Positions 1 to 64,000 of a stretch of DNA of 64,000 bases are shown one piece after another. The DNA is from Ruegeria lacuscaerulensis. GTDB taxonomy: Bacteria; Pseudomonadota; Alphaproteobacteria; Rhodobacterales; Rhodobacteraceae. The stretch lies in NCBI RefSeq assembly GCF_013031245.1, contig NZ_WPZL01000009.1, forward strand, positions 62,001 through 126,000, written 5' to 3'. How positions within the stretch are numbered: the first letter of the stretch is position 1; every line of letters begins with the position of its first letter. The translations under genes were made by a program, and so were the position numbers. The notes below the pieces were generated by a model. It ran no database searches and had not been told where the DNA came from. It saw only the letters and a program-made list of their open reading frames with translations.

Positions 1-2
1 AT

Positions 3-1025
3 GTCGTGTTCTCAACCATTTCGATGGTCACCGCCTTGGTCTTGATGCAGCGCGAAACTCAGCACAAGCAGGGTGAACATATCGACTTTGCGGGCATGGG
101 CATCCTGTCCTTTGCCGTTCTTCTGCTGCTTTACGGGCTGGATGTGGGGGCGGATTGGGGGTGGACCTCGATCCCGCTGCTTATGCTGTTTTTCGTCAGT
201 GCGGTGCTGTTTTTCCTGTTCCCCAAGGTAGAAAAACGCGTGAAAGAGCCACTTTTGCTGCCACAGATGATGCAGAACCGTGAATTCCGGATCACGCTGG
301 GACTGAATATGTTTAATGTATCGGCCGCTTTCGTCGGATTGATGTACTTCCCGCAATACATGCAAAAGGTTCTGGGGTGGTCAACCCTGGAATCGGCGTT
401 TGGGTTGGCTCCGCTGACGATTCTTCTGGCTGTCGGGTCAATTGTCTCGGGCAGACTTTATAACGATTTTGGTCCCAAGCGCCTTTTGATCTGGGGTTAC
501 CTGTGCGCCACGATCGGAGCGGCCAGCGTTGTTGTGATGCCTGCCGGGCTTGGGTATTTTCAGATCCTTCCAGGCATGGCCATGATCGGGCTTGGAGCAA
601 CATTGACAGTTGGCCCGTCGGGCACCGCCGCAGTCTGCGCGGTAAAGCCGGAACGCGCCGGTCTGGTCGGCGGGCTTAGTTTTATGACGCATCTAGTCTA
701 CGGTGCCATTTCAGTCGCCTTCGCCACCGCGATAATGTACCTTTCCAGTCTGCGCAGTCTGGGTGACCGCCTTACAGCCGCAGGGATCGAAATGTCTGAG
801 GCAGATCAACGAACCATAAATGCCGGCACGCTTTCTAACCCGTCAGCCCAGGCGGTCATCGAAAAACTGAGTTCAGCCGAGGTTGAAAAGGTCAGAACAG
901 CCATAGCCTCCGCCTTTGACACCGGAATGAACATGGCTTTCATCTTTGCGACCGTTTCCGTCTCGGTCGGTGTCATTCTGGCCATGATGCTGGATGAGGA
1001 ACAATTACATAAGGTGGAAAGTTAA
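3..1025 (+). CDS. MFS efflux transporter, DHA2/EmrB-QacA type (5' end outside window)
   Basis: C-terminal part of a major facilitator exporter; the reading frame is open to the left edge, so the true start lies outside the window. The visible 339 or so residues contain about eight to nine hydrophobic segments. The charged stretch near the start (QRETQHKQGE) followed by the motif HIDFAGMGILSF is typical of the central region of 14-helix DHA2 drug/proton antiporters, which export toxic compounds through the inner membrane. The protein ends in a short charged tail (DEEQLHKVES). A strong hairpin terminator follows 15 bases after the stop, and the gene converges on ctpA. The substrate cannot be told from the sequence. 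Family assignment is fairly secure from length, helix pattern and the Gly-rich segments. Confidence 0.82.
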   Translation, partial: VVFSTISMVTALVLMQRETQHKQGEHIDFAGMGILSFAVLLLLYGLDVGADWGWTSIPLLMLFFVSAVLFFLFPKVEKRVKEPLLLPQMMQNREFRITLGLNMFNVSAAFVGLMYFPQYMQKVLGWSTLESAFGLAPLTILLAVGSIVSGRLYNDFGPKRLLIWGYLCATIGAASVVVMPAGLGYFQILPGMAMIGLGATLTVGPSGTAAVCAVKPERAGLVGGLSFMTHLVYGAISVAFATAIMYLSSLRSLGDRLTAAGIEMSEADQRTINAGTLSNPSAQAVIEKLSSAEVEKVRTAIASAFDTGMNMAFIFATVSVSVGVILAMMLDEEQLHKVES

Positions 1026-1040
1026 CCACCCATGGGAAAA

Positions 1041-1071
1041 GGGCCGCCCAATCCGGCGGCCCAATTTTTTT
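1041..1071 (+). terminator. Rho-independent terminator between the MFS gene and ctpA
   Basis: Perfect 8-bp GC stem GGGCCGCC / GGCGGCCC around a 6-base loop, followed by AATTTTTTT. It lies between two convergent genes. The T-run serves the MFS gene. On the other strand the stem is followed by only four T, so bidirectional action is possible but weaker. Confidence 0.85.
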
Positions 1072-2410
1072 ATTGTGACGGCCCGTTCGGATTAAAGGCC
1101 GTCAGACCTTTGAGGATGTCGATGGCATAGGCCAATTGGTAATCTTCTTCCCGCAGTTCCGCGGTGGCTTCGGCCCGGGCTCGGTCTTCCTCGATCTGAC
1201 GGATTTCGTCTTCGCTCAGGCTGTCATTGTTCAGGCTGCCGCGCAGGTCGGCCTCAGACCGGGTGCGGGCGTTGCTTGCCTCTTCCTCTTCCTCCGGCAC
1301 GCGGCGCGGTTGCTCGACGATGATGTCGGGGCTGACACCAAGTGCCTGGATCGAACGGCCCGAAGGTGTGTAGTAGCGCGACGTGGTCAGGCGCATCGCG
1401 CCGTCGCCACGCAGTGGCATGACCGTCTGAACGGACCCTTTGCCAAAGCTCTTTGTGCCCACAACGATGGCCCTGCGATGATCCTGCAGCGCGCCGGCAA
1501 CAATCTCGGACGCCGAGGCCGAGCCTCCGTTGATCAGAACAACAATTGGTTTGCCTTCGGCCAGATCGCCCGGCGTCGCGTTGAACCGTTCGCCTTCGCT
1601 GGGGTCACGCCCGCGGGTCGATACGATCTCGCCCTCATTCAGAAAGGCATCCGAGACCTTGATGGCCTGAGTAAGCAATCCGCCCGGATTGTTCCGCAGG
1701 TCCAGAACAACGCCGTTGACTTTTTCTATGCCACCAACCTCTTCAATTTGCTCCGCCAATCCTTCCTGAAGGTTGGGAAAGGTCTGATCGTTGAACGTGG
1801 TGACACGCAGCACGACACTGGTGCCCTCAGTCCGGGCGCGGACGGCCGTCAGCTTGATAGTGTCGCGGATGATGGTGACGTCAAAGGGCTCCTGCTCGCC
1901 TTCACGCACCACAGTGATCACGATTTCCGACCCGACGGGGCCGCGCATCAGATCTACTGCTTTGTCCAGCGTCAGGCCCAGGATGCTTTCGCCATCGACA
2001 TGGGTGATGAAATCGCCAGCTTCGATTCCGGCCTCATCCGCCGGGGTATCGTCAATCGGCGAAACGACTTTGACATAGCCCTCTTCCTGAGTGACCTCGA
2101 TCCCCAATCCACCAAATTCGCCACGCGTCTGCACACGCATCTGTTCTGCATCATCGGGCGACAGATAGCTGGAATGTGGGTCAAGCGAGGTCAGCATGCC
2201 ATCGATGGCGGCTTCGATCAGCTCTTCGGGTTCGACCTCTTCGACGTATTGTGCGCGGATGCGTTCGAAAATGTCACCGAACAGGTCCAGTTGTTCATAG
2301 ACGCTGGCCTTGCTTTCGGCTTCCTGCGCCAGCAACGGGCCTGCGATCTGGGTGGTTGCGATTACACCTGCCACGGTTCCGGCCAGAGCGGCCATCACAA
2401 ATTTCTTCAT
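1070..2410 (-). CDS. ctpA: C-terminal processing peptidase, S41 family (CtpA)
   Basis: Periplasmic serine protease that recognises and cleaves C-terminal tails of envelope proteins. The 446-residue protein has an N-terminal signal peptide or anchor (about residues 1-29), a PDZ domain (about 95-170, with GGLGIEV at its start) and an S41 catalytic domain. The segment GGSASASEI (about 295-303) and GTKSFGKGSVQ (about 318-328) carry the Ser/Lys dyad; by the 25-residue spacing known in Tsp/CtpA this is Ser299 and Lys324. The C-terminal 75 residues are highly charged. It starts 6 bases after envC and is the last gene of the gpmI-envC-ctpA operon. In several bacteria Ctp proteases control cell-wall hydrolases, which fits its position beside an amidase activator. 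Confidence 0.95.
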   Translation of the reverse strand: MKKFVMAALAGTVAGVIATTQIAGPLLAQEAESKASVYEQLDLFGDIFERIRAQYVEEVEPEELIEAAIDGMLTSLDPHSSYLSPDDAEQMRVQTRGEFGGLGIEVTQEEGYVKVVSPIDDTPADEAGIEAGDFITHVDGESILGLTLDKAVDLMRGPVGSEIVITVVREGEQEPFDVTIIRDTIKLTAVRARTEGTSVVLRVTTFNDQTFPNLQEGLAEQIEEVGGIEKVNGVVLDLRNNPGGLLTQAIKVSDAFLNEGEIVSTRGRDPSEGERFNATPGDLAEGKPIVVLINGGSASASEIVAGALQDHRRAIVVGTKSFGKGSVQTVMPLRGDGAMRLTTSRYYTPSGRSIQALGVSPDIIVEQPRRVPEEEEEASNARTRSEADLRGSLNNDSLSEDEIRQIEEDRARAEATAELREEDYQLAYAIDILKGLTAFNPNGPSQ

Positions 2411-2416
2411 ACTCGT

Positions 2417-3547
2417 TTATCCATCCTTGCTGGTCCGGAACCAAGATTCCGGGTCCACGGGGCTGTTATCTTGTCTTACCTCTATATAGAGCGTTTCTGA
2501 CCGGTCAGTTCCAGTGCCATCACTGCTTGTTGACAAAATAGCGCCTATTTCGGGCGTTTCACCGGGCATCAGGCCCACCGGGGTGCCTTCAGGAATTACC
2601 TGCCCGGTGTTTCCATAGACCTCCTGCAGGCCTGAAAACACAAATAATAATCCGGGTTGCGGCTCGAGTATCACCAGATTCCCCAAATTCAGCAAGGGCC
2701 CGCGATAGCGAATCGTGGCAGCGGTCGGCGAGGTAACAATCGCACGCGGACGGGTGCCCAACACCACGCCCGGACGCTTGATTCCTGCTGCATCCGTCTC
2801 TCCGGCGCGATGCAGCAGCACACCCTGGGCCGGCATGGCTATACGCCCCTTTTGGTCAGAAATATCAGCGTTGGTTTCCGCAATCTCGCCTTCGGAAATT
2901 TCGGACAGACCGCTGGCAAAGCCCTCCAGTGTTTCCGTCGACGAGATCAGGATCGCCGTCCGCACCGGATCTTCGACAAAGCGGCGCGGCAGGTCCGTGC
3001 GGTCGGCGATTGCCGTGCTCAGCTTTGTGCGTGCAGTCTGAACTCCGGTCAGGCCTTCGGTCAGAGTTTCCGAGGCGCTTTGCTGCAACTGCCGCAACGT
3101 CTGAACCTCCTGCAGATCATGGGCCAGGGCCTGGGCGCTGGCGTTCAGAGCCGGCGTGACCTCGGACAGCATCATGCCCGCACGTGCAGAGCCAAGCGGG
3201 CCGGTCGGGTGCAACATCAAAACCGGTGGCGCTGTCGTTTCAATGGTTTGCAATACGCCCAGCAACTGCGCGATTTCCTTTTCACGGGCGCGCAGCTCCG
3301 CCGTCAGTTGCGCTTCGCGTGTTGCGGCACTGCGCAAGCCGGCGCGCATCGCGGTCAACCCGGCTTCATAGGCCTGTATTGTCTCGGTCAGCGCACGCAC
3401 CCGGTCACGGGCGTTATCGGCTTCGATCAGGGCAACCGAGGCCTGCTCCAACATCTGCGCCGCGCTTAGCGCAGCCGTAGATGGATCAGTCTGGGCGCTT
3501 ACCGGCGTCGAAAACAGCATCGCCACAAAAAGCGCGCGCAGCTTCAT
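2417..3547 (-). CDS. envC: Murein hydrolase activator, EnvC-like with degenerate LytM domain
   Basis: Periplasmic coiled-coil protein that activates amidases during septum splitting. The 376-residue product has a clear signal peptide (residues 1-18, ending in PVSAQ), a long alpha-helical coiled-coil region (about 25-230) rich in Ala, Glu, Arg and Gln, and a C-terminal M23/LytM-like domain (about 240-350). In the LytM domain the region where active enzymes carry the HxH zinc ligands reads LLFVFSGLQ, with no histidine. The domain is therefore probably catalytically dead, as in known EnvC activators. The start codon overlaps the gpmI stop by 4 bases (ATGA), giving translational coupling. Annotation as an active M23 peptidase would be misleading. 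Confidence 0.88.
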   Translation of the reverse strand: MKLRALFVAMLFSTPVSAQTDPSTAALSAAQMLEQASVALIEADNARDRVRALTETIQAYEAGLTAMRAGLRSAATREAQLTAELRAREKEIAQLLGVLQTIETTAPPVLMLHPTGPLGSARAGMMLSEVTPALNASAQALAHDLQEVQTLRQLQQSASETLTEGLTGVQTARTKLSTAIADRTDLPRRFVEDPVRTAILISSTETLEGFASGLSEISEGEIAETNADISDQKGRIAMPAQGVLLHRAGETDAAGIKRPGVVLGTRPRAIVTSPTAATIRYRGPLLNLGNLVILEPQPGLLFVFSGLQEVYGNTGQVIPEGTPVGLMPGETPEIGAILSTSSDGTGTDRSETLYIEVRQDNSPVDPESWFRTSKDG

Positions 3548-5061
3548 GACAAAAGGCTCTTTCCTGTCATTTCAGGCGGCTGTTCCACACCCATAAGGTC
3601 CAGCAATGTCGGCGCCAGATCAGAGAGGCGCCCATTCCGCAGCGTTGCCCCCTTGGGGCCACCAACCAGAGCCACCGGTACCGGGTTCAGAGTATGCGCG
3701 GTATGCGGCCCGCCGGTTTCCGGATCGACCATCACCTCGCAATTGCCATGGTCGGCTGTGACAATCATCGCTCCACCGGCCTTTTCAAGCGCGGCGACCA
3801 CCTGCGCCAATCCATGATCCACCGCTTCACAGGCCTTGATCGCCGCTTGCAGGTAACCCGTGTGTCCGACCATGTCCGGGTTGGCATAGTTGGTGACGAT
3901 CAGATCATAGCCCGCCTCAATGGCCTCAACAAATTTTGCTGTTACTTCGACCGAGGACATTTCGGGTTGCAGATCATAGGTCGCCACCTTGGGCGATTTC
4001 GGCATATAGCGGTCTTCACCCACTTCGGGCGTTTCCTTGCCGCCGTTCAGAAAGAAGGTGACATGGGGGTATTTCTCGGTCTCGGCCAGCCGGAACTGGC
4101 GCAGACCCTGTTTGGCAACCCATTCACCCAATGTGTTCACAATGTCTCGTTTGGGGAAAACCGTCGTCATGTAAGCGTTGTGACCGTCGGAGTATTCAAC
4201 CATTCCCAGCATGGCGGATAACTGAGGGCGCGGGCCGGTGTCGAAATCCGAAAATCCTGGCTCGCCTATCGCCCGCAGGATCTCACGGGCGCGGTCGGCG
4301 CGAAAGTTGAGGCAGAAGAACCCGTCTCCGTTCTGAACGCCATTATAGTCATTCAATACCGTAGGAACGATGAACTCATCGGATTCCGACTGGTTGTAGG
4401 CGTGGTCCACAGACCCGTGCGCAGTCTTTGCGTGACGGCCCTGACCTTTGATAATTGCGTCATACGCTTCGCCAACACGTTCCCAACGATTGTCACGATC
4501 CATCGCGAAATAACGCCCGCTGACGGAAACAACACGCGCACCTTCAGGCAGCCGATCTTCGAGTTCGGCAATGTAAGAGAAGGCAGATTTCGGCGCCACG
4601 TCTCGTCCGTCAGTAATTGCGTGCAGCGCCACAGGAACGCCCGCATCCGTTATGGCCTTGGCTGCAGCAATTATATGGTTCAATTGGCCGTGCACCCCGC
4701 CGTCAGACACCAGCCCCATCAGATGCGCCGTACCGTTCGCGGCCTTCACCTTGGCGATAAAGTCCTGAAGTGCGTCATTCTCGAAAAACGATCCATCTTC
4801 AATCGCAAGATCGATCTGCCCCAGATCCATGGCAACCACGCGCCCTGCACCGATATTGGTATGCCCGACCTCGGAATTGCCCATTTGCCCGCTGGGCAGG
4901 CCGACATCAGGCCCATGCGTGATCAGCGTCGCGTGGGGTCCGTTTGCCATGATCGCGTCGAACGTCGGAGTGTTGGCAAGATAAGGCGCGTTGGCCTCTG
5001 TATTCTCGGACAGCCCCCAACCATCAAGTATACAAAGGACAACGGGTTTGGGGGCGGTCAT
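3544..5061 (-). CDS. gpmI: 2,3-bisphosphoglycerate-independent phosphoglycerate mutase
   Basis: Cytosolic glycolytic enzyme interconverting 3- and 2-phosphoglycerate with two Mn ions. It is 505 residues, the usual length. The N-terminal metal motif LCILDGWG is present, and the phosphoserine nucleophile sits in GQMGNSEVGHTN (Ser63). Further metal ligands are in DGRDVAPKS, in TNYANPDMVGHTG and in the C-terminal ADHGNCE. It is the first gene of the gpmI-envC-ctpA operon, an arrangement of gpmI with envC also known outside this group. Nothing in it looks damaged. Confidence 0.97.
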   Translation of the reverse strand: MTAPKPVVLCILDGWGLSENTEANAPYLANTPTFDAIMANGPHATLITHGPDVGLPSGQMGNSEVGHTNIGAGRVVAMDLGQIDLAIEDGSFFENDALQDFIAKVKAANGTAHLMGLVSDGGVHGQLNHIIAAAKAITDAGVPVALHAITDGRDVAPKSAFSYIAELEDRLPEGARVVSVSGRYFAMDRDNRWERVGEAYDAIIKGQGRHAKTAHGSVDHAYNQSESDEFIVPTVLNDYNGVQNGDGFFCLNFRADRAREILRAIGEPGFSDFDTGPRPQLSAMLGMVEYSDGHNAYMTTVFPKRDIVNTLGEWVAKQGLRQFRLAETEKYPHVTFFLNGGKETPEVGEDRYMPKSPKVATYDLQPEMSSVEVTAKFVEAIEAGYDLIVTNYANPDMVGHTGYLQAAIKACEAVDHGLAQVVAALEKAGGAMIVTADHGNCEVMVDPETGGPHTAHTLNPVPVALVGGPKGATLRNGRLSDLAPTLLDLMGVEQPPEMTGKSLLS

Positions 5062-5164
5062 TTCGGCTCTCCGGTTTTCTGCTCTTTGCCCGTCTTGTAT
5101 CGTCTGACCTTCGGCGGGTGAACCGCCTTTTGGTGCTGGCTATTCAGATTTAATGCCGCGGGAT

Positions 5165-6826
5165 CTAATCCTTGCCGGTATATTCCCGATACGGGCGGGT
5201 TTTGCGTCCACGGTACTTCACGGTCAGGTCCAGCGGCGCATCGTTTTCGTCATAAATACCGACGACGACTCCCCTGCCCCGGCTTTTTGTCCGCATCTCG
5301 ATCAACTGCTGTTCCGAGCGTGTTGTGCGCTGCGACTGGCGGCGGGCCCAGGCGAAAAGGTGATCGTACATCTCGGCGATAATTTCGGCATGGTCTGCAC
5401 TATCACCCAGATCGGTCAACTCGTCCGGATCATTTTCAAGGTCAAACAGAATAGGCCGATAGCCACCTTCGCAATGGATCAACTTCCATTTTTTGTTCGC
5501 AACCATGAACATCACCGCATCCCGAACCGAGGCATGCAACATGTCCGCAACAGGTGAAGCCGAATAGTCGTATTCACAGACCACGACGTCTCGGGGCGTC
5601 TCCGATTGATTTCCATGCAAAATCGGCAGCAGGGACTGACCTTCGAGGATGTGACCCGCGATTTCACCCCCAGCCGCATCTACAAAGGTAAGGGCAAGGT
5701 CGATGGATTCGACCAAGGCGTCGCTGACGGCGCCGCGCGTCGCATCTGCCTGAGGCGACGGGTCGTAGATGATCAAGGGTACCTTGGTTGACGCGTCATG
5801 AAAGAAGGTCTTTTCGCCCATCCAATGGTCGCCCAGAAAATCACCGTGATCCGAGGTCAGCACGATCATGGTGTCTTCCATCCGACCGGTTTTTTCCATC
5901 CAATCGAACAGGCGGCCCATCTGGTCGTCGGCCTGTTTGATCAGCCCCATATAGGCCGGGATCACCGCGTCGCGCACATCCTGCCGTGAAAACGCCTGCC
6001 CGACCTTTGTATCCATAAACGCCTTGAGCACCGGATGCGCGCTCTGACGCTCGGCCTCGGATCGTACTACCGGCAGCACATGTTCGGGTCCGTACATCGA
6101 GGCATAGGGATCCGGCACGATGTAAGGCCAGTGCGGTTTGATAAAGCTCAGGTGGCAGCACCACGGGCCGTCATGCGTTTCCATAAACTCCATACCGCGC
6201 CCGGTAAGATAGGGGGTCTCGCTGTCTTCTTCGGCGATATTTGCGGGCCCGGACGAGTTTTTCAGGAACCAGCCGGACAGCACGTTGCCATCCGCATCCA
6301 GCCCGGAATTGGCAAAATCGTGCCAGGGGTTATCACTTTCATAGCCTTTGGCAGTAAGGTACTTGTTATATTCCTTCGCGCCGTTCGGGTCATAATAGCC
6401 ATCTGGCCCCTCGGGCAGCATGCCATCATCGCGCTCGAACACGTCGAACCCGCATTCGGCAACCCGCGCGCCGATAAGGCTGTCGGGTTCCAGACCTAGC
6501 CGCGCCATCCCCTCAGCATCGGCCCGCATGTGGGTTTTGCCGACCAGCCAGCAATCCATCCCCGCCTTGCGCAGGTGGTCGCCCATGGTCATCTCACCCA
6601 CCTTCAGGGGAATGCCGTTCCACGAGGCCCCGTGCGAATGTACATAGCGCCCTGTATAGGTCGACATACGAGAACTGCCGCAAATCGGAGACTGGATATA
6701 GGCGCGGTTGAACCGCACGCCTTTCGAGGCCAGACGGTCGATATTAGGGGTGTTCAGATGCGGGTGACCGTAGCAGCTCAGGTAATCCCAGCGCAGTTGA
6801 TCAAACATGATAAAGAGGATGTTCAT
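5165..6826 (-). CDS. Sulfatase-family hydrolase (type I sulfatase / phosphonate monoester hydrolase-like)
   Basis: Member of the alkaline phosphatase/sulfatase superfamily, hydrolysing sulfate or phosphate/phosphonate monoesters; the substrate is not known. I place the start at the ATG at 6826 (MNILFIMFDQLRWDYL), because a TTG four codons upstream adds nothing to the conserved start. Metal-binding Asp is in FDQLR (residue 9). The formylglycine site reads CGSSRMSTYTGR (Cys49), so the usual CxPSR core has Ser instead of Pro. Later metal ligands appear in TSDHGDFLGDHW. It is about 553 residues with no signal peptide, so cytoplasmic by appearance. It stands alone between gpmI and a sulfotransferase-like gene read the other way. 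Whether a formylglycine-generating enzyme accepts this motif is not visible here. Confidence 0.88.
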   Translation of the reverse strand: MNILFIMFDQLRWDYLSCYGHPHLNTPNIDRLASKGVRFNRAYIQSPICGSSRMSTYTGRYVHSHGASWNGIPLKVGEMTMGDHLRKAGMDCWLVGKTHMRADAEGMARLGLEPDSLIGARVAECGFDVFERDDGMLPEGPDGYYDPNGAKEYNKYLTAKGYESDNPWHDFANSGLDADGNVLSGWFLKNSSGPANIAEEDSETPYLTGRGMEFMETHDGPWCCHLSFIKPHWPYIVPDPYASMYGPEHVLPVVRSEAERQSAHPVLKAFMDTKVGQAFSRQDVRDAVIPAYMGLIKQADDQMGRLFDWMEKTGRMEDTMIVLTSDHGDFLGDHWMGEKTFFHDASTKVPLIIYDPSPQADATRGAVSDALVESIDLALTFVDAAGGEIAGHILEGQSLLPILHGNQSETPRDVVVCEYDYSASPVADMLHASVRDAVMFMVANKKWKLIHCEGGYRPILFDLENDPDELTDLGDSADHAEIIAEMYDHLFAWARRQSQRTTRSEQQLIEMRTKSRGRGVVVGIYDENDAPLDLTVKYRGRKTRPYREYTGKD

Positions 6827-7035
6827 GCAGTTTGCCAAAATTTCATAGACTGGCCGCGATTAGAACATGAGTCGCCCCCACACAGAAGCGCAGGATTTCC
6901 GATCGCGTAAATTGTCTTTGAATATTATTACGGCCGACCTGGAAACAATGTTTGCAACTCGGAAAAAGTTGGTGTGTTTATGCCTGAAATCTGACAATTG
7001 TCGGAGCAGTCAGACAGACGGGATCCACACGAAAG

Positions 7036-7791
7036 ATGCAAAAAGAAATGTCCAGCCTGGCAATACTTGTGCATCCGGGGCGCTGTGGTTCGACTGTTCT
7101 GGGTGGCCTTATTGGCCAGCACTCCAGAATCGCCTGGCAGGGCGAAGTGTTTACCGGCAAGGGCCTGATTAAGCAGCTGGGCTCAAACGGCGATTTACAT
7201 TGGCGAGACTTTTTGAGTGATAGGCGAGAGCACGTCTTCCGCCCCATTCTTGGCGTTGAGATAAAGACCAGGCAGCTTCACGTCAAAGGCATATTCGGTT
7301 CAGGAGTAGCGGACTCGATACAAAATTTGGCAGATGTCTCAAACTGGCCATTGATGTTCCTACACCGAAAAAACCACATTGAACGGCTGGTTTCGGCAAT
7401 GGAGGCCAGGCGGAGAAGCAGGCACAACTACAGGGTGGAAGATGAGCCCGAGCCTGTCAGTATTCGGGTGCCCTACTTAGTTTATGACACAGCTTACGGA
7501 ATCAAGTACCGGTCGGTCTCCGATTGGCTGTCAGAGGTTGAGATCATCGAGCAGCAAATTTCGGAAGAAATCAGCAGCCGGGGCGGGTTGGTTCTGTCTT
7601 ACGAAGAACATATTGCTCAGCACCCGTTTGAAGGTGCGGAAGCAATTATTGGTCACTTGCAAGAGCAACCGGAAGAAGCTGAGATTACCTACCGGCGGAT
7701 AAACCCGAAAAACCTGTCAGAGCGAATTGAAAACTTTTCACAACTGGAACAGTGGCTAACACCGCAGCAATTCGCCCGTTACTGTGCTTAA
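7036..7791 (+). CDS. PAPS-dependent sulfotransferase-like protein
   Basis: Probable cytosolic sulfotransferase of about 251 residues. The N-terminal motif VHPGRCGSTVLGGL (about 12-25) is the 5'-phosphosulfate-binding loop, and FLHRKNHIERLVSAM (about 113-127) matches the 3'-phosphate-binding region, with Arg and Ser in the expected spacing. The rest is poorly conserved and gives no acceptor. Base composition is lower in GC than in the surrounding housekeeping genes (many AT-rich codons), which hints at acquisition. It lies alone between a sulfatase gene on the opposite strand and nqrM. Low-complexity evidence rules out little else; a Stf0- or sulfotransferase family 3-like fold is the best guess. 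Confidence 0.7.
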   Translation: MQKEMSSLAILVHPGRCGSTVLGGLIGQHSRIAWQGEVFTGKGLIKQLGSNGDLHWRDFLSDRREHVFRPILGVEIKTRQLHVKGIFGSGVADSIQNLADVSNWPLMFLHRKNHIERLVSAMEARRRSRHNYRVEDEPEPVSIRVPYLVYDTAYGIKYRSVSDWLSEVEIIEQQISEEISSRGGLVLSYEEHIAQHPFEGAEAIIGHLQEQPEEAEITYRRINPKNLSERIENFSQLEQWLTPQQFARYCA

Positions 7792-7854
7792 GGTTTAGCC
7801 CCTAAGCATCAAACAGCCTGGGCGATACAAGGAATTGTCGCGTTTTGGCTGAGG

Positions 7855-8085
7855 TCACTCACCCATATTTTCGACCATCTTTCTGGCCCGTTTGCATTGC
7901 AACTTATCGCGCAGCGGACTGTTGGGATCGACGTCCTTTTGACAGACCACGCATTTATCCGCACCGGAAATAGCGTTCAGCCCCCCGCAGCTGCCCTTGA
8001 TGGTCTTACCCATCAGCATAACGCCGAGCGACATGCCGACTATAATGATCAACAGCAGAACGAAGGCCAGAATAAAGGTGCTCAT
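7855..8085 (-). CDS. nqrM: Na+-NQR maturation protein NqrM
   Basis: Small 76-residue membrane protein needed for assembly of Na+-translocating NADH:quinone reductase, probably by delivering iron for the cysteine-ligated centre in NqrD/NqrE. It has one N-terminal transmembrane helix (residues 4-25) and then four cysteines at about positions 33, 45, 48 and 64 (SCGG, CVVC, LQC), the signature of the DUF539 family. It lies directly downstream of apbE (stop-to-start gap about 15 bases), so the two maturation factors form a short unit. They are separated from nqrABCDEF by about 3 kb of unrelated genes. Confidence 0.92.
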   Translation of the reverse strand: MSTFILAFVLLLIIIVGMSLGVMLMGKTIKGSCGGLNAISGADKCVVCQKDVDPNSPLRDKLQCKRARKMVENMGE

Positions 8086-8100
8086 ATCTGATCCTACCCG

Positions 8101-9126
8101 TCAGTTGGTGCCCAATGCGTCTTTGAACGCGGTGCTGTGTACCGTGATATAGGCATCGTCGCCTCCTGTCACATCCCGCGAAATGAAATAAACGGCAAGT
8201 TTGTGCTTTTCTGCCAGTTCAAGCCCCTTTTCCTGACCCAGCGCCAGCATCGCGGTCGCCCAGGCATCCGCCATCATAGCGTTGTCGGCCAGCACGGTAA
8301 CTGAAGTCGTCCGGTGCGTGATCGGTCGCCCGGTGGTCGGGTCGATGATATGCGAATACCGCACTCCATCCTGTTCGAAGAAGTTCTTGTAGTCACCAGA
8401 GGTTGCCATCCCCCGATCTTCCAGCTCAACGATCAACTGCAGGTTTTGGGCCCCGGCCTCCGGCTTTTCTATCCCGATCCGCCAGGCCTCGCCTTTGTCG
8501 TTGTCGCCCATGGTCACAAGGTCACCGCCAATTTCGACCATGTAGTTTTCGATCCCCGCATCACGCAGAGTACCGGCGACGGCATCTATGCCATACCCTT
8601 TGGCGATTGCGGACAGGTTGATGCCAACACCAGCGTCCGACTTGGACAGAATGCCGTTTTCACGATCCAGTTTCAGCAGCCGGGACTGGCCGACACTGTC
8701 CAGCGCGGCCTGAATCTCGATATCCGAAGGGACCGGGTCTTCAGGCTTTCGGGGGCCAAAACCCCAAAGCTCGATCAGCGGGCCGAGGGTCACATCAAAT
8801 GTACCGCCGGATTTCTCATGCACCTCATTCGCAGCCGCGATGACTGTGGCAAACTCATCCGATACCTGTACAGGTTCGGTACTGGTCGAGGCGGAAAAGG
8901 TCGAGACCTCGGAATTCGGGTCCCAGTTGGACATCTTGGCGTTGACTTCTGCCAGGGTTTCTTCAACAGACGCGGCCAAAGCGTCCTCGTCCATATCCGT
9001 GCCGATTGCCGTAATGTTGAACGTTGTCCCCATCGTTTCACCGGACAGGCGCACCACCTCGGGTTCCTTGTCGAACAAACAGCCGGAAACAAGTGTCGCA
9101 ACAGCCAGAACAGGCAAAAGGCGCAT
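8101..9126 (-). CDS. apbE: FAD:protein FMN transferase (ApbE), lipoprotein
   Basis: Periplasm-facing flavin transferase that attaches FMN covalently to threonines of NqrB and NqrC. I choose the ATG at 9126 because it has a strong AGGAGG ribosome site 8 bases upstream and gives a lipoprotein signal (MRLLPVLAVATLVSGC, lipobox Cys16). An upstream in-frame start would bury the signal. ApbE landmarks include ETMGTTFNITA near the N-terminus, GVGINLSAIAKGYGID in the flavin pocket, YSHIIDPTTGRP, and the Mg-site region DNAMMADAWATAMLALG. The length of 341 residues is normal. It is followed by nqrM; its targets are encoded at 14.5-16.6 kb. Confidence 0.95.
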   Translation of the reverse strand: MRLLPVLAVATLVSGCLFDKEPEVVRLSGETMGTTFNITAIGTDMDEDALAASVEETLAEVNAKMSNWDPNSEVSTFSASTSTEPVQVSDEFATVIAAANEVHEKSGGTFDVTLGPLIELWGFGPRKPEDPVPSDIEIQAALDSVGQSRLLKLDRENGILSKSDAGVGINLSAIAKGYGIDAVAGTLRDAGIENYMVEIGGDLVTMGDNDKGEAWRIGIEKPEAGAQNLQLIVELEDRGMATSGDYKNFFEQDGVRYSHIIDPTTGRPITHRTTSVTVLADNAMMADAWATAMLALGQEKGLELAEKHKLAVYFISRDVTGGDDAYITVHSTAFKDALGTN

Positions 9127-9193
9127 TGAGGGACCTCCTGAGGAAAACCGTGCCCGGCGTATGCCAGCCCCCCCCCACAGAGTCAAACCGACA

Positions 9194-9379
9194 TCAGAGC
9201 TTCAGGGGCAGGAAGCCAAGGACCAACAGACCGAGGCCCGCCGGCAACCCGAACAGCCAGGCTTTTTTCTGCCACCCGGGCGCCTGCTGCTTCCAGGTCA
9301 TTCGGAAATTATGCCCGCAGACAACGACTGCAAAGAAAATCAGCGCTGCAATGGGCGGGGTCAGGTACAGGTCAGACAA
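9194..9379 (-). CDS. Small hypothetical membrane protein upstream of apbE
   Basis: Possible 61-residue protein with two hydrophobic segments (about residues 8-24 and 42-59) separated by the basic stretch RMTWKQQAPGWQKK. It is read in the same direction as apbE and nqrM and ends 67 bases before the apbE start, so it could be the first gene of that transcript. The segment layout is protein-like and the frame has no rival on the other strand, but I recognise no family. A link to NQR assembly would be a guess from position only. Confidence 0.5.
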   Translation of the reverse strand: MSDLYLTPPIAALIFFAVVVCGHNFRMTWKQQAPGWQKKAWLFGLPAGLGLLVLGFLPLKL

Positions 9380-9500
9380 CAGGGCGGATATCCTTGTTTT
9401 GCAGCAGTTTTTCCCTGCTGGCGCATTTGCACCCTATACAGGCCGTTTGGCTGCGGTAAGGTAGAGGCAAAGCCATCTCAGGAATAAGAGGAGATTGCCT

Positions 9501-10025
9501 ATGGCCCCAACCTCATATCAGCCCCCCACACGTGGCGACAAGGCCGATAAATCCACCCACAGCCAGTCGGTTGAATCCAACTTGTCGCACTCTCAGACAA
9601 CAGTGGCCAAACTGCTTGAGGGCAAAGGGGATGCGGTTTTTGCGGTGCGCCCGAATGACACGATCCACTCGGTCGTGAATACCCTCAAAGAGAAGCATAT
9701 CGGCGCGGTAGTCGTGACCGATCAGAACGGAGCCCTGCAAGGTATCCTTTCCGAGCGTGACATCGTTCGGCGCATGGCGGACACGCCTGGGCAGACTCTG
9801 CCGCAGTCAGTCGAAGATCTAATGACCCGTGAGGTCCACACGTGTACGCCAGAAGATTATCTGAACGATGTGCTGAAATCCATGACCGAAGGGCGTTTCC
9901 GCCACATGCCGGTTCTGAGCGACGGCAACCTGCGCGGCATCATTACGATTGGCGACGTGGTTCATTTCCGTCTGAAGGAACTGGAGTACGAAGCGCTGCG
10001 GATGAAGCAGATGATTGTCGGCTAG
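9501..10025 (+). CDS. CBS-domain pair protein
   Basis: About 174 residues with an unstructured polar N-terminus (residues 1-35) followed by two CBS motifs (about 45-100 and 110-165), a stand-alone Bateman module that usually binds adenine nucleotides and senses energy state. Typical CBS strings are visible: GAVVVTDQNGALQGILSERD, VEDLMTREVHTCTP and LRGIITIGDVVHF. The ATG at 9501 is preceded by AAGAGGAG at good spacing; a TTG two codons upstream is less likely. It is convergent with the phosphatase gene, with only 14 bases between the stops. The partner protein is unknown. Confidence 0.9.
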   Translation: MAPTSYQPPTRGDKADKSTHSQSVESNLSHSQTTVAKLLEGKGDAVFAVRPNDTIHSVVNTLKEKHIGAVVVTDQNGALQGILSERDIVRRMADTPGQTLPQSVEDLMTREVHTCTPEDYLNDVLKSMTEGRFRHMPVLSDGNLRGIITIGDVVHFRLKELEYEALRMKQMIVG

Positions 10026-10039
10026 CCCAGCCCGCTGGC

Positions 10040-10816
10040 TTAGCCCGGTGGTATTTCGGTTGAGATAAACCGGACGTTTTCCTTGCGAATTTCGGCGGCG
10101 GTTAAACGGCCGCTGAAAAAAGCGCCGGTGTCGATGGAAACGACCCCGTTATGGACCTGCGGCGATTCAACGATTGTATGGCCATGTACCACCCATTGGC
10201 CGTCCTGACGGCGTTGCCTGAAAAATTTCGGGTGCCCCCAAAGGCAGACCTGGCTCAGTTGATCATCGACCGCAGCGGTTGGGTCGAGCCCGGCATGTAC
10301 AACGGTGACATTTCCACTTGTCCAGGTCAGGGGTCGTTCCCGCAACCAGACCAGCAATTCCTGGCCCATCGCTTGCCGCAGGCGTCTGGCAATCGCCCCT
10401 GATCTTGCTCGCATCAAGGTTGTGTCAACGCCGCTAATGCCAAAAGAGGCCAATGTGTGTGCCCCACCGTTTCGCAACCAATGCGGTCCAACCTGTTCCG
10501 GATTATCCAAAAAACTCAGCAACATGTCTTCATGATTGCCCTGCAGGCAAAACACAGATCTGTCATCGGCAAGGCTGAGATGATGCAAAAGGCGCAACAC
10601 TTCCGCGCTGTGGGCTCCGCGGTCAATATAATCGCCGGCAAAAACCAGAGGACAGTCGGATTCCAGACGGGACATCAGAGACTGCAACAAGTCCAGCCTT
10701 CCGTGAATATCACCAATGGCAAAAAACCGTTGGTCCGGCGCAATTGTGGACACCGGCATTGCCTCATCCTGGGCTCCGCACCGGCCGAAAGTCCTTTTAA
10801 TCCAATCCCGTACCAT
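10040..10816 (-). CDS. Serine/threonine protein phosphatase, PPP/calcineurin-like
   Basis: Cytosolic metallophosphoesterase of 258 residues related to bacterial PrpA/PrpB and phage lambda phosphatase. All signature blocks are present: GDIHGRLDLL (about 37-46), GDYIDRGAHS (about 62-71), GNHEDML (about 94-100), and the C-terminal metal histidines in VVHAGLDP and WVVHGHTIVE. The physiological target is not indicated by neighbours (CBS protein on one side, sugar epimerase on the other). It could act on phosphoproteins or on a diadenosine-type nucleotide; the motif set does not separate these. Confidence 0.9.
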   Translation of the reverse strand: MVRDWIKRTFGRCGAQDEAMPVSTIAPDQRFFAIGDIHGRLDLLQSLMSRLESDCPLVFAGDYIDRGAHSAEVLRLLHHLSLADDRSVFCLQGNHEDMLLSFLDNPEQVGPHWLRNGGAHTLASFGISGVDTTLMRARSGAIARRLRQAMGQELLVWLRERPLTWTSGNVTVVHAGLDPTAAVDDQLSQVCLWGHPKFFRQRRQDGQWVVHGHTIVESPQVHNGVVSIDTGAFFSGRLTAAEIRKENVRFISTEIPPG

Positions 10817-10997
10817 GGTGTCTGATGCCTACTCTTCCACAATGTCGGACGCAATCGGTGTTTGTGAACAATCCTGTGACCGGCATCAAAACCAATTCGT
10901 GCTTGTTTGGCGGTCGTTGCCGGGAGATTTTCCTTGACCTTGCCCTGGTGAAAGTATCCCTGATGTCTAAATAGTCTGGGTTGCGGTCGAGGGTTGC

Positions 10998-12017
10998 ATG
11001 AAACGGGTACTGGTCACGGGAACGGCAGGGTTCATCGGGTTCCATCTGGCAAAACTCCTGCTATCCGAAGGGTTCCGCGTGCATGGTTACGACGGCATGA
11101 CGGACTACTACGATGTCACCCTGAAAAAGCGCCGTCACCAGATGCTGTTGCAGACGCCCGGTTTTACGGCAACCGAAGATTTGCTGGAAAATCACGAGCG
11201 GTTGATGCAAGTCGCAGATGAGTTTGAGCCTGAGGTGATCATTCACCTCGCCGCTCAGGCCGGCGTACGCTACAGCCTTGAACACCCCCGCAGCTATGTC
11301 GAGTCGAATGTTGTCGGCACGTTCAACGTGATGGAAGTGGCGCGTCAGCATGAGGTTGAGCATCTGCTGATGGCCTCGACATCTTCGATCTACGGCGCAA
11401 ATGAGGATATGCCCTTTGCCGAAACGGACAAAGCCGATAATCAGCTGACAATCTACGCAGCCACGAAAAAAGCCAATGAAGCGATGGGACATTCATACGC
11501 CCATTTGTGGAACCAGCCTACAACCATGTTTCGGTTCTTCACCGTCTACGGCACCTGGGGGCGCCCCGATCTGGCGTATTTCAAATTTACCGACGCGATC
11601 CTGAATGACCGGCCCATCGACATCTACAACAACGGTGACATGTACCGTGATTTTACCTATGTCGACGATCTTGTTCAGGGGATACGCTTGCTGATCGACG
11701 CAGTGCCGGTCCGTCCGCAGAGCAAGGACGATATCGCGCAAGGTGACAGTCTGTCGCCGGTCGCACCGTTCCGGATCGTCAATATTGGCAATTCAGAGAA
11801 AGTTCGCCTGCTTGATTTCATTGAGGCGATTGAAGAGGCGCTCGGCAAAAAAGCGGTGCGTAACTATATGCCGATGCAGAAAGGGGATGTGCCTGCGACA
11901 TGGGCAGACACCAGTTTGCTGCAAAAACTGACCGGTTATAAACCTAAAACGGACATCGCGACCGGAATGAAGGAATTTGTCGCGTGGTATCGCGACTACT
12001 ACAATAAGCCTGCCTGA
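10998..12017 (+). CDS. NAD-dependent sugar epimerase, UDP-glucuronate 4-epimerase-like
   Basis: Extended short-chain dehydrogenase of 339 residues. The Rossmann loop is GTAGFIGFHLAK (residues 8-19), the catalytic triad is in STSSIYG and YAATKKANE (Tyr-x3-Lys), and the early insert DYYDVTLKKRRHQML is characteristic of the UDP-glucuronate/UDP-galacturonate epimerase branch (LpsL/CapI-like) rather than GalE. It would supply UDP-galacturonate for surface polysaccharide. It shares a strong hairpin terminator with the convergent nqrF. The polysaccharide cluster 32 kb downstream could use its product, but that is inference. Confidence 0.88.
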   Translation: MKRVLVTGTAGFIGFHLAKLLLSEGFRVHGYDGMTDYYDVTLKKRRHQMLLQTPGFTATEDLLENHERLMQVADEFEPEVIIHLAAQAGVRYSLEHPRSYVESNVVGTFNVMEVARQHEVEHLLMASTSSIYGANEDMPFAETDKADNQLTIYAATKKANEAMGHSYAHLWNQPTTMFRFFTVYGTWGRPDLAYFKFTDAILNDRPIDIYNNGDMYRDFTYVDDLVQGIRLLIDAVPVRPQSKDDIAQGDSLSPVAPFRIVNIGNSEKVRLLDFIEAIEEALGKKAVRNYMPMQKGDVPATWADTSLLQKLTGYKPKTDIATGMKEFVAWYRDYYNKPA

Positions 12018-12020
12018 ATG

Positions 12021-12050
12021 AAAAAACCGGCGCTGGATGCGCCGGTTTTT
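12021..12050. terminator. Bidirectional terminator between the epimerase gene and nqrF
   Basis: AAAAAA-CCGGCGC-tggat-GCGCCGG-TTTTT: a 7-bp perfect GC stem flanked by A6 and T5, extending the stem further by A-T pairs. The symmetry means it can stop transcription from both convergent genes, whose stops lie 4 and 7 bases away. Confidence 0.92.
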
Positions 12051-12056
12051 CGTTTC

Positions 12057-13280
12057 TTACCCGCCGAAATCGTCGAGCATGATGTCTTCGCGATCCACGC
12101 CCAGATCCAGCAGCATGTTGATCACAGACTGGTTCATGATTGGCGGACCACACATGTAGTATTCGCAATCCTCGGGCGCCGGGTGGTTCTTGAGGTATTC
12201 CTCGAACAAGACGTTGTGGATGAAGCCGGTATAGCCTTTCCAGTCATCCTCGGGCTGTGCGTCCGACAGGGCAACATGCCATTCGAAGTTGTCAAACTCT
12301 TCGGCCAGCGTGTCGAAGTCCTCGACAAAGAACATCTCTTTTTTGGACCGCGCGCCGTACCAGAAGCTGATCTTGCGGTTGCGGTTCTCAAGCCGCTTGA
12401 GCTGATCGAAGATGTGGCTGCGCATCGGCGCCATACCGGCGCCACCACCGATAAACACCATCTCTTTCTCGGTCTCGCGGGCGAAAAACTCACCAAACGG
12501 ACCCGAGATTGTGACTTTGTCGCCCGGTTTCAGGTTGAAGATGTATGACGACATCTGACCCGGCGGGATACCTTCGGACCCCGGAGGCGGCGACGCGACC
12601 CGGACGTTGAGCATGATCATACCCTTTTCATCCGGATAGTTCGCCATTGAATAGGCGCGCTCGATCGGTTCGTTCACAACGGATTTGTACTGCCACAGAT
12701 TGAAGCGATCCCAATCCTCGCGGTACTCCTCCTCGACATCGAAATCGGTATAGGCCAGTTGGTGAGCAGGCGCTTCGATCTGGATGTAGCCGCCAGCGCG
12801 GAAATTCACATCCTCGCCCTCGGGCAGGTCCAGTGTCAGCGCCTTGATGAAGGTCGCCACATTCTCATTGGACCGAACGGTGCACTCCCATTTCTTGACG
12901 CCAAAGACCTCTTCGGGGACTTCGATATTCATGTCCTGCTTGACCGCAACCTGGCAGGACAGGCGGTCGCCGCAAGCAGCTTCGCGCTTGGTGATATGGC
13001 TTTCCTCGGTCGGCAAGATCGACCCGCCGCCTGAATGCACTTTCACCCGGCATTGCGCACAAGTGCCGCCACCGCCGCAAGCCGATGGGACGAAGAGTTT
13101 TTCGGCCGCCAGTGTTTGCAGCAGTTTGCCGCCCGCCGGAACCGAAATGGTCTTCTCACCGTTGATGGTGATGTCGACGTTTCCGGTCGATACCAGGCGC
13201 GAGCGCGCGGCCATGATAATGGCGACCAACGCCAGAACGATCAGCGTGAAAAGGATTACGCCAAGGCTAAACGTTTCCAT
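12057..13280 (-). CDS. nqrF: Na+-NQR subunit F (NADH dehydrogenase, FAD/2Fe-2S)
   Basis: Entry point for electrons from NADH in the sodium-pumping quinone reductase. The 407-residue protein has one N-terminal transmembrane helix (residues 5-26), a ferredoxin domain with Cys68, Cys74, Cys77 ([11 protein letters not shown]) and Cys109 binding 2Fe-2S, an FAD domain with RAYSMANYP, and an NADH domain with [17 protein letters not shown] and the C-terminal [10 protein letters not shown]. It is the last gene of nqrABCDEF, starting 10 bases after nqrE. All cofactor residues are present. Confidence 0.98.
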
Positions 13281-13290
13281 TGACCTCTCC

Positions 13291-13899
13291 TTACAGTTTC
13301 ACGCCCGAGAAGGACATGAAGGCCATCGCCATAAGTCCCGCGGTGATGAAGGTGATGCCAAGGCCCTGCAGACCGTCGGGGATGTCCGAGTATTTCAGTT
13401 TTTCCCGAACGCCTGCCATCGCGGTGATTGCCAACGCCCAACCGAAACCTGAAGACAGACCATAGGTAGCGGCTTCGGCAAAGTTATAGTCACGTTCCAC
13501 CATGAACAGCGAACCGCCCAGGATGGCGCAGTTCACCGTGATCAGCGGCAGGAAGATCCCCAGCGCGTTGTAGAGCGGTGGGAAGTACTTATCCAGGATC
13601 ATCTCGAGGATCTGCACCATCGCCGCGATCACGCCGATATACGAGATCAGGCCAAGGAACGTCAGGTCCACATCCGGGAAACCGGCCCAGGCCAACGCGC
13701 CCGGCTTCAGCAGATAGCTGAGCAACAGGTTGTTCGCGGGCACGGTGATCGCCTGCACGACCATCACCGAAATGCCCAGACCCAGCGCAGTCGAAATCTT
13801 CTTGGACACGGCGATGAAAGTACACATACCGAGGAAGAAGCTGAGCGCGAGGTTTTCAACAAAGATGGCCTTTACGGCCAGAGAGATAAGCCCTTCCAT
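13291..13899 (-). CDS. nqrE: Na+-NQR subunit E
   Basis: Integral membrane subunit of 202 residues with six predicted helices. Together with NqrD it holds the membrane-embedded iron centre, using cysteines such as those in [13 protein letters not shown] and [10 protein letters not shown]. Length and hydrophobic pattern fit the family. Its start overlaps the nqrD stop by one base, so the two are translationally coupled. Confidence 0.98.
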
Positions 13900-14552
13900 C
13901 AGTGTGCCTCTACCTGCTGGATTTTGTATTCACGTTCTTCGACCTGGTTCGGCTTCCATGTCCGGAAGGCCCAGATCAGCAGGCCAATCACGAAGAAGGC
14001 CGAGGGCGGGAGCAGCAGCAGGCCGTTGGGCACGTACCAGCCACCATTGTTCACCGTCTGCAGGATGGTCACGCCGAACAGACTGCCTGAGCCGAACAGT
14101 TCGCGGATAAAGCCGACAAGCATCAGGATCAGGCCATAGCCCAGACCGTTGCCGACACCGTCGATGAAGGAGGCCATCGGTGGGTTCTTCATAGCAAACG
14201 CTTCGGCGCGGCCCATCACGATACAGTTGGTGATGATCAGCCCGACAAAAACCGACAGTGTTTTAGAGATCTGGAAGGCATAGGCCTTAAGAATCTGATC
14301 CACCAGGATCACCAGCGAGGCGATGATCACCATCTGAACGATGATCCGGATCGAGCCGGGAATCTGGTTGCGCAGCATCGAGATGAACATCGACGCAAAG
14401 CCGGTTACGAAAGTCACCGCCAGTGCCATCACAAAGGCCACCTGCAGCGACGAGGTCACCGCCAGCGCGGAACAGATGCCCAGCACCTGCAGGGTGATCG
14501 GGTTGTTGTCGACAAGTGGGTCGACCAACAGCTCTTTCTTTGTCTGGGACAT
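13899..14552 (-). CDS. nqrD: Na+-NQR subunit D
   Basis: Integral membrane subunit of 217 residues with six predicted helices, an inverted-topology relative of NqrE. The cysteine-containing motifs [12 protein letters not shown] and [15 protein letters not shown] are those that bind the NqrD/E iron. It overlaps nqrC by one base and nqrE by one base. The N-terminal [16 protein letters not shown] is the family hallmark. Confidence 0.98.
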
Positions 14553-15367
14553 CAGAACTCTCCTGCTTGCAGTTTGGCCAGGAACGGACCATAGCCCGCG
14601 TCACCCATCCAGAATTTAACAAGGTTATCGACACCGACCGAGGTCAGCGTGGCACCAGCCAGAGCGTCCACGTAGAAGTCGGGACCGGCTGCGGGCTGCG
14701 TCTTGGACACGGTAATCTGCAGATCACCGGCATCGTCGCGCAATTTCTTGCCGCTCCACAGCGCTTTCCAGCGCGGATTGTCAACCTCGGCGCCAAGGCC
14801 GGGGGTTTCGCCGTGCTGATAGAACTGCAGGCCGAAGATGTCGTTGCCGTTGTTTTCCAGCGCGATAAAGCCATAGAGCGTGGACCACAGACCGTAGCCA
14901 TGCAGCGGCAGGATCACCTTATCCAGATCACCCGCATCGTCGCGTAGCAGGTAGATCACGCGGTATTTTGCCTGACGCCCGATCCCTGCCGGGTCATCGT
15001 CCAGCGCAACACTCAGCTCAGGATCGCTGGCGGCAGCCTGATCGTCGAAGGTGGCAGGGTCGAACTGTTCATCGACAAAGTCGCCGGTCGCCAGTTCCAG
15101 CACATGCGGTTCAAATGCGGCGAAAGCTTCGGTCACGTTGATACCGGGCTCATAAACGCCCGCCACTTGCAGTACGTTAACCTGCTTGTCCTTCAGCTTG
15201 TTGGCTTCTTGCACCGGGCGAAGGCTGACAGCTGCGGCGGAAACCACCATCGAGGCGACAAGACAGACTGCGACAGCGACGAAGATCGTCTTTCCGACGG
15301 AATCCGGCGAGGCCGCCAGAAACTTGGCAATCGCGCCCTTGGGTTCTGGGGATTGCGTATCAGACAT
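14552..15367 (-). CDS. nqrC: Na+-NQR subunit C (covalent FMN)
   Basis: Membrane-anchored periplasmic flavoprotein of 271 residues. One N-terminal helix (about 24-46) precedes a soluble domain. The ApbE recognition motif [10 protein letters not shown] is near the C-terminus, and FMN would be attached to the threonine at about position 240. It overlaps nqrB by 8 bases. The apbE needed for flavinylation is at 8.1-9.1 kb. The region around residues 95-140 is longer and more acidic than in enterobacterial and Vibrio proteins, which I take as lineage variation. Confidence 0.97.
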
Positions 15368-16568
15368 GGCGACGCGCCCTCCGTTTGATGTTTGCCTGAA
15401 CGACGAAATAGTCGATCAGCGGTGCAAAGACGTTGCCGAACAGGATGGCCAGCATCATACCTTCGGGGAATGCCGGGTTCACCACACGGATCAACACGAC
15501 CATGACGCCGATCAGCGCGCCGTAGATGTAACGGCCCAGATTGGTGTGGCTGGCGGAGACCGGTTCAGTCACCATGAATGCCAGACCAAAGGCATAACCG
15601 CCCAGCACAACATGCCAGTACCAGGGCATAGCGAACATCGGGTTAGTGTTCGACCCGATCAGGTTCAGCAGCCAGGTGAACGCAATTGTCCCAGCCAGAC
15701 AACCTACGATCAGACGATAATTGGCAATTTTGGTTATCAGCAAGAACGCCAGACCGATGATACAGGCCAGCGTCGAGGTCTCGCCGAAGCTGCCCTGAAT
15801 GGTGCCATAGAACGCGCTCCACCAGGTGATACCCTCTGCGGCCAGCGCTTGCATACCATCGGCAGCGGATACGGCCAGCGCTGTCGCGCCCGAGAAGCCG
15901 TCGACCGGTGTCCAGACCGCGTCACCCGACATCTGCGCCGGATAGGCAAAGTACAGGAATGCCCGGCCCACAAGCGCGGGGTTGAGGAAGTTCTTGCCGG
16001 TGCCGCCAAACACCTCTTTGCCAATCACGACACCGAAGATGATGCCCAGAGCGACCTGCCACAAGGGCGTGGTTGCTGGCATGATCAGGGTGTAAAGCAT
16101 TGAGGTTACAAGAAAACCTTCGTTCACCTCATGGCCGCGGACCGTGGCAAAGATTACCTCAAAGATACCGCCTGCAACCAGTGTGACGATGTAGATTGGC
16201 AAGAAGTAAAGCAAGCCGTGCACGGTGTTGGCAAAGATACTGGACGGGTCCAGAGAAATGCCGAACATTTGCAACAGGGCAATCCGCCAGCCGGTCGCCG
16301 AGTCCGCCCCAAGGGCCGCAATCGCCGAGTTGGCCTGATAACCGGTGTTCCACATCCCCCACAGAATACAGGGGATCGTCGCTATCACGACATAGGTCAT
16401 GATCCGCTTCATATCCACATAGGACCGTGCGTGGGGTGCGACGGAGGTTACAGTTTTCGGAGTGTAGATGAAGCTTTCCACCATCTCGTAGATGGGGAAA
16501 AGTTTTTCGTACTTGCCGCCCTTGGTAAAGTTCGGCTCGATCCGGTCAAAGAAGCTGCGCAAACCCAT
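15360..16568 (-). CDS. nqrB: Na+-NQR subunit B (Na+ channel, covalent FMN)
   Basis: Large membrane subunit of 402 residues that forms the sodium pathway and carries covalent FMN and riboflavin. The flavinylation motif DGFSGATAL is visible, with the FMN-linked threonine at about residue 229. About ten hydrophobic segments follow the cytosolic N-terminus. The motif GKEVFGGTGKNFLNPALVG is highly conserved in the family. It starts 5 bases after nqrA and overlaps nqrC. Confidence 0.98.
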   Translation of the reverse strand: MGLRSFFDRIEPNFTKGGKYEKLFPIYEMVESFIYTPKTVTSVAPHARSYVDMKRIMTYVVIATIPCILWGMWNTGYQANSAIAALGADSATGWRIALLQMFGISLDPSSIFANTVHGLLYFLPIYIVTLVAGGIFEVIFATVRGHEVNEGFLVTSMLYTLIMPATTPLWQVALGIIFGVVIGKEVFGGTGKNFLNPALVGRAFLYFAYPAQMSGDAVWTPVDGFSGATALAVSAADGMQALAAEGITWWSAFYGTIQGSFGETSTLACIIGLAFLLITKIANYRLIVGCLAGTIAFTWLLNLIGSNTNPMFAMPWYWHVVLGGYAFGLAFMVTEPVSASHTNLGRYIYGALIGVMVVLIRVVNPAFPEGMMLAILFGNVFAPLIDYFVVQANIKRRARRHV

Positions 16569-16573
16569 TCGGC

Positions 16574-17917
16574 TCAGCCCTCCTTTTCAATCTTGGACAG
16601 GCAGTCGCGCAGCGCCAGCCCGTATTCATATTTCGCCGGACAGGCAAAGCCGACAAGGCCCAGGTCCTCTTCGTCCAGCTCCAGCGCACCCAGCGCCTGT
16701 GCGGAGTCGGTATCCATCACCAGCAGAGCGCGCAGCAACTGCGTTGGCAGATAATCCTGCGGCATCAGCTCTTCGAACGTGCCAGTGGGCACCATTGCTC
16801 GGCGTCCGCCGTTCAGGTTCGAGGTGAGCGAGTAGAGCTTTTTGGCAAAGGCCGAACCCAGCACCGGCTGTACCGCGAATTTCGAGGGCATCGGACGGAT
16901 CCAGCCCATCGGGATCTGATCAGCATCCTCGCGGATGATGGTGATCTGGCGTGCGAAGCGACCCAGATAGGCGGTCGGACCGTCAGCGTGCTGACCAGAA
17001 AGGATTGATCCCGAAATAATACGCGCGGTGCCGTCCACATTGACTTCGTCCTGCGTCAGATCTTCGGTCGATGCGCCCATGATAGTGCGGATCAGGCGCG
17101 GCTGGCGCGCTCCGGGGCCAGACAGAGCGATCACGATGTTAGGATCCAGTTGACCGGTTTGCACAAGGCGACCGATTGCGATGACGTCCTGATACCCGAT
17201 GGTCCAGACCTGCTTGTCACCTGCCAGCGGTTCAAGGAAATGGATGTGAGTTCCTGCCAGCCCCGCAGGGTGTGGGCCAGAAAATGCCGCCGCCTCGACA
17301 CCCGACACGTCGGCACCCGGAAGCGAGGTGCCGTCTTTATGGCACAGATAGGTTTTGCCCTCGGTCAGCTTGGAAACCGCAGCAAGACCCGCCGCAAAAG
17401 CCTCGGCAGCGTCATTAATAATGACACCAGCATCCCCAGCCAGAGGTTCACTGTCCATCGCCGTCACGAAAATTGCGGCGGGCTTGGTGCCCGGTGCGGG
17501 CATCTTGGAATAGGGCCGCGTGCGGAAGGCGGTCCACAACCCGGCTGCGCACAGCTTGGCGGTTACTCCCTCGGCGCTGTCCGCATCACCAACGCCCGAG
17601 AAATCAAGCCCCGTATCATGAAATGCCGAAACCTCGATCACGACGCTCTGCAAGATACGGCGAGCGCCGCGATTGATGGCCACGACCTTGCCGCTGAGCG
17701 GAGCAACCATCATCGCGTCAGGCGCGTCTTTATGGCAGAACAGCGGCGTGCCGCGTTGAACTTCGTCCCCTTCCTGAACCAGCATGCGCGGTTTCAGGCC
17801 AAGATAGTCGCCCCCTAAAACCCCAACGGAATTGAATTCTGGTCCCGGATGGATGGTTTGTTCCGGTGCGCCCTGCACCGGCAACTCCAACCCTTTTTTC
17901 AGTTTGAAAGTTTGCAT
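16574..17917 (-). CDS. nqrA: Na+-NQR subunit A (peripheral, quinone site)
   Basis: Soluble cytoplasmic subunit of 447 residues that contributes to quinone binding and is the first gene of the nqr operon. I use the ATG at 17917 (MQTFKLKKGLELPVQG), where family homology begins; six additional codons upstream are possible but unconserved. Conserved blocks include GAPEQTIHPGPEFNSVGVLG and TYLCHKDG. A non-coding stretch of 288 bases to the divergent RNA methyltransferase gene must hold the operon promoter, but I cannot single out -35/-10 boxes with confidence. Confidence 0.97.
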   Translation of the reverse strand: MQTFKLKKGLELPVQGAPEQTIHPGPEFNSVGVLGGDYLGLKPRMLVQEGDEVQRGTPLFCHKDAPDAMMVAPLSGKVVAINRGARRILQSVVIEVSAFHDTGLDFSGVGDADSAEGVTAKLCAAGLWTAFRTRPYSKMPAPGTKPAAIFVTAMDSEPLAGDAGVIINDAAEAFAAGLAAVSKLTEGKTYLCHKDGTSLPGADVSGVEAAAFSGPHPAGLAGTHIHFLEPLAGDKQVWTIGYQDVIAIGRLVQTGQLDPNIVIALSGPGARQPRLIRTIMGASTEDLTQDEVNVDGTARIISGSILSGQHADGPTAYLGRFARQITIIREDADQIPMGWIRPMPSKFAVQPVLGSAFAKKLYSLTSNLNGGRRAMVPTGTFEELMPQDYLPTQLLRALLVMDTDSAQALGALELDEEDLGLVGFACPAKYEYGLALRDCLSKIEKEG

Positions 17918-18205
17918 GTCGCTACGGTCTTCCAAGCCTCTTTATCTGCGCCAGTTATGCCGACACCTTCTCAGGGTTCGACAATAACGCGGGTTTTCCG
18001 GGCAGTCGTCGCAAAAGCGTCGAAATGCGTCCAAAATCCGCGGGCGAAATTCTGATTGAGGCTCCTTTACGCGGGGACGATGCCAAAAGCAAACCTGTTA
18101 CCGCTCAAATTGCCTATTGAGTGTTACTTTCCTTTGAAGTGTTCCGTTTTTTGCCGGTTAAATTTGCGTATCGCGCCCGAAGCGCTTCCAGTGTAAGCAC
18201 CCCGA

Positions 18206-19321
18206 ATGGAACAAACTAGCGATTTTGAGATTTTTCTGGTGGCAACACCAGGGCTTGAGGCACCCCTGCACGCCGAGGCCACCGAAAAGGGATTCGCCAG
18301 CGCAAAAATCGTTTCAGGCGGTGTGAGCTGTCGCGGTAACTGGTCCGACGTATGGCGCGCGAACTTAAGTCTTCGCGGAGCCAACAAGGTTCTGGTCCGA
18401 ATGGGTAGTTTCCCTGCGGTTCACCTGGCACAACTGGACAAACGCGCTCGAAAGTTCCCTTGGACCGATTTCCTGCGCCCTGACATCCCGGTTAAGGTCG
18501 AGGCCACCAGCCGCAAATCCCGCATCTATCATGCCGGAGCCGCTCGCCAGAGGGTTGAGCGGGCCATCACCGAAACGCTTGGCGCTTCTGTCTCGGTCGA
18601 TGCAGGCCTGCGCATTTTGCTGCGTATCGACAAGGACATCTGCACCTTTTCCGTCGATACGTCTGGCGAGCCTCTGCACAAACGCGGCCATAAACCGGCC
18701 GTCGCCAAGGCACCCATGCGCGAAACGATGGCGGCCATGTTCCTGCGCGACTGCGGGTTCGACGGGTCAAAGCCCGTCTTGGACCCTATGTGCGGCTCTG
18801 GCACTTTTGTCATCGAGGCGGCAGAAATCGCGCTGGGACTAAACCCCGGCCGCTCTCGCCGCTTCGCATTTGAAGACCTGAGCGGTTTCGACCCAGAGGC
18901 CTGGGCGGCTATGCGTCAGAGCGGTTCGGTGAAAGAAACAGGTATCCAGTTTTACGGCTCCGACCGCAATGCAGGCGCCGTCGAAGCGGCAAGCGCCAAT
19001 TCCGAACTCGCGGGTGTGGCGGCGCGCACAGCTTTCCAATGCCGCTCGGTCAGTGACATCAAACCACCCATCGGACCCAAAGGTCTGGTCATCGTCAATC
19101 CACCCTACGGTGCAAGAATCGGGGACGAAAAGCGCTTACGTTCCGTCTATGGAAGTTTGGGCAAGGTACTGATGGCCCGATTTAGCGGATGGCGGGTGGG
19201 TATCGTGACCAGCAGCCAATCGCTCGCGCGAGCAACGCGCCTGCCCCTTTTACCCGCGGGACCCGTCGTGGATCACAGTGGAATTAAGGTCAGGCTCTAC
19301 CAAGCCGCCGCCCTGCCCTGA
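18206..19321 (+). CDS. THUMP-domain class I RNA methyltransferase (RlmL N-terminal half-like)
   Basis: SAM-dependent RNA N2-guanine methyltransferase of 371 residues. An N-terminal THUMP-like RNA-binding region (about 10-150) precedes a Rossmann methyltransferase domain with DPMCGSGTFVIEAAEIALG (motif I) and the catalytic NPPYGARIGDEKRL (motif IV, for exocyclic amine methylation of guanine). E. coli RlmL is a fusion with RlmK; here only the RlmL half exists, as in many alphaproteobacteria. It diverges from nqrA. The rRNA position modified cannot be fixed from sequence, though 23S rRNA G2445 is the natural candidate. Confidence 0.9.
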   Translation: MEQTSDFEIFLVATPGLEAPLHAEATEKGFASAKIVSGGVSCRGNWSDVWRANLSLRGANKVLVRMGSFPAVHLAQLDKRARKFPWTDFLRPDIPVKVEATSRKSRIYHAGAARQRVERAITETLGASVSVDAGLRILLRIDKDICTFSVDTSGEPLHKRGHKPAVAKAPMRETMAAMFLRDCGFDGSKPVLDPMCGSGTFVIEAAEIALGLNPGRSRRFAFEDLSGFDPEAWAAMRQSGSVKETGIQFYGSDRNAGAVEAASANSELAGVAARTAFQCRSVSDIKPPIGPKGLVIVNPPYGARIGDEKRLRSVYGSLGKVLMARFSGWRVGIVTSSQSLARATRLPLLPAGPVVDHSGIKVRLYQAAALP

Positions 19322-19436
19322 AGCCGAATTCGGGCGCAAGCAATAGGGTAGACTATTTGCAGGCCGAAAACCCTAACGCGATATTAGAATCCCTCTTGCA
19401 CATCCAAATCCTCGGGTATAGATCACCCGCCACGGT

Positions 19437-19513
19437 CGGAGTGTAGCTCAGCCTGGTAGAGCACTGTCTTCGGGAGGCAGGGGTCGGAGGTTCGAATCCT
19501 CTCACTCCGACCA
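19437..19513 (+). tRNA. tRNA-Pro(CGG)
   Basis: A 77-nt cloverleaf with encoded CCA. The acceptor strand CGGAGTG pairs with CACTCCG. The D arm is GCTCAGCCTGGTAGAGC, and the anticodon arm is CTGTC-TTCGGGA-GGCAG with one T-G pair, anticodon CGG. The T arm contains GGTTCGAATCC. It is followed by remnants of what looks like an inserted element, and tRNA 3' ends are common integration targets. Confidence 0.97.
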
Positions 19514-19542
19514 ATAAATCCAGATACTTAGCCCGTGTTACG

Positions 19543-19837
19543 TTGCCCCCAATTCACGGTCGCTCCGGATTTGATCCGGATTATGCGGCTATTCGGGTGG
19601 GATTCTTTGGAGAACAAGCCGTTAGAAACCGAAAGGCCGCTGACTGGGCTGGCACCCGCGTCAACGGCCAAATCGAAAAGTTTGCACAGAATGGATACCA
19701 GATCGCGGGCGTGATCGCAATCGCGGGAGGGGCCGATGTCTGAGCTTCTGCCCTTCTGCAAGATCAAGCTGCAATACCTGCTGGAGATGGTCACCGACCA
19801 TGAGCTGGACGACAACGCCCTGCGCGTGGCGCTCTAG
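19543..19837 (+). pseudogene. Mobile-element remnant downstream of tRNA-Pro (two overlapping short frames)
   Basis: Two short frames follow the tRNA. The first (to the TGA at 19741) ends NGYQIAGVIAIAGGADV; the second starts at the ATG at 19736, overlaps it by 8 bases, and encodes only 33 residues (MSELLPFCKIKLQYLLEMVT...ALRVAL) before TAG at 19835. The overlapping layout and the abrupt end suggest truncated prophage or integrative-element genes, the second resembling the start of a small helical DNA-binding protein. A hydrophobic C-terminal-looking piece ending at 19955 (FFSAIALVSAVGTGVLIAAV) may be another scrap. No integrase and no second copy of the tRNA 3' end were found by eye. Confidence 0.35.
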
Positions 19838-20062
19838 AGGCCAGATCAGAATTCATATTTCGATTGTCCGTCGCTCCGGCCAGCCACGTTTGTTCTTCAG
19901 CGCGATCGCATTGGTGTCCGCCGTCGGCACCGGTGTCCTCATTGCTGCTGTCTGAGCAATTTTCTTTAAGGATTATTGAGCTTTACCCAGCACGGAGTGA
20001 CTTCAGAGCCAATGGGCTAAAATAGGCCGAGCGAATACGACCATTGTGATTTCGGTGGTTCG

Positions 20063-20896
20063 TCAATTTTCCATGCTTTCGAACCAGTCGAGCGTCATCG
20101 TACCCCATTCTTTTGGGTAGCCGTGCCCGCCGTCGTGCAAAAAGAGTTCAAGACTACCGTGTTCGCATTCCCACCGCTTGCGCCAGAGATTGGCTGTCAC
20201 TTCGTTTTCTGCCGCGTTGTGTTGGCATTCGTTTCTTCGGCGCCATAACGCAAGACCCTCCCAGATATCGGCCTGGGTAATGGTGACATCAAATTCTTCA
20301 TTGTGTATTGATCTGCCCTCAAGCGGCACAACCTTGTCAGTGAAACCGTGTGTGTGAAGCATGTGAACTGGCCCGAGGCACTTTTGGGTCATTGGGAGCC
20401 AGAAGCCACCGGAAGCAGGGGCATAGCCGCGCGCCAGATCTGGTGCGAGGCACGCAACTTCCCACACCATGGAACCACCTCGTGAGAACCCTGTCAGTAA
20501 CACCTGGTCCGGATTAACGTCTGCACGGATCACGACATCCGCCAGCACGTCACGGAGAAACCTGACATCAGAGCGGGGATAGGTAATCCACCCATCCCGA
20601 ACCGACCAATCGGCGGGTTTGCTTTCCAGCCATGGCAGAGCGGTGGGCGCCACAAACGCATAACCCCGCGCGGTGAATGCTTCGACGAACTGCTTGTTTT
20701 TAAGCACCTTTGCTCCGGACCCGCCATAACCATGCAAGTGTATCACGACTGGCCCGCCCCGCCATTCAACTGGAAGGGCGATATGGTACTCACCAGTGTC
20801 TATTTTGCAGGGTTTGGATACTTCGCCGCAATCAAGCGCAAGGGCCTGCCCGGAAATCAATAACATAGACAAACAGGCTGTTACCCTATGGATCAT
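20063..20896 (-). CDS. Secreted alpha/beta-hydrolase esterase, PHB depolymerase/feruloyl esterase-like
   Basis: Exported esterase of 277 residues. The ATG at 20896 is chosen because GGAGG lies 10 bases upstream and it begins a clean signal peptide (MIHRVTACLSMLLISGQALA). A longer upstream frame exists but is not protein-like. The nucleophile elbow is GFSRGGS, preceded by the oxyanion motif IHLHGYGGSG, and the catalytic histidine is in FLHDGGHGYPKEWG near the C-terminus. The family (LpqC/Esterase PHB) hydrolyses short polyester or aromatic ester bonds. Cysteine pairs (DCGEVSKPC, NECQ, WECEHG) suggest disulfides in the periplasm. The neighbours give no substrate. Confidence 0.85.
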   Translation of the reverse strand: MIHRVTACLSMLLISGQALALDCGEVSKPCKIDTGEYHIALPVEWRGGPVVIHLHGYGGSGAKVLKNKQFVEAFTARGYAFVAPTALPWLESKPADWSVRDGWITYPRSDVRFLRDVLADVVIRADVNPDQVLLTGFSRGGSMVWEVACLAPDLARGYAPASGGFWLPMTQKCLGPVHMLHTHGFTDKVVPLEGRSIHNEEFDVTITQADIWEGLALWRRRNECQHNAAENEVTANLWRKRWECEHGSLELFLHDGGHGYPKEWGTMTLDWFESMEN

Positions 20897-21056
20897 ATCT
20901 GTTCGCCTCCAATGCCTGACAATACCATAATACAGCACCGATTTTACTGATACGGAGTTGGTACAGAATTCAGCGCTGCTGTCTCTACAATATGCGGAAC
21001 GCAAATCTATGCTGGTTTTACGGCTTGGCTTCACGCCTCGCAAATGAACGAATAGG

Positions 21057-21310
21057 TTAGCATCCGACGCTCCAAAGCCCCAGCAACTGATTTTGTACCA
21101 TATCCCGAGACGCGGCTCCGAATAGCAATTGTGTTGTGACGGGCAAACTCTTGGACGGTTTTGGATTAGCTGCTCTGTTTTCAAGCCAGCGGAAGCTCTC
21201 CAAGGTTGAATCCGATTCCTGGAGAATATTGAAACCGGCGCCCAGGAGATATTCGGACATTTCTGCCGGTGTCGCGAGATGGCTGATTGAAGGTTCTCTG
21301 CCGTGACACA
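21057..21310 (-). pseudogene. C-terminal fragment of a class I SAM-dependent methyltransferase
   Basis: The frame carries HLATPAEMSEYLLGAGF and ESFRWLENRAANPKP, which match the C-terminal part of UbiE/Coq5-type small-molecule methyltransferases (the beta6-beta7 region before the end). No Rossmann motif I lies upstream. The protein ends a few residues after MVQNQLLGL where the family normally continues, and 5' of it the sequence turns into the intergenic repeat at 21352. It is a left-over piece of a gene, on the same strand as the esterase. Confidence 0.5.
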
Positions 21311-21351
21311 GCCCAGAGCCGCCATCCAACACCCACTCTCAATGCTGCGAC

Positions 21352-21432
21352 GCGGCCCGTCATAAGAGACATTCGCCGCGAGCGCACAATCTCGGCACCA
21401 ATGAACTCACCGTCTGCGGACAAAGTTAACTT
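21352..21432 (+). repeat. Intergenic repeat family, copy A
   Basis: Contains GCGGCCCG...AGACATTCGCCGC followed about 30 bases later by GAACTCACCGTCTGCG. These blocks recur near 25.85, 30.55 and 33.70 kb in the same order where present. Copy A is the most diverged, with a one-base indel before AGACATTCGC. Confidence 0.5.
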
Positions 21433-21491
21433 TCACCGCCAGTCAGTGGACGACTGCTTTGTCGTTTTTCGGAAATGCTCAAAAGCTTTTG

Positions 21492-22850
21492 CTAACGTAA
21501 CTCTAAGCCCCCGATACTCTCCCACTTGCAAGTAGTATCGTTCAAACAGGCGTGTACCGCAGATTTGGTTTCTGGATCATAAAAGTCGGTTCTTTCGCCG
21601 ATATAGTGACCTGCATTTTTCATCAGTTCCTGAACATCCCAGATCACACTGTTGTCGGCTATCGATAGCGACTCATCCCATATAGCCTGCGCTTCGGCCG
21701 ACCGCCCCTCTTCTTCGTAGATGGCTGCAAGGCGAAACAAAGCCTCGATGAGCGGCGGAGAAGTTCCATTGGATGCATCGTAATTCTCGGGCCTTGCCAA
21801 ACGGATGGCCTCCTTATAGCTCATTTTGGCTTCTTCCACGCGACCAAGCTGTTCGAGAATTTTTCCCCTCTTGGTCCAATTCATATGTGCACGGGGCCGG
21901 TATGCAATAAGTTCATCCGCAGACGCTAAAGCGCTACCCCAGTTCGTCATATGGCTAAGCACGTCGATTTTCAGCTTTAAAGCATCTTTGTACACAAACG
22001 GGATTTGCACGTTACGAAGGCTGAACTCTTCAGCGGCGCATGAATTACCTGCCGCCTTTAGCTCCTTTATTCGCGCTCTTAGTTTGCCGCCGAGGTGCTC
22101 ATAAAACTCTGGATCTTTAGCAATGTCTTCGAGGTCAACGAGTGCCTTCTCATATTCCTCTGTCCGTTCATAAATCCTCGCACGTTGTAGCATCAGGTGC
22201 TCAGGGCGATTTGTGGATTGTATCATTATATCCAGGACGTGATGTGCCGCGCTGTATGGTCCATCGGGCGAGTCTGCCAAATACTTTGCAAAGACCAGGT
22301 TCAGATTACGAGGGTCGGCATACCGCAATTTGTCTATAGTCTCATCCAGTACCGATGGGCCTTTTGTTCCAAGTTTATAGAATACATGCGTCATTCTGCG
22401 TATTCGGGTATTCGTCGGGCAATAAAGAGGATTAACTTTCGACGACTGTCGAAAATTTGCGATGGCGCTTTCCATGTCGCCGGTCAGCATGTTTAAGCGC
22501 CCTCGCCAATACCATGCCCAAGCTGAGTTTGGGTCGAGCGCAAGAGCGTTATTCGTGTCAGCCATCGCGCCATCGAGATCATCCAACAATGTCTTAACCC
22601 ATGCCCTGTCTCTCAACAGAGCATCGACATTCTCATCTTCTGCATAATAGGATATCGCCTTGTTAAGTGTCTCCAGCGCTTCCCTGCACCTTTTGATCTC
22701 CATGCCCGAATCTTGCGCGCGTTCACATTCAATTACTTTGGAATCCACTTCCTTGAGCGAGATCACTTTGATCTGCGTATAGATGATCAACCCAACTGCA
22801 CACGCAGCTACAACAAGGGCGAGCAACCGAATTTTGTTACGTAAAATCAT
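21492..22850 (-). CDS. TPR-repeat protein, membrane-anchored
   Basis: Protein of 452 residues with an N-terminal transmembrane anchor (RLLALVVAACAVGLIIYTQI, about 9-28) followed by tetratricopeptide repeats. The clearest are around residues 85-150 (DLDGAMADTNNALALDPNSAWAW with the next helix pair) and 290-400 (SALASADELIAYRPRAH; EEAKMSYKEAIRLARPEN; AEAQAIWDESLSIAD). It likely faces the periplasm and mediates protein contacts. I see no enzymatic domain and no partner gene. Codon use is more AT-rich than in the nqr region, in keeping with accessory DNA. Confidence 0.75.
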   Translation of the reverse strand: MILRNKIRLLALVVAACAVGLIIYTQIKVISLKEVDSKVIECERAQDSGMEIKRCREALETLNKAISYYAEDENVDALLRDRAWVKTLLDDLDGAMADTNNALALDPNSAWAWYWRGRLNMLTGDMESAIANFRQSSKVNPLYCPTNTRIRRMTHVFYKLGTKGPSVLDETIDKLRYADPRNLNLVFAKYLADSPDGPYSAAHHVLDIMIQSTNRPEHLMLQRARIYERTEEYEKALVDLEDIAKDPEFYEHLGGKLRARIKELKAAGNSCAAEEFSLRNVQIPFVYKDALKLKIDVLSHMTNWGSALASADELIAYRPRAHMNWTKRGKILEQLGRVEEAKMSYKEAIRLARPENYDASNGTSPPLIEALFRLAAIYEEEGRSAEAQAIWDESLSIADNSVIWDVQELMKNAGHYIGERTDFYDPETKSAVHACLNDTTCKWESIGGLELR

Positions 22851-23286
22851 TTTGTTTGAGACATCAGTTTTTTAAGGGAAAGGCAGCTTTCAGTGCAGTG
22901 ATGCGTGGAATGTATGGCTGAAGTAAGGCAACACGTTTGAAGCGTCTCTATATCGGACGTTTGTCCAAATTGCAGCATCGGTCAAAATGGGCTCAAGCGT
23001 TGATTCGCCGCCTCCTGCCAGAATGCCCGCTGTCAGATAGCGAACGACACGTGATCACCACGATAGCTTGGGAAACCCGAGCAATGGCAGATGTTTCGCC
23101 AGAATGCGTGTGAACTTGGCAAATGGCCGGTCTCATAGCGCCCCGGCACGTGGATCTCTGCATGGGCGATGGGCGGCTCAAGAGCCCAAAGCGGGCGTTG
23201 GTCTACGCGCCATCCCGTAACTCGTGTCGAAATTTCTTTGGTTTTCTGCTAATGTCTTTCGAAGATTTTCAAGGACTGGGAACGGG
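22851..23286. other. Non-coding stretch between divergent TPR and hydratase genes
   Basis: 436 bases without a convincing gene. It must contain the promoters of both divergent genes. Short open frames here have no recognisable domain, and I see no strong hairpin. Confidence 0.5.
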
Positions 23287-24087
23287 ATGAACGAGACCGC
23301 CGAAACCGTCTTGACTGCCCTGAACGATCACAGACAGGTTGGTTTATTTTCGACGTCTTCATCAGAGTTAAGTATTCCCGACGCTTATCTGGTTACGGCA
23401 CAACTTCGCTCGATGTTCGAAGCGCGAGGTGACAGAATAACCGGTCGTAAAATCGGATTCACTAACCGCGACATGTGGGAAGAATTCGGTGTACGAGCTC
23501 CTATCTGGGGGTATTGCACCGACAGGACCACTTTCGAACTCGCAGACAAGCAGACTGTGAGCGTATCGAATTTCGCGGAACCCAAAATCGAACCTGAGAT
23601 AATAGTCGGCCTTGGGGCGGCTCCGCATCCAAGTATGAACGAAGAAGAGCTGATCGATTGCATCGACTGGATTTCACTCGGCTATGAGATTGTTCAGTCG
23701 ATCTTTGCTGACTGGAAATTCGGTGCGGCCGATACTATCGCCGCAAATGCGCTTCATGGCATGCTTTCTATTGGTAATCGACACATGGTCGCACCGAGAA
23801 AGGAGGCATGGCTACGAGAGCTTTCTTCATTCAAGGCGGAACTATTCTGCGACGGGCAATTGCGCCAATCCGGAGGAGGCGAATTGGTTCTCGGCAGTCC
23901 GTTTTGTGCGTTGCATCATCTCGTGCGCCTGCTGGCGGACGATCCGCACAATCCGCCACTTGGTGCCGGTGAAATCGTTTCGACCGGAACGCTCACTCTC
24001 GCAATGCCAACATTGGCAGGTCAGACTTGGAAAACAATGGTTCAAGATATTCCACTTGAAGACATAGAATTGCGTTTCGAAGCCTGA
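23287..24087 (+). CDS. 2-keto-4-pentenoate hydratase-like protein (MhpD/HpcG family)
   Basis: Fumarylacetoacetase-fold enzyme of about 266 residues, which in known members hydrates 2-hydroxypenta-2,4-dienoate or 2-oxohept-3-ene-1,7-dioate in meta-cleavage of aromatic compounds. Family features: RITGRKIGFTNRDMWEEFGV near residue 55, the metal-site region EPEIIVGLG (glutamates about 105-107), GYEIVQSIFADWKF, and the C-terminal GEIVSTGTLTLAMP. The ATG at 23287 fits the family start; a GTG 21 codons upstream adds unconserved sequence. No other aromatic pathway gene is nearby, so the actual role is uncertain. Confidence 0.85.
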   Translation: MNETAETVLTALNDHRQVGLFSTSSSELSIPDAYLVTAQLRSMFEARGDRITGRKIGFTNRDMWEEFGVRAPIWGYCTDRTTFELADKQTVSVSNFAEPKIEPEIIVGLGAAPHPSMNEEELIDCIDWISLGYEIVQSIFADWKFGAADTIAANALHGMLSIGNRHMVAPRKEAWLRELSSFKAELFCDGQLRQSGGGELVLGSPFCALHHLVRLLADDPHNPPLGAGEIVSTGTLTLAMPTLAGQTWKTMVQDIPLEDIELRFEA

Positions 24088-24268
24088 AGTCGCCACTAAC
24101 GGCAGATACCTTTGCCCGAGGTCCGGACTGTCCGCGCCTTACCATTTCATACGACGTGCAGCGAAAGTCGATCCATCCGAGATCGGCCCTTGGTGCAGAT
24201 CGTAGCTAAGGTGTCACGCGAGCCCGAAATGTTCGATACTGCGCTCTGTCCGAGCGTCAGTTTTGGGC

Positions 24269-24300
24269 TGGCGGGTCAGAAATTGCTGGCCCGCCATTTT
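24269..24300. terminator. Hairpin between convergent hydratase and SnoaL-like genes
   Basis: TGGCGGG ... CCCGCCA stem around a 14-base loop, followed by TTTT. It is 10 bases from the stop of the minus-strand gene. The T-run is short, so terminator strength is uncertain. Confidence 0.5.
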
Positions 24301-24309
24301 CCTCAAAAC

Positions 24310-25074
24310 TCAGAACTTGCCGTTCCCATGCACCATTTCCGCAGGGGTGGGCGAAACAACGTCCCAATGCTCGACAATCTTGCCACCCTCAACACGCCAT
24401 AGGTCGAAGAAGGCCCAAGGTTTCTCACTGACGGTGGCATCTGAAGCGACAAAGACGAAGTTACCTTCTGCTACAACAATCTGAGGCTCAAACTTTGTAA
24501 TCACATTGCCCTGTTCAGCCCAGGCCTTGGTGCCCTCCATCAGCCCATCTATCCCATCTGCAAGCATTGGATTGTGCTGCATGTAGACCTCGGAATACAT
24601 AGGGGCTTTCTCTGGTGCGGCACCACCCAAGACATCGCGCACAAAACCGAGAACCAACGCCTTGTTTTCTTCCGTTTTGTCGAGATCGGTGATCTCGGTT
24701 GGTCCATCGGTCATACCACGGCCAGAGACCGTTGTTTCCGGAACCGGCTGCAAATTGTCCCAATGCTCGGCGACTTTGCCGTCCTCCACCCTGAATATGT
24801 CGAATGCTGCAAGGGTAGGTGCGCCAAACGCATCTGCATTTTCAAAAGTGCTGTGCAATACGACCATATCGCCTTCGGCGATGACGCGATGGGTGGTGCC
24901 GGTCATTCCGGATTGCTCGACCAAAGGTATCAGGCCAACCAACCCGTCGGCTCCGGTCGGGATCTGTGGGTTGTGCTGAATGTAATCCGGCGTAACGAGT
25001 TGCCGCGCAGCTTCCGGGTCGTGATCGGCAAAGGCAGCGGTGAAGAGCGCGATTACAAGTTCTTTAGGAGACAT
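24310..25074 (-). CDS. Tandem SnoaL-like/NTF2-fold protein
   Basis: 254 residues made of two similar SnoaL-like halves (about 1-120 and 128-254). Each half has the pattern YIQHNPQIPTGADGLVGL / YMQHNPMLADGIDGLMEG and later FDIFRVEDGKVAEHWDNLQP / FDLWRVEGGKIVEHWDVVSP, so an internal duplication is clear. Members are small-molecule isomerases/cyclases or unassigned stress proteins; no substrate is evident. It diverges from a HxlR regulator with a palindrome 34 bases upstream of its start codon, so it is the likely regulated target. Confidence 0.85.
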   Translation of the reverse strand: MSPKELVIALFTAAFADHDPEAARQLVTPDYIQHNPQIPTGADGLVGLIPLVEQSGMTGTTHRVIAEGDMVVLHSTFENADAFGAPTLAAFDIFRVEDGKVAEHWDNLQPVPETTVSGRGMTDGPTEITDLDKTEENKALVLGFVRDVLGGAAPEKAPMYSEVYMQHNPMLADGIDGLMEGTKAWAEQGNVITKFEPQIVVAEGNFVFVASDATVSEKPWAFFDLWRVEGGKIVEHWDVVSPTPAEMVHGNGKF

Positions 25075-25107
25075 GGATTTATCCTTTGATTCGTATCCTC
25101 TCGATAC

Positions 25108-25128
25108 GTGGTAGCAAAATCATACCAC
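25108..25128. promoter_or_regulatory. Palindromic operator candidate between the SnoaL-like gene and hxlR
   Basis: Perfect inverted repeat GTGGTA-N9-TACCAC (21 bp) centred 44 bases upstream of the SnoaL-like start and about 100-140 bases before the HxlR start. The size and symmetry fit a dimeric winged-helix repressor or redox sensor such as HxlR. Binding by the neighbouring regulator is inferred. Confidence 0.6.
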
Positions 25129-25255
25129 ATTGCAATTACGTACTTTGAACTGACTTAGTATGCTCAACACTACTCCCATAATAGTCAGGGAGTTGCGTAG
25201 GAATTGATGGGGCGCTACTGTGTCATGCAGTTGCGAAACAATACCAGAGACTGAG

Positions 25256-25633
25256 ATGCTACCAATAGGTGTTGCAAACAAAGCAGAAGCTTCCAACTGC
25301 TCCATCCGTTCCGTGCTTTCCAACGTTACGGGCAAATGGCGGATGATCATCATCCTCGCGCTGGAGGATGAGCCGAAACGCTTTGGCGACCTCAAGCGCT
25401 GCATCGGAGACGTCACGCAAAGTGTGCTAACCGAAAACCTGCGTGGATTGCAGCGCGACGGGTACTTGACCCGCACCGTCGATCCCGGACCCCCAGTAGC
25501 TGTGTCCTATGAATTGACGCCTTTGGGCCGTAGCTTACTCGAGATTCTAAAGCCGCTCGTCTTCTGGTCGCATGAACAGATGGATGAAGTCAGACAATTT
25601 AGAATGCAATTTGATCGTGAGCAGGCGAGTTGA
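25256..25633 (+). CDS. HxlR-family transcriptional regulator
   Basis: Winged helix-turn-helix regulator of about 125 residues from the ATG at 25256; a GTG 12 codons upstream is an alternative and would add CSC near the N-terminus. The family core is plain: NCSIRSVLSNVTGKW with the conserved cysteine, FGDLKRCIGDVTQSVLTENL (recognition helix), and the wing DPGPPVAVSYELTPLG. Several HxlR members use that cysteine to sense thiol stress or quinones. It diverges from the SnoaL-like gene across a perfect palindrome and probably represses it. Confidence 0.9.
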   Translation: MLPIGVANKAEASNCSIRSVLSNVTGKWRMIIILALEDEPKRFGDLKRCIGDVTQSVLTENLRGLQRDGYLTRTVDPGPPVAVSYELTPLGRSLLEILKPLVFWSHEQMDEVRQFRMQFDREQAS

Positions 25634-26162
25634 CCTCAAAGAGGACTTAAGGTTGACCAGGTCGGACGGCGGCTTTGTCCCGCATCGAAGCCATTCGCGC
25701 CTGGCGCAGCATCTGTGACTTTGGGCTCGATGTTGTCGCCGGAGCGATCGCGGCATCTTTTCGAGTGCCCCGCACCGCTCAGGCGTGGAACGGCCCAAAT
25801 CGGCCACAACCGATGTAGTCAAGCGCCGCGGTGCAGCTTCTCCAGACCGGACTTTCGCCGCGGCTGCATGATCCAGGTTCCCTCGAACTCACTGTCTGCG
25901 CAACGGATCGGATTAACGAGCCCATCCATCCAGAGGGCCGCAAACCAACCCGATTTGCATATTGGTTGGAATGCTTCATACTTGATCTCGAAGGGGTTGC
26001 TGGATTTGGCATGACCCCTCAGGTGGATTTGGCTCAAGAAGTTGGAAACCGCCAATTTGGACGCCCTTCGACGAAGCAGCCACCCAGATAGATTGCAATA
26101 TCAAACCTCAGGGGTGTTCCCTGTGCTGTCACAGAACACCCGCAGAAAAAGGGTGACGCAAA
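25634..26162. other. Non-coding stretch with repeat-family copy B
   Basis: 529 bases with no gene I can support. Positions 25843-25905 hold a copy of the intergenic repeat (CCGGACTTTCGCCGCGGCTGCA, then GAACTCACTGTCTGCGCAACG as in copies A and D). The end of the stretch carries the promoter of the multicopper oxidase gene. Confidence 0.5.
25843..25905 (+). repeat. Intergenic repeat family, copy B
   Basis: Shares GGACTTTCGCCGCGGCTGC with copy D (GACTTTCGCTACGGCTGC) and GAACTCAC.G.CTGCGCAACG with copies A and D, but the two blocks are in swapped order relative to copy D, implying rearrangement within the family. Confidence 0.45.
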
Positions 26163-27725
26163 ATGCCTATAACACCGACACGCAGATCATTTGTCGCCGG
26201 CGGCGCAGCTTGTAGCGCAAGTGCACTGTTACCCATGGCGTCCCATTTGGCTGCCGCTGATACCCGACCGCAACTCCAGATTCCGCCGGAGCTTTTCAGC
26301 GATGGAAAAGGAGAGATACATCTGACAGCGCAACCGGGAACAATGCAATTTGGCAGCCGGGCCCTGACGCCTACTTATGGCTTCAACGGGCCATTCCTCG
26401 GGCCGGCGGTGCGCCTTCGCCGCGGCGACGATGTAGTGATGCATGTTAAGAACGCGCTGCCTGAGCCGACCACAGTCCACTGGCATGGTCTGATAATACC
26501 CGGCGATGCCGATGGCGGTCCGCATCAGATCATTCAACCGGCCGATACCTGACGCGTGCCACTCACTGTTGATCAGCCGGCGGCGATGCTTTGGTTCCAT
26601 CCTCACATTTATCCCGCAACTGCCGAACTGGTGATCAAGGGACTCGCTGGATTATTTATCGTGAGCGACGAGGAAAGTGATGGTCTGGGATTGCCGTCGC
26701 GCTGGGGCGTCGACGACATTCCGCTGATCATTCAGGACCGGCGTTTCAAGCCGGATGGATCCTTTTTTCATCGCTTCAATCTCGCAGCAGTGACTGTTGG
26801 CTACGTCGGCGACACAGCTTTGGTAAATGGGTCTACATATCCAATTGCCAAAACTGCGCAGGGATGGCTTCGTTTACGTATTCTCAATGGGTCGAATGGG
26901 CGGAGCTATCGGCTGGCCGCTTCGGACAACCGTTCGATCCATGTCATAGGGTCTGACGGTGGGCTCCTCGAACATCCCGTTTCGATGAAAGAGCTTCTCG
27001 TCCATGCCGGAGAACGTTTTGAGGTACTCGTGGACGCGCGAGACGGGCAATCGTTTGATCTTGTGACGTTGCCAGTTGATCAGCCAATCATGCGGTTGCC
27101 GCCATTTGATACATCCTTGCCGCTGATCACCATCGATCCCACAGGAGCAGAAGGTGCCGGATTGTTGCCAGACGCACTGGTTACACTGCCGTCGATTCCG
27201 ACAACGCCGCCGCCCCTGAGTCAGTCGTTAACCAGGAATATGAACCGTGACGACGAAGGCATGGGCGCCTTGATGAAAGCCGGTTTGAAAAAACTGAAGG
27301 ACGGTTCGGCCGACGCGTCGGTGGCTAAAAAATTGACTGAGGTGATTGTGGATGGACCAACATTGTCCCAAGCAGAACGGTCAACCGCCAACGGTGTCAA
27401 CGGGTCATCCTTCGCGCTTGACTCCAAGCCATTCTCGGTGAAACAGAACACGTTGTTGCGGTGGCGGATCGATGAGAACAGCGATGCCATGTTGCATCCT
27501 GTTCACATCCACGGATGTCAGTTCCGGGTGCTCTCCATGGATGACAATCCCCCGTCTGCCCATCTGGCGGGTTGGAAAGATACCGTCGCCATCTCAAAGG
27601 GGGGCGTTGCCGAGATCCTGGTCAATTTCCCGCACGCTGCCGAAGTCCGAACGCCCTACATGACGCATTGTCATATACTCGAACACGAAGACTCTGGCAT
27701 GATGGCCCAGTTTACCGTTAGCTGA
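26163..27725 (+). pseudogene. Multicopper oxidase (CueO-like) interrupted by one in-frame TGA
   Basis: One continuous frame encodes a three-domain multicopper oxidase except for a TGA at 26550-26552. Upstream: a Tat signal (TRRSFVAGGAACSASALLP) and domain 1 with HWHGL. Downstream: WFHPHIYP, the middle domain, and C-terminal ligands HPVHIHGCQF and HCHILEHEDSGMM. All four copper-ligand blocks are intact. At the stop the sequence reads QPADT-stop-RVPLTVDQPAA, where relatives have Trp-Arg, so a single TGG to TGA change explains it. The downstream part could restart at a GTG at 26556 but would lack export signal and half the trinuclear site. It is a recent nonsense pseudogene unless the base is a sequencing error. 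The intact family oxidises Cu(I) or phenols in the periplasm. Confidence 0.88.
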
Positions 27726-28220
27726 CTTGGTTGGTTCTCCGTTCGGCCCATAGCCGACCTTTTGTACGACGTTTGATTTCTGCGGATGCAGCCCGCATTT
27801 CGGACATTCGACGTAGGTACAACATTTTGAGGCTGGTGAACTCACGCGTCGCGCAACAAAGCTGCCATTGGCTGCAGTTGGATCGTCTTAGGTTTTTTGG
27901 CTTGGCTTAAGACAGCATTATCAGAAACCTGACTTTCGTGTTGGAATGCGCTAACGTCCATCTTCTGGGAGACGTTTCCAGTGAACCACCTGTGTTTCCG
28001 TGCGCATAAGGGCGATAAAATCTGATCCAAGCACGGCCAACATAGACGCCAAGACCACTTCTGAGCTGCGGCAGATTCCATGTAACGGTTTATGGGGTGA
28101 CCCAAAGCATATTGTAGAAGTCAAACCATCCACTTCCAGAAGCTGTACGCGTTTACAAAGAACAGAGGCGACATACAGGTTTGTCATCCATGTGTCGTCC
28201 ACAAGGGGAGGGAAATTGGG
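27726..28220. other. Non-coding stretch between the oxidase and gltS remnants
   Basis: 495 bases with no recognisable gene, RNA or strong hairpin. Short open frames on both strands lack protein-like composition or known motifs. Confidence 0.5.
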
Positions 28221-29430
28221 ATGGACCCGATAGCTATTGATGGTCGTCAAGCGATAATAATTGCCATTCTCGCGCTGTATTTTGGGATGTATGTAAACGC
28301 CAAAATTGAAATTCTGCGAAAGCTAAATTTTCTAGATCCGATAACCGGACGCCTTGCTGTATCGATCTTTCTGGCCGCGGTCTAATTCGCCCTTGGCTTT
28401 GAGTTCAAGTTCGACATGGATTTGCGAGATGAGCTCCTTATTGTCTTTTTCACGGCACTTGGCCTCTCCACAACATTTGAAACAATCCTCAAAGGTGGAA
28501 AACTATTTGCCATTTTTGCGGTGGCGGCAGAGGTGTTCATTATCATTCAAAATGTGGCCGGGGGGCTTGTCGCCTACATTACGGCTTAGATCCCTTGATC
28601 GGTTTGTTGGGCGGATCTGTTTCGATGGCTGGAGGCCCGGAACCGCAGCAGCCTGGGCTTCCGTTTTCGAGAAGGATTACGGTATCGCTTCAGCCAGCGA
28701 AGTCGGGATCGCATTTGCCACTGTCGGGATCGTGCTTGGTGGTGTTCTGGGCGGGCCAGTCACTGCGCGACTGGTAACGCGCCACAAGCTGACACCCGAC
28801 GCAGATTCGATTTTGAGCATCGGCACTGCGCATTCTGAAACGGAGGTGAAAATATCCTACGACATTATGTTGCGCACCATTCTGACGATTGCCATCACAA
28901 TCGGCATAGGAACGGGAATCCATTATTTGCTTGAACTGGTTAACTTCAAACTTCCGACATTTGCCGCATGCCTCATCGGTGGAATATTGGTCATCAATCT
29001 GGGACCATTGGTGTTCCGAAAACTGGAGTTCCCCAAGCCAATCCAATCAAGAAGCATGGCCTTGGTTTCAGAACTTTCAATTGGCCTTTCGCTGGTGATG
29101 ACATTGATGGCCGTGCAATTGTGGACTTTGGCTGCTGTCGAGCCCGGAATTTTCTTGATAATTGCGGTTCAAACATTCTTAGCCGTCGCTTTTGCCGGGA
29201 TAATCCTGTTTCGGTTAATGGGATCTGATTACGAAAGTGCGGCAATGGCATCCGGGTTTGTTGGCTTTTTTCTTGGTGTGACATCCACTGGGCTTGCCAA
29301 TATTTCAGCTGCTGAAAAGACCTACGGCGCCGTACCTCATGCACTGCTGGTAATCCCGTTAATAGGCGCCTTTGTTGTGGATTTGACAAATCCGATCATA
29401 ACTCAGCTTTTTATCCAGATACTCAGTTGA
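28221..29430 (+). pseudogene. gltS: Sodium/glutamate symporter (GltS), decayed
   Basis: Reading across three frames gives a full-length GltS. The start MDPIAIDGRQAIIIAILAL is in one frame that meets TAA at 28383, continues as ALGFEFKFDMDLRDELL to TAG near 28587, then shifts to a second frame (LDPLIGLLGGSVSMAGGP) and again to a third (PGTAAAWASVFEKDYG) that stays open to 29430. The signature around GGSVSMAGGPGTAAAW is the helical-hairpin glutamate-binding region. At least one nonsense codon and two frameshifts mean no functional transporter. The 3' frame is open for over 250 codons, so an automated caller would likely list it as a gene. Confidence 0.88.
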
Positions 29431-29812
29431 GAGTGACCTTGTGATAGAAAGGGTACTGACGAATTGAAGGTCTGGCTTAGGCCGGACGTTATCTGAGTTG
29501 GCAGAAGGGTCAGATCAGGGTCGTTCGCGCAAGCCATGCCGTAGCGGCGTTTGCAGGACATGTCTTGATCGGCCCGACCGCTTGGAGTTCTCTGCTGAAA
29601 TAGGAGCAAGCGCGGCATCTTGTCGGCAGACCCGTCTCACTCAGTTAAGGGCGACCCTCACCGGACTTTCGGCGACTTCCAAAGAGCACCTGGCGACATC
29701 CCAAAATGGTCGTTCGTGCGCTTTGCAGCTATTTGTGTATACTTGTTCGGCAACCCGGTTCGTGAGTTAGTCTGGCGAACCTGAACCATTCGGTCAGAAG
29801 AAAGAGTTCAAA
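29431..29812. other. Non-coding stretch before the ankyrin gene
   Basis: 382 bases with pieces resembling the intergenic repeat family (GCGCGGCATCTTGTC, compare GCGGCATCTTTTC near 25752; ACCGGACTTTCGGCG near 29660). No gene can be supported. Confidence 0.4.
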
Positions 29813-30490
29813 ATGGCTCGCTTCGCGCTCCTCACACTCCTGGTTGGCCTCGCCACGGCGGGGATGGCACAGGTGGCGCCCTCGGCACGTGAGGTCGCCA
29901 ATTATGACGTGCTTTTCAAAGCGGCTCATGACGGTGATGTCGACAGAATTCGGCGGCTCGTGGCGGACGGTGCTGACGTCGACGCTCGCGACGCCCGTGG
30001 CCGCAGACCGGTTCACGTGGCCGCCTTTGCCTCTCAGGACGAGGCCCTAAGAGTGTTGGCTGAAGCCGGGGCAGACATGAACGCACTTGAAGGTCAGGCT
30101 TACGATGTGGTCACGATTGCAGCCGTGGCAGACGATCCCGAATTGATGTCGCTGGCCATCGAGCTTGGCAACGACCCAGGCCTCACAACCAGCCCCTATG
30201 AGGGAACGGCACTTATCGCTGCGGCGCATCTGGGCCATGTCGAAGTTGTCCGGCGACTGATCACTGCTGGCGCGCCACTCAATCATGTTAACAACCTGCA
30301 CTGGACGGCGGTCATTGAAGCAGTGGTTTTGGGCGACGGGGGAAAGGACCACCAAGCCGTGCTAGACGCTCTATTAACGGCAGGGGCGGACCGAAAAATC
30401 GCTGACCGAGACGGTGTCACCCCGCTTCAACACGCTGAAAGTCGCGGATTTACCAAGATGGCAAACCGGCTCCGGCTTGGAGATCAGTAA
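29813..30490 (+). CDS. Secreted ankyrin-repeat protein
   Basis: 225-residue protein with a signal peptide (MARFALLTLLVGLATAGMAQ) and about five ankyrin repeats. Examples are NYDVLFKAAHDGDVDRIRRL, GADVDARDARGRRPVHVAAF, GTALIAAAHLGHVEVVRRLI and GADRKIADRDGVTPLQHAES. Periplasmic ankyrin proteins bind partner proteins, and some protect catalase or other enzymes in the periplasm; here no partner is adjacent. The gene is intact and GC-rich compared with the flanking AT-richer spacers. Confidence 0.9.
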   Translation: MARFALLTLLVGLATAGMAQVAPSAREVANYDVLFKAAHDGDVDRIRRLVADGADVDARDARGRRPVHVAAFASQDEALRVLAEAGADMNALEGQAYDVVTIAAVADDPELMSLAIELGNDPGLTTSPYEGTALIAAAHLGHVEVVRRLITAGAPLNHVNNLHWTAVIEAVVLGDGGKDHQAVLDALLTAGADRKIADRDGVTPLQHAESRGFTKMANRLRLGDQ

Positions 30491-30893
30491 GATCACATAG
30501 TCGGACCATTCCAGACATTGAGCACCACGTCTGTATGCTGCTTCAGCAGCCCGTTTTACAGACATTCGCTGCATGCGCAATTTTGAGAACCTATAAGCTC
30601 CTGTTGTGCGGACATTTACGGACGTTTCTGCTCTACGTGTTAGAGCCAGCCCTTTTCCGTGTATGCGTCAGCTCTTTTCACCTTGGCAAGCCAGGACGCA
30701 GGATCGACTTTGTCAATCTCCTGCATTGTTATTCAGCCGTTGAATTTCTATGGTTCGCTTAGTTTTGCAAACATTTGGACAGCAACAATTGTCTGAAAAC
30801 CAACGCTTGGTACTGGCCGTATTGAAGAACTTCAACACTGACAGTCTGTTATCAAAGCTCAATCGCATTGTTGCCGTGAAGTACAGGAAATAC
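30491..30893. other. Non-coding stretch with repeat-family copy C
   Basis: 403 bases between the ankyrin and serine-hydrolase genes. The repeat block is at 30546-30573. An upstream extension of the hydrolase frame into this region (from 30750) is not protein-like, so I treat it as leader and promoter. Confidence 0.5.
30546..30573 (+). repeat. Intergenic repeat family, copy C
   Basis: A 28-base block starting GCAGCCCG and ending CAGACATTCGCTGCA; 26 of 28 bases match copy D at 33702. Confidence 0.65.
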
Positions 30894-32201
30894 ATGATGA
30901 AACAAATCGCAACCGCCATTGTTTGCCTTGCGTTGAGTATCGGGGCTGTACAACAGGCGCAGGCGCAAGAGAGGCCCAAACCTGACCCCGTGTCGAAGGC
31001 CCTTGAGGGGTGGTCGGAAAAGGAAACACTCGATTACCTGCGCAACTTTAATATCGAGGCGCTTGTAACCGGTTCACCGGCTGCGCTCTGGTACCACCGC
31101 TATGCGTCGCAGACCAACAAGACAGCCATACTGGTCCGGCGTCAGCCCATCATGGAATTATCGAAGGCGGCAATCCCCGGTGTTGGAAATGTCAGCGCAG
31201 AGACAGCCCTCGGGACGATGACGCTTGACGAGTATCTTCGACACCCCGAGAGCTATGCGCAAGGTTTCATCGTCTTGCACAAGGGCAGGATCGTATACGA
31301 GTCCTATCCCGGCATGCGTGAGCTCGATCCGCATTTCTGGGCATCCAATGCCAAGATACTGGCCTCTCTTGCTGTCGACCTGCTAATCGATGACGGGCTG
31401 ATCGACGAAGATCAGCCGCTGGGAACATATGTTCCGGAATTCAGGGGTACTGAATGGGAAAATGTCAAAGTGGTCGATGCACTCGATATGTCTGCCGGAC
31501 TCGATGTTTCGGACGACGGTGAAAGCCGTCTGGACCCCAACTCGGTCATAGCACGCCTGTTCCGCGCCGAGCTTGGTGAGGAGCGCGACGGTAAAGTAGA
31601 GTACATGCTGGATGTAATGGTGGATGCTGAACGGATCGAGCCATCGGGTAAGAGCTGGGTTTATTCTTCGGTAACCACCCAAGCCTTGGTCTTTCTCGTC
31701 GAGGCGGTTTCGGGCAAGTCCTGGTCAGACTTTTTCGAAGAACGGGTCTGGTCGAAAATGGGCGTCGAGGGACCGTTGCAAGTGCACCTGTCACCGGATG
31801 GAATCGCGATTGTTCACGGTCCGGTTTCATCGAATTTGCGGGACATGGCGCGGGTCGGTCTGCTCTACACCCCCAGCTGGCACAAGTCATCGATTGAGCA
31901 AATTGTGTCGCCGGCCATACTCGACAGAACCCAGAACACACCCCGCACCAGAGACTTTTATCTCGAAGGCACTGGAAGGCCCTACATTGAGCGACTGGCT
32001 GACGAAACGATTCGGACCGGTGCTCGTCAATGGGACGCCATCTTTGAGGATGGTGATCTGTTCAAGTCCGGCCTCAATACTCAGGGCATTTATGTGTCGC
32101 CGCAACGTGACCTTGTCATTGCCTACTTCTCCACCGATCAATCACAAGGATTGCAAAGATATCTGAGGCCAATCGCAAAGTCGGGATTTTTCGGCAAGTA
32201 G
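30894..32201 (+). CDS. Secreted serine hydrolase, beta-lactamase/PBP4* family
   Basis: Class C beta-lactamase-fold hydrolase of 435 residues. The start at 30894 begins a signal peptide (MMKQIATAIVCLALSIGAVQQAQAQ) and is preceded by AGGAAA. The SxxK motif is SNAK (Ser151, Lys154). The second motif is Tyr-Ser-Ser at about 257 (VYSSVTTQAL) instead of the usual Tyr-x-Asn, and the third is probably VHGPVSS (His-x-Gly type). Family members are esterases, amidases or 6-aminohexanoate-dimer hydrolases rather than true beta-lactamases. The unusual second motif suggests a non-standard substrate. No operon partner is visible. Confidence 0.85.
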   Translation: MMKQIATAIVCLALSIGAVQQAQAQERPKPDPVSKALEGWSEKETLDYLRNFNIEALVTGSPAALWYHRYASQTNKTAILVRRQPIMELSKAAIPGVGNVSAETALGTMTLDEYLRHPESYAQGFIVLHKGRIVYESYPGMRELDPHFWASNAKILASLAVDLLIDDGLIDEDQPLGTYVPEFRGTEWENVKVVDALDMSAGLDVSDDGESRLDPNSVIARLFRAELGEERDGKVEYMLDVMVDAERIEPSGKSWVYSSVTTQALVFLVEAVSGKSWSDFFEERVWSKMGVEGPLQVHLSPDGIAIVHGPVSSNLRDMARVGLLYTPSWHKSSIEQIVSPAILDRTQNTPRTRDFYLEGTGRPYIERLADETIRTGARQWDAIFEDGDLFKSGLNTQGIYVSPQRDLVIAYFSTDQSQGLQRYLRPIAKSGFFGK

Positions 32202-32395
32202 CAATAGCGGTTAGCAGGGCATGGGCGGCAAGAAACGAGGGAACTAAAGTCGATGACTTCGTCAATGTCACATACGTCCCATTTCGGACACGAGCATTCG
32301 AACAACAATTAACGTGACAACACCCCAATTGGAGGCACCTGAGATCGAGTCTCCTGCCCTTTGACAACTGCCTCACCTCATCGCATCGTCTCCCC

Positions 32396-33562
32396 ATGAG
32401 CTATCCCTCCAACCATCCCCAACGAGCGGACGACGCTGCTGCAGGCATTGATGTCACGGACGAGTTCGAACGGTTCAGCCAGCGCAATGACATTTTTACA
32501 CGGGCCTTCTGGGATGAGCGTATCCGCAGCAAACAGACCGACGCCTTCTTTGCCTCGTACAGGATGGAGGCTACCCCCCGTCGTGGTGATGGGTTCACCC
32601 AACGCGATTTCGCGCTTAGAAACGCCTCTTGGCTGATTTCAGACTTGATCTCTGAAAGAGGTGGCGAGACCGGCAAGCGCGAAGGCTTCCAGGCCACCAT
32701 CGACAATGACACACCCGTCGCCCTGACACAGCAACCGGTAGACGATCCCACCGCGATGGCCAGGGAAATCAAACGCATCGCCAAGTTCTTTGGTGCCGAT
32801 CTCTGCGGCATCACCGATATGGACGACCGCTGGCTCTATTCAACGCGCGTTGACACCCGTGACTTCTCCGACGCGCCCAACGACCTGCCAGTGGGTATGA
32901 CGTCTGTCATTGTGTTGGGTCATCAGATGGACGAGGACCTCGTTGCCACCTACCCTTCCGCTCTTGCTGGTGCCGCCACTGGGCGCGAATACTCCCACGA
33001 GGCCAGCATCGTGATGCAGCTTGCGGCCTATATCCGGAATCTGGGCTATGAGGCCTCAGCCTCAATGAACGACACCGGTCTCGTGATCCCTTACGCAATC
33101 AAAGCGGGATTGGGCGAATATGCCCGCAACCAGATGGTGATAACACCTGAATACGGGCCGCGCTTGCGGTTCTCCAAGATTTTCACCAGCCTTCCGCTGG
33201 CGCATGATCCACCCAGGCCATTGGGCGTACGTGCTTTCTGTAGCATCTGCACCAAATGCTCAGATGCCTGTCCCGTCAAAGCGCTCCCTTATGGACCGCC
33301 TGAGACCACCGAGAACCCATCGGCCATCAAGGGTGTGCGCAAGTGGACCTCCGACGCAGCCAAGTGCTTCGGGTTCTGGGCCAATCTGTCCTCTGACTGT
33401 GCCATCTGCATGCGCGTCTGCCCATTCAACCGCGACTTCACGCGATGGCGCCACCGTCTTTGGTTGAAGTTGGCGTTCTCACCCTTTCGCAAAGTTGCAC
33501 TCTGGCTCGACCGTAAACGCGGCAAACGCACCAAGCCCGCCGATTGGTGGCAAAGCTCGTAA
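32396..33562 (+). CDS. Reductive dehalogenase-like / epoxyqueuosine reductase-like 4Fe-4S protein
   Basis: 388-residue iron-sulfur protein. The C-terminal half has two 4Fe-4S binding sets, CSICTKCSDACP (about 283-294) and KCFGFW...CAICMRVCPFNRD (about 322-346). The preceding domain has GLGEYARNQMVITPEYGPR, which is the cobalamin-pocket region shared by QueG and reductive dehalogenases (RdhA). It lacks a Tat signal, so it would be cytosolic, and it lacks the flavodoxin-reductase fusion of catabolic RdhA enzymes. It is longer at the N-terminus (about 120 residues of charged sequence) than QueG. No rdhB anchor gene follows. Best described as an uncharacterised RdhA-family corrinoid Fe-S protein. 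Confidence 0.75.
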   Translation: MSYPSNHPQRADDAAAGIDVTDEFERFSQRNDIFTRAFWDERIRSKQTDAFFASYRMEATPRRGDGFTQRDFALRNASWLISDLISERGGETGKREGFQATIDNDTPVALTQQPVDDPTAMAREIKRIAKFFGADLCGITDMDDRWLYSTRVDTRDFSDAPNDLPVGMTSVIVLGHQMDEDLVATYPSALAGAATGREYSHEASIVMQLAAYIRNLGYEASASMNDTGLVIPYAIKAGLGEYARNQMVITPEYGPRLRFSKIFTSLPLAHDPPRPLGVRAFCSICTKCSDACPVKALPYGPPETTENPSAIKGVRKWTSDAAKCFGFWANLSSDCAICMRVCPFNRDFTRWRHRLWLKLAFSPFRKVALWLDRKRGKRTKPADWWQSS

Positions 33563-33701
33563 CCTCAATCTTGATTGAGGCCTCAGCATAAATCCATGCA
33601 TGGATTTCTTTCCAGCCGCGAGCGGTTTCATCAACAGCCCTGACAGTTCTTCGGGGACGGCCCTTTCCGGACCTTCGTCCGATTTTCGCGATGCTGCGGT
33701 C

Positions 33702-33797
33702 GCAGCCCGCTTTCCAGACATTCGCTGCACAGGCAAAGTTCACGGGTCGGCGAACTCACAGAATGCGCAACGAAGCAGACTTTCGCTACGGCTGCAC
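33702..33797 (+). repeat. Intergenic repeat family, copy D (longest)
   Basis: Contains in order GCAGCCCG...AGACATTCGCTGCA, GAACTCACAGAATGCGCAACG and GACTTTCGCTACGGCTGCA. It provides the reference for the family because the blocks seen separately in copies A, B and C are all present. It lies in the 282-base spacer between the RdhA-like gene and the LysR gene. Confidence 0.6.
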
Positions 33798-33844
33798 CAA
33801 AGCTCGGTTGTGGAACTTGCCATTGCTTTGGTGTGGAACCGAAC

Positions 33845-34765
33845 TCACGGCAGAATGTTTGCTTTCATTGCGTGTATGTCATCACCCAGTTTCTGGCCGA
33901 AATTCTGAGTTATCAGAGACGCCGGGCGATGTGCGGGGGTGAGAATTGAAACACTGCTGCTGATTCTCGGGCTAAAGCGGCGAAATACGATACCACCGGT
34001 ACCGTGCAGGGGATCGTTGCAGCTAAAAGCTGTAATCAAATCACAAATCAAATAGCACAGGCCCGCTTTGACAAACTGTAATCCCGGTAAGAATGTCCGC
34101 AACTCGAACCTGCGCTCAAAACTTTTTCCAGTGTTCTTGAAGGCCGCGGATGTCTGAAGGAATGTCGGATGCTCTGAGAAAAGCGTTGCCAGATTTGCGC
34201 CATCCAGGTCTTCTGTTGAAATCAGGGATTTTGCAGCCAGCGGGTCCGAAGAGGGCATGGCACAAAGGCACTCCAGGTCGAAATCCTTCTGATGAATTGA
34301 TTTTCGTGGCTCAGGTGTTTCGGTAAACCCGAGATCGTATTGCTGCGAGGCGATCAGTTCCTCGATGACTTTGGATGAGCGCATCATCAACGAGGCCTTG
34401 ATAGCGGGCTTGTCTTGTAAAAACTGGCCGAGAACACTTGGCATGAAGAACCCTGATGCGGCTGGGTGGCAAGCGACGCGCAGGCGCCCACGCTTCAGGT
34501 TCGATATTTCCTGTAAAGTGTTCGTGGACTGTGTAAGCCGCGACAGGACGGCCTCGGCCTCTTCCAGAAAATAATGCGCTTCGGGCGTCGGTGTCAGCCG
34601 ACCATGCTCTCGTTCGAACAGTCGAAATCCGATCTCATTCTCCAGGCCCGCAATCATCGCGCTGACCGATGGTTGCGTGCGCCCGAGCGTGCGCCCGGCT
34701 TCGGAAATGGACCCAGTGCGGAGCACTTCGCGAAATGTCGTGAGTTGACGGATTGTCAGGTTCAT
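33845..34765 (-). CDS. LysR-family transcriptional regulator of the TRAP/oxidase cluster
   Basis: 306-residue LysR regulator. The N-terminal helix-turn-helix is clear (MNLTIRQLTTFREVLRTGS, then SEAGRTLGRTQPSVSAMIAG), followed by an effector-binding domain (about 90-300). I use the ATG at 34765; a longer frame reaching 34870 would run into the divergent dctQ start. It is divergent from dctQMP with about 67 bases between starts, the classical position for a regulator that senses the transported substrate and activates the operon. Confidence 0.93.
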   Translation of the reverse strand: MNLTIRQLTTFREVLRTGSISEAGRTLGRTQPSVSAMIAGLENEIGFRLFEREHGRLTPTPEAHYFLEEAEAVLSRLTQSTNTLQEISNLKRGRLRVACHPAASGFFMPSVLGQFLQDKPAIKASLMMRSSKVIEELIASQQYDLGFTETPEPRKSIHQKDFDLECLCAMPSSDPLAAKSLISTEDLDGANLATLFSEHPTFLQTSAAFKNTGKSFERRFELRTFLPGLQFVKAGLCYLICDLITAFSCNDPLHGTGGIVFRRFSPRISSSVSILTPAHRPASLITQNFGQKLGDDIHAMKANILP

Positions 34766-34832
34766 GAGGTTGCGTCCCGTTGCAGTCCATAGAGGCAAAC
34801 TATGGATATAACGTAATTTCCAATTTGCTTCT

Positions 34833-35369
34833 ATGGAAGACGAGAAAGTAGGTATTGCGACGACGGACAATCACGTCGCGAGGGGGGAAATGGAGCGTTT
34901 CGTAAAATACCTGCTGACCAGCATCATTTGCATCGTGGCCTTGGGCCAGTTTGTTCAGGTCATCACCCGCTATGTGCTGCAAATACCGGTGATGGGCCTT
35001 GAGGAAACCATGGCCTACCCGGCGCTGTGGCTCTACGTCCTTGGGGCGGTAAACGCCTCGCGGGAAAATACCCATATCCGTGCAAATGTACTTGAGATCT
35101 TCCTGAAAACGCCGCGCCAGCACGTCATTCTGGCGATTATCGGCGAAGTGATCAGTCTGATTGTCGGGCTATGGCTGCTGAGTTGGTCGTGGGAATTCAC
35201 CCGCTATTCCTGGCGCGTCTGGAAAGAGAGCCCGACGCTCTACATTCCCACATTTTATGCCGAGGTGGCTCTGACCATCGGTCTGGCGCTGATGATGATC
35301 TACACAGCGATCCATCTGGCCCGCCACATTCTTGGATACGATACTGACGAGGAGATTCACCTTGGTTGA
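34833..35369 (+). CDS. dctQ: TRAP transporter small permease (DctQ)
   Basis: 178-residue membrane protein with four predicted helices (about 24-45, 60-77, 95-120, 140-165), the DctQ fold that pairs with DctM. A second possible start at 34890 is preceded by AGGGGGG but at very short spacing, so the first codon is uncertain. Charged loop residues ENTHIRANVLEIF are typical of family members. It overlaps dctM by 8 bases. Confidence 0.9.
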   Translation: MEDEKVGIATTDNHVARGEMERFVKYLLTSIICIVALGQFVQVITRYVLQIPVMGLEETMAYPALWLYVLGAVNASRENTHIRANVLEIFLKTPRQHVILAIIGEVISLIVGLWLLSWSWEFTRYSWRVWKESPTLYIPTFYAEVALTIGLALMMIYTAIHLARHILGYDTDEEIHLG

Positions 35370-36660
35370 AGTCGCCCTGCTTGCCGTCGCTGTTCTAGTG
35401 ATCCTGCTGACCCTCGGGGTGCCGTTGCCCTATTGCTTCGGCGGTGCGCTGATGGTGATGTATTTCATCGGTGGCGCCACCATGAAGGGCAATATGCTCT
35501 GGGGGTTCCAGCAACTTGGAAACCCGATTTTGCTGGCCATTCCGCTATTTGTTCTGGCCGGATCCATCATGAGTGAAAGCGGTATCGCCGCCTCTCTGCT
35601 ACGTTTTGTCAGTGCCTTTATCGGCCATGTACGGGGCGGTCTGGGTGTCGTGGCGGCCGTCAGCTGCGCGGTGATCGGGGCGATCTCGGGGTCCGGCCTA
35701 ACCGGCATCGCGGCGATCGGACCGCTGTTGATCCCGGAAATGGAAAAGCGCGGCTATCCCCGCGAATACGCGACCGCACTGATTGCCAATTCCTCGATCC
35801 TTGGTTTGCTGATCCCGCCCTCGGTCACCATGATCATTTACGGCTGGGTCACTGACACCTCAATCCTCGCCTGTTTCCTAGCGACGCTTGGGCCGGGTCT
35901 GTTCATCATGTTCAACTTTTCGATGGTGAACCTATGGATGTCGCGCAAGTTCAACCTGATACTGGATGAAAAACCCTCGATCAGCGAACTCAGCAGCGAG
36001 GTTGCCAAGCGCGGCGTTCACGCCTTCCCCGCTCTGTTGATGCCGGTAATCATCCTGGGCGGCATCTATGGCGGCATCATGACCCCGACCGAAGCCGCGG
36101 CTGTAGCGGTTATCTATGCACTGCCTGTCGGCTTTATGATCTACAAGGGGCTCAGGTGGGAAAACTTCCTGATGGCCGGTAAGGAATCCGCAACTGCCGT
36201 CGGCGCGATCCTGCTGATGATCCTGTTTTCGATGATCCTGAGCCAGATGTATGTGATGGAAGGCATCCCGCAGGCACTGGTCGCCTCGATCTTCGAAATC
36301 ACCGACAACAAGATTCTGCTGCTTATCCTGATCAACATTATGCTGTTTCTGGTCGGCATGGTCGTGAACGACGTGACCGCGATCATCCTGATAGCGCCGC
36401 TTCTCTTGCCGCTGATGAATGCCATTGGTGTCAGCCCGGTGCAATTCGCCGCGATCATGGGGGTCAACACCGCAATGGGGGGCGTGACGCCGCCCTATGC
36501 CTCGATCCTCTATCTTGGAGCACGGATCGGCAATGTGAAGGTCACCAAGGTGATCCCGCCCGCGATGATCCTGATTGTGACCGGTTATGTGCCGGTGGTG
36601 TTCCTGACATCGCTCTGGCCGGACCTGTCGCTCTTCCTGCCCAGACTCTTTGGCTACTGA
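35362..36660 (+). CDS. dctM: TRAP transporter large permease (DctM)
   Basis: 432-residue inner membrane sodium-driven transporter subunit with about 12 helices. The likely start is the TTG at 35362 (encoding LVEVALLAVAVLVILL), because AGGAG sits about 8 bases upstream, and the 8-base overlap with the dctQ stop gives coupling. Family motifs include SGSGLTGIAAIGPLLIPEM, YGGIMTPTEAAAVAVIYAL and VNTAMGGVTPPYASILYLG, which line the substrate/sodium site. Confidence 0.95.
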   Translation: MVEVALLAVAVLVILLTLGVPLPYCFGGALMVMYFIGGATMKGNMLWGFQQLGNPILLAIPLFVLAGSIMSESGIAASLLRFVSAFIGHVRGGLGVVAAVSCAVIGAISGSGLTGIAAIGPLLIPEMEKRGYPREYATALIANSSILGLLIPPSVTMIIYGWVTDTSILACFLATLGPGLFIMFNFSMVNLWMSRKFNLILDEKPSISELSSEVAKRGVHAFPALLMPVIILGGIYGGIMTPTEAAAVAVIYALPVGFMIYKGLRWENFLMAGKESATAVGAILLMILFSMILSQMYVMEGIPQALVASIFEITDNKILLLILINIMLFLVGMVVNDVTAIILIAPLLLPLMNAIGVSPVQFAAIMGVNTAMGGVTPPYASILYLGARIGNVKVTKVIPPAMILIVTGYVPVVFLTSLWPDLSLFLPRLFGY

Positions 36661-36695
36661 TCCTGAACCTACTAATCCCAAACGGAGGAAACCCA

Positions 36696-37685
36696 ATGAA
36701 ACGCATGATGATAACTGCCGCAACCGGTGCGCTGATGGCGCTGTCGACCACCGCGATGGCGGCCGATCTGAAGATGAGCCATGTGCGCCCGCAAGGGACA
36801 ACGATCGACGTCGAGCTGAACGCCTTTGCCGCCGCCGTGGGCGAAGCAACCGGCGGTGACGTCAACGTCAAAATTTATGCCGCCTCAGCGTTGGGCGACT
36901 ATACAACAGTGCAGGAACGTATCTCGGTCGGCGCGGTCGACATGGCGACCCAGCCAGCCGCCGCTGCAGCAGATCGCAAGATGCAGATCAGCTCGTTCCC
37001 CTATCTCGCCGGAAACTGGGATCAGGCACGCGAGATCTACGGCCCCGGCGGCGTTGTGCGTGAAACCATGGATGGACTATACGCCAAGCAGGACATCACC
37101 ATGCTGGCCGCTTATCCGGTTTACTTTGGTGGCATCGCGCTCAACACCGACGCAGTGTCGCCGGGCGATCCGTCGGTCGATAACGGCATCAAGGTGCGGG
37201 TGCCCGGTATCAAGAGCTTTCAGTTGACCGGCGACGCATTGGGCTACATCCCGGCGCCTATCCCGTTTTCCGAAGCCTTCACCGCAGTGCAGACCGGCGT
37301 TGTTGACGGTGTGATCGGCTCGGGTGCCGAAGGCTACTATGCCTCGTTCCGCGACGTGACCAAAACCTACATCCCGGCCAATACCCATTTCGAGGTCTGG
37401 TACATGATCATCTCGAATGAATCCCTTGCCAGCCTGGACGCCGAGGATCAGGACGCGCTGAAAACGGCTGCGGCAGAATTTGAAACGACCCGCTGGACCG
37501 TGGCGGAAGCCGACCAGAAGGCCAACGAACAGAAACTGGCCGATCTGGGTGCCACCATCGTCTCGCTGAGTGACGCGGAACTGGCCGCGATGTCGGCCAA
37601 GGTTCAGGCGGAAGTCTGGCCGGTCGTGCTAGAAGACGTGGGTGTGGAATGGGGTCAGGCGATCCTGGACAAGGTTTCCGAGTAA
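36696..37685 (+). CDS. dctP: TRAP transporter solute-binding protein (DctP)
   Basis: 329-residue periplasmic binding protein with a signal peptide (MKRMMITAATGALMALSTTAMA) and a mature start ADLKMSHVRPQGT. CGGAGGA stands just before the ATG. The conserved arginine that usually binds a substrate carboxylate is expected in the NGIKVRVPGIKSF segment. With the downstream amino-acid-type oxidases the ligand is likely an amino acid or a derivative, but the sequence alone does not say which. Confidence 0.94.
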   Translation: MKRMMITAATGALMALSTTAMAADLKMSHVRPQGTTIDVELNAFAAAVGEATGGDVNVKIYAASALGDYTTVQERISVGAVDMATQPAAAAADRKMQISSFPYLAGNWDQAREIYGPGGVVRETMDGLYAKQDITMLAAYPVYFGGIALNTDAVSPGDPSVDNGIKVRVPGIKSFQLTGDALGYIPAPIPFSEAFTAVQTGVVDGVIGSGAEGYYASFRDVTKTYIPANTHFEVWYMIISNESLASLDAEDQDALKTAAAEFETTRWTVAEADQKANEQKLADLGATIVSLSDAELAAMSAKVQAEVWPVVLEDVGVEWGQAILDKVSE

Positions 37686-37770
37686 TCGGCCTCTCGTCTG
37701 ATGCAATCCGGGGCGACACCTTTTCAGGTTGCCCCGGCTCTACTCAAACTCACATTCAGAAACTGAGATC

Positions 37771-38871
37771 ATGGATTCCGACTTTGCAATCATAGGCGGT
37801 GGTGTTGTCGGCCTGTCTGTTGCATGGGGCCTTTTGAAACGCGGCAAGCGCGTTCTGGTCCTCGATGGAGACGACGGCAGCTTTCGCGCCAGTCGGGGAA
37901 ATTTTGGACTTGTCTGGGTGCAGTCCAAGGGCATCAAACAACCACGTTATGCCGCGTGGAGCCAGCAATCCGCCACCGCATGGGCCGGATTTGCCGATGA
38001 GCTTGCTGACGCGACCGGACATGACATGTCGCTTGAGCAAACGGGCGGTTACGACCTGCACTTCTCGGAAGAAACACTGAAGAAAACAGTTGCGCAATAC
38101 GAAGAACTGAAGGCGAAGCTGGACGGAAACTACCCATATGAAGTTCTGGATCGGAAGGCGCTTCTGGCGGAGGAGCCGGAGATCGGCCCGAAAGTCGTTG
38201 GTGCGATCCTCCATCATCAAGATGGCCATGTAAATCCATTGAAGTTGCTGCGGTCTCTCGCCGACGATGTCCGGCGACTTGGTGGGCAGGTGCTGAGCGA
38301 AAAAACTGTCACAGACGTCCGGAAATCGGATGTTTTCACGATCACCTGCGCGGACGGAAGTCACGTGCAGGCCAACAAGGTGATCCTTTCCGCCGGTTTG
38401 GGTGCGATGGAACTAGGGCCCAAACTGGGCTTCAAAGCCCCGATCCGGCCACAACGCGGTCAAGTGTTGATCACCGAAAAGCTGCCAAAACTCATTAACC
38501 GCCCCTCGCTGATCGCACGGCAGGTGGATGAAGGCGGCGTCCAGATCGGTGCCACAAACGAAGAGGTGGGCTTGAATGACGGCGTCACCCAGTCTGGCCT
38601 CTCCGGTCTCGCCTCTGAGGCGGTCGCGGCTTACCCGGTGCTCGCCGACGCGCAGCTCGTACGTGTTTGGGGAGCCCTGCGGATACTGTCGCCCGACGGT
38701 TTGCCAATCTACCAGGAAAGTCCCGAAATGGCCGGCGCCTTTCTGGTCACTTGCCACAGCGGCATAACCCTTGCGGCGGCCCACGCTCGTTTCTTGCCCG
38801 ATTGGCTGGAAGGCACCAACGCCGCCCCGGATCTGGAGGTGTTCAGTGAAGACCGCTTCATCGTTTCTTGA
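37771..38871 (+). CDS. FAD-dependent oxidoreductase, DAO family (beta-like subunit)
   Basis: 366-residue D-amino acid oxidase/sarcosine oxidase-type flavoprotein. The FAD-binding motif is FAIIGGGVVGLSVAWGLL (residues 5-22). The C-terminal HSGITLAAAHARFLPDWL is the usual family end. Start at 37771. It overlaps the next gene by 26 bases. With the following 2Fe-2S protein and FAD/BFD oxidoreductase it forms the three-part pattern of HcnABC, opine oxidase and D-hydroxyproline dehydrogenase complexes, where this subunit carries the substrate site and oxidises an imino or secondary amine. Confidence 0.9.
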   Translation: MDSDFAIIGGGVVGLSVAWGLLKRGKRVLVLDGDDGSFRASRGNFGLVWVQSKGIKQPRYAAWSQQSATAWAGFADELADATGHDMSLEQTGGYDLHFSEETLKKTVAQYEELKAKLDGNYPYEVLDRKALLAEEPEIGPKVVGAILHHQDGHVNPLKLLRSLADDVRRLGGQVLSEKTVTDVRKSDVFTITCADGSHVQANKVILSAGLGAMELGPKLGFKAPIRPQRGQVLITEKLPKLINRPSLIARQVDEGGVQIGATNEEVGLNDGVTQSGLSGLASEAVAAYPVLADAQLVRVWGALRILSPDGLPIYQESPEMAGAFLVTCHSGITLAAAHARFLPDWLEGTNAAPDLEVFSEDRFIVS

Positions 38872-39160
38872 GTTGGAGGATGGGCGCCCACTGGTTCCGG
38901 TATGGTTCGAGGGCCGGGAACTGCAGCTGCCCGAAGGTTCAAATCTCGCGGCCGCGATGCTGGCCGCCGGAGTGGGGACGTTCAGGTACACGCCGGTTTC
39001 GGGCGCTCCACGCGCTCCGTTCTGCATGATGGGTGCCTGTTTCGACTGCCTCGTCGAGGTTGACGGTGTGACCCGTCAAGCCTGCATGCTCGAAGTCACG
39101 GACGGGCTGCGCTTGTCGATGCCGCGCAAAGGAAGGGACATGACCGATGCAGAAAACTGA
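38846..39160 (+). CDS. (2Fe-2S)-binding small subunit of the oxidoreductase complex
   Basis: 104-residue ferredoxin-like protein. The GTG at 38846 is chosen because GGAGG lies about 7 bases upstream and the sequence from there (VKTASSFLELEDGRPLVPV) leads into the fold; longer upstream reading lies wholly inside the DAO gene. The cluster ligands are in PFCMMGACFDCLVEVDG with a fourth cysteine in RQACMLEV. It overlaps both neighbours, so the three subunits are made together. Confidence 0.9.
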   Translation: MKTASSFLELEDGRPLVPVWFEGRELQLPEGSNLAAAMLAAGVGTFRYTPVSGAPRAPFCMMGACFDCLVEVDGVTRQACMLEVTDGLRLSMPRKGRDMTDAEN

Positions 39161-40541
39161 TCTAGCCATCATCGGGGCCGGCCCCGCCGGGATGACCGCT
39201 GCCGCCACCGCTGCAAAGGCTGGCCTGAATGTTATCCTGCTGGACGAGCAGCCCCGTCCGGGCGGGCAGATCTACCGCGATGTGGATCGGGTCGCACCAA
39301 TCAGGGGCGAAATGCTTGGTAATGACTACACAGACGGATTGACCCTTACAGCAGGACTGGATAACGGCAATATCTCCCATATCGGCGGAGCGGTGGTCTG
39401 GTCGATCGAGGAGGGAATTCGGGTTCTCTACACCGCAGACGGACGGGGGGGCGCAATCGAAGCGAAACGTATCCTCATCGCCACAGGAGCCTTGGAACGT
39501 CCGATGCCGCTGCCGGGTTGGACCCTGCCTGGCGTGATGACGGCGGGCGCGGCGCAGATTCTGTTGAAGCAATCCGGCGTTCTGTCAAAAAGCGCGGTTC
39601 TGGTCGGATCCGGGCCGCTGCTTTATCTGATCGCCGCGCAAATGATACGGGCAGGCACGCCACCGCTGGCGCTGGTTGAAACGCAGACACGGGCGGATCT
39701 TCTGCGGGCGCTTCCGCATCTGGGCGGCGCCCTTCGCGGCTGGCGATATCTGCTCAAGGGGTTGACGATGCAATCGGAAATCCGTCGCGCCGGGGTGCGC
39801 CGCTACTCTTCCGCAGCAAGTATATCGATTGAAGGGGAAACTACTGCCGAAGGCATCCGCTTTACTGCGAGCGGAAAGACCCGACGTATTGCCTGCGACA
39901 CAGTGCTCCTTCATCACGGTGTGGTGCCTAACACGCAGGCGGCCCGCTCCGTCGACGTAGCGCATCACTGGGACGCGCGGCAGCACTGTTTTGTGCCCGG
40001 CCTTGATGGCTGGGGCGGGACAAGTGTTGAAACGGTCCATATCGCCGGTGACGGCGCTGGCATCGGCGGCGCGAAGGCAGCCGCATTGGCGGGCCGCCTC
40101 GCAGCATTGAAAACGGCCGCCGATTTGGGTGCGATTTCGACGATCGAGAGGGACACGGCCGCCAAACCAATTCGGCGCCGCATCGCGCAGGAGCTAGCGG
40201 TACGCCCTTTCCTTGACACCGCCTTTCCACCCGCAATCGAAGCCACAAAGCCCGCCGACGCGACTATCATCTGCCGCTGCGAGGAGATCACTGCAGGAGA
40301 CATTCGTCGCCATGCCGGAATCGGCTGCGCGGGTCCGAACCAGGCCAAGGCCTTCAGCCGTGCCGGAATGGGACCATGCCAGGGCCGCTATTGCGGACTG
40401 ACTGTGAGTAACCTTCTGGCCGAAGCAAACAGCGCTACGATGGATGAAACCGGTTACTATCGGATCAGGCCACCTTTGAAACCCGTGACTCTTGGCGAAC
40501 TGGCAGCGATGGGCGGTTCGGTGAACAGCGAAACCAACTAA
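39147..40541 (+). CDS. FAD/NAD(P)-binding oxidoreductase with BFD-like 2Fe-2S domain (alpha-like subunit)
   Basis: 464-residue HcnB/OoxA-type subunit. The N-terminal FAD motif LAIIGAGPAGMTAAATAAKAG and DEQPRPGGQIYRDV are typical of this family, with a second dinucleotide motif around SAVLVGSGPLLYLIAAQM. The C-terminus has the BFD-like cluster site CRCEEITAGDIRR and GPCQGRYC (four cysteines). It probably passes electrons from the DAO subunit towards an acceptor. It overlaps the 2Fe-2S gene by 14 bases. Confidence 0.92.
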   Translation: MQKTDLAIIGAGPAGMTAAATAAKAGLNVILLDEQPRPGGQIYRDVDRVAPIRGEMLGNDYTDGLTLTAGLDNGNISHIGGAVVWSIEEGIRVLYTADGRGGAIEAKRILIATGALERPMPLPGWTLPGVMTAGAAQILLKQSGVLSKSAVLVGSGPLLYLIAAQMIRAGTPPLALVETQTRADLLRALPHLGGALRGWRYLLKGLTMQSEIRRAGVRRYSSAASISIEGETTAEGIRFTASGKTRRIACDTVLLHHGVVPNTQAARSVDVAHHWDARQHCFVPGLDGWGGTSVETVHIAGDGAGIGGAKAAALAGRLAALKTAADLGAISTIERDTAAKPIRRRIAQELAVRPFLDTAFPPAIEATKPADATIICRCEEITAGDIRRHAGIGCAGPNQAKAFSRAGMGPCQGRYCGLTVSNLLAEANSATMDETGYYRIRPPLKPVTLGELAAMGGSVNSETN

Positions 40542-40554
40542 GAAAGAACCCCTA

Positions 40555-40899
40555 ATGATCGAACGTATCAACACCAATCAACGCATGAGCAAGATCGTCA
40601 AGCACAACGGCGTCGCATTTCTCTGCGGGCAGGTTGGCGAAGGAGCCACAGTGGCCGAACAGACCCGAGAGTGCCTGTCTCGCGTCGATGCGCTTCTGGA
40701 CAAAGCAGGTTCGTCGCGGGAACAAATGTTGCAAGCGATAGTCTGGTTGTCCGACATGGCCGATTTTGGCGAGATGAACGACGTTTGGGATAGCTGGGTT
40801 CCCGCCGGGCACGCCCCGGCTTGCGCTTGCGGTGAGGCAAAGCTCGCTCGGCCGGATCTGAAAGTCGAGATCATCATCACCGCTGCGTGTAATGCATGA
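40555..40899 (+). CDS. RidA-family imine/enamine deaminase
   Basis: 114-residue RidA/YjgF protein that hydrolyses reactive enamine/imine intermediates. Landmarks: LCGQVGEGATVAEQTRECLSR, LQAIVWLSDMADFGEMNDVW and the C-terminal RPDLKVEIIITAAC, though the usual catalytic arginine environment reads ACACGEAKLARPDLKVE, which keeps an Arg at the expected place. It directly follows an imine-forming oxidase complex, so clearing its product is the natural role. Confidence 0.9.
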   Translation: MIERINTNQRMSKIVKHNGVAFLCGQVGEGATVAEQTRECLSRVDALLDKAGSSREQMLQAIVWLSDMADFGEMNDVWDSWVPAGHAPACACGEAKLARPDLKVEIIITAACNA

Positions 40900-41197
40900 C
40901 GGCAAGCGGCTTGGAAAAGGCACATACTATTCACTTCGAGTTTAATAAGCTGACGTGTCTAGAATGAACCTAATTTGAACCTGACTAAGTCTTCAATGGC
41001 AGGAAAGCCAACCGCGGACCTACTGATTACAATCCAGTTGATTGAATGTCGGCTCTTTCAATTCGCGTTGTTAATATCACGGTTGCAGCGAGTGACGGCT
41101 TCCCGCCCTTCGTGATGAATTTCAGTTGCCGCAATGCTCTGACAGAAGTGGTCTACCACGTTCATTTTCAGACACGCTATCGTAGGCCCTACCCCTC

Positions 41198-42376
41198 TCA
41201 CGTCTGTGCAGACGTCAGCCGTTCCATAGCGTTTATGAGGGGCATTGCCCTAACCCCCCCCTGCCCCGGAACCTCCCTGTCGTCTGCATAGACAAGGATA
41301 CGTTCTGAGACGTCCAGTTCTTCTGCCGCGATGTGAAACCCACGTGTTACCTTCGCCGATGTCGTCCGCTTGATCTCTATGGCCCAGAGGGCGCCGCGGG
41401 GAAATTTCAACATCAGATCCACCTCAGCCCCTGCTGAAGAGCGATAGAAGCTTGCTTCTGTTCCGCGTGGTGCCGCAGCAATCAGGTTTTCAATACAGAA
41501 TCCTTCCCAACTGCCGCCGACAACTGGATGCCCCAGCAGGTCTTCCTGTGTTTCGATCCCAAGAAGCGCATGGGCTAGACCAGAATCGCGTATATAAACT
41601 TTGGGAGACTTGACCAGACGCTTCCCGGCATTGGAATGCCAGGGCGGTAGGCGACGCACCAGCATCAGGTCAACCAGTAAGTCAAGATAACGCGCAACGC
41701 TCTGGCCGGAGACACCCAGGTTTCCAGCGAGTTTTGCCGCGTTGAGTATTCCGCCTTGCTCATGGGCGAGCATTGTCCAGAACCGACGCAATGTCTCCGC
41801 CGGAATGCGCAACCCGAAAGCTGGAACATCGCGTTCCAGATAGGTGCGGATGAAATCCTCGCGCCACGCCAGGCTGGTTCGGTCGTTCTTCGCCAGGAAG
41901 CTTTCGGGAAACCCACCCCGCAACCAGAGCGCGGAGAGCGCGTCCGCTCCGGTTTCCGACAAGATGAAAGGCGTCAGCTCGTGGTAACTGACCCGTCCCG
42001 CCAGGGATTCTGCGCTTTGGTGCAGAAGCGTGTTCGAGGCCGACCCGAGCAGCAGGAATTGACCAGTCCGATGTCCTTGCCTTCGGCGTCGGTCAATTTG
42101 ACCACGTAAGGCCTTGAACAGGTCCGGCATAAGTTGAACCTCATCAATCACCACTAGGCGGCCAACCTGTTCATCGAGATAAAGGTCGGGCTCTTCGAGT
42201 ACCTGGCGATCGGCAGATCTCTCCATATCAAGATAGACAGCATCACGGCTTTCAGCGATATCCTGTGCGAGCGTTGTCTTCCCAACTTGCCGCGGCCCAA
42301 GAAGGACTACGCCCGCCTGGTTCTCCAGAGAATCTTCAACTGATTTTTTGTCACTGCGCTCGATCATACCCTGCAT
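41198..42376 (-). CDS. ATPase with DUF4143 (AAA_14) domain
   Basis: 392-residue ATP-binding protein. Walker A is VLLGPRQVGKTTLA (about 24-37), Walker B is GRLVVIDEVQ (about 92-101), and sensor-like LLLGSASNTLL follows. The middle contains a winged-helix-like region (LAGNLGVSGQSVARYLDLLVD), and the C-terminal DUF4143 part has the nuclease-like strands TEASFYRSSAGAEVDLMLKF...WAIEIKRT. Such proteins are widespread, often on mobile DNA, and their role is not settled; DNA-handling or toxin-antitoxin-like functions have been suggested. It is not in an operon. Confidence 0.88.
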   Translation of the reverse strand: MQGMIERSDKKSVEDSLENQAGVVLLGPRQVGKTTLAQDIAESRDAVYLDMERSADRQVLEEPDLYLDEQVGRLVVIDEVQLMPDLFKALRGQIDRRRRQGHRTGQFLLLGSASNTLLHQSAESLAGRVSYHELTPFILSETGADALSALWLRGGFPESFLAKNDRTSLAWREDFIRTYLERDVPAFGLRIPAETLRRFWTMLAHEQGGILNAAKLAGNLGVSGQSVARYLDLLVDLMLVRRLPPWHSNAGKRLVKSPKVYIRDSGLAHALLGIETQEDLLGHPVVGGSWEGFCIENLIAAAPRGTEASFYRSSAGAEVDLMLKFPRGALWAIEIKRTTSAKVTRGFHIAAEELDVSERILVYADDREVPGQGGVRAMPLINAMERLTSAQT

Positions 42377-42530
42377 TTATTCCATTCAACGGAAGATTTA
42401 CAAGGATAAACTTCGAGAGTAGTTTCCCTTTCAGCTTTCAAATCGGTGTAATCATCCATCGTCTGCCTCCCTTGCCCCAACTAGTAATCCAACAGTGTGT
42501 AGCCCATTACTCGTGCCTTTTTGTGCCACA

Positions 42531-43195
42531 TCATGGATTGCTCGTTTTGCCGACCAACATAGCTGTGGGTGCCATCTCACCCCTATCAATCTTGGCTGTC
42601 AGTGAAATTAGATATGCCTTGTGGGACCGTATCGTCTCTGCCCGTTGGGTAATGTATCCTAGGATCATGAAACGTAAGGCTGGGCCATGAGTGGTCTTCA
42701 TAGCATACCAAGTCTCGCCAAGTTGTAGTTGGTCTGCAATGGAGTCCATAATTCGATCACAATGCGCCTGATCTTTCGCAAAGCGTAGTTCCGAGCACAG
42801 CCTGGGAAAACTGCGCTCCATTTGATCTGGGGAAACTTGAATCTGAGAAAATTCTTCTTTCTTAACTTTCGGATTCAAAGAGTCATCTTTGTGCCCCTCA
42901 AATTCACTGTCACTGTCCCTCAAATTTTCTGTATCTGCCTGTGCTATCTCAGAGATTTCCACAGAGATTTCCGCCAGCAGTTCGCTGAGTACATTTGCAT
43001 CTGGTTTGCGACGCAAAGCATTGCGTACGGTGAGCATCAAATCTGAGATCGCAGTGTCGTCTGCCAAAAGCTCCCTGAGACGCGCCAGAGCTGCAGAAAC
43101 CTTGTCGCGGAGAACAGTAAACGGCTGTGTCGCAAACTTTGGGTCTGGATTGACGAGCATGTAGATTTCGACGTTTGTTGCCCGCGTATTGTTCT
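42531..43195 (-). pseudogene. Truncated RepC-like plasmid replication initiator
   Basis: About 209 residues from the first ATG, with the frame open a little further upstream (ENNTRATNVEIY before MLVNPDPKF). The C-terminal part, with GPALRFMILGYITQRAET followed by SHKAYLISLTAKIDRGE, resembles the end of repABC-type RepC initiators, where an IL-RA--I-SPGGYLR-LT pattern is usual. The charged linker and VLSELLAEISVEISEI also fit. The DNA-binding N-terminal half and any repAB partner are absent. It looks like a relic of an integrated plasmid. Recognition is from pattern alone, so another replication-protein family is possible. Confidence 0.45.
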
Positions 43196-43573
43196 CAAAC
43201 AGGTTTCAGCATGATTTCCTTGAAAGGCTGTCATTTTCCCAAGGACGTAGTTTTGTATGCTATATTCTATTAACTGCATTACACGGTTTCCCGTCGCGAC
43301 TTGGAAGAGATCGTGGCTGGCATTCAAGAAGTGAACAGAATCCTGAAGCGATTTGGCTGCCCGGCTGTAGTACAGACAATCAGGTCAAACCGATCCCCAA
43401 GATCATAAATGGCGTTTAGTCAGAGCGTGAGATGCCCGAGTCACGGCACAGCGGACGCAAAACGCTTGATCGGCGTAAATAGTGGCGTCAAACTGAGAAA
43501 GATCACATTCTAATTGGGAAATGTTGGTTGAAGTAATCGGTCGGCCCCGACGGCAGTAATTGAGGATTATTTT
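43196..43573. other. Non-coding stretch upstream of the first arylsulfotransferase
   Basis: About 380 bases with no gene I can support. The AT-rich end (43500-43573) holds TTGAGGATTATTT just before the TTG start of the next gene. Confidence 0.5.
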
Positions 43574-44941
43574 TTGGAAAGGTTGTTTTTTTTAAAATTG
43601 CCTGTTTGGTCGGCGCTGCTCATCCTGGTTTTCATCGGCATCGGCGTCATCTTTTTTGGTTCCATCGTGAAAGATGAAACCGCTTCTCGCGAAAACTCTT
43701 CACTACAGCCATCCTGGTCCTGGGTCGGGGTCGCAGCCTATGAACTGTCATCTATTCCCGATACCGCGAAAATCCTGATGGATTCAGGAGGCGCACTGCA
43801 CGCCAGCAACTACAAGCGCTTCGGAGACAAGATCGGTTGGGTCACCTACGATGACAGCGAAGACATTTCAGGCTACTTACTGTTCTCGCGTATCGACCCC
43901 GTGAAAGAATACACAACCGTCGAGTTGATCGATCTCTCAGACAAATCCGTTGTCCATACTTGGGAGCCGGATCCGGAAGTGTTACTCAAAGACGTCGAGC
44001 GCACGTCTAATATTGTTCGCTACACCCAGTGGCATCGCGGGCGCTTCCGCGCCATGCACCCGCTGCTTCTGGAGGATGGCAGTCTTGTTATGCACGGGCA
44101 ATTTTCGCCACTGCTCAAACTCGATCATTGCGGCGAGCGATTGTGGATACAGGCCGGTGCGAATTTCCACCATTCGCTCAACGTCGATGCGGACGGGAAC
44201 TTCTGGGCGCCAACGATTATCGAGCCATCAGAGATTTTTCGTGATCCCCAGGTTCGGGACGACGGACTGGGCCATGTATCCGCCGATGGCGAGCTCATTT
44301 CCAATACGAGCATGGCCGAGATCTTCGAGCGAAAAGGCCAGGCGCATCTGGTGGTTCAGGCCCACAGCTTCTCAAATGACCCTCTGCACATGAACGATAT
44401 CCAGCCGGCGTTGGAGGATGGCCCCTACTGGAAGAAGGGCGATCTTTTCATTTCCATGCGCAAGAAATCCCTGATCGCGCTCTACCGCCCGTCCACGGAC
44501 GAGATCGTGTGGCAGAAGGCGGGCCCGTGGCTGGTTCAGCACGATATTGATATCGTAAACGACCACGTAATCAGCATATTCGATAATGCGGTCAAGAACC
44601 GAGGCAAAGGCGGATTTATCGAGGAAAGTTCGGATATAGCCTTCTATGACTTTCGTACCGACGAGGTGACATTCCCGTTCAGGGAGACGTCCCGAGAGGC
44701 ACGCATTTTGGCGATCACCAATGGCCTCAACGAATTGACGGAATCCGGTCACCAGATAATCGAGGAGGATACGTCCGGGCGGTTGCTGATTTACAACTCG
44801 GCGGGAAAGTTGGTGGAAGAATTCTACAACAAGGCGACATCCGACGGCCCGGCGTGGCGCATGTCTTGGAGTAGGTACATCCCGCAAGCAATGGGGGAAA
44901 AAATCGTTGCGAACCTCAGAAAAGCACCGACCTGCAACTAG
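43574..44941 (+). CDS. Arylsulfotransferase (ASST) family protein, paralogue 1
   Basis: 455-residue protein with an N-terminal transmembrane anchor (about 9-31) and a beta-propeller-type ASST domain. The start is a TTG at 43574. It is supported by GAGG about 10 bases upstream and by the matching N-terminus of the truncated paralogue at 45379 (MERLFFLKL versus MERLLFKKV). Histidine blocks shared with the other two copies: HPLLLEDGSLVMHG, HHSLNVDADGNFW, HMNDIQ and GPWLVQHDIDIV. ASST enzymes move sulfate from a phenolic ester to an acceptor without PAPS; a function on polysaccharide is inferred from the locus. It is the most divergent of the three. Confidence 0.82.
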   Translation: MERLFFLKLPVWSALLILVFIGIGVIFFGSIVKDETASRENSSLQPSWSWVGVAAYELSSIPDTAKILMDSGGALHASNYKRFGDKIGWVTYDDSEDISGYLLFSRIDPVKEYTTVELIDLSDKSVVHTWEPDPEVLLKDVERTSNIVRYTQWHRGRFRAMHPLLLEDGSLVMHGQFSPLLKLDHCGERLWIQAGANFHHSLNVDADGNFWAPTIIEPSEIFRDPQVRDDGLGHVSADGELISNTSMAEIFERKGQAHLVVQAHSFSNDPLHMNDIQPALEDGPYWKKGDLFISMRKKSLIALYRPSTDEIVWQKAGPWLVQHDIDIVNDHVISIFDNAVKNRGKGGFIEESSDIAFYDFRTDEVTFPFRETSREARILAITNGLNELTESGHQIIEEDTSGRLLIYNSAGKLVEEFYNKATSDGPAWRMSWSRYIPQAMGEKIVANLRKAPTCN

Positions 44942-45237
44942 AGCCTGTATTCCTCAACAGGGCTGAAATGCTACGCATGGCATCCCTAGTCAACGCAACT
45001 TTTTGGATCAACTGGTTCACCTTTCATGCAATTCGCTGACCCCGGCGAAAGATGATCGCAAAATTCCGAAGGCCTGGTTCCCGGCACGAAAAACCGACAC
45101 CACAACTAAACCGGATTTTCTGGCGGCGGCGAAAAAAGCGATCGAACAATTCGGTGTAAATGCGGACCGTGCGGAGTTGCTCCGATGTGCTGATCACACC
45201 CTTGAGAAAAGCCGCCGCTAGCCTGTGGATATCCGAA

Positions 45238-45302
45238 AATTAAGGGCACAATGCCGGGTCAAATGTCCCAGAATGTACCTGTGTCCAGTAATTAAGGGCA
45301 CA
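45238..45302. repeat. Direct repeat AATTAAGGGCACA (two copies, 52 bp apart)
   Basis: Identical 13-mers at 45238-45250 and 45290-45302. The second is continuous with GTGACACC and sits exactly where the reading frame of the truncated ASST gene loses homology. The layout resembles the end of a small mobile or REP-type element. Confidence 0.55.
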
Positions 45303-45379
45303 GTGACACCAATCAATCCCGCGACCAGAACCAGCCCCAGGACCCAAAGCTCGACTTTCTTAAATAGTAACCTCTCCAT
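45299..45379 (-). pseudogene. 5' stump of a fourth arylsulfotransferase gene
   Basis: From the ATG at 45379, with AAGGAG 12 bases upstream, the frame encodes MERLLFKKVELWVLGLVL and then AGLIGVTV, an N-terminal anchor closely like that of ASST paralogue 1. After about 27 residues homology ends at the AATTAAGGGCACA repeat, and no propeller follows. It is the start of a gene whose remainder was lost, probably by insertion or repeat-mediated deletion. The 525 bases around it (44942-45466) contain no other gene I can support; an isolated frame at 45003-45221 is too plain to call. Confidence 0.6.
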
Positions 45380-45466
45380 CACCGGCTCTCTCCTTGAGAT
45401 GACGGGCACTAAAAAACAAAACGACTTCTAAATTCGTACTGGTTTTTTAACAAAACCACAGGTTTC

Positions 45467-46720
45467 TCAAAAGTCACAGGACGGTAAGGCGTCAAAGTAA
45501 TCGGCCGGAACGTGAACAGCCGTTGTGATGATCGAATTGTAATCGTCGGTCAGTATGTTCGACATTTCGCGCACCAAATCCCCATCTGCCGTCACCTCGA
45601 TCACCCGGCCTTCCATCGGTGAGGAAATCAGCCAATTGCCATTGGGCAACCGCTCCTGCTGGCCCATGATCGCACTGTCGAAGACCAATTCGGATCCAGC
45701 GAATTTGTCGCGCACCTCACCAGTGGTCAGGTCCATTTCGATAATGGAGGACCGGCGGCGATGGGTATTGTTCGAGTATACCGTAATCGTGCCATCCGGG
45801 TGAAAATCCGCATCGTGCTGATGTTCCCACGGGCCTGCCTTGTACCACTTCAGACGTTTCGTTTCGCGGTCGACAACACCGACAAGATCGATCGATCGGT
45901 GCGACATGATCAGATCGCCGGCAGAGAATTGAGGGAATGCGTCGGCCCATGCGGCAGGCAGGACTTCGACGTCATTAGGATGAATGATGTCCGGGATTTC
46001 ATCGGTCTCCGCATCCCAGCGCCATTTGAAACCGTTGGGAATTCGGAAGGCCAGTTGTGCCTCGGGATCCGGAAGAATTACGTCTTGCGCCAGGTCGATG
46101 CTCTCAAGTGTTTCTCCGGTCTCCGTGTCGATCCGGGTCATCTGCTGATCGTGTCCGCCATCCCAGATTTTGGAGGTCCAGGTCCAGAACCCGCCAAGGT
46201 CGGGATCTTCGGTCAGTGAATGGTGAAACACCATATCTGTGCGTCGCCATACGATGTCGCCGCAGGCATCAAACCTTGCCATGCCTATGCTGTCGTCGAA
46301 ATTGGCAAGGATCGACCCATCGGGCAGGGGGCGAACAGCGTGGGCGAATTCGGCTTGGTTGCTACCCTCAATAATCTTCGAATAATCGATCTTCCACGTG
46401 TGCAGCACATTGCCTTCGGTATCGATGAGGTCGGTCTGAAAGCCGGGCTCGGGATTGGCGATCCGATTGATCAGAACATAACCGGGCGCGATCTTGTCAG
46501 CCTGGTGCACGACGTATGAATCCGATGGCATCCGGTCCGGACGGCGGAGATAGGTTCCGTCCGGGATGATATATCCGGTGGCCCTCCACGATTTGAAGGC
46601 TTCTTTGGCTTCGGAAAAGGTCTTCCAGGGCGCCCAATTTTTGTGGGTCGCCCACATGCCTGTAACAAAAGAAAGGATACCAACGAGTAAGACTGCGGAG
46701 ATGTATGAAACAATACGCAT
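45467..46720 (-). CDS. Arylsulfotransferase (ASST) family protein, paralogue 2
   Basis: 417-residue protein starting at the ATG at 46720 (MRIVSYISAVLLVGILSFVTG), an N-terminal membrane anchor. The ASST propeller carries the same histidine blocks as the sister genes: HAVRPLPDGSILANFD, FHHSLTEDPDLGGFW, HPNDVEVLPAAWADAFP and GPWEHQHDADFHPDGTITV. It ends in PSCDF. It faces away from paralogue 1 and is separated from paralogue 3 by the ruined rml operon. The catalytic histidine of PAPS-independent ASSTs is expected to be one of these conserved blocks. Confidence 0.85.
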   Translation of the reverse strand: MRIVSYISAVLLVGILSFVTGMWATHKNWAPWKTFSEAKEAFKSWRATGYIIPDGTYLRRPDRMPSDSYVVHQADKIAPGYVLINRIANPEPGFQTDLIDTEGNVLHTWKIDYSKIIEGSNQAEFAHAVRPLPDGSILANFDDSIGMARFDACGDIVWRRTDMVFHHSLTEDPDLGGFWTWTSKIWDGGHDQQMTRIDTETGETLESIDLAQDVILPDPEAQLAFRIPNGFKWRWDAETDEIPDIIHPNDVEVLPAAWADAFPQFSAGDLIMSHRSIDLVGVVDRETKRLKWYKAGPWEHQHDADFHPDGTITVYSNNTHRRRSSIIEMDLTTGEVRDKFAGSELVFDSAIMGQQERLPNGNWLISSPMEGRVIEVTADGDLVREMSNILTDDYNSIITTAVHVPADYFDALPSCDF

Positions 46721-46939
46721 TGGCGAAACCCGGACTAAAATCGTTACCGTGTATTTGTCGTCCGCAGTCTGAACCAAGTCAACGCAGGAGTTCTGGAGTG
46801 CTGAAATTAGCGCTGAACGGTGACCTTTCCGTTCAAATACCCTGGATTGTTCGTGTCCTTTTGCTTGTGTGGAAAAGCGGGATTAAGCTTTCCGAAACGG
46901 ATCGGTGCCTGATGCGGATTCCGAATGCGAAACTGTCGT

Positions 46940-47334
46940 AGCTATCGCGGCAGAGGGGCTGTTCCGTTCGCGGCCCCATGCGCAGGACAAGTTGGTGCGC
47001 TGCGGGTGGGGGCACTGTTCGATGTGGTTGTCGATATCCGCAAGGGCTCGCCGACCTATGGACAGTGGCTGGGTATCGATCTGACGGCCGAGAACGGAAA
47101 ACAGCTTTTGGTGTCCAAAGGGTTTCTACACGGCTTTGTCACGCGGGTACCGGATACCGAGATCCGCTACAAATGCACGGATTATTATGCGCCTGATTGC
47201 GACGGGCGGTGCATTGGGACAGTTGCGGTATCGACTGGGGGCTTGATGGTGATCCGGTGCTGTCCGGCAGGGACGCGGCAGCCCCCGCCTTTACCGATTT
47301 TGACAACCCGTTTGTCTGGGAGAGTATCTCGTGA
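46940..47334 (+). pseudogene. rfbC: dTDP-4-dehydrorhamnose 3,5-epimerase, 5'-truncated and frameshifted
   Basis: Recognisable from GLFRSRPHAQDKLVRCG onwards, but the first third of the gene is missing. A 1-nt deletion in a G-run (near 47010) shifts to the frame of ALFDVVVDIRKGSPTYGQWL and VSKGFLHGFVTRVPDTEIRY. A second 1-nt deletion near 47200 shifts to WDSCGIDWGLDGDPVLSGRD, which ends normally (FVWESIS, stop at 47332). It overlaps the rfbB start by 4 bases, preserving the old operon structure. Confidence 0.85.
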
Positions 47335-48011
47335 AGCTTCTGGTGACAGGGGGTGCCGGTTTTATCGGCTCGGCCGTGGCGCGGCGTGCGGTTGCGGACG
47401 GGCATCAGGTGGTCAATCTGGATGCGCTGACCTACGCGGCCTGCCTCGACAACGTGGCCGAGGTGGCCGGGAATCCCAATTACACCTTTTTAGAGGCTGA
47501 TATTCGGGATCGGGCTGCCATGGATCGGGCGCTGGCCGACCATGCCCCGGACGCGGTCATGCATCTGGCGGCGGAAAGCCATGTGGATCGCTCGATTGAC
47601 GGGCCCGGTGCTTTTATCGAAACCAACGTAACCGGCACCTACACATTGCTTGAAGCGGCAAGAGAGTACTGGGAAGGGCAGGGCAGAGCAGACAGTTTCC
47701 GGTTTCATCACATCTCGACCGATGAGGTCTATGGCTCGCTGGGGCCAACCGGGCAGTTCACCGAAGAAACCCCTTATGATCCCCGCTCGCCCTATGTCGA
47801 CCTGATCACCTTTGTCGCCGACCGTCCGGGCCATGATGCGCGCTATGCCATCGACCCGACCCGCATCAGGGAAGAGCTGAACTGGCGACCCTCGGTCAGC
47901 GTTGAAGAAGGGCTGGAGAAAACCGTTCAGTGGTATCTCGACAATGAAAGCTGGTGGCGCGCGCTGCAAAACCGTGATGGCGTCGGCAAGCGGTTGGGTG
48001 TGAAGGCATGA
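47331..48011 (+). pseudogene. rfbB: dTDP-glucose 4,6-dehydratase with in-frame internal deletion
   Basis: The frame is open (226 codons from GTG), but about 120 residues are missing from the middle. The N-terminal NAD motif [17 protein letters not shown] and DEVYGSLG are intact and run to TPYDPRSPY. The next residues, [17 protein letters not shown], belong near the C-terminus of the normal 345-residue enzyme. The catalytic Tyr-x3-Lys (normally SPYSASKA) has been cut out, so the product cannot be active. An automated caller could list it as a normal gene. Confidence 0.9.
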
Positions 48012-48495
48012 CCATCCTCGTCTTTGGCCGAACCGGACAGGTGGCGCGGGGGGGCTATGACATCCTGCGCACCTCGTGGGTGGTGTCGGTCCATGGCAAC
48101 AACTTCGTCAAGACGATGCGACGGCTGCGGGTGAGCGGGATCAATTGTCCATCGTGGCCGACCAGATCGGCGGCCCGGCCCCCGCGCGGGACATAGCGGC
48201 GGCCTGCCTGTCCATGGTGCAGCAGCTGATCGAGGATGCGGGCAAGGCGGGTATCTACCATTTTGCAGGCGCGCCCGACGTCAGCTAGGCCGGGTTCGCC
48301 CGCGCGATTTTTGCTGAATTAGAGACTGATTGTGATGTAACAGACATCCCGTCCGCCGATTATCCCACGCCTGCCCGGCGCCCGTTGAATTCCCGCCTTG
48401 ATTGTTCCTCACTGGAAACAACTTTCGGCATTAGCCGTCCTGACTGGCGGCAGGGTTTGAGTGATATTCTGAGAGAATTGGAAAACGCGTCATGA
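48008..48495 (+). pseudogene. rfbD: dTDP-4-dehydrorhamnose reductase, internally deleted, frameshifted, with stop
   Basis: Starts [14 protein letters not shown] and then jumps straight to YDILRTSWVVSVHGNNFVKT, losing roughly the central 110-120 residues including the Tyr-x3-Lys. A frameshift near 48117 follows. The frame continues ERDQLSIVADQIGGPAPARD to GAPDVS, where a TAG at 48286 replaces the usual Trp codon. After it, AGFARAIFAELE...DWRQGLSDILREL gives the normal C-terminus to the TGA at 48493. Three independent lesions. Confidence 0.88.
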
Positions 48496-48825
48496 CGACA
48501 CGCAAAGGCATCATACTTGCCGGAGGGTCTGGCACGGGGCGAGTTGGAAATCACCGACCTGCTGCAGATGTATCTGGAAAAAGGCCAACTTAGGATCGAA
48601 ACCATGGGGCGCGGCTATGCCTGGCTGGATACCGGCACCCATGCCAGCCTGCTGGATGCGGGCAATTTCGTGCGCACGCTGGAAGAACGTCAGGGATTGC
48701 AGACCGGCTGCCCGGAAGAGATCGCGCGGCAGTTGGGATGGATCAACGAGGAACAGTTGCGCCAGCGTGCAGAGATGTTCGCCAAGAATGAATATGGCGC
48801 CTATCTGGATGGTTTGTTGAAGTAG
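48492..48825 (+). pseudogene. rfbA: Glucose-1-phosphate thymidylyltransferase, middle deleted
   Basis: Begins MTTRKGIILAGGSGT, the nucleotide-binding start. It then jumps at about 48537 to GELEITDLLQMYLEKGQ and the normal C-terminus (MGRGYAWLDTGTHASLLDAG to YGAYLDGLLK). About 170 residues are lost and the joint is out of frame. The stop is at 48825. It is the last gene of the degraded rfbCBDA operon. Confidence 0.88.
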
Positions 48826-48846
48826 ACAGCGACGATGCTGATTGCT

Positions 48847-50175
48847 TCAGGTGCAGCCCACCTCAACAAAATCACCATAAGATAAGGGATAGCGCAACGC
48901 ATCCATCATCCAAAACACGGTGTCATCCCCGTAGGAATTGATGACTTCCCAGACGACTTTCCCGTCCGGCGTAACTTCAAAAGCGCGCCCTGCGTCGGTT
49001 TCAGCCAGCAGAATGTTTCCGTTTGCAAGCACCTGATGTTTGCCGCGGAAATGGGAATAAAAAGGTTCCTCGCCGGATCCGCCAAAGACGGTGGTCACTG
49101 TGCGGGACATGGGGTCAATTTTCAGCACGCGACTCCCTCCCCGGTCACCTAGGAATGCGTTCTCTGTTGTCGGTCTGCCGCCAGCCCGGTTGTCGAATAC
49201 TGTGATCGTCCCGTCCGCCTGAAAATCGGGGTCATGCTGCCCGATCATGGGCCCGGTCATGTACCATTTTAGCTTGTGGCTTTCTCCGTCGAGCACCCAG
49301 ATCTGGTTAAAATGCCGAAAGCTGAGAAGAAGGTCCCCTGCATTAAATTCCGGGAACGCATCTGCAATCTCCGCGCTCAGAACCTCGACATCGTTCAGAT
49401 GGCCCACATCCTCGCGAACGGGCCGTATTGCCATCAGGCCTTCCAGCCTGTCATCTGTCAGGACCTTTACGAGATCGATCAGATCCGTCTGCTCACCGGT
49501 TTCCAGATCGAACCGAGCGATGGCGTCAAAGTTAAAACCTTCTCCACCCCGTACCAAGGTGTTCGGCGCGTATCTGTCGACATAAACAGGTGTCCAGAAG
49601 CCGCCGGAATCATCCAGCGTCAATGCATGGTGCGAGCGGTTGTCGTTCTTCCAGACGATGTCTCCGCAAGCGGAAATCCGGTAGGTGCCCCGCCCGTCCA
49701 GATTGGCCAGCATGTCGCCGTTGGGCAAAAGCGCGGCCCCATGTATGAGCGCATGAAACTTGTGCGCGGCCTTGTGTGTGGCGTTTTCCCGGGCAAGTTC
49801 AAAGAAATCGACGGGCCATTCATGCAAAAGAGAGCCGTCCATCCCATACAGACGGGCGGTCAGTCGACCATCAAACACGCTCACAAGAAAGGTAACCCCG
49901 GGTTGCATTTCGGCAGGTTCGATCCTTGGTTCCCAATCCGGTGGCAAGGCCATGGTCCCCATGTGTTGGGTCGGTCGAATCCCCATCATGGCAAGACCTT
50001 CCAGCCGGAGAATTTTCAGCGTTCGTATCCCAAGCTCCAGCTGTGGCTGGGGTGGAATTCTGAAATGGCCGAAAGCAACGCCGACCAGAAAGGCCAGTGC
50101 GACGCCGCATGCTGCGGATAAAATTAAAGGAAAACGGATTTTTTTGCTCCTTTTAGAGAAACCGGAGAACCCCAT
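48847..50175 (-). CDS. Arylsulfotransferase (ASST) family protein, paralogue 3
   Basis: 442-residue protein with a basic N-terminus and a membrane anchor (about 16-38), then the ASST propeller. Histidine blocks: HGAALLPNGDMLANLDG, SHHALTLDDSGGFWTP, HLNDVEVLSAEIADAFP and GPMIGQHDPDFQADGTITV. These align with paralogues 1 and 2. The C-terminus DFVEVGC keeps the terminal cysteine seen in the others (PSCDF, APTCN). It is the closest copy to paralogue 2. The gene points back toward the rml wreck. Confidence 0.85.
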   Translation of the reverse strand: MGFSGFSKRSKKIRFPLILSAACGVALAFLVGVAFGHFRIPPQPQLELGIRTLKILRLEGLAMMGIRPTQHMGTMALPPDWEPRIEPAEMQPGVTFLVSVFDGRLTARLYGMDGSLLHEWPVDFFELARENATHKAAHKFHALIHGAALLPNGDMLANLDGRGTYRISACGDIVWKNDNRSHHALTLDDSGGFWTPVYVDRYAPNTLVRGGEGFNFDAIARFDLETGEQTDLIDLVKVLTDDRLEGLMAIRPVREDVGHLNDVEVLSAEIADAFPEFNAGDLLLSFRHFNQIWVLDGESHKLKWYMTGPMIGQHDPDFQADGTITVFDNRAGGRPTTENAFLGDRGGSRVLKIDPMSRTVTTVFGGSGEEPFYSHFRGKHQVLANGNILLAETDAGRAFEVTPDGKVVWEVINSYGDDTVFWMMDALRYPLSYGDFVEVGCT

Positions 50176-50634
50176 TAAACTATAAACGTCCTAAAAGCGC
50201 GTCACTGGTGAACAACGTGGCCAATGATGCCATTCATTGCAACCGGTCTAAATGGGAACGCGGCTATGGTTCGTGTGGCAACCAGCTTTATTTATCGGAC
50301 CAGAAGCCGCTCACGACACAACCTGTTGACGGGCCCGCCCACAATTGAACGACCAGACCGACTATTCCATGGCCTCACCGCCGACTGCAAAGCGGTCCGG
50401 TGGGGTTACAGGAATTCGCCACGTATCTTTCAACAATTAGGGGCGGATTTCTAAAATGTATTCACTTTGGCAACGCTTCTTGTTGAAATGCACCCGTTGC
50501 CGCACATTCGTTTCGACGCACGTCCCGGGAGCGGGAATAATCGGAACGACTGGTACGGAAATTGTGTCTGCCCCGCGCAAGGTCGGGTTATTGTTTGACG
50601 TCCTGAATTTACGAGTGTGACCGGAGAAGCCTTT
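50176..50634. other. Divergent promoter region between ASST3 and the GT-C gene
   Basis: 459 bases with no gene I can support. It must contain the promoters of both divergent genes. I could not pick out operators by eye. Confidence 0.45.
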
Positions 50635-52098
50635 ATGAACCAGCAGGCTCCAGCCCTAGGCCGCAATGACCTGGCAGTGCTTCTGTTCATCCTCCTTCTT
50701 GCGGCGGTGCTGAGAACCGCCGGTCTGAACGCGCCGCTGTGGTATGATGAGATCTGGACCGTCGACACGCATATCCGCCTTCCCTGGGGGGAAATGGTGC
50801 GCGAATATTCGATGAACCATCACTATTTCTTCAGCATTAAGGCCAAGCTGGTTTCCCAGATTTTTGGAGAACAAGCCTGGGCCTATCGCTTTCCGGCCGT
50901 CTTGTTCGGGGTGGGCGTTGTCGGCGCAATCTGGTGGCTGGCAAAAGACGTTGCTGGCCCCCGGATAGCACATGTGTCCGCCTTGCTGGTGGCCTTGTCC
51001 TATCATCAGGTCTGGTTTTCGCAGAATGCCCGCGGCTATACCGAGCTGGCTTTCTGGAGCACGCTTGGCTTCATTTTTTTTCTGCGGGGCGTGCACCGCC
51101 CGACATTTGGTACATGGATTGCATTTGGCCTGACCGCTGCGGCGGCTGTATTCACCCATCTGACCGGCGCGTTTTTCTTTGTCGCTCTGGGGCTGGTATG
51201 GCTGATATCCCTGATCACCGGTTTCGGAAGGGGGCCTCTGACCCGTGACTGGGTGCTGCGGCCGCTGACCGGCGTTGCGATTGCGATTGCGTTGATCTTG
51301 CTGGCATATCTGCCGATTTTGCCGAGTATCGCAGGCACCGTGGGCGATGTCGCATCCACATCGGCCGTTGATCCGATGCAGGAGTATCAGAACCCGCTCT
51401 GGACCATTGTCGAGGGCCTGCGGACTGCGGTCGGGAGTACTGGCCCTCTGACATTGTTCGTTGCTGTTGGCGGGATGGTCGCGCTCGCATTCGGCGCGGC
51501 AGGGGCGCATTCGACGCAACCGCTGTTCTTTCCGTCCATCGTCATGCACTTCATTGTGACGCTGGTCATCCTTCTGGCGCTTGGCATGCGGATCTGGCCA
51601 AGGTTCTTCTTTGTCGACATTGGTCTTGTCATCATCCTTGCCGTCGTCGGCTGCTGGTACAGTGCCGGTATGGTGGCAAGGGGGCTGAGGCGACCCCAAA
51701 TCAAACCCCTGCTAGTCGCCATAGGCGTTGTGGCGATGATCGCCGTTTCCCTGTTTCTTGTGCAGCGAAACTATGCTGCGCCGAAACAGGACTTGGCCGG
51801 GGCCTTTGCGCTTGTGGAAGAGACCCGTACCCCGTCCGAACGGATTTATGCCATCAACCCGGGTGGGCCTATCTTCGAAAGGCATTTCAATGCCGACTGG
51901 ACAACCATTGGCGATGCCGAAGGTTATTTTGATGCGATGGCGCAGCCCGGGCCTGTGGCGCTGGTTGTTCTGTTTCCGAACCGGATGTTCCGGGCCATTC
52001 CGCAACTTGGGCAGGATGCCGAACGGCAACTGGAGCTTGTTCAGGCATTCGCCGGAACGCTTGGGGATGGCCGGGTTCTTGTCTACCGGCGCAGGTGA
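50635..52098 (+). CDS. GT-C family membrane glycosyltransferase (ArnT/PMT-like)
   Basis: 487-residue membrane protein with about 11 hydrophobic helices. The first periplasmic loop has the catalytic-type acidic motif APLWYDEIWTVDTHI, as in polyprenol-phosphate-sugar-dependent GT-C enzymes. Then come HHYFFSIKAKL and SYHQVWFSQNARGY, conserved in this glycosyltransferase 39/83-like group. The ATG at 50635 is preceded by GGAGAA; a GTG six codons earlier is less likely. It presumably adds a sugar from a lipid donor on the periplasmic side. Confidence 0.85.
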   Translation: MNQQAPALGRNDLAVLLFILLLAAVLRTAGLNAPLWYDEIWTVDTHIRLPWGEMVREYSMNHHYFFSIKAKLVSQIFGEQAWAYRFPAVLFGVGVVGAIWWLAKDVAGPRIAHVSALLVALSYHQVWFSQNARGYTELAFWSTLGFIFFLRGVHRPTFGTWIAFGLTAAAAVFTHLTGAFFFVALGLVWLISLITGFGRGPLTRDWVLRPLTGVAIAIALILLAYLPILPSIAGTVGDVASTSAVDPMQEYQNPLWTIVEGLRTAVGSTGPLTLFVAVGGMVALAFGAAGAHSTQPLFFPSIVMHFIVTLVILLALGMRIWPRFFFVDIGLVIILAVVGCWYSAGMVARGLRRPQIKPLLVAIGVVAMIAVSLFLVQRNYAAPKQDLAGAFALVEETRTPSERIYAINPGGPIFERHFNADWTTIGDAEGYFDAMAQPGPVALVVLFPNRMFRAIPQLGQDAERQLELVQAFAGTLGDGRVLVYRRR

Positions 52099-52270
52099 GA
52101 GACGTATGAAAGTCCGAATTTTGATATCCGAAAGGTGTCAGAGGTGAATGACAGGGGAGATTTGGTGTGGGAATATGCTAATCGTTTCGACGCCGATATT
52201 GTGAAAAGAAAATCCAACTCGAATTTAAGTCCATCCGGGTTTTTCAAACTGAATGAGAGGAATAAACGTC

Positions 52271-52534
52271 ATGAAGATATTTTCGGAAGATCGCATTAGG
52301 CACATTAGGGCTGTGTCACTGCTATATGTAGGGGTGCTGTTGCTGGTCCTTCCAAACCCGGCATTTGCCTATATCGGCCCCGGTGCGGGTCTGGGTGCGA
52401 TCGCCGTCACGATTGCCGTGATACTTGGCGTTCTCTTCCTTGTTGTCGGGCTTGTGTGGTTCCCGCTCAAACGGATGATCAAGGGACGGAAGAAAGGCGT
52501 CAACGACAACAACGAGCTTGACCCGACGCAATGA
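52271..52534 (+). CDS. Small YIGPGAG membrane protein
   Basis: 87-residue protein with a signal-like first helix (about 14-32, ending PAFA) followed by YIGPGAGLGAIAVTIAVILG, a second helix, then a basic tail KRMIKGRKK. Proteins with this Y-x-GPG start and a single hydrophobic segment recur in bacterial exopolysaccharide loci, but I know no function. The start at 52271 has AGAGGA upstream. It overlaps the following membrane sulfotransferase by 4 bases, so the two are probably co-translated and may interact. Confidence 0.8.
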   Translation: MKIFSEDRIRHIRAVSLLYVGVLLLVLPNPAFAYIGPGAGLGAIAVTIAVILGVLFLVVGLVWFPLKRMIKGRKKGVNDNNELDPTQ

Positions 52535-54006
52535 TACTAATTGTTGCCGTTTCGCTGTTTGCAGTGGGCGGGTTCGCATTTGTCCTTTGGCGCACAAATA
52601 TCTTTGAGGCGGCAAACGACGTCGTAAGCACAAGCATGTCGGGTGTGGCGTCTCTGGTGGACAGCCAGCTGTCCGACGATGCCAAGGAACAGGCGGTGCG
52701 GCGTGCCGGGCTGAAGCTGATCGTTGGCGGCTTCAACATCGCCTGGCGCGTCATTCTGGCGCTGGCCGCTGCGGCCTTGCCGATATACCTGGTCGAGTTT
52801 CTCGGACTGACATCCAGCAGCGCAGTCTTCGACGTCATGCTGCGGCTCGATTACATTGTCATCGTCTCGGTTGCGGCGATCGTGGCGGTGAAGGTTGTTC
52901 AGTGGTTTCGCGCGGACCCCAAAGCGCAGGAGGCGGAGGGTACGCTGTATTCGCCGGTCGAGCAATTCGTGCACAACCTGGCGTTCTCAAGCCCTGCGGT
53001 TCTGAAGGCGGCCTCGTGGGCCGAGGAAAAACTGCCATCCCAATCCAAAGCGGATGAGGCCGGGCAGCCGATTTTTGTCACCTCTCTGGCGCGCGGGGGT
53101 ACGACGGCGGTTCTGAACGCGCTGCATGATACGCCGGATATCGCGACCCATATTTATCGGGACATGCCTTTTCTGACCGCGCCGCTTCTGTGGAACAAAC
53201 TGGCCGGAGGGCAAAAACGAGGGGTGAGCCGCCGCCAACGCGCCCATGGCGACGGGCTCGAGATCGATCTGGACAGCCCGGAGGCGTTCGAGGAAGTCAT
53301 CTGGAAAATGTTCTGGCCGCAAAAGTACCAGGGGTCTTCGATCCCTCTGTGGACGGCAGAGGAAACCGATCATGACGCCGATCAGTTCATGCGCCGCCAC
53401 ATGTCCGAGATTGTTCGAGCGCGGACGGTTCAGGCGGGGTCCGAGGGTACGCCCAAAACGCGCTATTGCTCGAAGAACAACGCCAATATTGCCCGGATTC
53501 CATATCTTCTGAACGCTTTTTCCGATTGCAGGATCGTGGTGCCGGTCCGGCGCCCGGAAAGCCATGCCCATTCCCTGCTGCGGCAGCACAGGAATTTCTG
53601 CAAGCAACAGGCCGAGGACGCGTTCATCGCCCGTTACATGGGGGATATCGGCCATTATGAGTTTGGCAAGATTCACAAACCCTTTCTGTTTCCGGGGTTT
53701 GACCCCGAAGGGCAGATCGCTGAGACGGCGGATTACTGGCTGGATTACTGGACACACGCATTTCGGCATGTGCTGGATCACAAGGATAAGTGCATCCTTC
53801 TTCTGCAGGACGATTTGCGCACCTCTCCCGGCAAAACGATGACCGATCTATACGGTGCGCTTGATCTTGAGCCGGGCGGTCAGGTTTTCGAAAGCTATTT
53901 CCATTCGAAGCAGGATGTGGCGGAGATCGGGGATTTCGATCCGGGCAAGTTCCGCGAGGCGATGGACGTGTATGAAGCGCTGAAAGAGTGCGTGCGCAAT
54001 ACCTGA
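52531..54006 (+). CDS. Membrane-anchored sulfotransferase
   Basis: 491-residue protein: three N-terminal hydrophobic segments (about 2-20, 72-94, 107-128) followed by a cytosolic-type sulfotransferase domain. The 5'-PSB loop is FVTSLARGGTTAVLNAL (about 175-191) and the 3'-PB region is RIVVPVRRPESHAHSLL (about 331-347). The domain is of the sulfotransferase family 3 / exopolysaccharide type. The fusion with transmembrane segments suggests it works beside membrane glycosyltransferases on a lipid-linked or growing chain. The start overlaps the YIGPGAG gene by 4 bases. Confidence 0.88.
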   Translation: MILIVAVSLFAVGGFAFVLWRTNIFEAANDVVSTSMSGVASLVDSQLSDDAKEQAVRRAGLKLIVGGFNIAWRVILALAAAALPIYLVEFLGLTSSSAVFDVMLRLDYIVIVSVAAIVAVKVVQWFRADPKAQEAEGTLYSPVEQFVHNLAFSSPAVLKAASWAEEKLPSQSKADEAGQPIFVTSLARGGTTAVLNALHDTPDIATHIYRDMPFLTAPLLWNKLAGGQKRGVSRRQRAHGDGLEIDLDSPEAFEEVIWKMFWPQKYQGSSIPLWTAEETDHDADQFMRRHMSEIVRARTVQAGSEGTPKTRYCSKNNANIARIPYLLNAFSDCRIVVPVRRPESHAHSLLRQHRNFCKQQAEDAFIARYMGDIGHYEFGKIHKPFLFPGFDPEGQIAETADYWLDYWTHAFRHVLDHKDKCILLLQDDLRTSPGKTMTDLYGALDLEPGGQVFESYFHSKQDVAEIGDFDPGKFREAMDVYEALKECVRNT

Positions 54007-54015
54007 GCCGATTAT

Positions 54016-55293
54016 CTATCGCCGTGTCGGATAGTTTTTGACAAGTGTCGAACCGGCATTGAGCTGGTCGATACTGCCGCCGGGTCGTACGCCATATTCA
54101 TTGTAACCGTTGGCCGCTCCGGTTGCATAATAGATAAATTCACGGTCGTAATAGCCGGGCTGCCCGGGGGATTTGTCCTGAATGATGGCGTTGTTGAGAA
54201 TGGCCCAGTCCGGTTGGTTCTTGTAGCCGGTGATGCCGGCAACCGCGTTTTGTTCGATCACCACAGAGGTTGAGCCGGGAGAGACTCTGATACGTGGAAT
54301 TGTGACCTTTCTATTTTTTTCGGGCCGGTGGACCCGGATGACCGAATTCTTGCGGATCGAAAGATTGTCGATCGCAGCTACCGAAATCCCATGGACGTGC
54401 GAATTGTAAATGACGTTGTTTTCGATCAGCACATTCTGGTGGCGCAGCATCGGGTCGCCCAGATTTTTGCCGTCGCCGCCCATCCAGATTGTCTGGGCAT
54501 AGTCTCCGGCACCCATGTCAAATATATTGTTCCGGATCGTGATATCGGTGCTGCGCCGGTTCGAACTGCGTAGAATCTGGATCATGTCCCGGTGATCTTT
54601 GCCCTTCACACCGCGGAAGTTATGCATGCGGTTTGCTTCAATCACCAACCCGTCAATCACGCCAAGCGCGATGCCATCTGAACGGATGTCAGTAAATTCA
54701 TTGCCGCGTATCGTGAGGTCGACAACGCTGTCGCCTGTCAGCGCTTTCCACCACTTCCGGAAGATCGAGCCACTGATATCGATCTTTGCGCTATTCCGGA
54801 TGCGCAGCCCGCGCCCGTGCCCCGCCCCTGATTTGTAACCGCCGTCGAAGACTGAATTGGTGATGGAAATGCCACGGCTCTCATGGATGCTGAAACGATT
54901 GGCGGTGGATTTTTCGCCAGACGAGAACTCGTAGTCGAAGACCAGCCCGTCCAGTGCGATGTTGCCTGCTTTGTTCAGGCGCAATTCGGTGAAGCAAGCT
55001 GGGGATCCGGCGGTGGCTGAGCGGATCGTGACAGGCTTTTTGAATCCTCTGTTGATTTTCAGGGGGCCGTAATTTCCACCTTCCAGAAGGAATGTCTCGC
55101 CGCCTTTCGCATTCCTGATTGCAGAGGAAAGTTCCGAAGGGTTGCGGATGGCCTGCCCGTTTCCTGCATTGACTGCGTTCGCCGCGATCTTTGTGCCGCT
55201 ACAGGCCGGGGCGGCTGAGGATGGCACCGGCAGGGCTAACAGCAACATTAAAGTGCAGGCCAGTAATCCGATAGAACTGAATATGTACCGCAT
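54016..55293 (-). CDS. Secreted parallel beta-helix protein (polysaccharide lyase/epimerase-like)
   Basis: 425-residue right-handed beta-helix protein with a signal peptide (MRYIFSSIGLLACTLMLLLA to SSA). The frame runs further upstream to 55764, but that part is not protein-like. The helix coils have repeated DITI/NVLIENN-type turns. A block IRSDGIALGVIDGL...KDHRDMIQILRS is nearly the same in the divergent gene at 55748. Such folds occur in pectate/alginate lyases and C5-epimerases, and in O-antigen or capsule processing. The acidic and basic residues in DHRDMIQ are candidate catalytic residues. Confidence 0.85.
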   Translation of the reverse strand: MRYIFSSIGLLACTLMLLLALPVPSSAAPACSGTKIAANAVNAGNGQAIRNPSELSSAIRNAKGGETFLLEGGNYGPLKINRGFKKPVTIRSATAGSPACFTELRLNKAGNIALDGLVFDYEFSSGEKSTANRFSIHESRGISITNSVFDGGYKSGAGHGRGLRIRNSAKIDISGSIFRKWWKALTGDSVVDLTIRGNEFTDIRSDGIALGVIDGLVIEANRMHNFRGVKGKDHRDMIQILRSSNRRSTDITIRNNIFDMGAGDYAQTIWMGGDGKNLGDPMLRHQNVLIENNVIYNSHVHGISVAAIDNLSIRKNSVIRVHRPEKNRKVTIPRIRVSPGSTSVVIEQNAVAGITGYKNQPDWAILNNAIIQDKSPGQPGYYDREFIYYATGAANGYNEYGVRPGGSIDQLNAGSTLVKNYPTRR

Positions 55294-55747
55294 GAGAAAC
55301 CCGTCATGAAAATCTTTACTGCGCAGAAAGGCTACGAGGGCGAATGCGCCGTGTCCACAGAGGTGTCGTGAGCAATGTGCCAGTGATTTGGCGGTGGGTG
55401 GCGCTTCTTGACGTAGGGGCACCGGGCAAATCATCGCCGACGCTAGGTCATGATACGCAAGGACACGCCTGAATAGTGGTTTTTTTGTGGCGATTGTTGC
55501 GAAGCAGGAATCAATTATGCCAGCCCTTAGGCACCGCCAAGGGATGGGGAACAATTCCTGGTATTGTGTATCGAGTTCACTAGGAAATGAAGGCAATGGG
55601 GCAGAACTGTCCCAGTACAGGCAACAGTTTCCAAACATAGCCATATTTTGGTCAATCTGCCGCCCTTGTGCGGCTGTTCCCTCTGTCCTGGGTGTGCGGG
55701 TTCTCTTGCGCTGCCACTCACAGCGCCTATGAAACAGAAGGTGAAAC

Positions 55748-57757
55748 ATGTCGACGACAATCACGGTAACGTCTGCTGCAGAGCTGAACCAGGCTCTATC
55801 ACAGGCGACAGGTGGGGAAACGATATTGCTTGCGGCTGGTGATTACGGGAAGCTCAGCCTCAAAGGCACCCAATTCGCATCAGAAGTGACGATCAAATCC
55901 GCCGATCCGAACAATCAGGCAAGCTTTTCCGAAATGTACCTGACCAATACGTCGAACATTACGTTCGACGAGGTCGTGTTCGATTATACGTACAGTTCGG
56001 GTGATACGGCCACCACCAATAAATTCCTGATCACTGGCAGCAACAATATTACCATCGACAATTCTGTCTTCGATGGTGACCTTAGCAGCGGCACCGGCCT
56101 TGGCAAAGGGTTGGTCATCCGGAGCTCGGACAATATTGATGTCATCAACACCGAATTCCATTCCTGGTGGAAAGCTTTGGGTGCCGCGAAATCGAGCGAC
56201 ATCAACTTCTCGGGCAACAACATCCACACAATCCGATCGGACGGCATTTCGCTCGGAGAAGTCCAGAATGTTCTGATTGAGAACAACTATATTCATGATT
56301 TCGGTGGTGCCGCAGGCTCCAAAGATCACCGCGACATGATCCAGGTCCAGCGCTCGAACGGGACCGGCAGCAGCGACATCATCATCCGCAACAATGTCCT
56401 TGACATGGGTGATGGTGATTACACGCAGGGGATCTGGTTTGGGGGTGACAAAGCCACATTTAAGGATCCAACGAACTGGCACTACAATGTCGTGATCGAG
56501 AACAATATTATCTACAATGCGCATGCAAACGGTCTTGCCGTGCACATGACACAGGGGCTGGATATCACGAACAATACGCTGATCGCCGTGCCGTCGGGTC
56601 AGACCGGCGGCGTGGCCATACCCAAAATCCTTGTGACGGGCGGATCCAAGGACGTGACGATCGAACAGAACATCACGCCTGCCATTGTCAGTCCCACGGT
56701 CCTTGCGTCCGACGCCAACTGGACCGTTCAGGACAATGCGATCATTCAGCCCAAGAACTATGATGCGCATTTCATCTTTCATGCGACGGCTGCCAACGAC
56801 GGACATAACCAATATGGCGTCATCCCAGGCAGCACGGCGGATTTGTTGGATGCTGGGTCGAGTCTGTCCGATGCCTTTCCGTTTGACTATTACAGCTGGG
56901 TTGGCAGCTCCAACTCCACAGTGGTGAACCCTGGCGGTTCGGGATCGGGTAATACGGGCACGACAACCCCGGTCCCGACAGCGCCTAGCGGCGGCACGAC
57001 AACCCCGACGACCCCGGTAGATGACACGACGGGTTCGACCGGAACCAACACGGGCACGACGACACCGGCCCCGACAGCACCTAGCGGCGGTACGACAACT
57101 CCGACGACCCCGGTAGATGACACGACGGGTTCGACCGGAACTTCGGGCGCGACGGGATCGCAATCCCCGATGGTCTTTGACGACTTCGTGCTGGACATTG
57201 CCGGATTGTCGGGCCGCGCGTTGAAGGACGATGCGCATGTTGTCGATACGGCGACCGGTCCCGTCGTCCACCTCGACGGCCATAAGGATCAGGTGAAGCT
57301 TGGACGGATGAAGCAGTTCGAAGATTCCGATCAGCTTGCCTTTACCGTCGAGTTTGCCCGGGATGAGGCCGATGGCGCAGCCCAACGCCTGATCTGGAAC
57401 AAAGGACATGTGGGGCTGACTCTGGTCGACGACGGCCTGAAGGTGCATGTCAAGAACAACGACGGCAAGTTTCACGAAGGCTTCCTTGTTAAGGATCTGG
57501 GCCTGAACGATACCGAAGCGCATGAGATCACCCTGATGGTCGATGAGGTCGCGGATCGGCTGCAGGTTCTGGTCGATGACGAGGTTGTCCTCGACAGGAC
57601 AGATATCGATCTGGATTTTACCGGTGGTCGCGAATGGGGCTGGGACATCGGTTTCAGCCGGGGCCGTTATGCCGATGGCGATCTCAGCGGCTTTGCGATC
57701 GATGACGAGGTTCAGTTTGTCGATACGCTGGGCAGTTCCGTTGATCTGATGGGCTGA
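55748..57757 (+). CDS. Parallel beta-helix protein with Thr/Pro repeat linker and lectin-like C-terminus
   Basis: 669 residues and no Sec signal (MSTTITVTSAAELNQALSQA). Residues about 1-390 form a right-handed beta-helix that matches the neighbour at 54016 (IRSDGISLGEVQNVLIENN, KDHRDMIQVQRS). Residues about 400-465 are a linker of two 32-residue repeats rich in Thr, Pro and Gly. Residues about 475-669 look like a concanavalin/LamG-type domain (HVGLTLVDDGLKVHVKNN, ADRLQVLVDDEVVLDRTDI). The absent signal peptide and the acidic composition suggest type I secretion, although the usual GGxGxDxxx repeats are not obvious. It may process extracellular polysaccharide. Confidence 0.85.
   Translation: MSTTITVTSAAELNQALSQATGGETILLAAGDYGKLSLKGTQFASEVTIKSADPNNQASFSEMYLTNTSNITFDEVVFDYTYSSGDTATTNKFLITGSNNITIDNSVFDGDLSSGTGLGKGLVIRSSDNIDVINTEFHSWWKALGAAKSSDINFSGNNIHTIRSDGISLGEVQNVLIENNYIHDFGGAAGSKDHRDMIQVQRSNGTGSSDIIIRNNVLDMGDGDYTQGIWFGGDKATFKDPTNWHYNVVIENNIIYNAHANGLAVHMTQGLDITNNTLIAVPSGQTGGVAIPKILVTGGSKDVTIEQNITPAIVSPTVLASDANWTVQDNAIIQPKNYDAHFIFHATAANDGHNQYGVIPGSTADLLDAGSSLSDAFPFDYYSWVGSSNSTVVNPGGSGSGNTGTTTPVPTAPSGGTTTPTTPVDDTTGSTGTNTGTTTPAPTAPSGGTTTPTTPVDDTTGSTGTSGATGSQSPMVFDDFVLDIAGLSGRALKDDAHVVDTATGPVVHLDGHKDQVKLGRMKQFEDSDQLAFTVEFARDEADGAAQRLIWNKGHVGLTLVDDGLKVHVKNNDGKFHEGFLVKDLGLNDTEAHEITLMVDEVADRLQVLVDDEVVLDRTDIDLDFTGGREWGWDIGFSRGRYADGDLSGFAIDDEVQFVDTLGSSVDLMG
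56954..57145 (+). repeat. 96-bp tandem repeat (two copies) in the linker of the beta-helix gene
   Basis: Copies at 56954-57049 and 57050-57145, period 96 bp (32 residues). Each encodes TGTTTP(V/A)PTAPSGG followed by TTTPTTPVDDTTGSTGT. The few differences are mostly synonymous, so duplication was recent or homogenised. Copy number could vary between strains. Confidence 0.9.
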
Positions 57758-57790
57758 CGGCCAGATCTTTGATCGCACTTAGAACAACGA

Positions 57791-57830
57791 AAGGGCAGGT
57801 CGGGGTTTTCCGACCTGCCCTTTCCTTTTT
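57791..57830 (+). terminator. Strong terminator after the beta-helix gene
   Basis: Stem AAGGGCAGGTCGG / CCGACCTGCCCTT (13 bp, perfect) with loop GGTTTT, followed by TCCTTTTT. Confidence 0.92.
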
Positions 57831-57899
57831 CACCGGATGCATTGTCAAACCTGTCACGACTCCGGCATATGGTGCCTATTGGGTTGAGAGTTTCCTGTC

Positions 57900-58691
57900 A
57901 TGATTTTGTCCGACCGCCACAGATTTGTATTCATACATGTGCCGAAATGCGCCGGCACTTCGGTGCGGACGGCTGTTCTGCCCTACCACGACGCGGATGA
58001 GCGGTTTTTGAAAACGGTTGAGCGGCACCCGGAACTGGGTGAGATTGATTTTCGTCACCTCCCCCTGCATTTGCTGCGCGACCTCGACCCGGAAGCTTTT
58101 GAGAAGCTGAAGCTTTATGACAGTTATGCCCTGCTGCGTGATCCGTATCAGCGCTTTCGATCTGCCATGGCGCAGCGGGCCAAGATGTACCTGGGCAGCG
58201 AGTTCGCGCAGCTTGGCGAAAACGAGCTGCGTGGTGAGCTGGGTCGTGTGCAGGACTACCTGCTGTCAGAGCCTCGTGTGATTGCGCCGGAATTCATTCA
58301 TTTCGCCCGACAATCGGATTTCGTTCAGATCGGTAATGAGCGTCTGGTGCATCATCTTTTCCCGGTCGAGCACCTCGATCTGCTTGCCAAGGCGCTGGCC
58401 CGGCATATCGGCGCAGACACACTGCAGATCGGGCATGCCAACAAGACACAGGTGTTTCGCAACCCGCGCCTGAAACATGTCGCGCGCACCGGCAGCCAAC
58501 TGGCTCGCCGGGTGCTACCCGGCGCGGTGCATGAAACGCTGCGCCGGTCAGCGCGGCGGGTGCTGATGAAACCGGTCACCACGACCGAGCGATCGGTTTT
58601 TGATGCAGTGGAGGTCCAAGAGTTTATCGCCAGCTACTACTGTGCGGATATCGCCCTATACAAAGAGGTGCAGGCGGGTATGGCCGCTTAG
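57900..58691 (+). CDS. Sulfotransferase family 2-like protein
   Basis: 263-residue cytosolic sulfotransferase. The 5'-PSB motif FIHVPKCAGTSVRTAV (about 11-26) is the classic HxPKxAGTS form of carbohydrate sulfotransferases. The 3'-PB motif LLRDPYQRFRSAM (about 78-90) follows at the usual spacing. It follows the strong terminator of the beta-helix gene by about 70 bases, so it has its own promoter. The acceptor is probably a sugar unit of the local polysaccharide. Confidence 0.87.
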   Translation: MILSDRHRFVFIHVPKCAGTSVRTAVLPYHDADERFLKTVERHPELGEIDFRHLPLHLLRDLDPEAFEKLKLYDSYALLRDPYQRFRSAMAQRAKMYLGSEFAQLGENELRGELGRVQDYLLSEPRVIAPEFIHFARQSDFVQIGNERLVHHLFPVEHLDLLAKALARHIGADTLQIGHANKTQVFRNPRLKHVARTGSQLARRVLPGAVHETLRRSARRVLMKPVTTTERSVFDAVEVQEFIASYYCADIALYKEVQAGMAA

Positions 58692-58701
58692 ACCGCTCTG
58701 A

Positions 58702-59562
58702 TCAGGAATTGTCGTTACCGGCTTGCAGCAGTTTCCGGGCGGCAGCGATACGTTCTTCGCTCCAGTTCCAGCGCAGTTTCTGCACCGGAACCGTTCCGGC
58801 ACTGAGCAGCTCGGCGGTCTCTTCAAAATTGATGTTGTGTGTGACCGCGTCATGCACGAGGTGCGGGCCATAGCAACTGATTTTCGGCACTTCATCAAAT
58901 GCGTGCCGGAACCTGCGGTTTGTCAGGTACAGATAGTCGAGCATGATATGCGGCCAGTAATAATTATGCGGTTTCGACCGGCCGTCCCAGTAGCCAAAAC
59001 TGGCCTCTTCCCAAAGAGATACGAACGTTCCTCCCGGTTCCGAGGCAAGAAACCAATTGGTCATCGATCGGCGCATGTTTGGCCAGGTGAACCAGGTATC
59101 GTTTTTGGTCCATGTGAAGGCAAAAAAACCTCGTTGGGCCGCCATCGGCAGCCAATTGTCGAGCGGCATCAGGCAATATGTCGTGGCGTCCACCCAGACA
59201 CCGCCATGCTGCCTGAGAAGCCTCAGGCGCAGCAGGTCGGCATAGGACTGAACCGGCAGCTTCGACGGGTCGTGGGGCAAGTCGGCAACCTGTGCCGCGC
59301 TTTCAGCGTCCAGAACGCGGATATCCCAGTCAGGATTGTGGTGCCGCCACGAGGCGATACAGTCTTTTACAAGCTCGGGGGCGCTGTCTTCGCCGCGGTC
59401 CCAGTAGATCCAGATTTTCCTGGGAATCGGGTGTGGGGCGGAGCGTGCAAAGTGATTGGGTTTTCCATTCAGCTTTTTGTGGGCACGTCGCCCGATCGTC
59501 GGCAGCATCCGGGCACCCACGATCAGAACGAACAGCCATGTCCAGGGCTTACCAGCGGGCAT
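58702..59562 (-). CDS. Capsular polysaccharide synthesis glycosyltransferase (GT32-like)
   Basis: 286-residue protein of the Caps_synth/GT32 type. The sugar-nucleotide region reads IPRKIWIYWDRGEDSAPELV and, later, YADLLRLRLLRQHGGVWVDA, where the GGVWVDA motif replaces the DxD of classical GT-A enzymes. An N-terminal hydrophobic segment suggests membrane association. It converges with the sulfotransferase at 57900 (10 bases between stops). Donor and acceptor are not predictable. Confidence 0.87.
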   Translation of the reverse strand: MPAGKPWTWLFVLIVGARMLPTIGRRAHKKLNGKPNHFARSAPHPIPRKIWIYWDRGEDSAPELVKDCIASWRHHNPDWDIRVLDAESAAQVADLPHDPSKLPVQSYADLLRLRLLRQHGGVWVDATTYCLMPLDNWLPMAAQRGFFAFTWTKNDTWFTWPNMRRSMTNWFLASEPGGTFVSLWEEASFGYWDGRSKPHNYYWPHIMLDYLYLTNRRFRHAFDEVPKISCYGPHLVHDAVTHNINFEETAELLSAGTVPVQKLRWNWSEERIAAARKLLQAGNDNS

Positions 59563-59815
59563 ACATACTCCACTACACGTTATATCAAACTTCTAATCGC
59601 CACCTGAACGTTGCGCCAGTGATGCGTGGCATATCATTCGATTTCCGGCGCTGGTTCCACCTCACTGTGAGGGGGCGGCAACAATAAAGGGTGAAACAAG
59701 TCATTGTTGGGGGAATGGCCTCGGGATACCGTTACATCCTAGGATTTATTGTAAACGATGGTCAGCAAAGTATGATTCAGCGGAATTGGGCTCTGGGCCC
59801 GTAGGGTAAGATATT

Positions 59816-60535
59816 ATGGCGGTCGTCTCGCAGGTTCTGAAAGCCGTTTATTTCGATATTACTAAGGTCGGCAGCAGCAGTCTGAAGGAAACATTCTGGG
59901 AACTGGATCATGGCGAACCTTTCAAGGGGCGCGGGATCAGACGTGTCATTAACAATGTGCACTGGCGGCTGGCGCGCGCCAAATTGATTCAGCCGCGCAA
60001 TATTCACGAACAGGACGGATATCGCACACAGATTTTCGCCAAGGCTATCGTGCCGGACGGATATGCCACTTTCACTCTGGTCCGGGATCCGGTTGCCAGG
60101 ATCAAATCGGCCTGGAGGGACAAGGTGCACCGCAACCAGTTCCGCTGGCGCAACGAAGAGATGGACATCGATAACGAAGGTTTGCCGCTGGACCCGACCT
60201 TTGGCGAGTTCATCGACCATTTCCATGACTACCGCGCCGTCAGCCGCCCGGTCCGTGTGCACACCACGCCCTATTCATGGCATCTGGGCCCGGATATCGG
60301 CTTTTTCGATCATGTCTTCCGGCTGGAGGCGGTGAACGAGATGAACGCGTTTCTGAGCGCGCAACTGGGCAGGCCGTTTCCGGTGCAGCACGTGAACAAA
60401 TCCGCAGCAAGCCGGCGCGATACCACGCTGACCCCCCGGCAGATTGACGCTTTGTTACAGATCACTCAGGCAGATTACACTCTGCTTGGGGATATGTATG
60501 ATATCAAAGTAGCTGAGAGCAGCTTTGCCGCATGA
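59816..60535 (+). CDS. Sulfotransferase family 2-like protein
   Basis: 239-residue protein. The 5'-PSB motif is FDITKVGSSSLKETF (about 14-28), a variant with Val-Gly-Ser-Ser in place of CAGTS, and the 3'-PB motif is FTLVRDPVARIKSAW (about 84-98). The His-rich middle (FIDHFHDYRAVSRPVRVHTT) matches carbohydrate sulfotransferases. It is transcribed with the Wzy-like gene 33 bases downstream. Confidence 0.83.
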   Translation: MAVVSQVLKAVYFDITKVGSSSLKETFWELDHGEPFKGRGIRRVINNVHWRLARAKLIQPRNIHEQDGYRTQIFAKAIVPDGYATFTLVRDPVARIKSAWRDKVHRNQFRWRNEEMDIDNEGLPLDPTFGEFIDHFHDYRAVSRPVRVHTTPYSWHLGPDIGFFDHVFRLEAVNEMNAFLSAQLGRPFPVQHVNKSAASRRDTTLTPRQIDALLQITQADYTLLGDMYDIKVAESSFAA

Positions 60536-60568
60536 TGCTTCCGGTGAGAAAGAGGAAAGTCTGACGCA

Positions 60569-61924
60569 ATGACACTTGCCGCACAATCCGGAGCCCGGAT
60601 GCGAGGGGCAGTGGCAGAGGCTTCGCCCAACCGGCTTCTGATCGCGCTGTTCCTCGTGTCGCTTGTTATGCCCTTTTACTTCTTTCTGGGCAGTCTCCGG
60701 CTGAGCATGTATCGTGTCTACCTGCTCGTTTTTATGTTCACCTTTGTGATCCGTTGGTTAAATGGTTCGGCGGGGCGGATACGTGTCCCGGACATTCTGA
60801 TGATTTTCGCAAGCCTGTGGATGGCGGGGGCGCTGTTCATCAACCACGGGATTGGCTCGCAATTCGAATTCGCGGGCATTCTGGTGATCGAGACGGTCGT
60901 CCCCTATCTTGCGGCGCGGGTTCTGATCAGAAGCCTTGCCTCGTTCCGGACTTTTGTGTGGTGGTACTTCGCGATCATAGTCACACTGTTGCCTATCGCG
61001 TTCTATGAGAACCTGACCGGGACTCCGATCCTGCTGGAGCTCTTCGGCAGCGTTCTTTCGGTTTACAGCGACGTCACCCAGTCACCCCGACTCGGGCTGG
61101 AGCGCGCTCAGGTGTCGATGCCCCATCCGATCCTGTTCGGGGTCTTCTGTGCCCCCGTTTTCGCCCTGTCGTGGTATACCCTCAGCCCCGATGGGGCACT
61201 GTTCAAACAGGCCAGTAAGTCTTTCATTGCAGGGGCCGGGGTCTTCTGTTCGCTGTCTGCCGGGGCGTTTCTGGGAGTGGTGTTGCAGGCGTGCCTTATT
61301 GGCTGGGATGAGTTGATAAAGCGTATCAAGTTCATCAAGAATCGCTGGAAGCTTTTTACCATCCTCTTTGGCGCTCTTTACATCGTGCTCGAGATGGCTT
61401 CGAACCGAAACGCATTTCATATCATCGCGTCCGAGTTGTCTTTTTCCAAAGGGTCCGCCTGGCACAGAATTCACATTTTCAACGAAGCGATAGACGACGT
61501 TCTCAGAAACCCATTTACCGGTGTCGGGCGGGGTTACTGGACCCGTCCCCGCTGGATGAAAGCGAGTGTCGATAATTTCTGGCTGCTTGCTGCATTGCGC
61601 TACGGTATTCCGGCCTGGTTCATGCTGACGCTTGCCGGTGTCCTGGTCTGCTGGAAAGCCGTGTTCACCCCCCTGACCGGTGAATACGCCCGGGCGCGGC
61701 GGGGATATGTAATTGCATTTACCGGCATGATGGTTTCGGCTTTTACGGTTCACATATGGGACGCGACATATTGCGCATTCATGTTCCTGTTGGGGGCCGG
61801 GGTGTGGTTTTCCGACCCTGACTGCACGCAGGAGAGCGGGTCTGAAACCGCAGAACCCAAGCCAGTAAGGCGCAAGATCAGATATACGAGATTCCCCAAG
61901 CCCTCTACGGAAGCCACGTCATAG
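60569..61924 (+). CDS. O-antigen ligase/polymerase-like membrane protein (Wzy/WaaL)
   Basis: 451-residue integral membrane protein with about 10-12 helices and a large central loop. Typical Wzy_C features are visible: SKGSAWHRIHIFNEAIDDVL and NPFTGVGRGYWTR, followed by SVDNFWLLAALRYGIPAWFM. It would polymerise or ligate sugar repeat units on the periplasmic face. GAGGAAAG lies upstream of the ATG. The C-terminus is a charged cytosolic tail. Wzy and WaaL cannot be told apart by sequence. Confidence 0.85.
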   Translation: MTLAAQSGARMRGAVAEASPNRLLIALFLVSLVMPFYFFLGSLRLSMYRVYLLVFMFTFVIRWLNGSAGRIRVPDILMIFASLWMAGALFINHGIGSQFEFAGILVIETVVPYLAARVLIRSLASFRTFVWWYFAIIVTLLPIAFYENLTGTPILLELFGSVLSVYSDVTQSPRLGLERAQVSMPHPILFGVFCAPVFALSWYTLSPDGALFKQASKSFIAGAGVFCSLSAGAFLGVVLQACLIGWDELIKRIKFIKNRWKLFTILFGALYIVLEMASNRNAFHIIASELSFSKGSAWHRIHIFNEAIDDVLRNPFTGVGRGYWTRPRWMKASVDNFWLLAALRYGIPAWFMLTLAGVLVCWKAVFTPLTGEYARARRGYVIAFTGMMVSAFTVHIWDATYCAFMFLLGAGVWFSDPDCTQESGSETAEPKPVRRKIRYTRFPKPSTEATS

Positions 61925-61933
61925 CCATGCGCG

Positions 61934-62608
61934 TCATCCCGTGATCGTCCAGCGCTTCTGAACCATCCGCACGGCGCGGCGCAGGCGGCGCAGGGGCGGC
62001 ATCCGGTTCGACAGGATCGCGTGCGTTTCGTCATCGCTCATGTCACCGCGCAATGATGCGCGGGGTCGGAGGAAGCTCTGGTGCCGGAAACTGCCGCCAT
62101 CGCTGGACCATGCGGTTGTGTATCCGGCCGCCTGCAATGCGCGCAGCACCCGCGCGTCATAGCGGCCAAAGGGGATGCCCGCCTCGGTGACTGCATGCCC
62201 GCAGATATCCTCGAGCCGGGCGCGGGAGGTCTGCAATTCTTGTCTCAGGTCAGCGTCGCTCAGCGTGGGCCAGGCGGTGTGATCGATGCCATGGCTACCG
62301 ATGGTCATGCCTGCCTCCGAAAGCGCCCGCAGATGCGCCTTGTCCAACGATCCGGATTGTCCGATCCGTCCGGTCAGCACGAAAAACCGGGCCTGCAGCC
62401 CATGGTCCACCAGAGCGGGCAGGGCGATGTCGTGATCTGACAGGTTGCCGTCGTCGAACGTGATCTGGAACCCCTCAGGTGCTTTGGCCACCTGTGCCAG
62501 AACCTGTTCGAATTGGTGGGGTGAGACCCAATAGGGGGCCTCATCGGTTTCCAGAGTGCGACGGGGTTCGCCAATGCCATGGAAATTGAGGCCAACCGCA
62601 TGTGTCAT
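61934..62608 (-). CDS. Polysaccharide deacetylase family protein
   Basis: 224-residue carbohydrate esterase 4 (NodB homology) protein. The catalytic motif QITFDDGNLSDHD provides the Asp pair, and GSHGIDHTAWP provides the two metal histidines (HxxxH pattern); AGIPFGRYDARVLRAL matches the third motif (usually RxPYG). No signal peptide is visible, so it may be cytosolic or act on a lipid-linked intermediate. Its ATG overlaps the stop of the upstream GNAT-like gene by 4 bases. Confidence 0.9.
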   Translation of the reverse strand: MTHAVGLNFHGIGEPRRTLETDEAPYWVSPHQFEQVLAQVAKAPEGFQITFDDGNLSDHDIALPALVDHGLQARFFVLTGRIGQSGSLDKAHLRALSEAGMTIGSHGIDHTAWPTLSDADLRQELQTSRARLEDICGHAVTEAGIPFGRYDARVLRALQAAGYTTAWSSDGGSFRHQSFLRPRASLRGDMSDDETHAILSNRMPPLRRLRRAVRMVQKRWTITG

Positions 62609-63630
62609 CGGCGGGCCTTCATGCGCGTATGCACCGTCTCGGCGGTTCGGATAAGGGCCGTGGTCAGGCCCGGAGGCTGGAATTCATAAGGCCCTGCGGC
62701 GGTGACCTCGGTACCGCCCGTGCGCAGTTTGAAACGGGTCACGCTGGGGTTGGTCATGGCGTCAATTCCGCCCAGATCGAACCAGCGCAGCCCATGGGCT
62801 TTGCAGTGCAGGATGGCCTGCCACATCAGGTAGTGCCCGGCATTGAGCCTCCGCCCGGCGTCGGACGTGGCGCCGAACAGATAGACACCGTTGGTGCCCG
62901 CCCGCCCGATTGTCATGGCACCCACATCAGACCCGTCCTGCCGCGCGAACAGAACCGCGTGGCTGAAATCCGGGCCGTTGAGGTGATAGTAGAACTCGGG
63001 CGGGATGTCCGGGCTGAAACCTTTGGCGGCCTGTACCTGTTGATAGAGGCTGTGAAACCGGTCTGCACACTCTGCAATCGGCAGGGTTTCAAGCTCCATC
63101 CCCGATTTCAGGGCGTTGCGCAGGGGGTTGCGCCATTTGCCGTGCAGGGCGCGCATCAGGGTATCCTCATCCTGATCGCAATCGATGATCACCGTTCGGT
63201 ACAGAGAGGAGCGGTCGGTGGATACAAAACCCGCCGCAGCCGCTATCTGGTCCACAGACGGGACGTCGCGCAGCGCTGAAGCAGGTAGCCGCATCCGCAG
63301 GATATGCCCGCTTTGCTGCGCGTAGGCGCGCAGGGCGGCAAAGACAGCCTCCAGTTTCTCGGACGTGGTGTCGGGCTGTACCAGCGGACCGGCGGCGATC
63401 CAGGCGATACCGCGCCCCAGCCCCGGCACGGGTTTGAGGCGCAGACAGGCCGCAGCGACCGATTGACCTGCCTGATCCGACAGGGTGACGAATTGCGCCT
63501 TGGCACCGATCCGTTGCGCCGCCGCCTGCGCATAAGTCAGGGTCTGTTCATAGGTCAGGTCGCGGAAATAGGCACTGATCCGGGGCCAGTCTTCGGCGGC
63601 GACAGTCTGCAGCGTAAGAGGCTGGGTCAT
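62605..63630 (-). CDS. GNAT/FemAB-like acyltransferase
   Basis: 341-residue protein starting at the ATG at 63630 (MTQPLTLQTVAAEDW). It resembles FemAB/peptidoglycan bridge-type and polysaccharide-associated GNAT proteins. The C-terminal half has GTNGVYLFGATSDAG and GLRWFDLGGIDAM, the pattern of LPS- and EPS-linked acyltransferases. It overlaps both the deacetylase and the upstream gene by 4 bases, making a three-gene unit. An extended upstream start inside the neighbouring gene is rejected. Confidence 0.8.
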   Translation of the reverse strand: MTQPLTLQTVAAEDWPRISAYFRDLTYEQTLTYAQAAAQRIGAKAQFVTLSDQAGQSVAAACLRLKPVPGLGRGIAWIAAGPLVQPDTTSEKLEAVFAALRAYAQQSGHILRMRLPASALRDVPSVDQIAAAAGFVSTDRSSLYRTVIIDCDQDEDTLMRALHGKWRNPLRNALKSGMELETLPIAECADRFHSLYQQVQAAKGFSPDIPPEFYYHLNGPDFSHAVLFARQDGSDVGAMTIGRAGTNGVYLFGATSDAGRRLNAGHYLMWQAILHCKAHGLRWFDLGGIDAMTNPSVTRFKLRTGGTEVTAAGPYEFQPPGLTTALIRTAETVHTRMKARR

Positions 63631-64000
63631 AGCCGCGTCCGTATCCAACTGGTCCAGAGCCTGCCGGGTCTGAGCCCCAGACGGGGCCGGAACTTCAGGA
63701 ACCAGGCACGGTAATAAAACAGGTGCAGCGCATCCGCCCACCAAAGCAGAATCCTCGCCCGCAGCCTTGCCAAGGGTAGATCCGGGGCCAGTACGATGTT
63801 ATGGATCGGTACCAGTTCCCCGCCATAGCTGAGCTTGTATTCGTATTCTCCGGCCCCGGCCTCGACCAGCGTGATGCCATCCCCGATCAGCCCTTCCACC
63901 CGCTCGACCAGTCCGACGCGCCCCAGTCCGACTTTCGCGAATTCAGGGTCTGTTTCGCGGGCATTCAGCCACCAGTAAGCCTTGTCGCCCAGCGTATAGC
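63627..64000 (-). CDS. C-terminal part of another GNAT-like protein (5' end outside window)
   Basis: The frame is open to the right edge, so only about 124 C-terminal residues are seen. They include YTLGDKAYWWLNARETDPEF and LVPIHNIVLAPDLPLARL, the Trp-rich strands and closing helix of a GNAT-like or CelD-type acyltransferase used in polysaccharide loci. It ends 4 bases inside the next gene, continuing the operon. Confidence 0.65.
   Translation of the reverse strand, partial: YTLGDKAYWWLNARETDPEFAKVGLGRVGLVERVEGLIGDGITLVEAGAGEYEYKLSYGGELVPIHNIVLAPDLPLARLRARILLWWADALHLFYYRAWFLKFRPRLGLRPGRLWTSWIRTRL

Follow-up and report, generated by a model that had tools for sequence, protein, structure and literature searches.

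Bacterial genes without selective upkeep are quickly inactivated and removed, and complete removal probably proceeds mainly through large deletions, according to the available part of a study of bacterial pseudogenes under deletional bias (PMC2916853). As for rhamnose genes, the accessible portion of a report on Phaeobacter inhibens states that rml knock-outs reduce attachment and that a 65-kb plasmid carries the rmlA-D operon (PMC11481893). I analysed a 64-kb stretch of DNA (hereafter the window; coordinates within it carry the prefix w), corresponding to positions 62001-126000 of contig C96; this contig belongs to a draft genome (G000) of 5.27 Mb in 106 contigs. The window contains a broken operon for the same four functions as in P. 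inhibens, and a RepA gene of family PF10134 is found on contig C29, which may continue C96. The window operon differs from the described part of the P. inhibens system in that it is very likely dead and that a second complete set lies on contig C41. If the organism resembles P. inhibens, a live rml set matters to it, and this would be the C41 set. With the pseudogenes covered in the available part of PMC2916853, the locus shares the rapid inactivation and removal of unselected genes; it differs in that four adjacent genes are deleted inside with their ends mostly left, which is an early stage. Another broken additional rml copy was found in the same genus (G007, contig C15, locus L028), and its contig carries a PF10134 RepA gene. 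Its lesions are independent of those in the window.

The window operon is an ordinary but unusually clear case of operon decay. It clearly captures an operon early in its death, at a time when a second set serves; an intact orthologue allows comparison, the genus offers an independent parallel, and the locus may be used for timing deletions against substitutions.

Lesions of the rfbCBDA operon

The region w46962-48825 contains the remains of rfbC, rfbB, rfbD and rfbA, in that order. The reference was the intact rfbCBDA of another species of the genus (G009, contig C23, locus L025), in which all four genes are complete (186, 346, 283 and 290 aa). Nucleotide alignment (blastn) of the window with this locus gave four collinear blocks with an identity of 81.8-86.5% (82-87% by block). 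The C-B-D-A order and the homology to intact rml genes identify the ancestor as a dTDP-L-rhamnose (rml/rfb CBDA) operon, while the window copy no longer encodes a working unit of four full-length enzymes. Compared with G009, 360 nt are missing from rfbB, 363 nt from rfbD and 539 nt from rfbA, and rfbC has lost its 5′ part. An earlier reading of the sequence alone, which described an rml operon hollowed out gene by gene, was thus right in essence. It was also right that gene order and the 4-base overlaps survive, as seen at all three gene junctions: w47331-47334 (GTGA), w48008-48011 (ATGA) and w48492-48495 (ATGA). Besides the 5′ loss of rfbC, the operon has three deletions inside genes, net losses of 1 nt at three places and a single nonsense codon. 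With deletions, frameshifts and a TAG codon relative to intact orthologues, the remnants carry the disabling lesions expected of pseudogenes.

All four remnants lie on the forward strand. The rfbC (rmlC) remnant occupies w46962-47334. Its homology begins at w46962, which corresponds to position 7551 of L025, while the sister rfbC spans 7365-7925. The 5′ truncation and the net loss of 1 nt at two places (near w47006 and near w47202-47217) agree with the sequence-only reading, which placed both losses in G runs; at least one of the three 1-nt lesions of the operon lies in a G run. The rfbB (rmlB) remnant (w47331-48011) is an open frame of 226 aa, compared with 346 aa in the sister, and its 360-nt deletion removed 120 central codons in frame. 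At the joint (w47795/47796), the translation reads SPY and then VDL. The Epimerase profile is matched just to position 142 of 240. The rfbD (rmlD) remnant (w48008-48495) has an in-frame deletion of 363 nt (121 codons), placed after codon 14, with the joint (w48049/48050) in a G run. Two further lesions of rfbD are additional to the sequence-only reading: a net 1-nt loss near w48126-48145 and a nonsense codon at w48286-48288 (TAG, for TGG in the sister). The rfbA (rmlA) remnant (w48492-48825) has lost its frame through the 539-nt deletion, whose joint (w48534/48535) has a placement uncertain by 1-2 bases. That the frame was kept by two of the deletions and lost by the third is unremarkable at n=3.

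The missing centres had been put at about 110-170 residues. The central loss is confirmed, but the actual sizes are 120, 121 and about 180 residues. Similarly, the Tyr-x3-Lys motif had been reported as lost from both rfbB and rfbD. This holds for rfbD, whose YGRSK lies inside the deletion, and for the catalytic Lys of rfbB, but the rfbB Tyr codon survives at the joint. Judging from these lesions, the remnants should make no dTDP-rhamnose. The idea that homologues might naturally lack the central region was rejected: in 36 of the 54 genus genomes (window genome included), both rmlB and rmlA match above the curated cut-offs.

The second rml set and the pattern in the genus

The sequence-only reading asked whether the genome has another rfb set. 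Contig C41 has complete RmlC, RmlB, RmlD and RmlA (184, 350, 283 and 307 aa), with domains over nearly their whole lengths. The implied loss of a local L-rhamnose supply therefore fits this cluster but not the genome, and the cell is probably still able to make dTDP-rhamnose from the C41 set. Annotated rml fragments do not equal rhamnose capacity, nor does their breakage equal its loss. The C41 set adjoins ORFs resembling exopolysaccharide genes, a label based on reading the ORF starts and not on protein-family searching. C41 has two tRNA genes, but the window and C23 also carry tRNA genes, so these do not mark C41 as chromosomal.

With the curated rmlA model, the 36 matching genomes have exactly one copy above the cut-off each, although two of these matches fall short of the model end at 286 (G042 reaches 281 at a contig end, and G045 reaches 268). 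Among the 54 genomes, the window genome and G007 alone have an additional rmlA match, in both cases below the cut-off. The rmlB model also gave one copy above the cut-off in each of the 36 genomes. Among the matches listed, rmlB fragments occur in the same two genomes, the weaker matches being other sugar-nucleotide enzymes by score. In the window genome, rmlA is matched only on C41 and by the C96 fragment, and rmlB exceeds the cut-off on C41 alone. Among the contigs of the genome, the missing rfb parts turned up only in the distinct C41 set.

In the additional set of G007, rfbC has a stop and a frameshift; rfbB has one frameshift, one stop and about 25 codons missing; rfbA has a 5-codon gap and a frameshift; and rfbD is still open. 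Since the lesions differ from those of the window, the two decay events are independent. Decay in G007 is less advanced than in the window copy. In a wider sample of the family, 237 of 296 genomes have rmlA above the cut-off, and at least five (G091, G123, G181, G187 and G216) have two such copies. A family-wide rule of one set is thereby ruled out, and because two copies coexist outside the genus, the one-set pattern is no law.

Descent, selection and age

In the rfbB tree, the window copy and G009 are sisters (support 99/97), and C41 is placed elsewhere. The tree has 21 rows: 19 of the 36 above-cut-off sets, the window and the G007 additional copy. The search for rfbC in G030 found nothing. 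Among the sets compared, none is closer to the G009 rfbCBDA than the window copy.

Over 582 retained codons, the comparison of the window with G009 gave dS 0.70, dN 0.059 and dN/dS 0.084. On the same codons, G009 compared with G042, G045, G037, C41 and G013 gave dN/dS of 0.074-0.123, and the value for G006 was undefined because dS was saturated. The window compared with the same five sets gave 0.098-0.157, above G009 in all five (0.122 versus 0.074 for G013), but these values are unreliable with dS above 1. In dN alone, the window exceeds G009 in four of six outgroup comparisons. When changes were polarised with five other sets, the ratio of nonsynonymous to synonymous changes was 17/31 on the window branch and 17/36 on the G009 branch (Fisher p 0.83); 41 nonsynonymous and 124 synonymous changes were left unassigned, and the position of the stop codon was omitted. 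The upper bound on unconstrained time is 0.021-0.025 substitutions per site, or 6-7% of the window branch, which is rough, to an order of magnitude, and assumes a branch length of 0.35 (half of the dS of 0.70). The retained codons show no clear surplus of amino-acid changes and still look constrained, so the collapse of the operon seems recent.

Deletion joints and damage along the contig

The sequence-only reading regarded repeated internal excision as unusual for simple drift and proposed repeat-mediated deletions or a systematic process. When three non-overlapping deletions of these sizes were placed at random on rfbB-D-A (52,591 placements; inside a gene means at least 20 nt from the gene ends), all were intragenic in 18% and each gene received one in 16%.

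The G009 sequences corresponding to the two sides of the rfbB, rfbD and rfbA joints have a best identity of 6, 6 and 4 of 15 (P 0.31, 0.31 and 0.75), with longest matching runs of 2, 2 and 1. Compared with 40,000 random pairs, none of the three shows likeness above chance. In the sets of 19 relatives, which share ancestry and so do not give independent counts, the rfbB flanks are above chance (P<0.05) in nine by identity and six by run, the rfbA flanks in one by identity and four by run length, and the rfbD flanks in none by either measure. At the rfbB joint of G013, the two sides match over 8 nt in a row. The rfbB match arises because a Pro-Tyr codon pair stands on both sides. Longer repeats were not found at the three joints. 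Thus, of the proposed repeat-mediated deletions, short homology is plausible at the rfbB joint, while any short shared sequence at the rfbA joint is weak and the rfbD joint offers none. A literature search on microhomology with deletions in bacterial pseudogenes found nothing, and one on rhamnose-gene pseudogenes in Rhodobacteraceae found only a genome paper, which is not a claim that such work is absent from print.

Among 270 non-overlapping long ORFs on the G009 contig C23, 73 have a best match on C96 with 55% identity or more and were taken as orthologue-like. A single match covers the full length in 65 of them, and the other eight are split or incomplete. The rfb genes make up four of the eight, with best-match coverage of 31-50%; the other four cover 76-89%. 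The rfb genes are the only four of the 73 with coverage below 75%. Systematic hollowing along the contig was therefore not seen among these ORFs with a C23 counterpart, and a systematic process can be dispensed with, given also the result of the random placement.

The neighbourhood of the remnant

Contig C96 is collinear with the G009 contig C23 over long stretches (matches above 150 bits), and at least one match breaks the order. Collinearity ends at a tRNA-Pro(CGG) gene (w19437-19513; C23 134443-134519), resumes at the broken rfbC (w46962) and ends again between rfbA and w50486. Because it breaks on both sides, the remnant is bounded by rearrangement edges to the left and right. The sequence left of the rfbC break (w46778-46961) gave no match past the rfbC edge in C23, C41, the first 40 kb of C29 and the G007 contig C15, except for one weak 24-nt match. 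To the right of rfbA, an arylsulfotransferase-like gene (PF14269; w48847-50175, reverse strand) occupies the position of the sister's acyltransferase/SGNH gene. It is one of three such genes around the remnant, the others being at w43574-44941 and w45467-46777.

The non-collinear block left of rfb contains a multicopper oxidase gene (w~26050-27725, forward strand) with one in-frame stop and gltS, a sodium/glutamate symporter gene (w~28200-29430, forward strand), with a stop and a frameshift. Neither has a counterpart in the test of 73 ORFs. Two repC-like remnants on the reverse strand, w42531-43160 and C96:8158-9075, share 69% identity over 195 aa and are seemingly 5′-truncated. The former, in the same block, is a C-terminal remnant with a PF11800 match below the cut-off, and the latter abuts an IS240-type transposase. 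The PF10134 gene of C29 lies on a contig that extends the collinearity of C96 with C23. The G009 genome has no match to PF10134 (RepA) or PF03428 (RepABC), and neither family was found as the replicase of the sister contig.

Possible courses of decay

It is very likely that the window holds a redundant dTDP-L-rhamnose operon that died recently and is decaying by ordinary deletions. With a complete set on C41, the window copy would have been dispensable. The break of rfbC during rearrangement probably removed the promoter and silenced the operon, and deletion-biased decay, perhaps with help from short shared sequence at the rfbB joint, would then have followed, all within the final few percent of the lineage's history. 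In the genus, the two extra copies known are both broken, a small sample in favour of redundancy, while the family genomes that keep two rmlA copies argue against redundancy as a sufficient cause in general. The somewhat higher dN/dS of the window towards the outgroups also counts against this reading. A variant, which seems rather improbable, is that a genome of this genus tolerates only one live set, so that the decay of the second copy was selected rather than neutral; two unequal sets might disturb surface-polysaccharide synthesis, and the extra sets appear linked to contigs with PF10134 RepA in both cases.

Short homology could also have driven serial excision as a form of local instability rather than plain decay. 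Three large internal deletions in so short a time are many, which leaves room for such instability, and the rfbB joint speaks for it. Nevertheless, it is unlikely, given the rfbD joint, the lack of likeness at any joint in the nearest relative and the non-independence of the relatives. Deletions in plain decay, too, commonly end at short homologies. Equally doubtful is the view that rearrangement of fused replicons broke the operon and that the adjoining block is a collection of dead genes from plasmids and elsewhere. The repC-like remnants, the transposase, the broken multicopper oxidase and gltS genes and the RepA gene of C29 are consistent with it, and fusion could have caused the rfbC break. 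However, the rfb genes lie in DNA common to C23, where they are complete, and so were not imported with the debris, and G009 has neither replicase family.

An assembly or sequencing fault, with genes full length in the organism and collapsed in the contig, is a very unlikely source of the lesions. The genome is a draft of many contigs, and the three small lesions are net 1-nt losses, at least one in a G run. Against such a fault, the joints have no long repeat, the missing parts occur on no stray contig, a substitution nonsense codon accompanies the deletions, and the great majority of the orthologue-like ORFs match the contig over their full length. It is still harder to believe that the shortened rfbB is retained as a functional mini-protein. 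Its deletion is in frame and dN/dS is low, but recency explains the low value equally, and rfbA, which lost its frame, is lower still (0.048). The shortened protein lacks the catalytic Lys and 120 residues of its centre, the Epimerase match is cut short, and the adjacent genes are frameshifted or truncated.

Other features

A 51-nt stretch at C23 148983-149033 of G009, 14.5 kb from its tRNA-Pro gene, is identical to w19466-19516, the 3′ part of the tRNA, and may be a copy as at an integration site. In the window, a gene for a beta-helix protein has a 95-bp tandem duplication, 93% identical, at w56951-57141 (C96:118951-119141).
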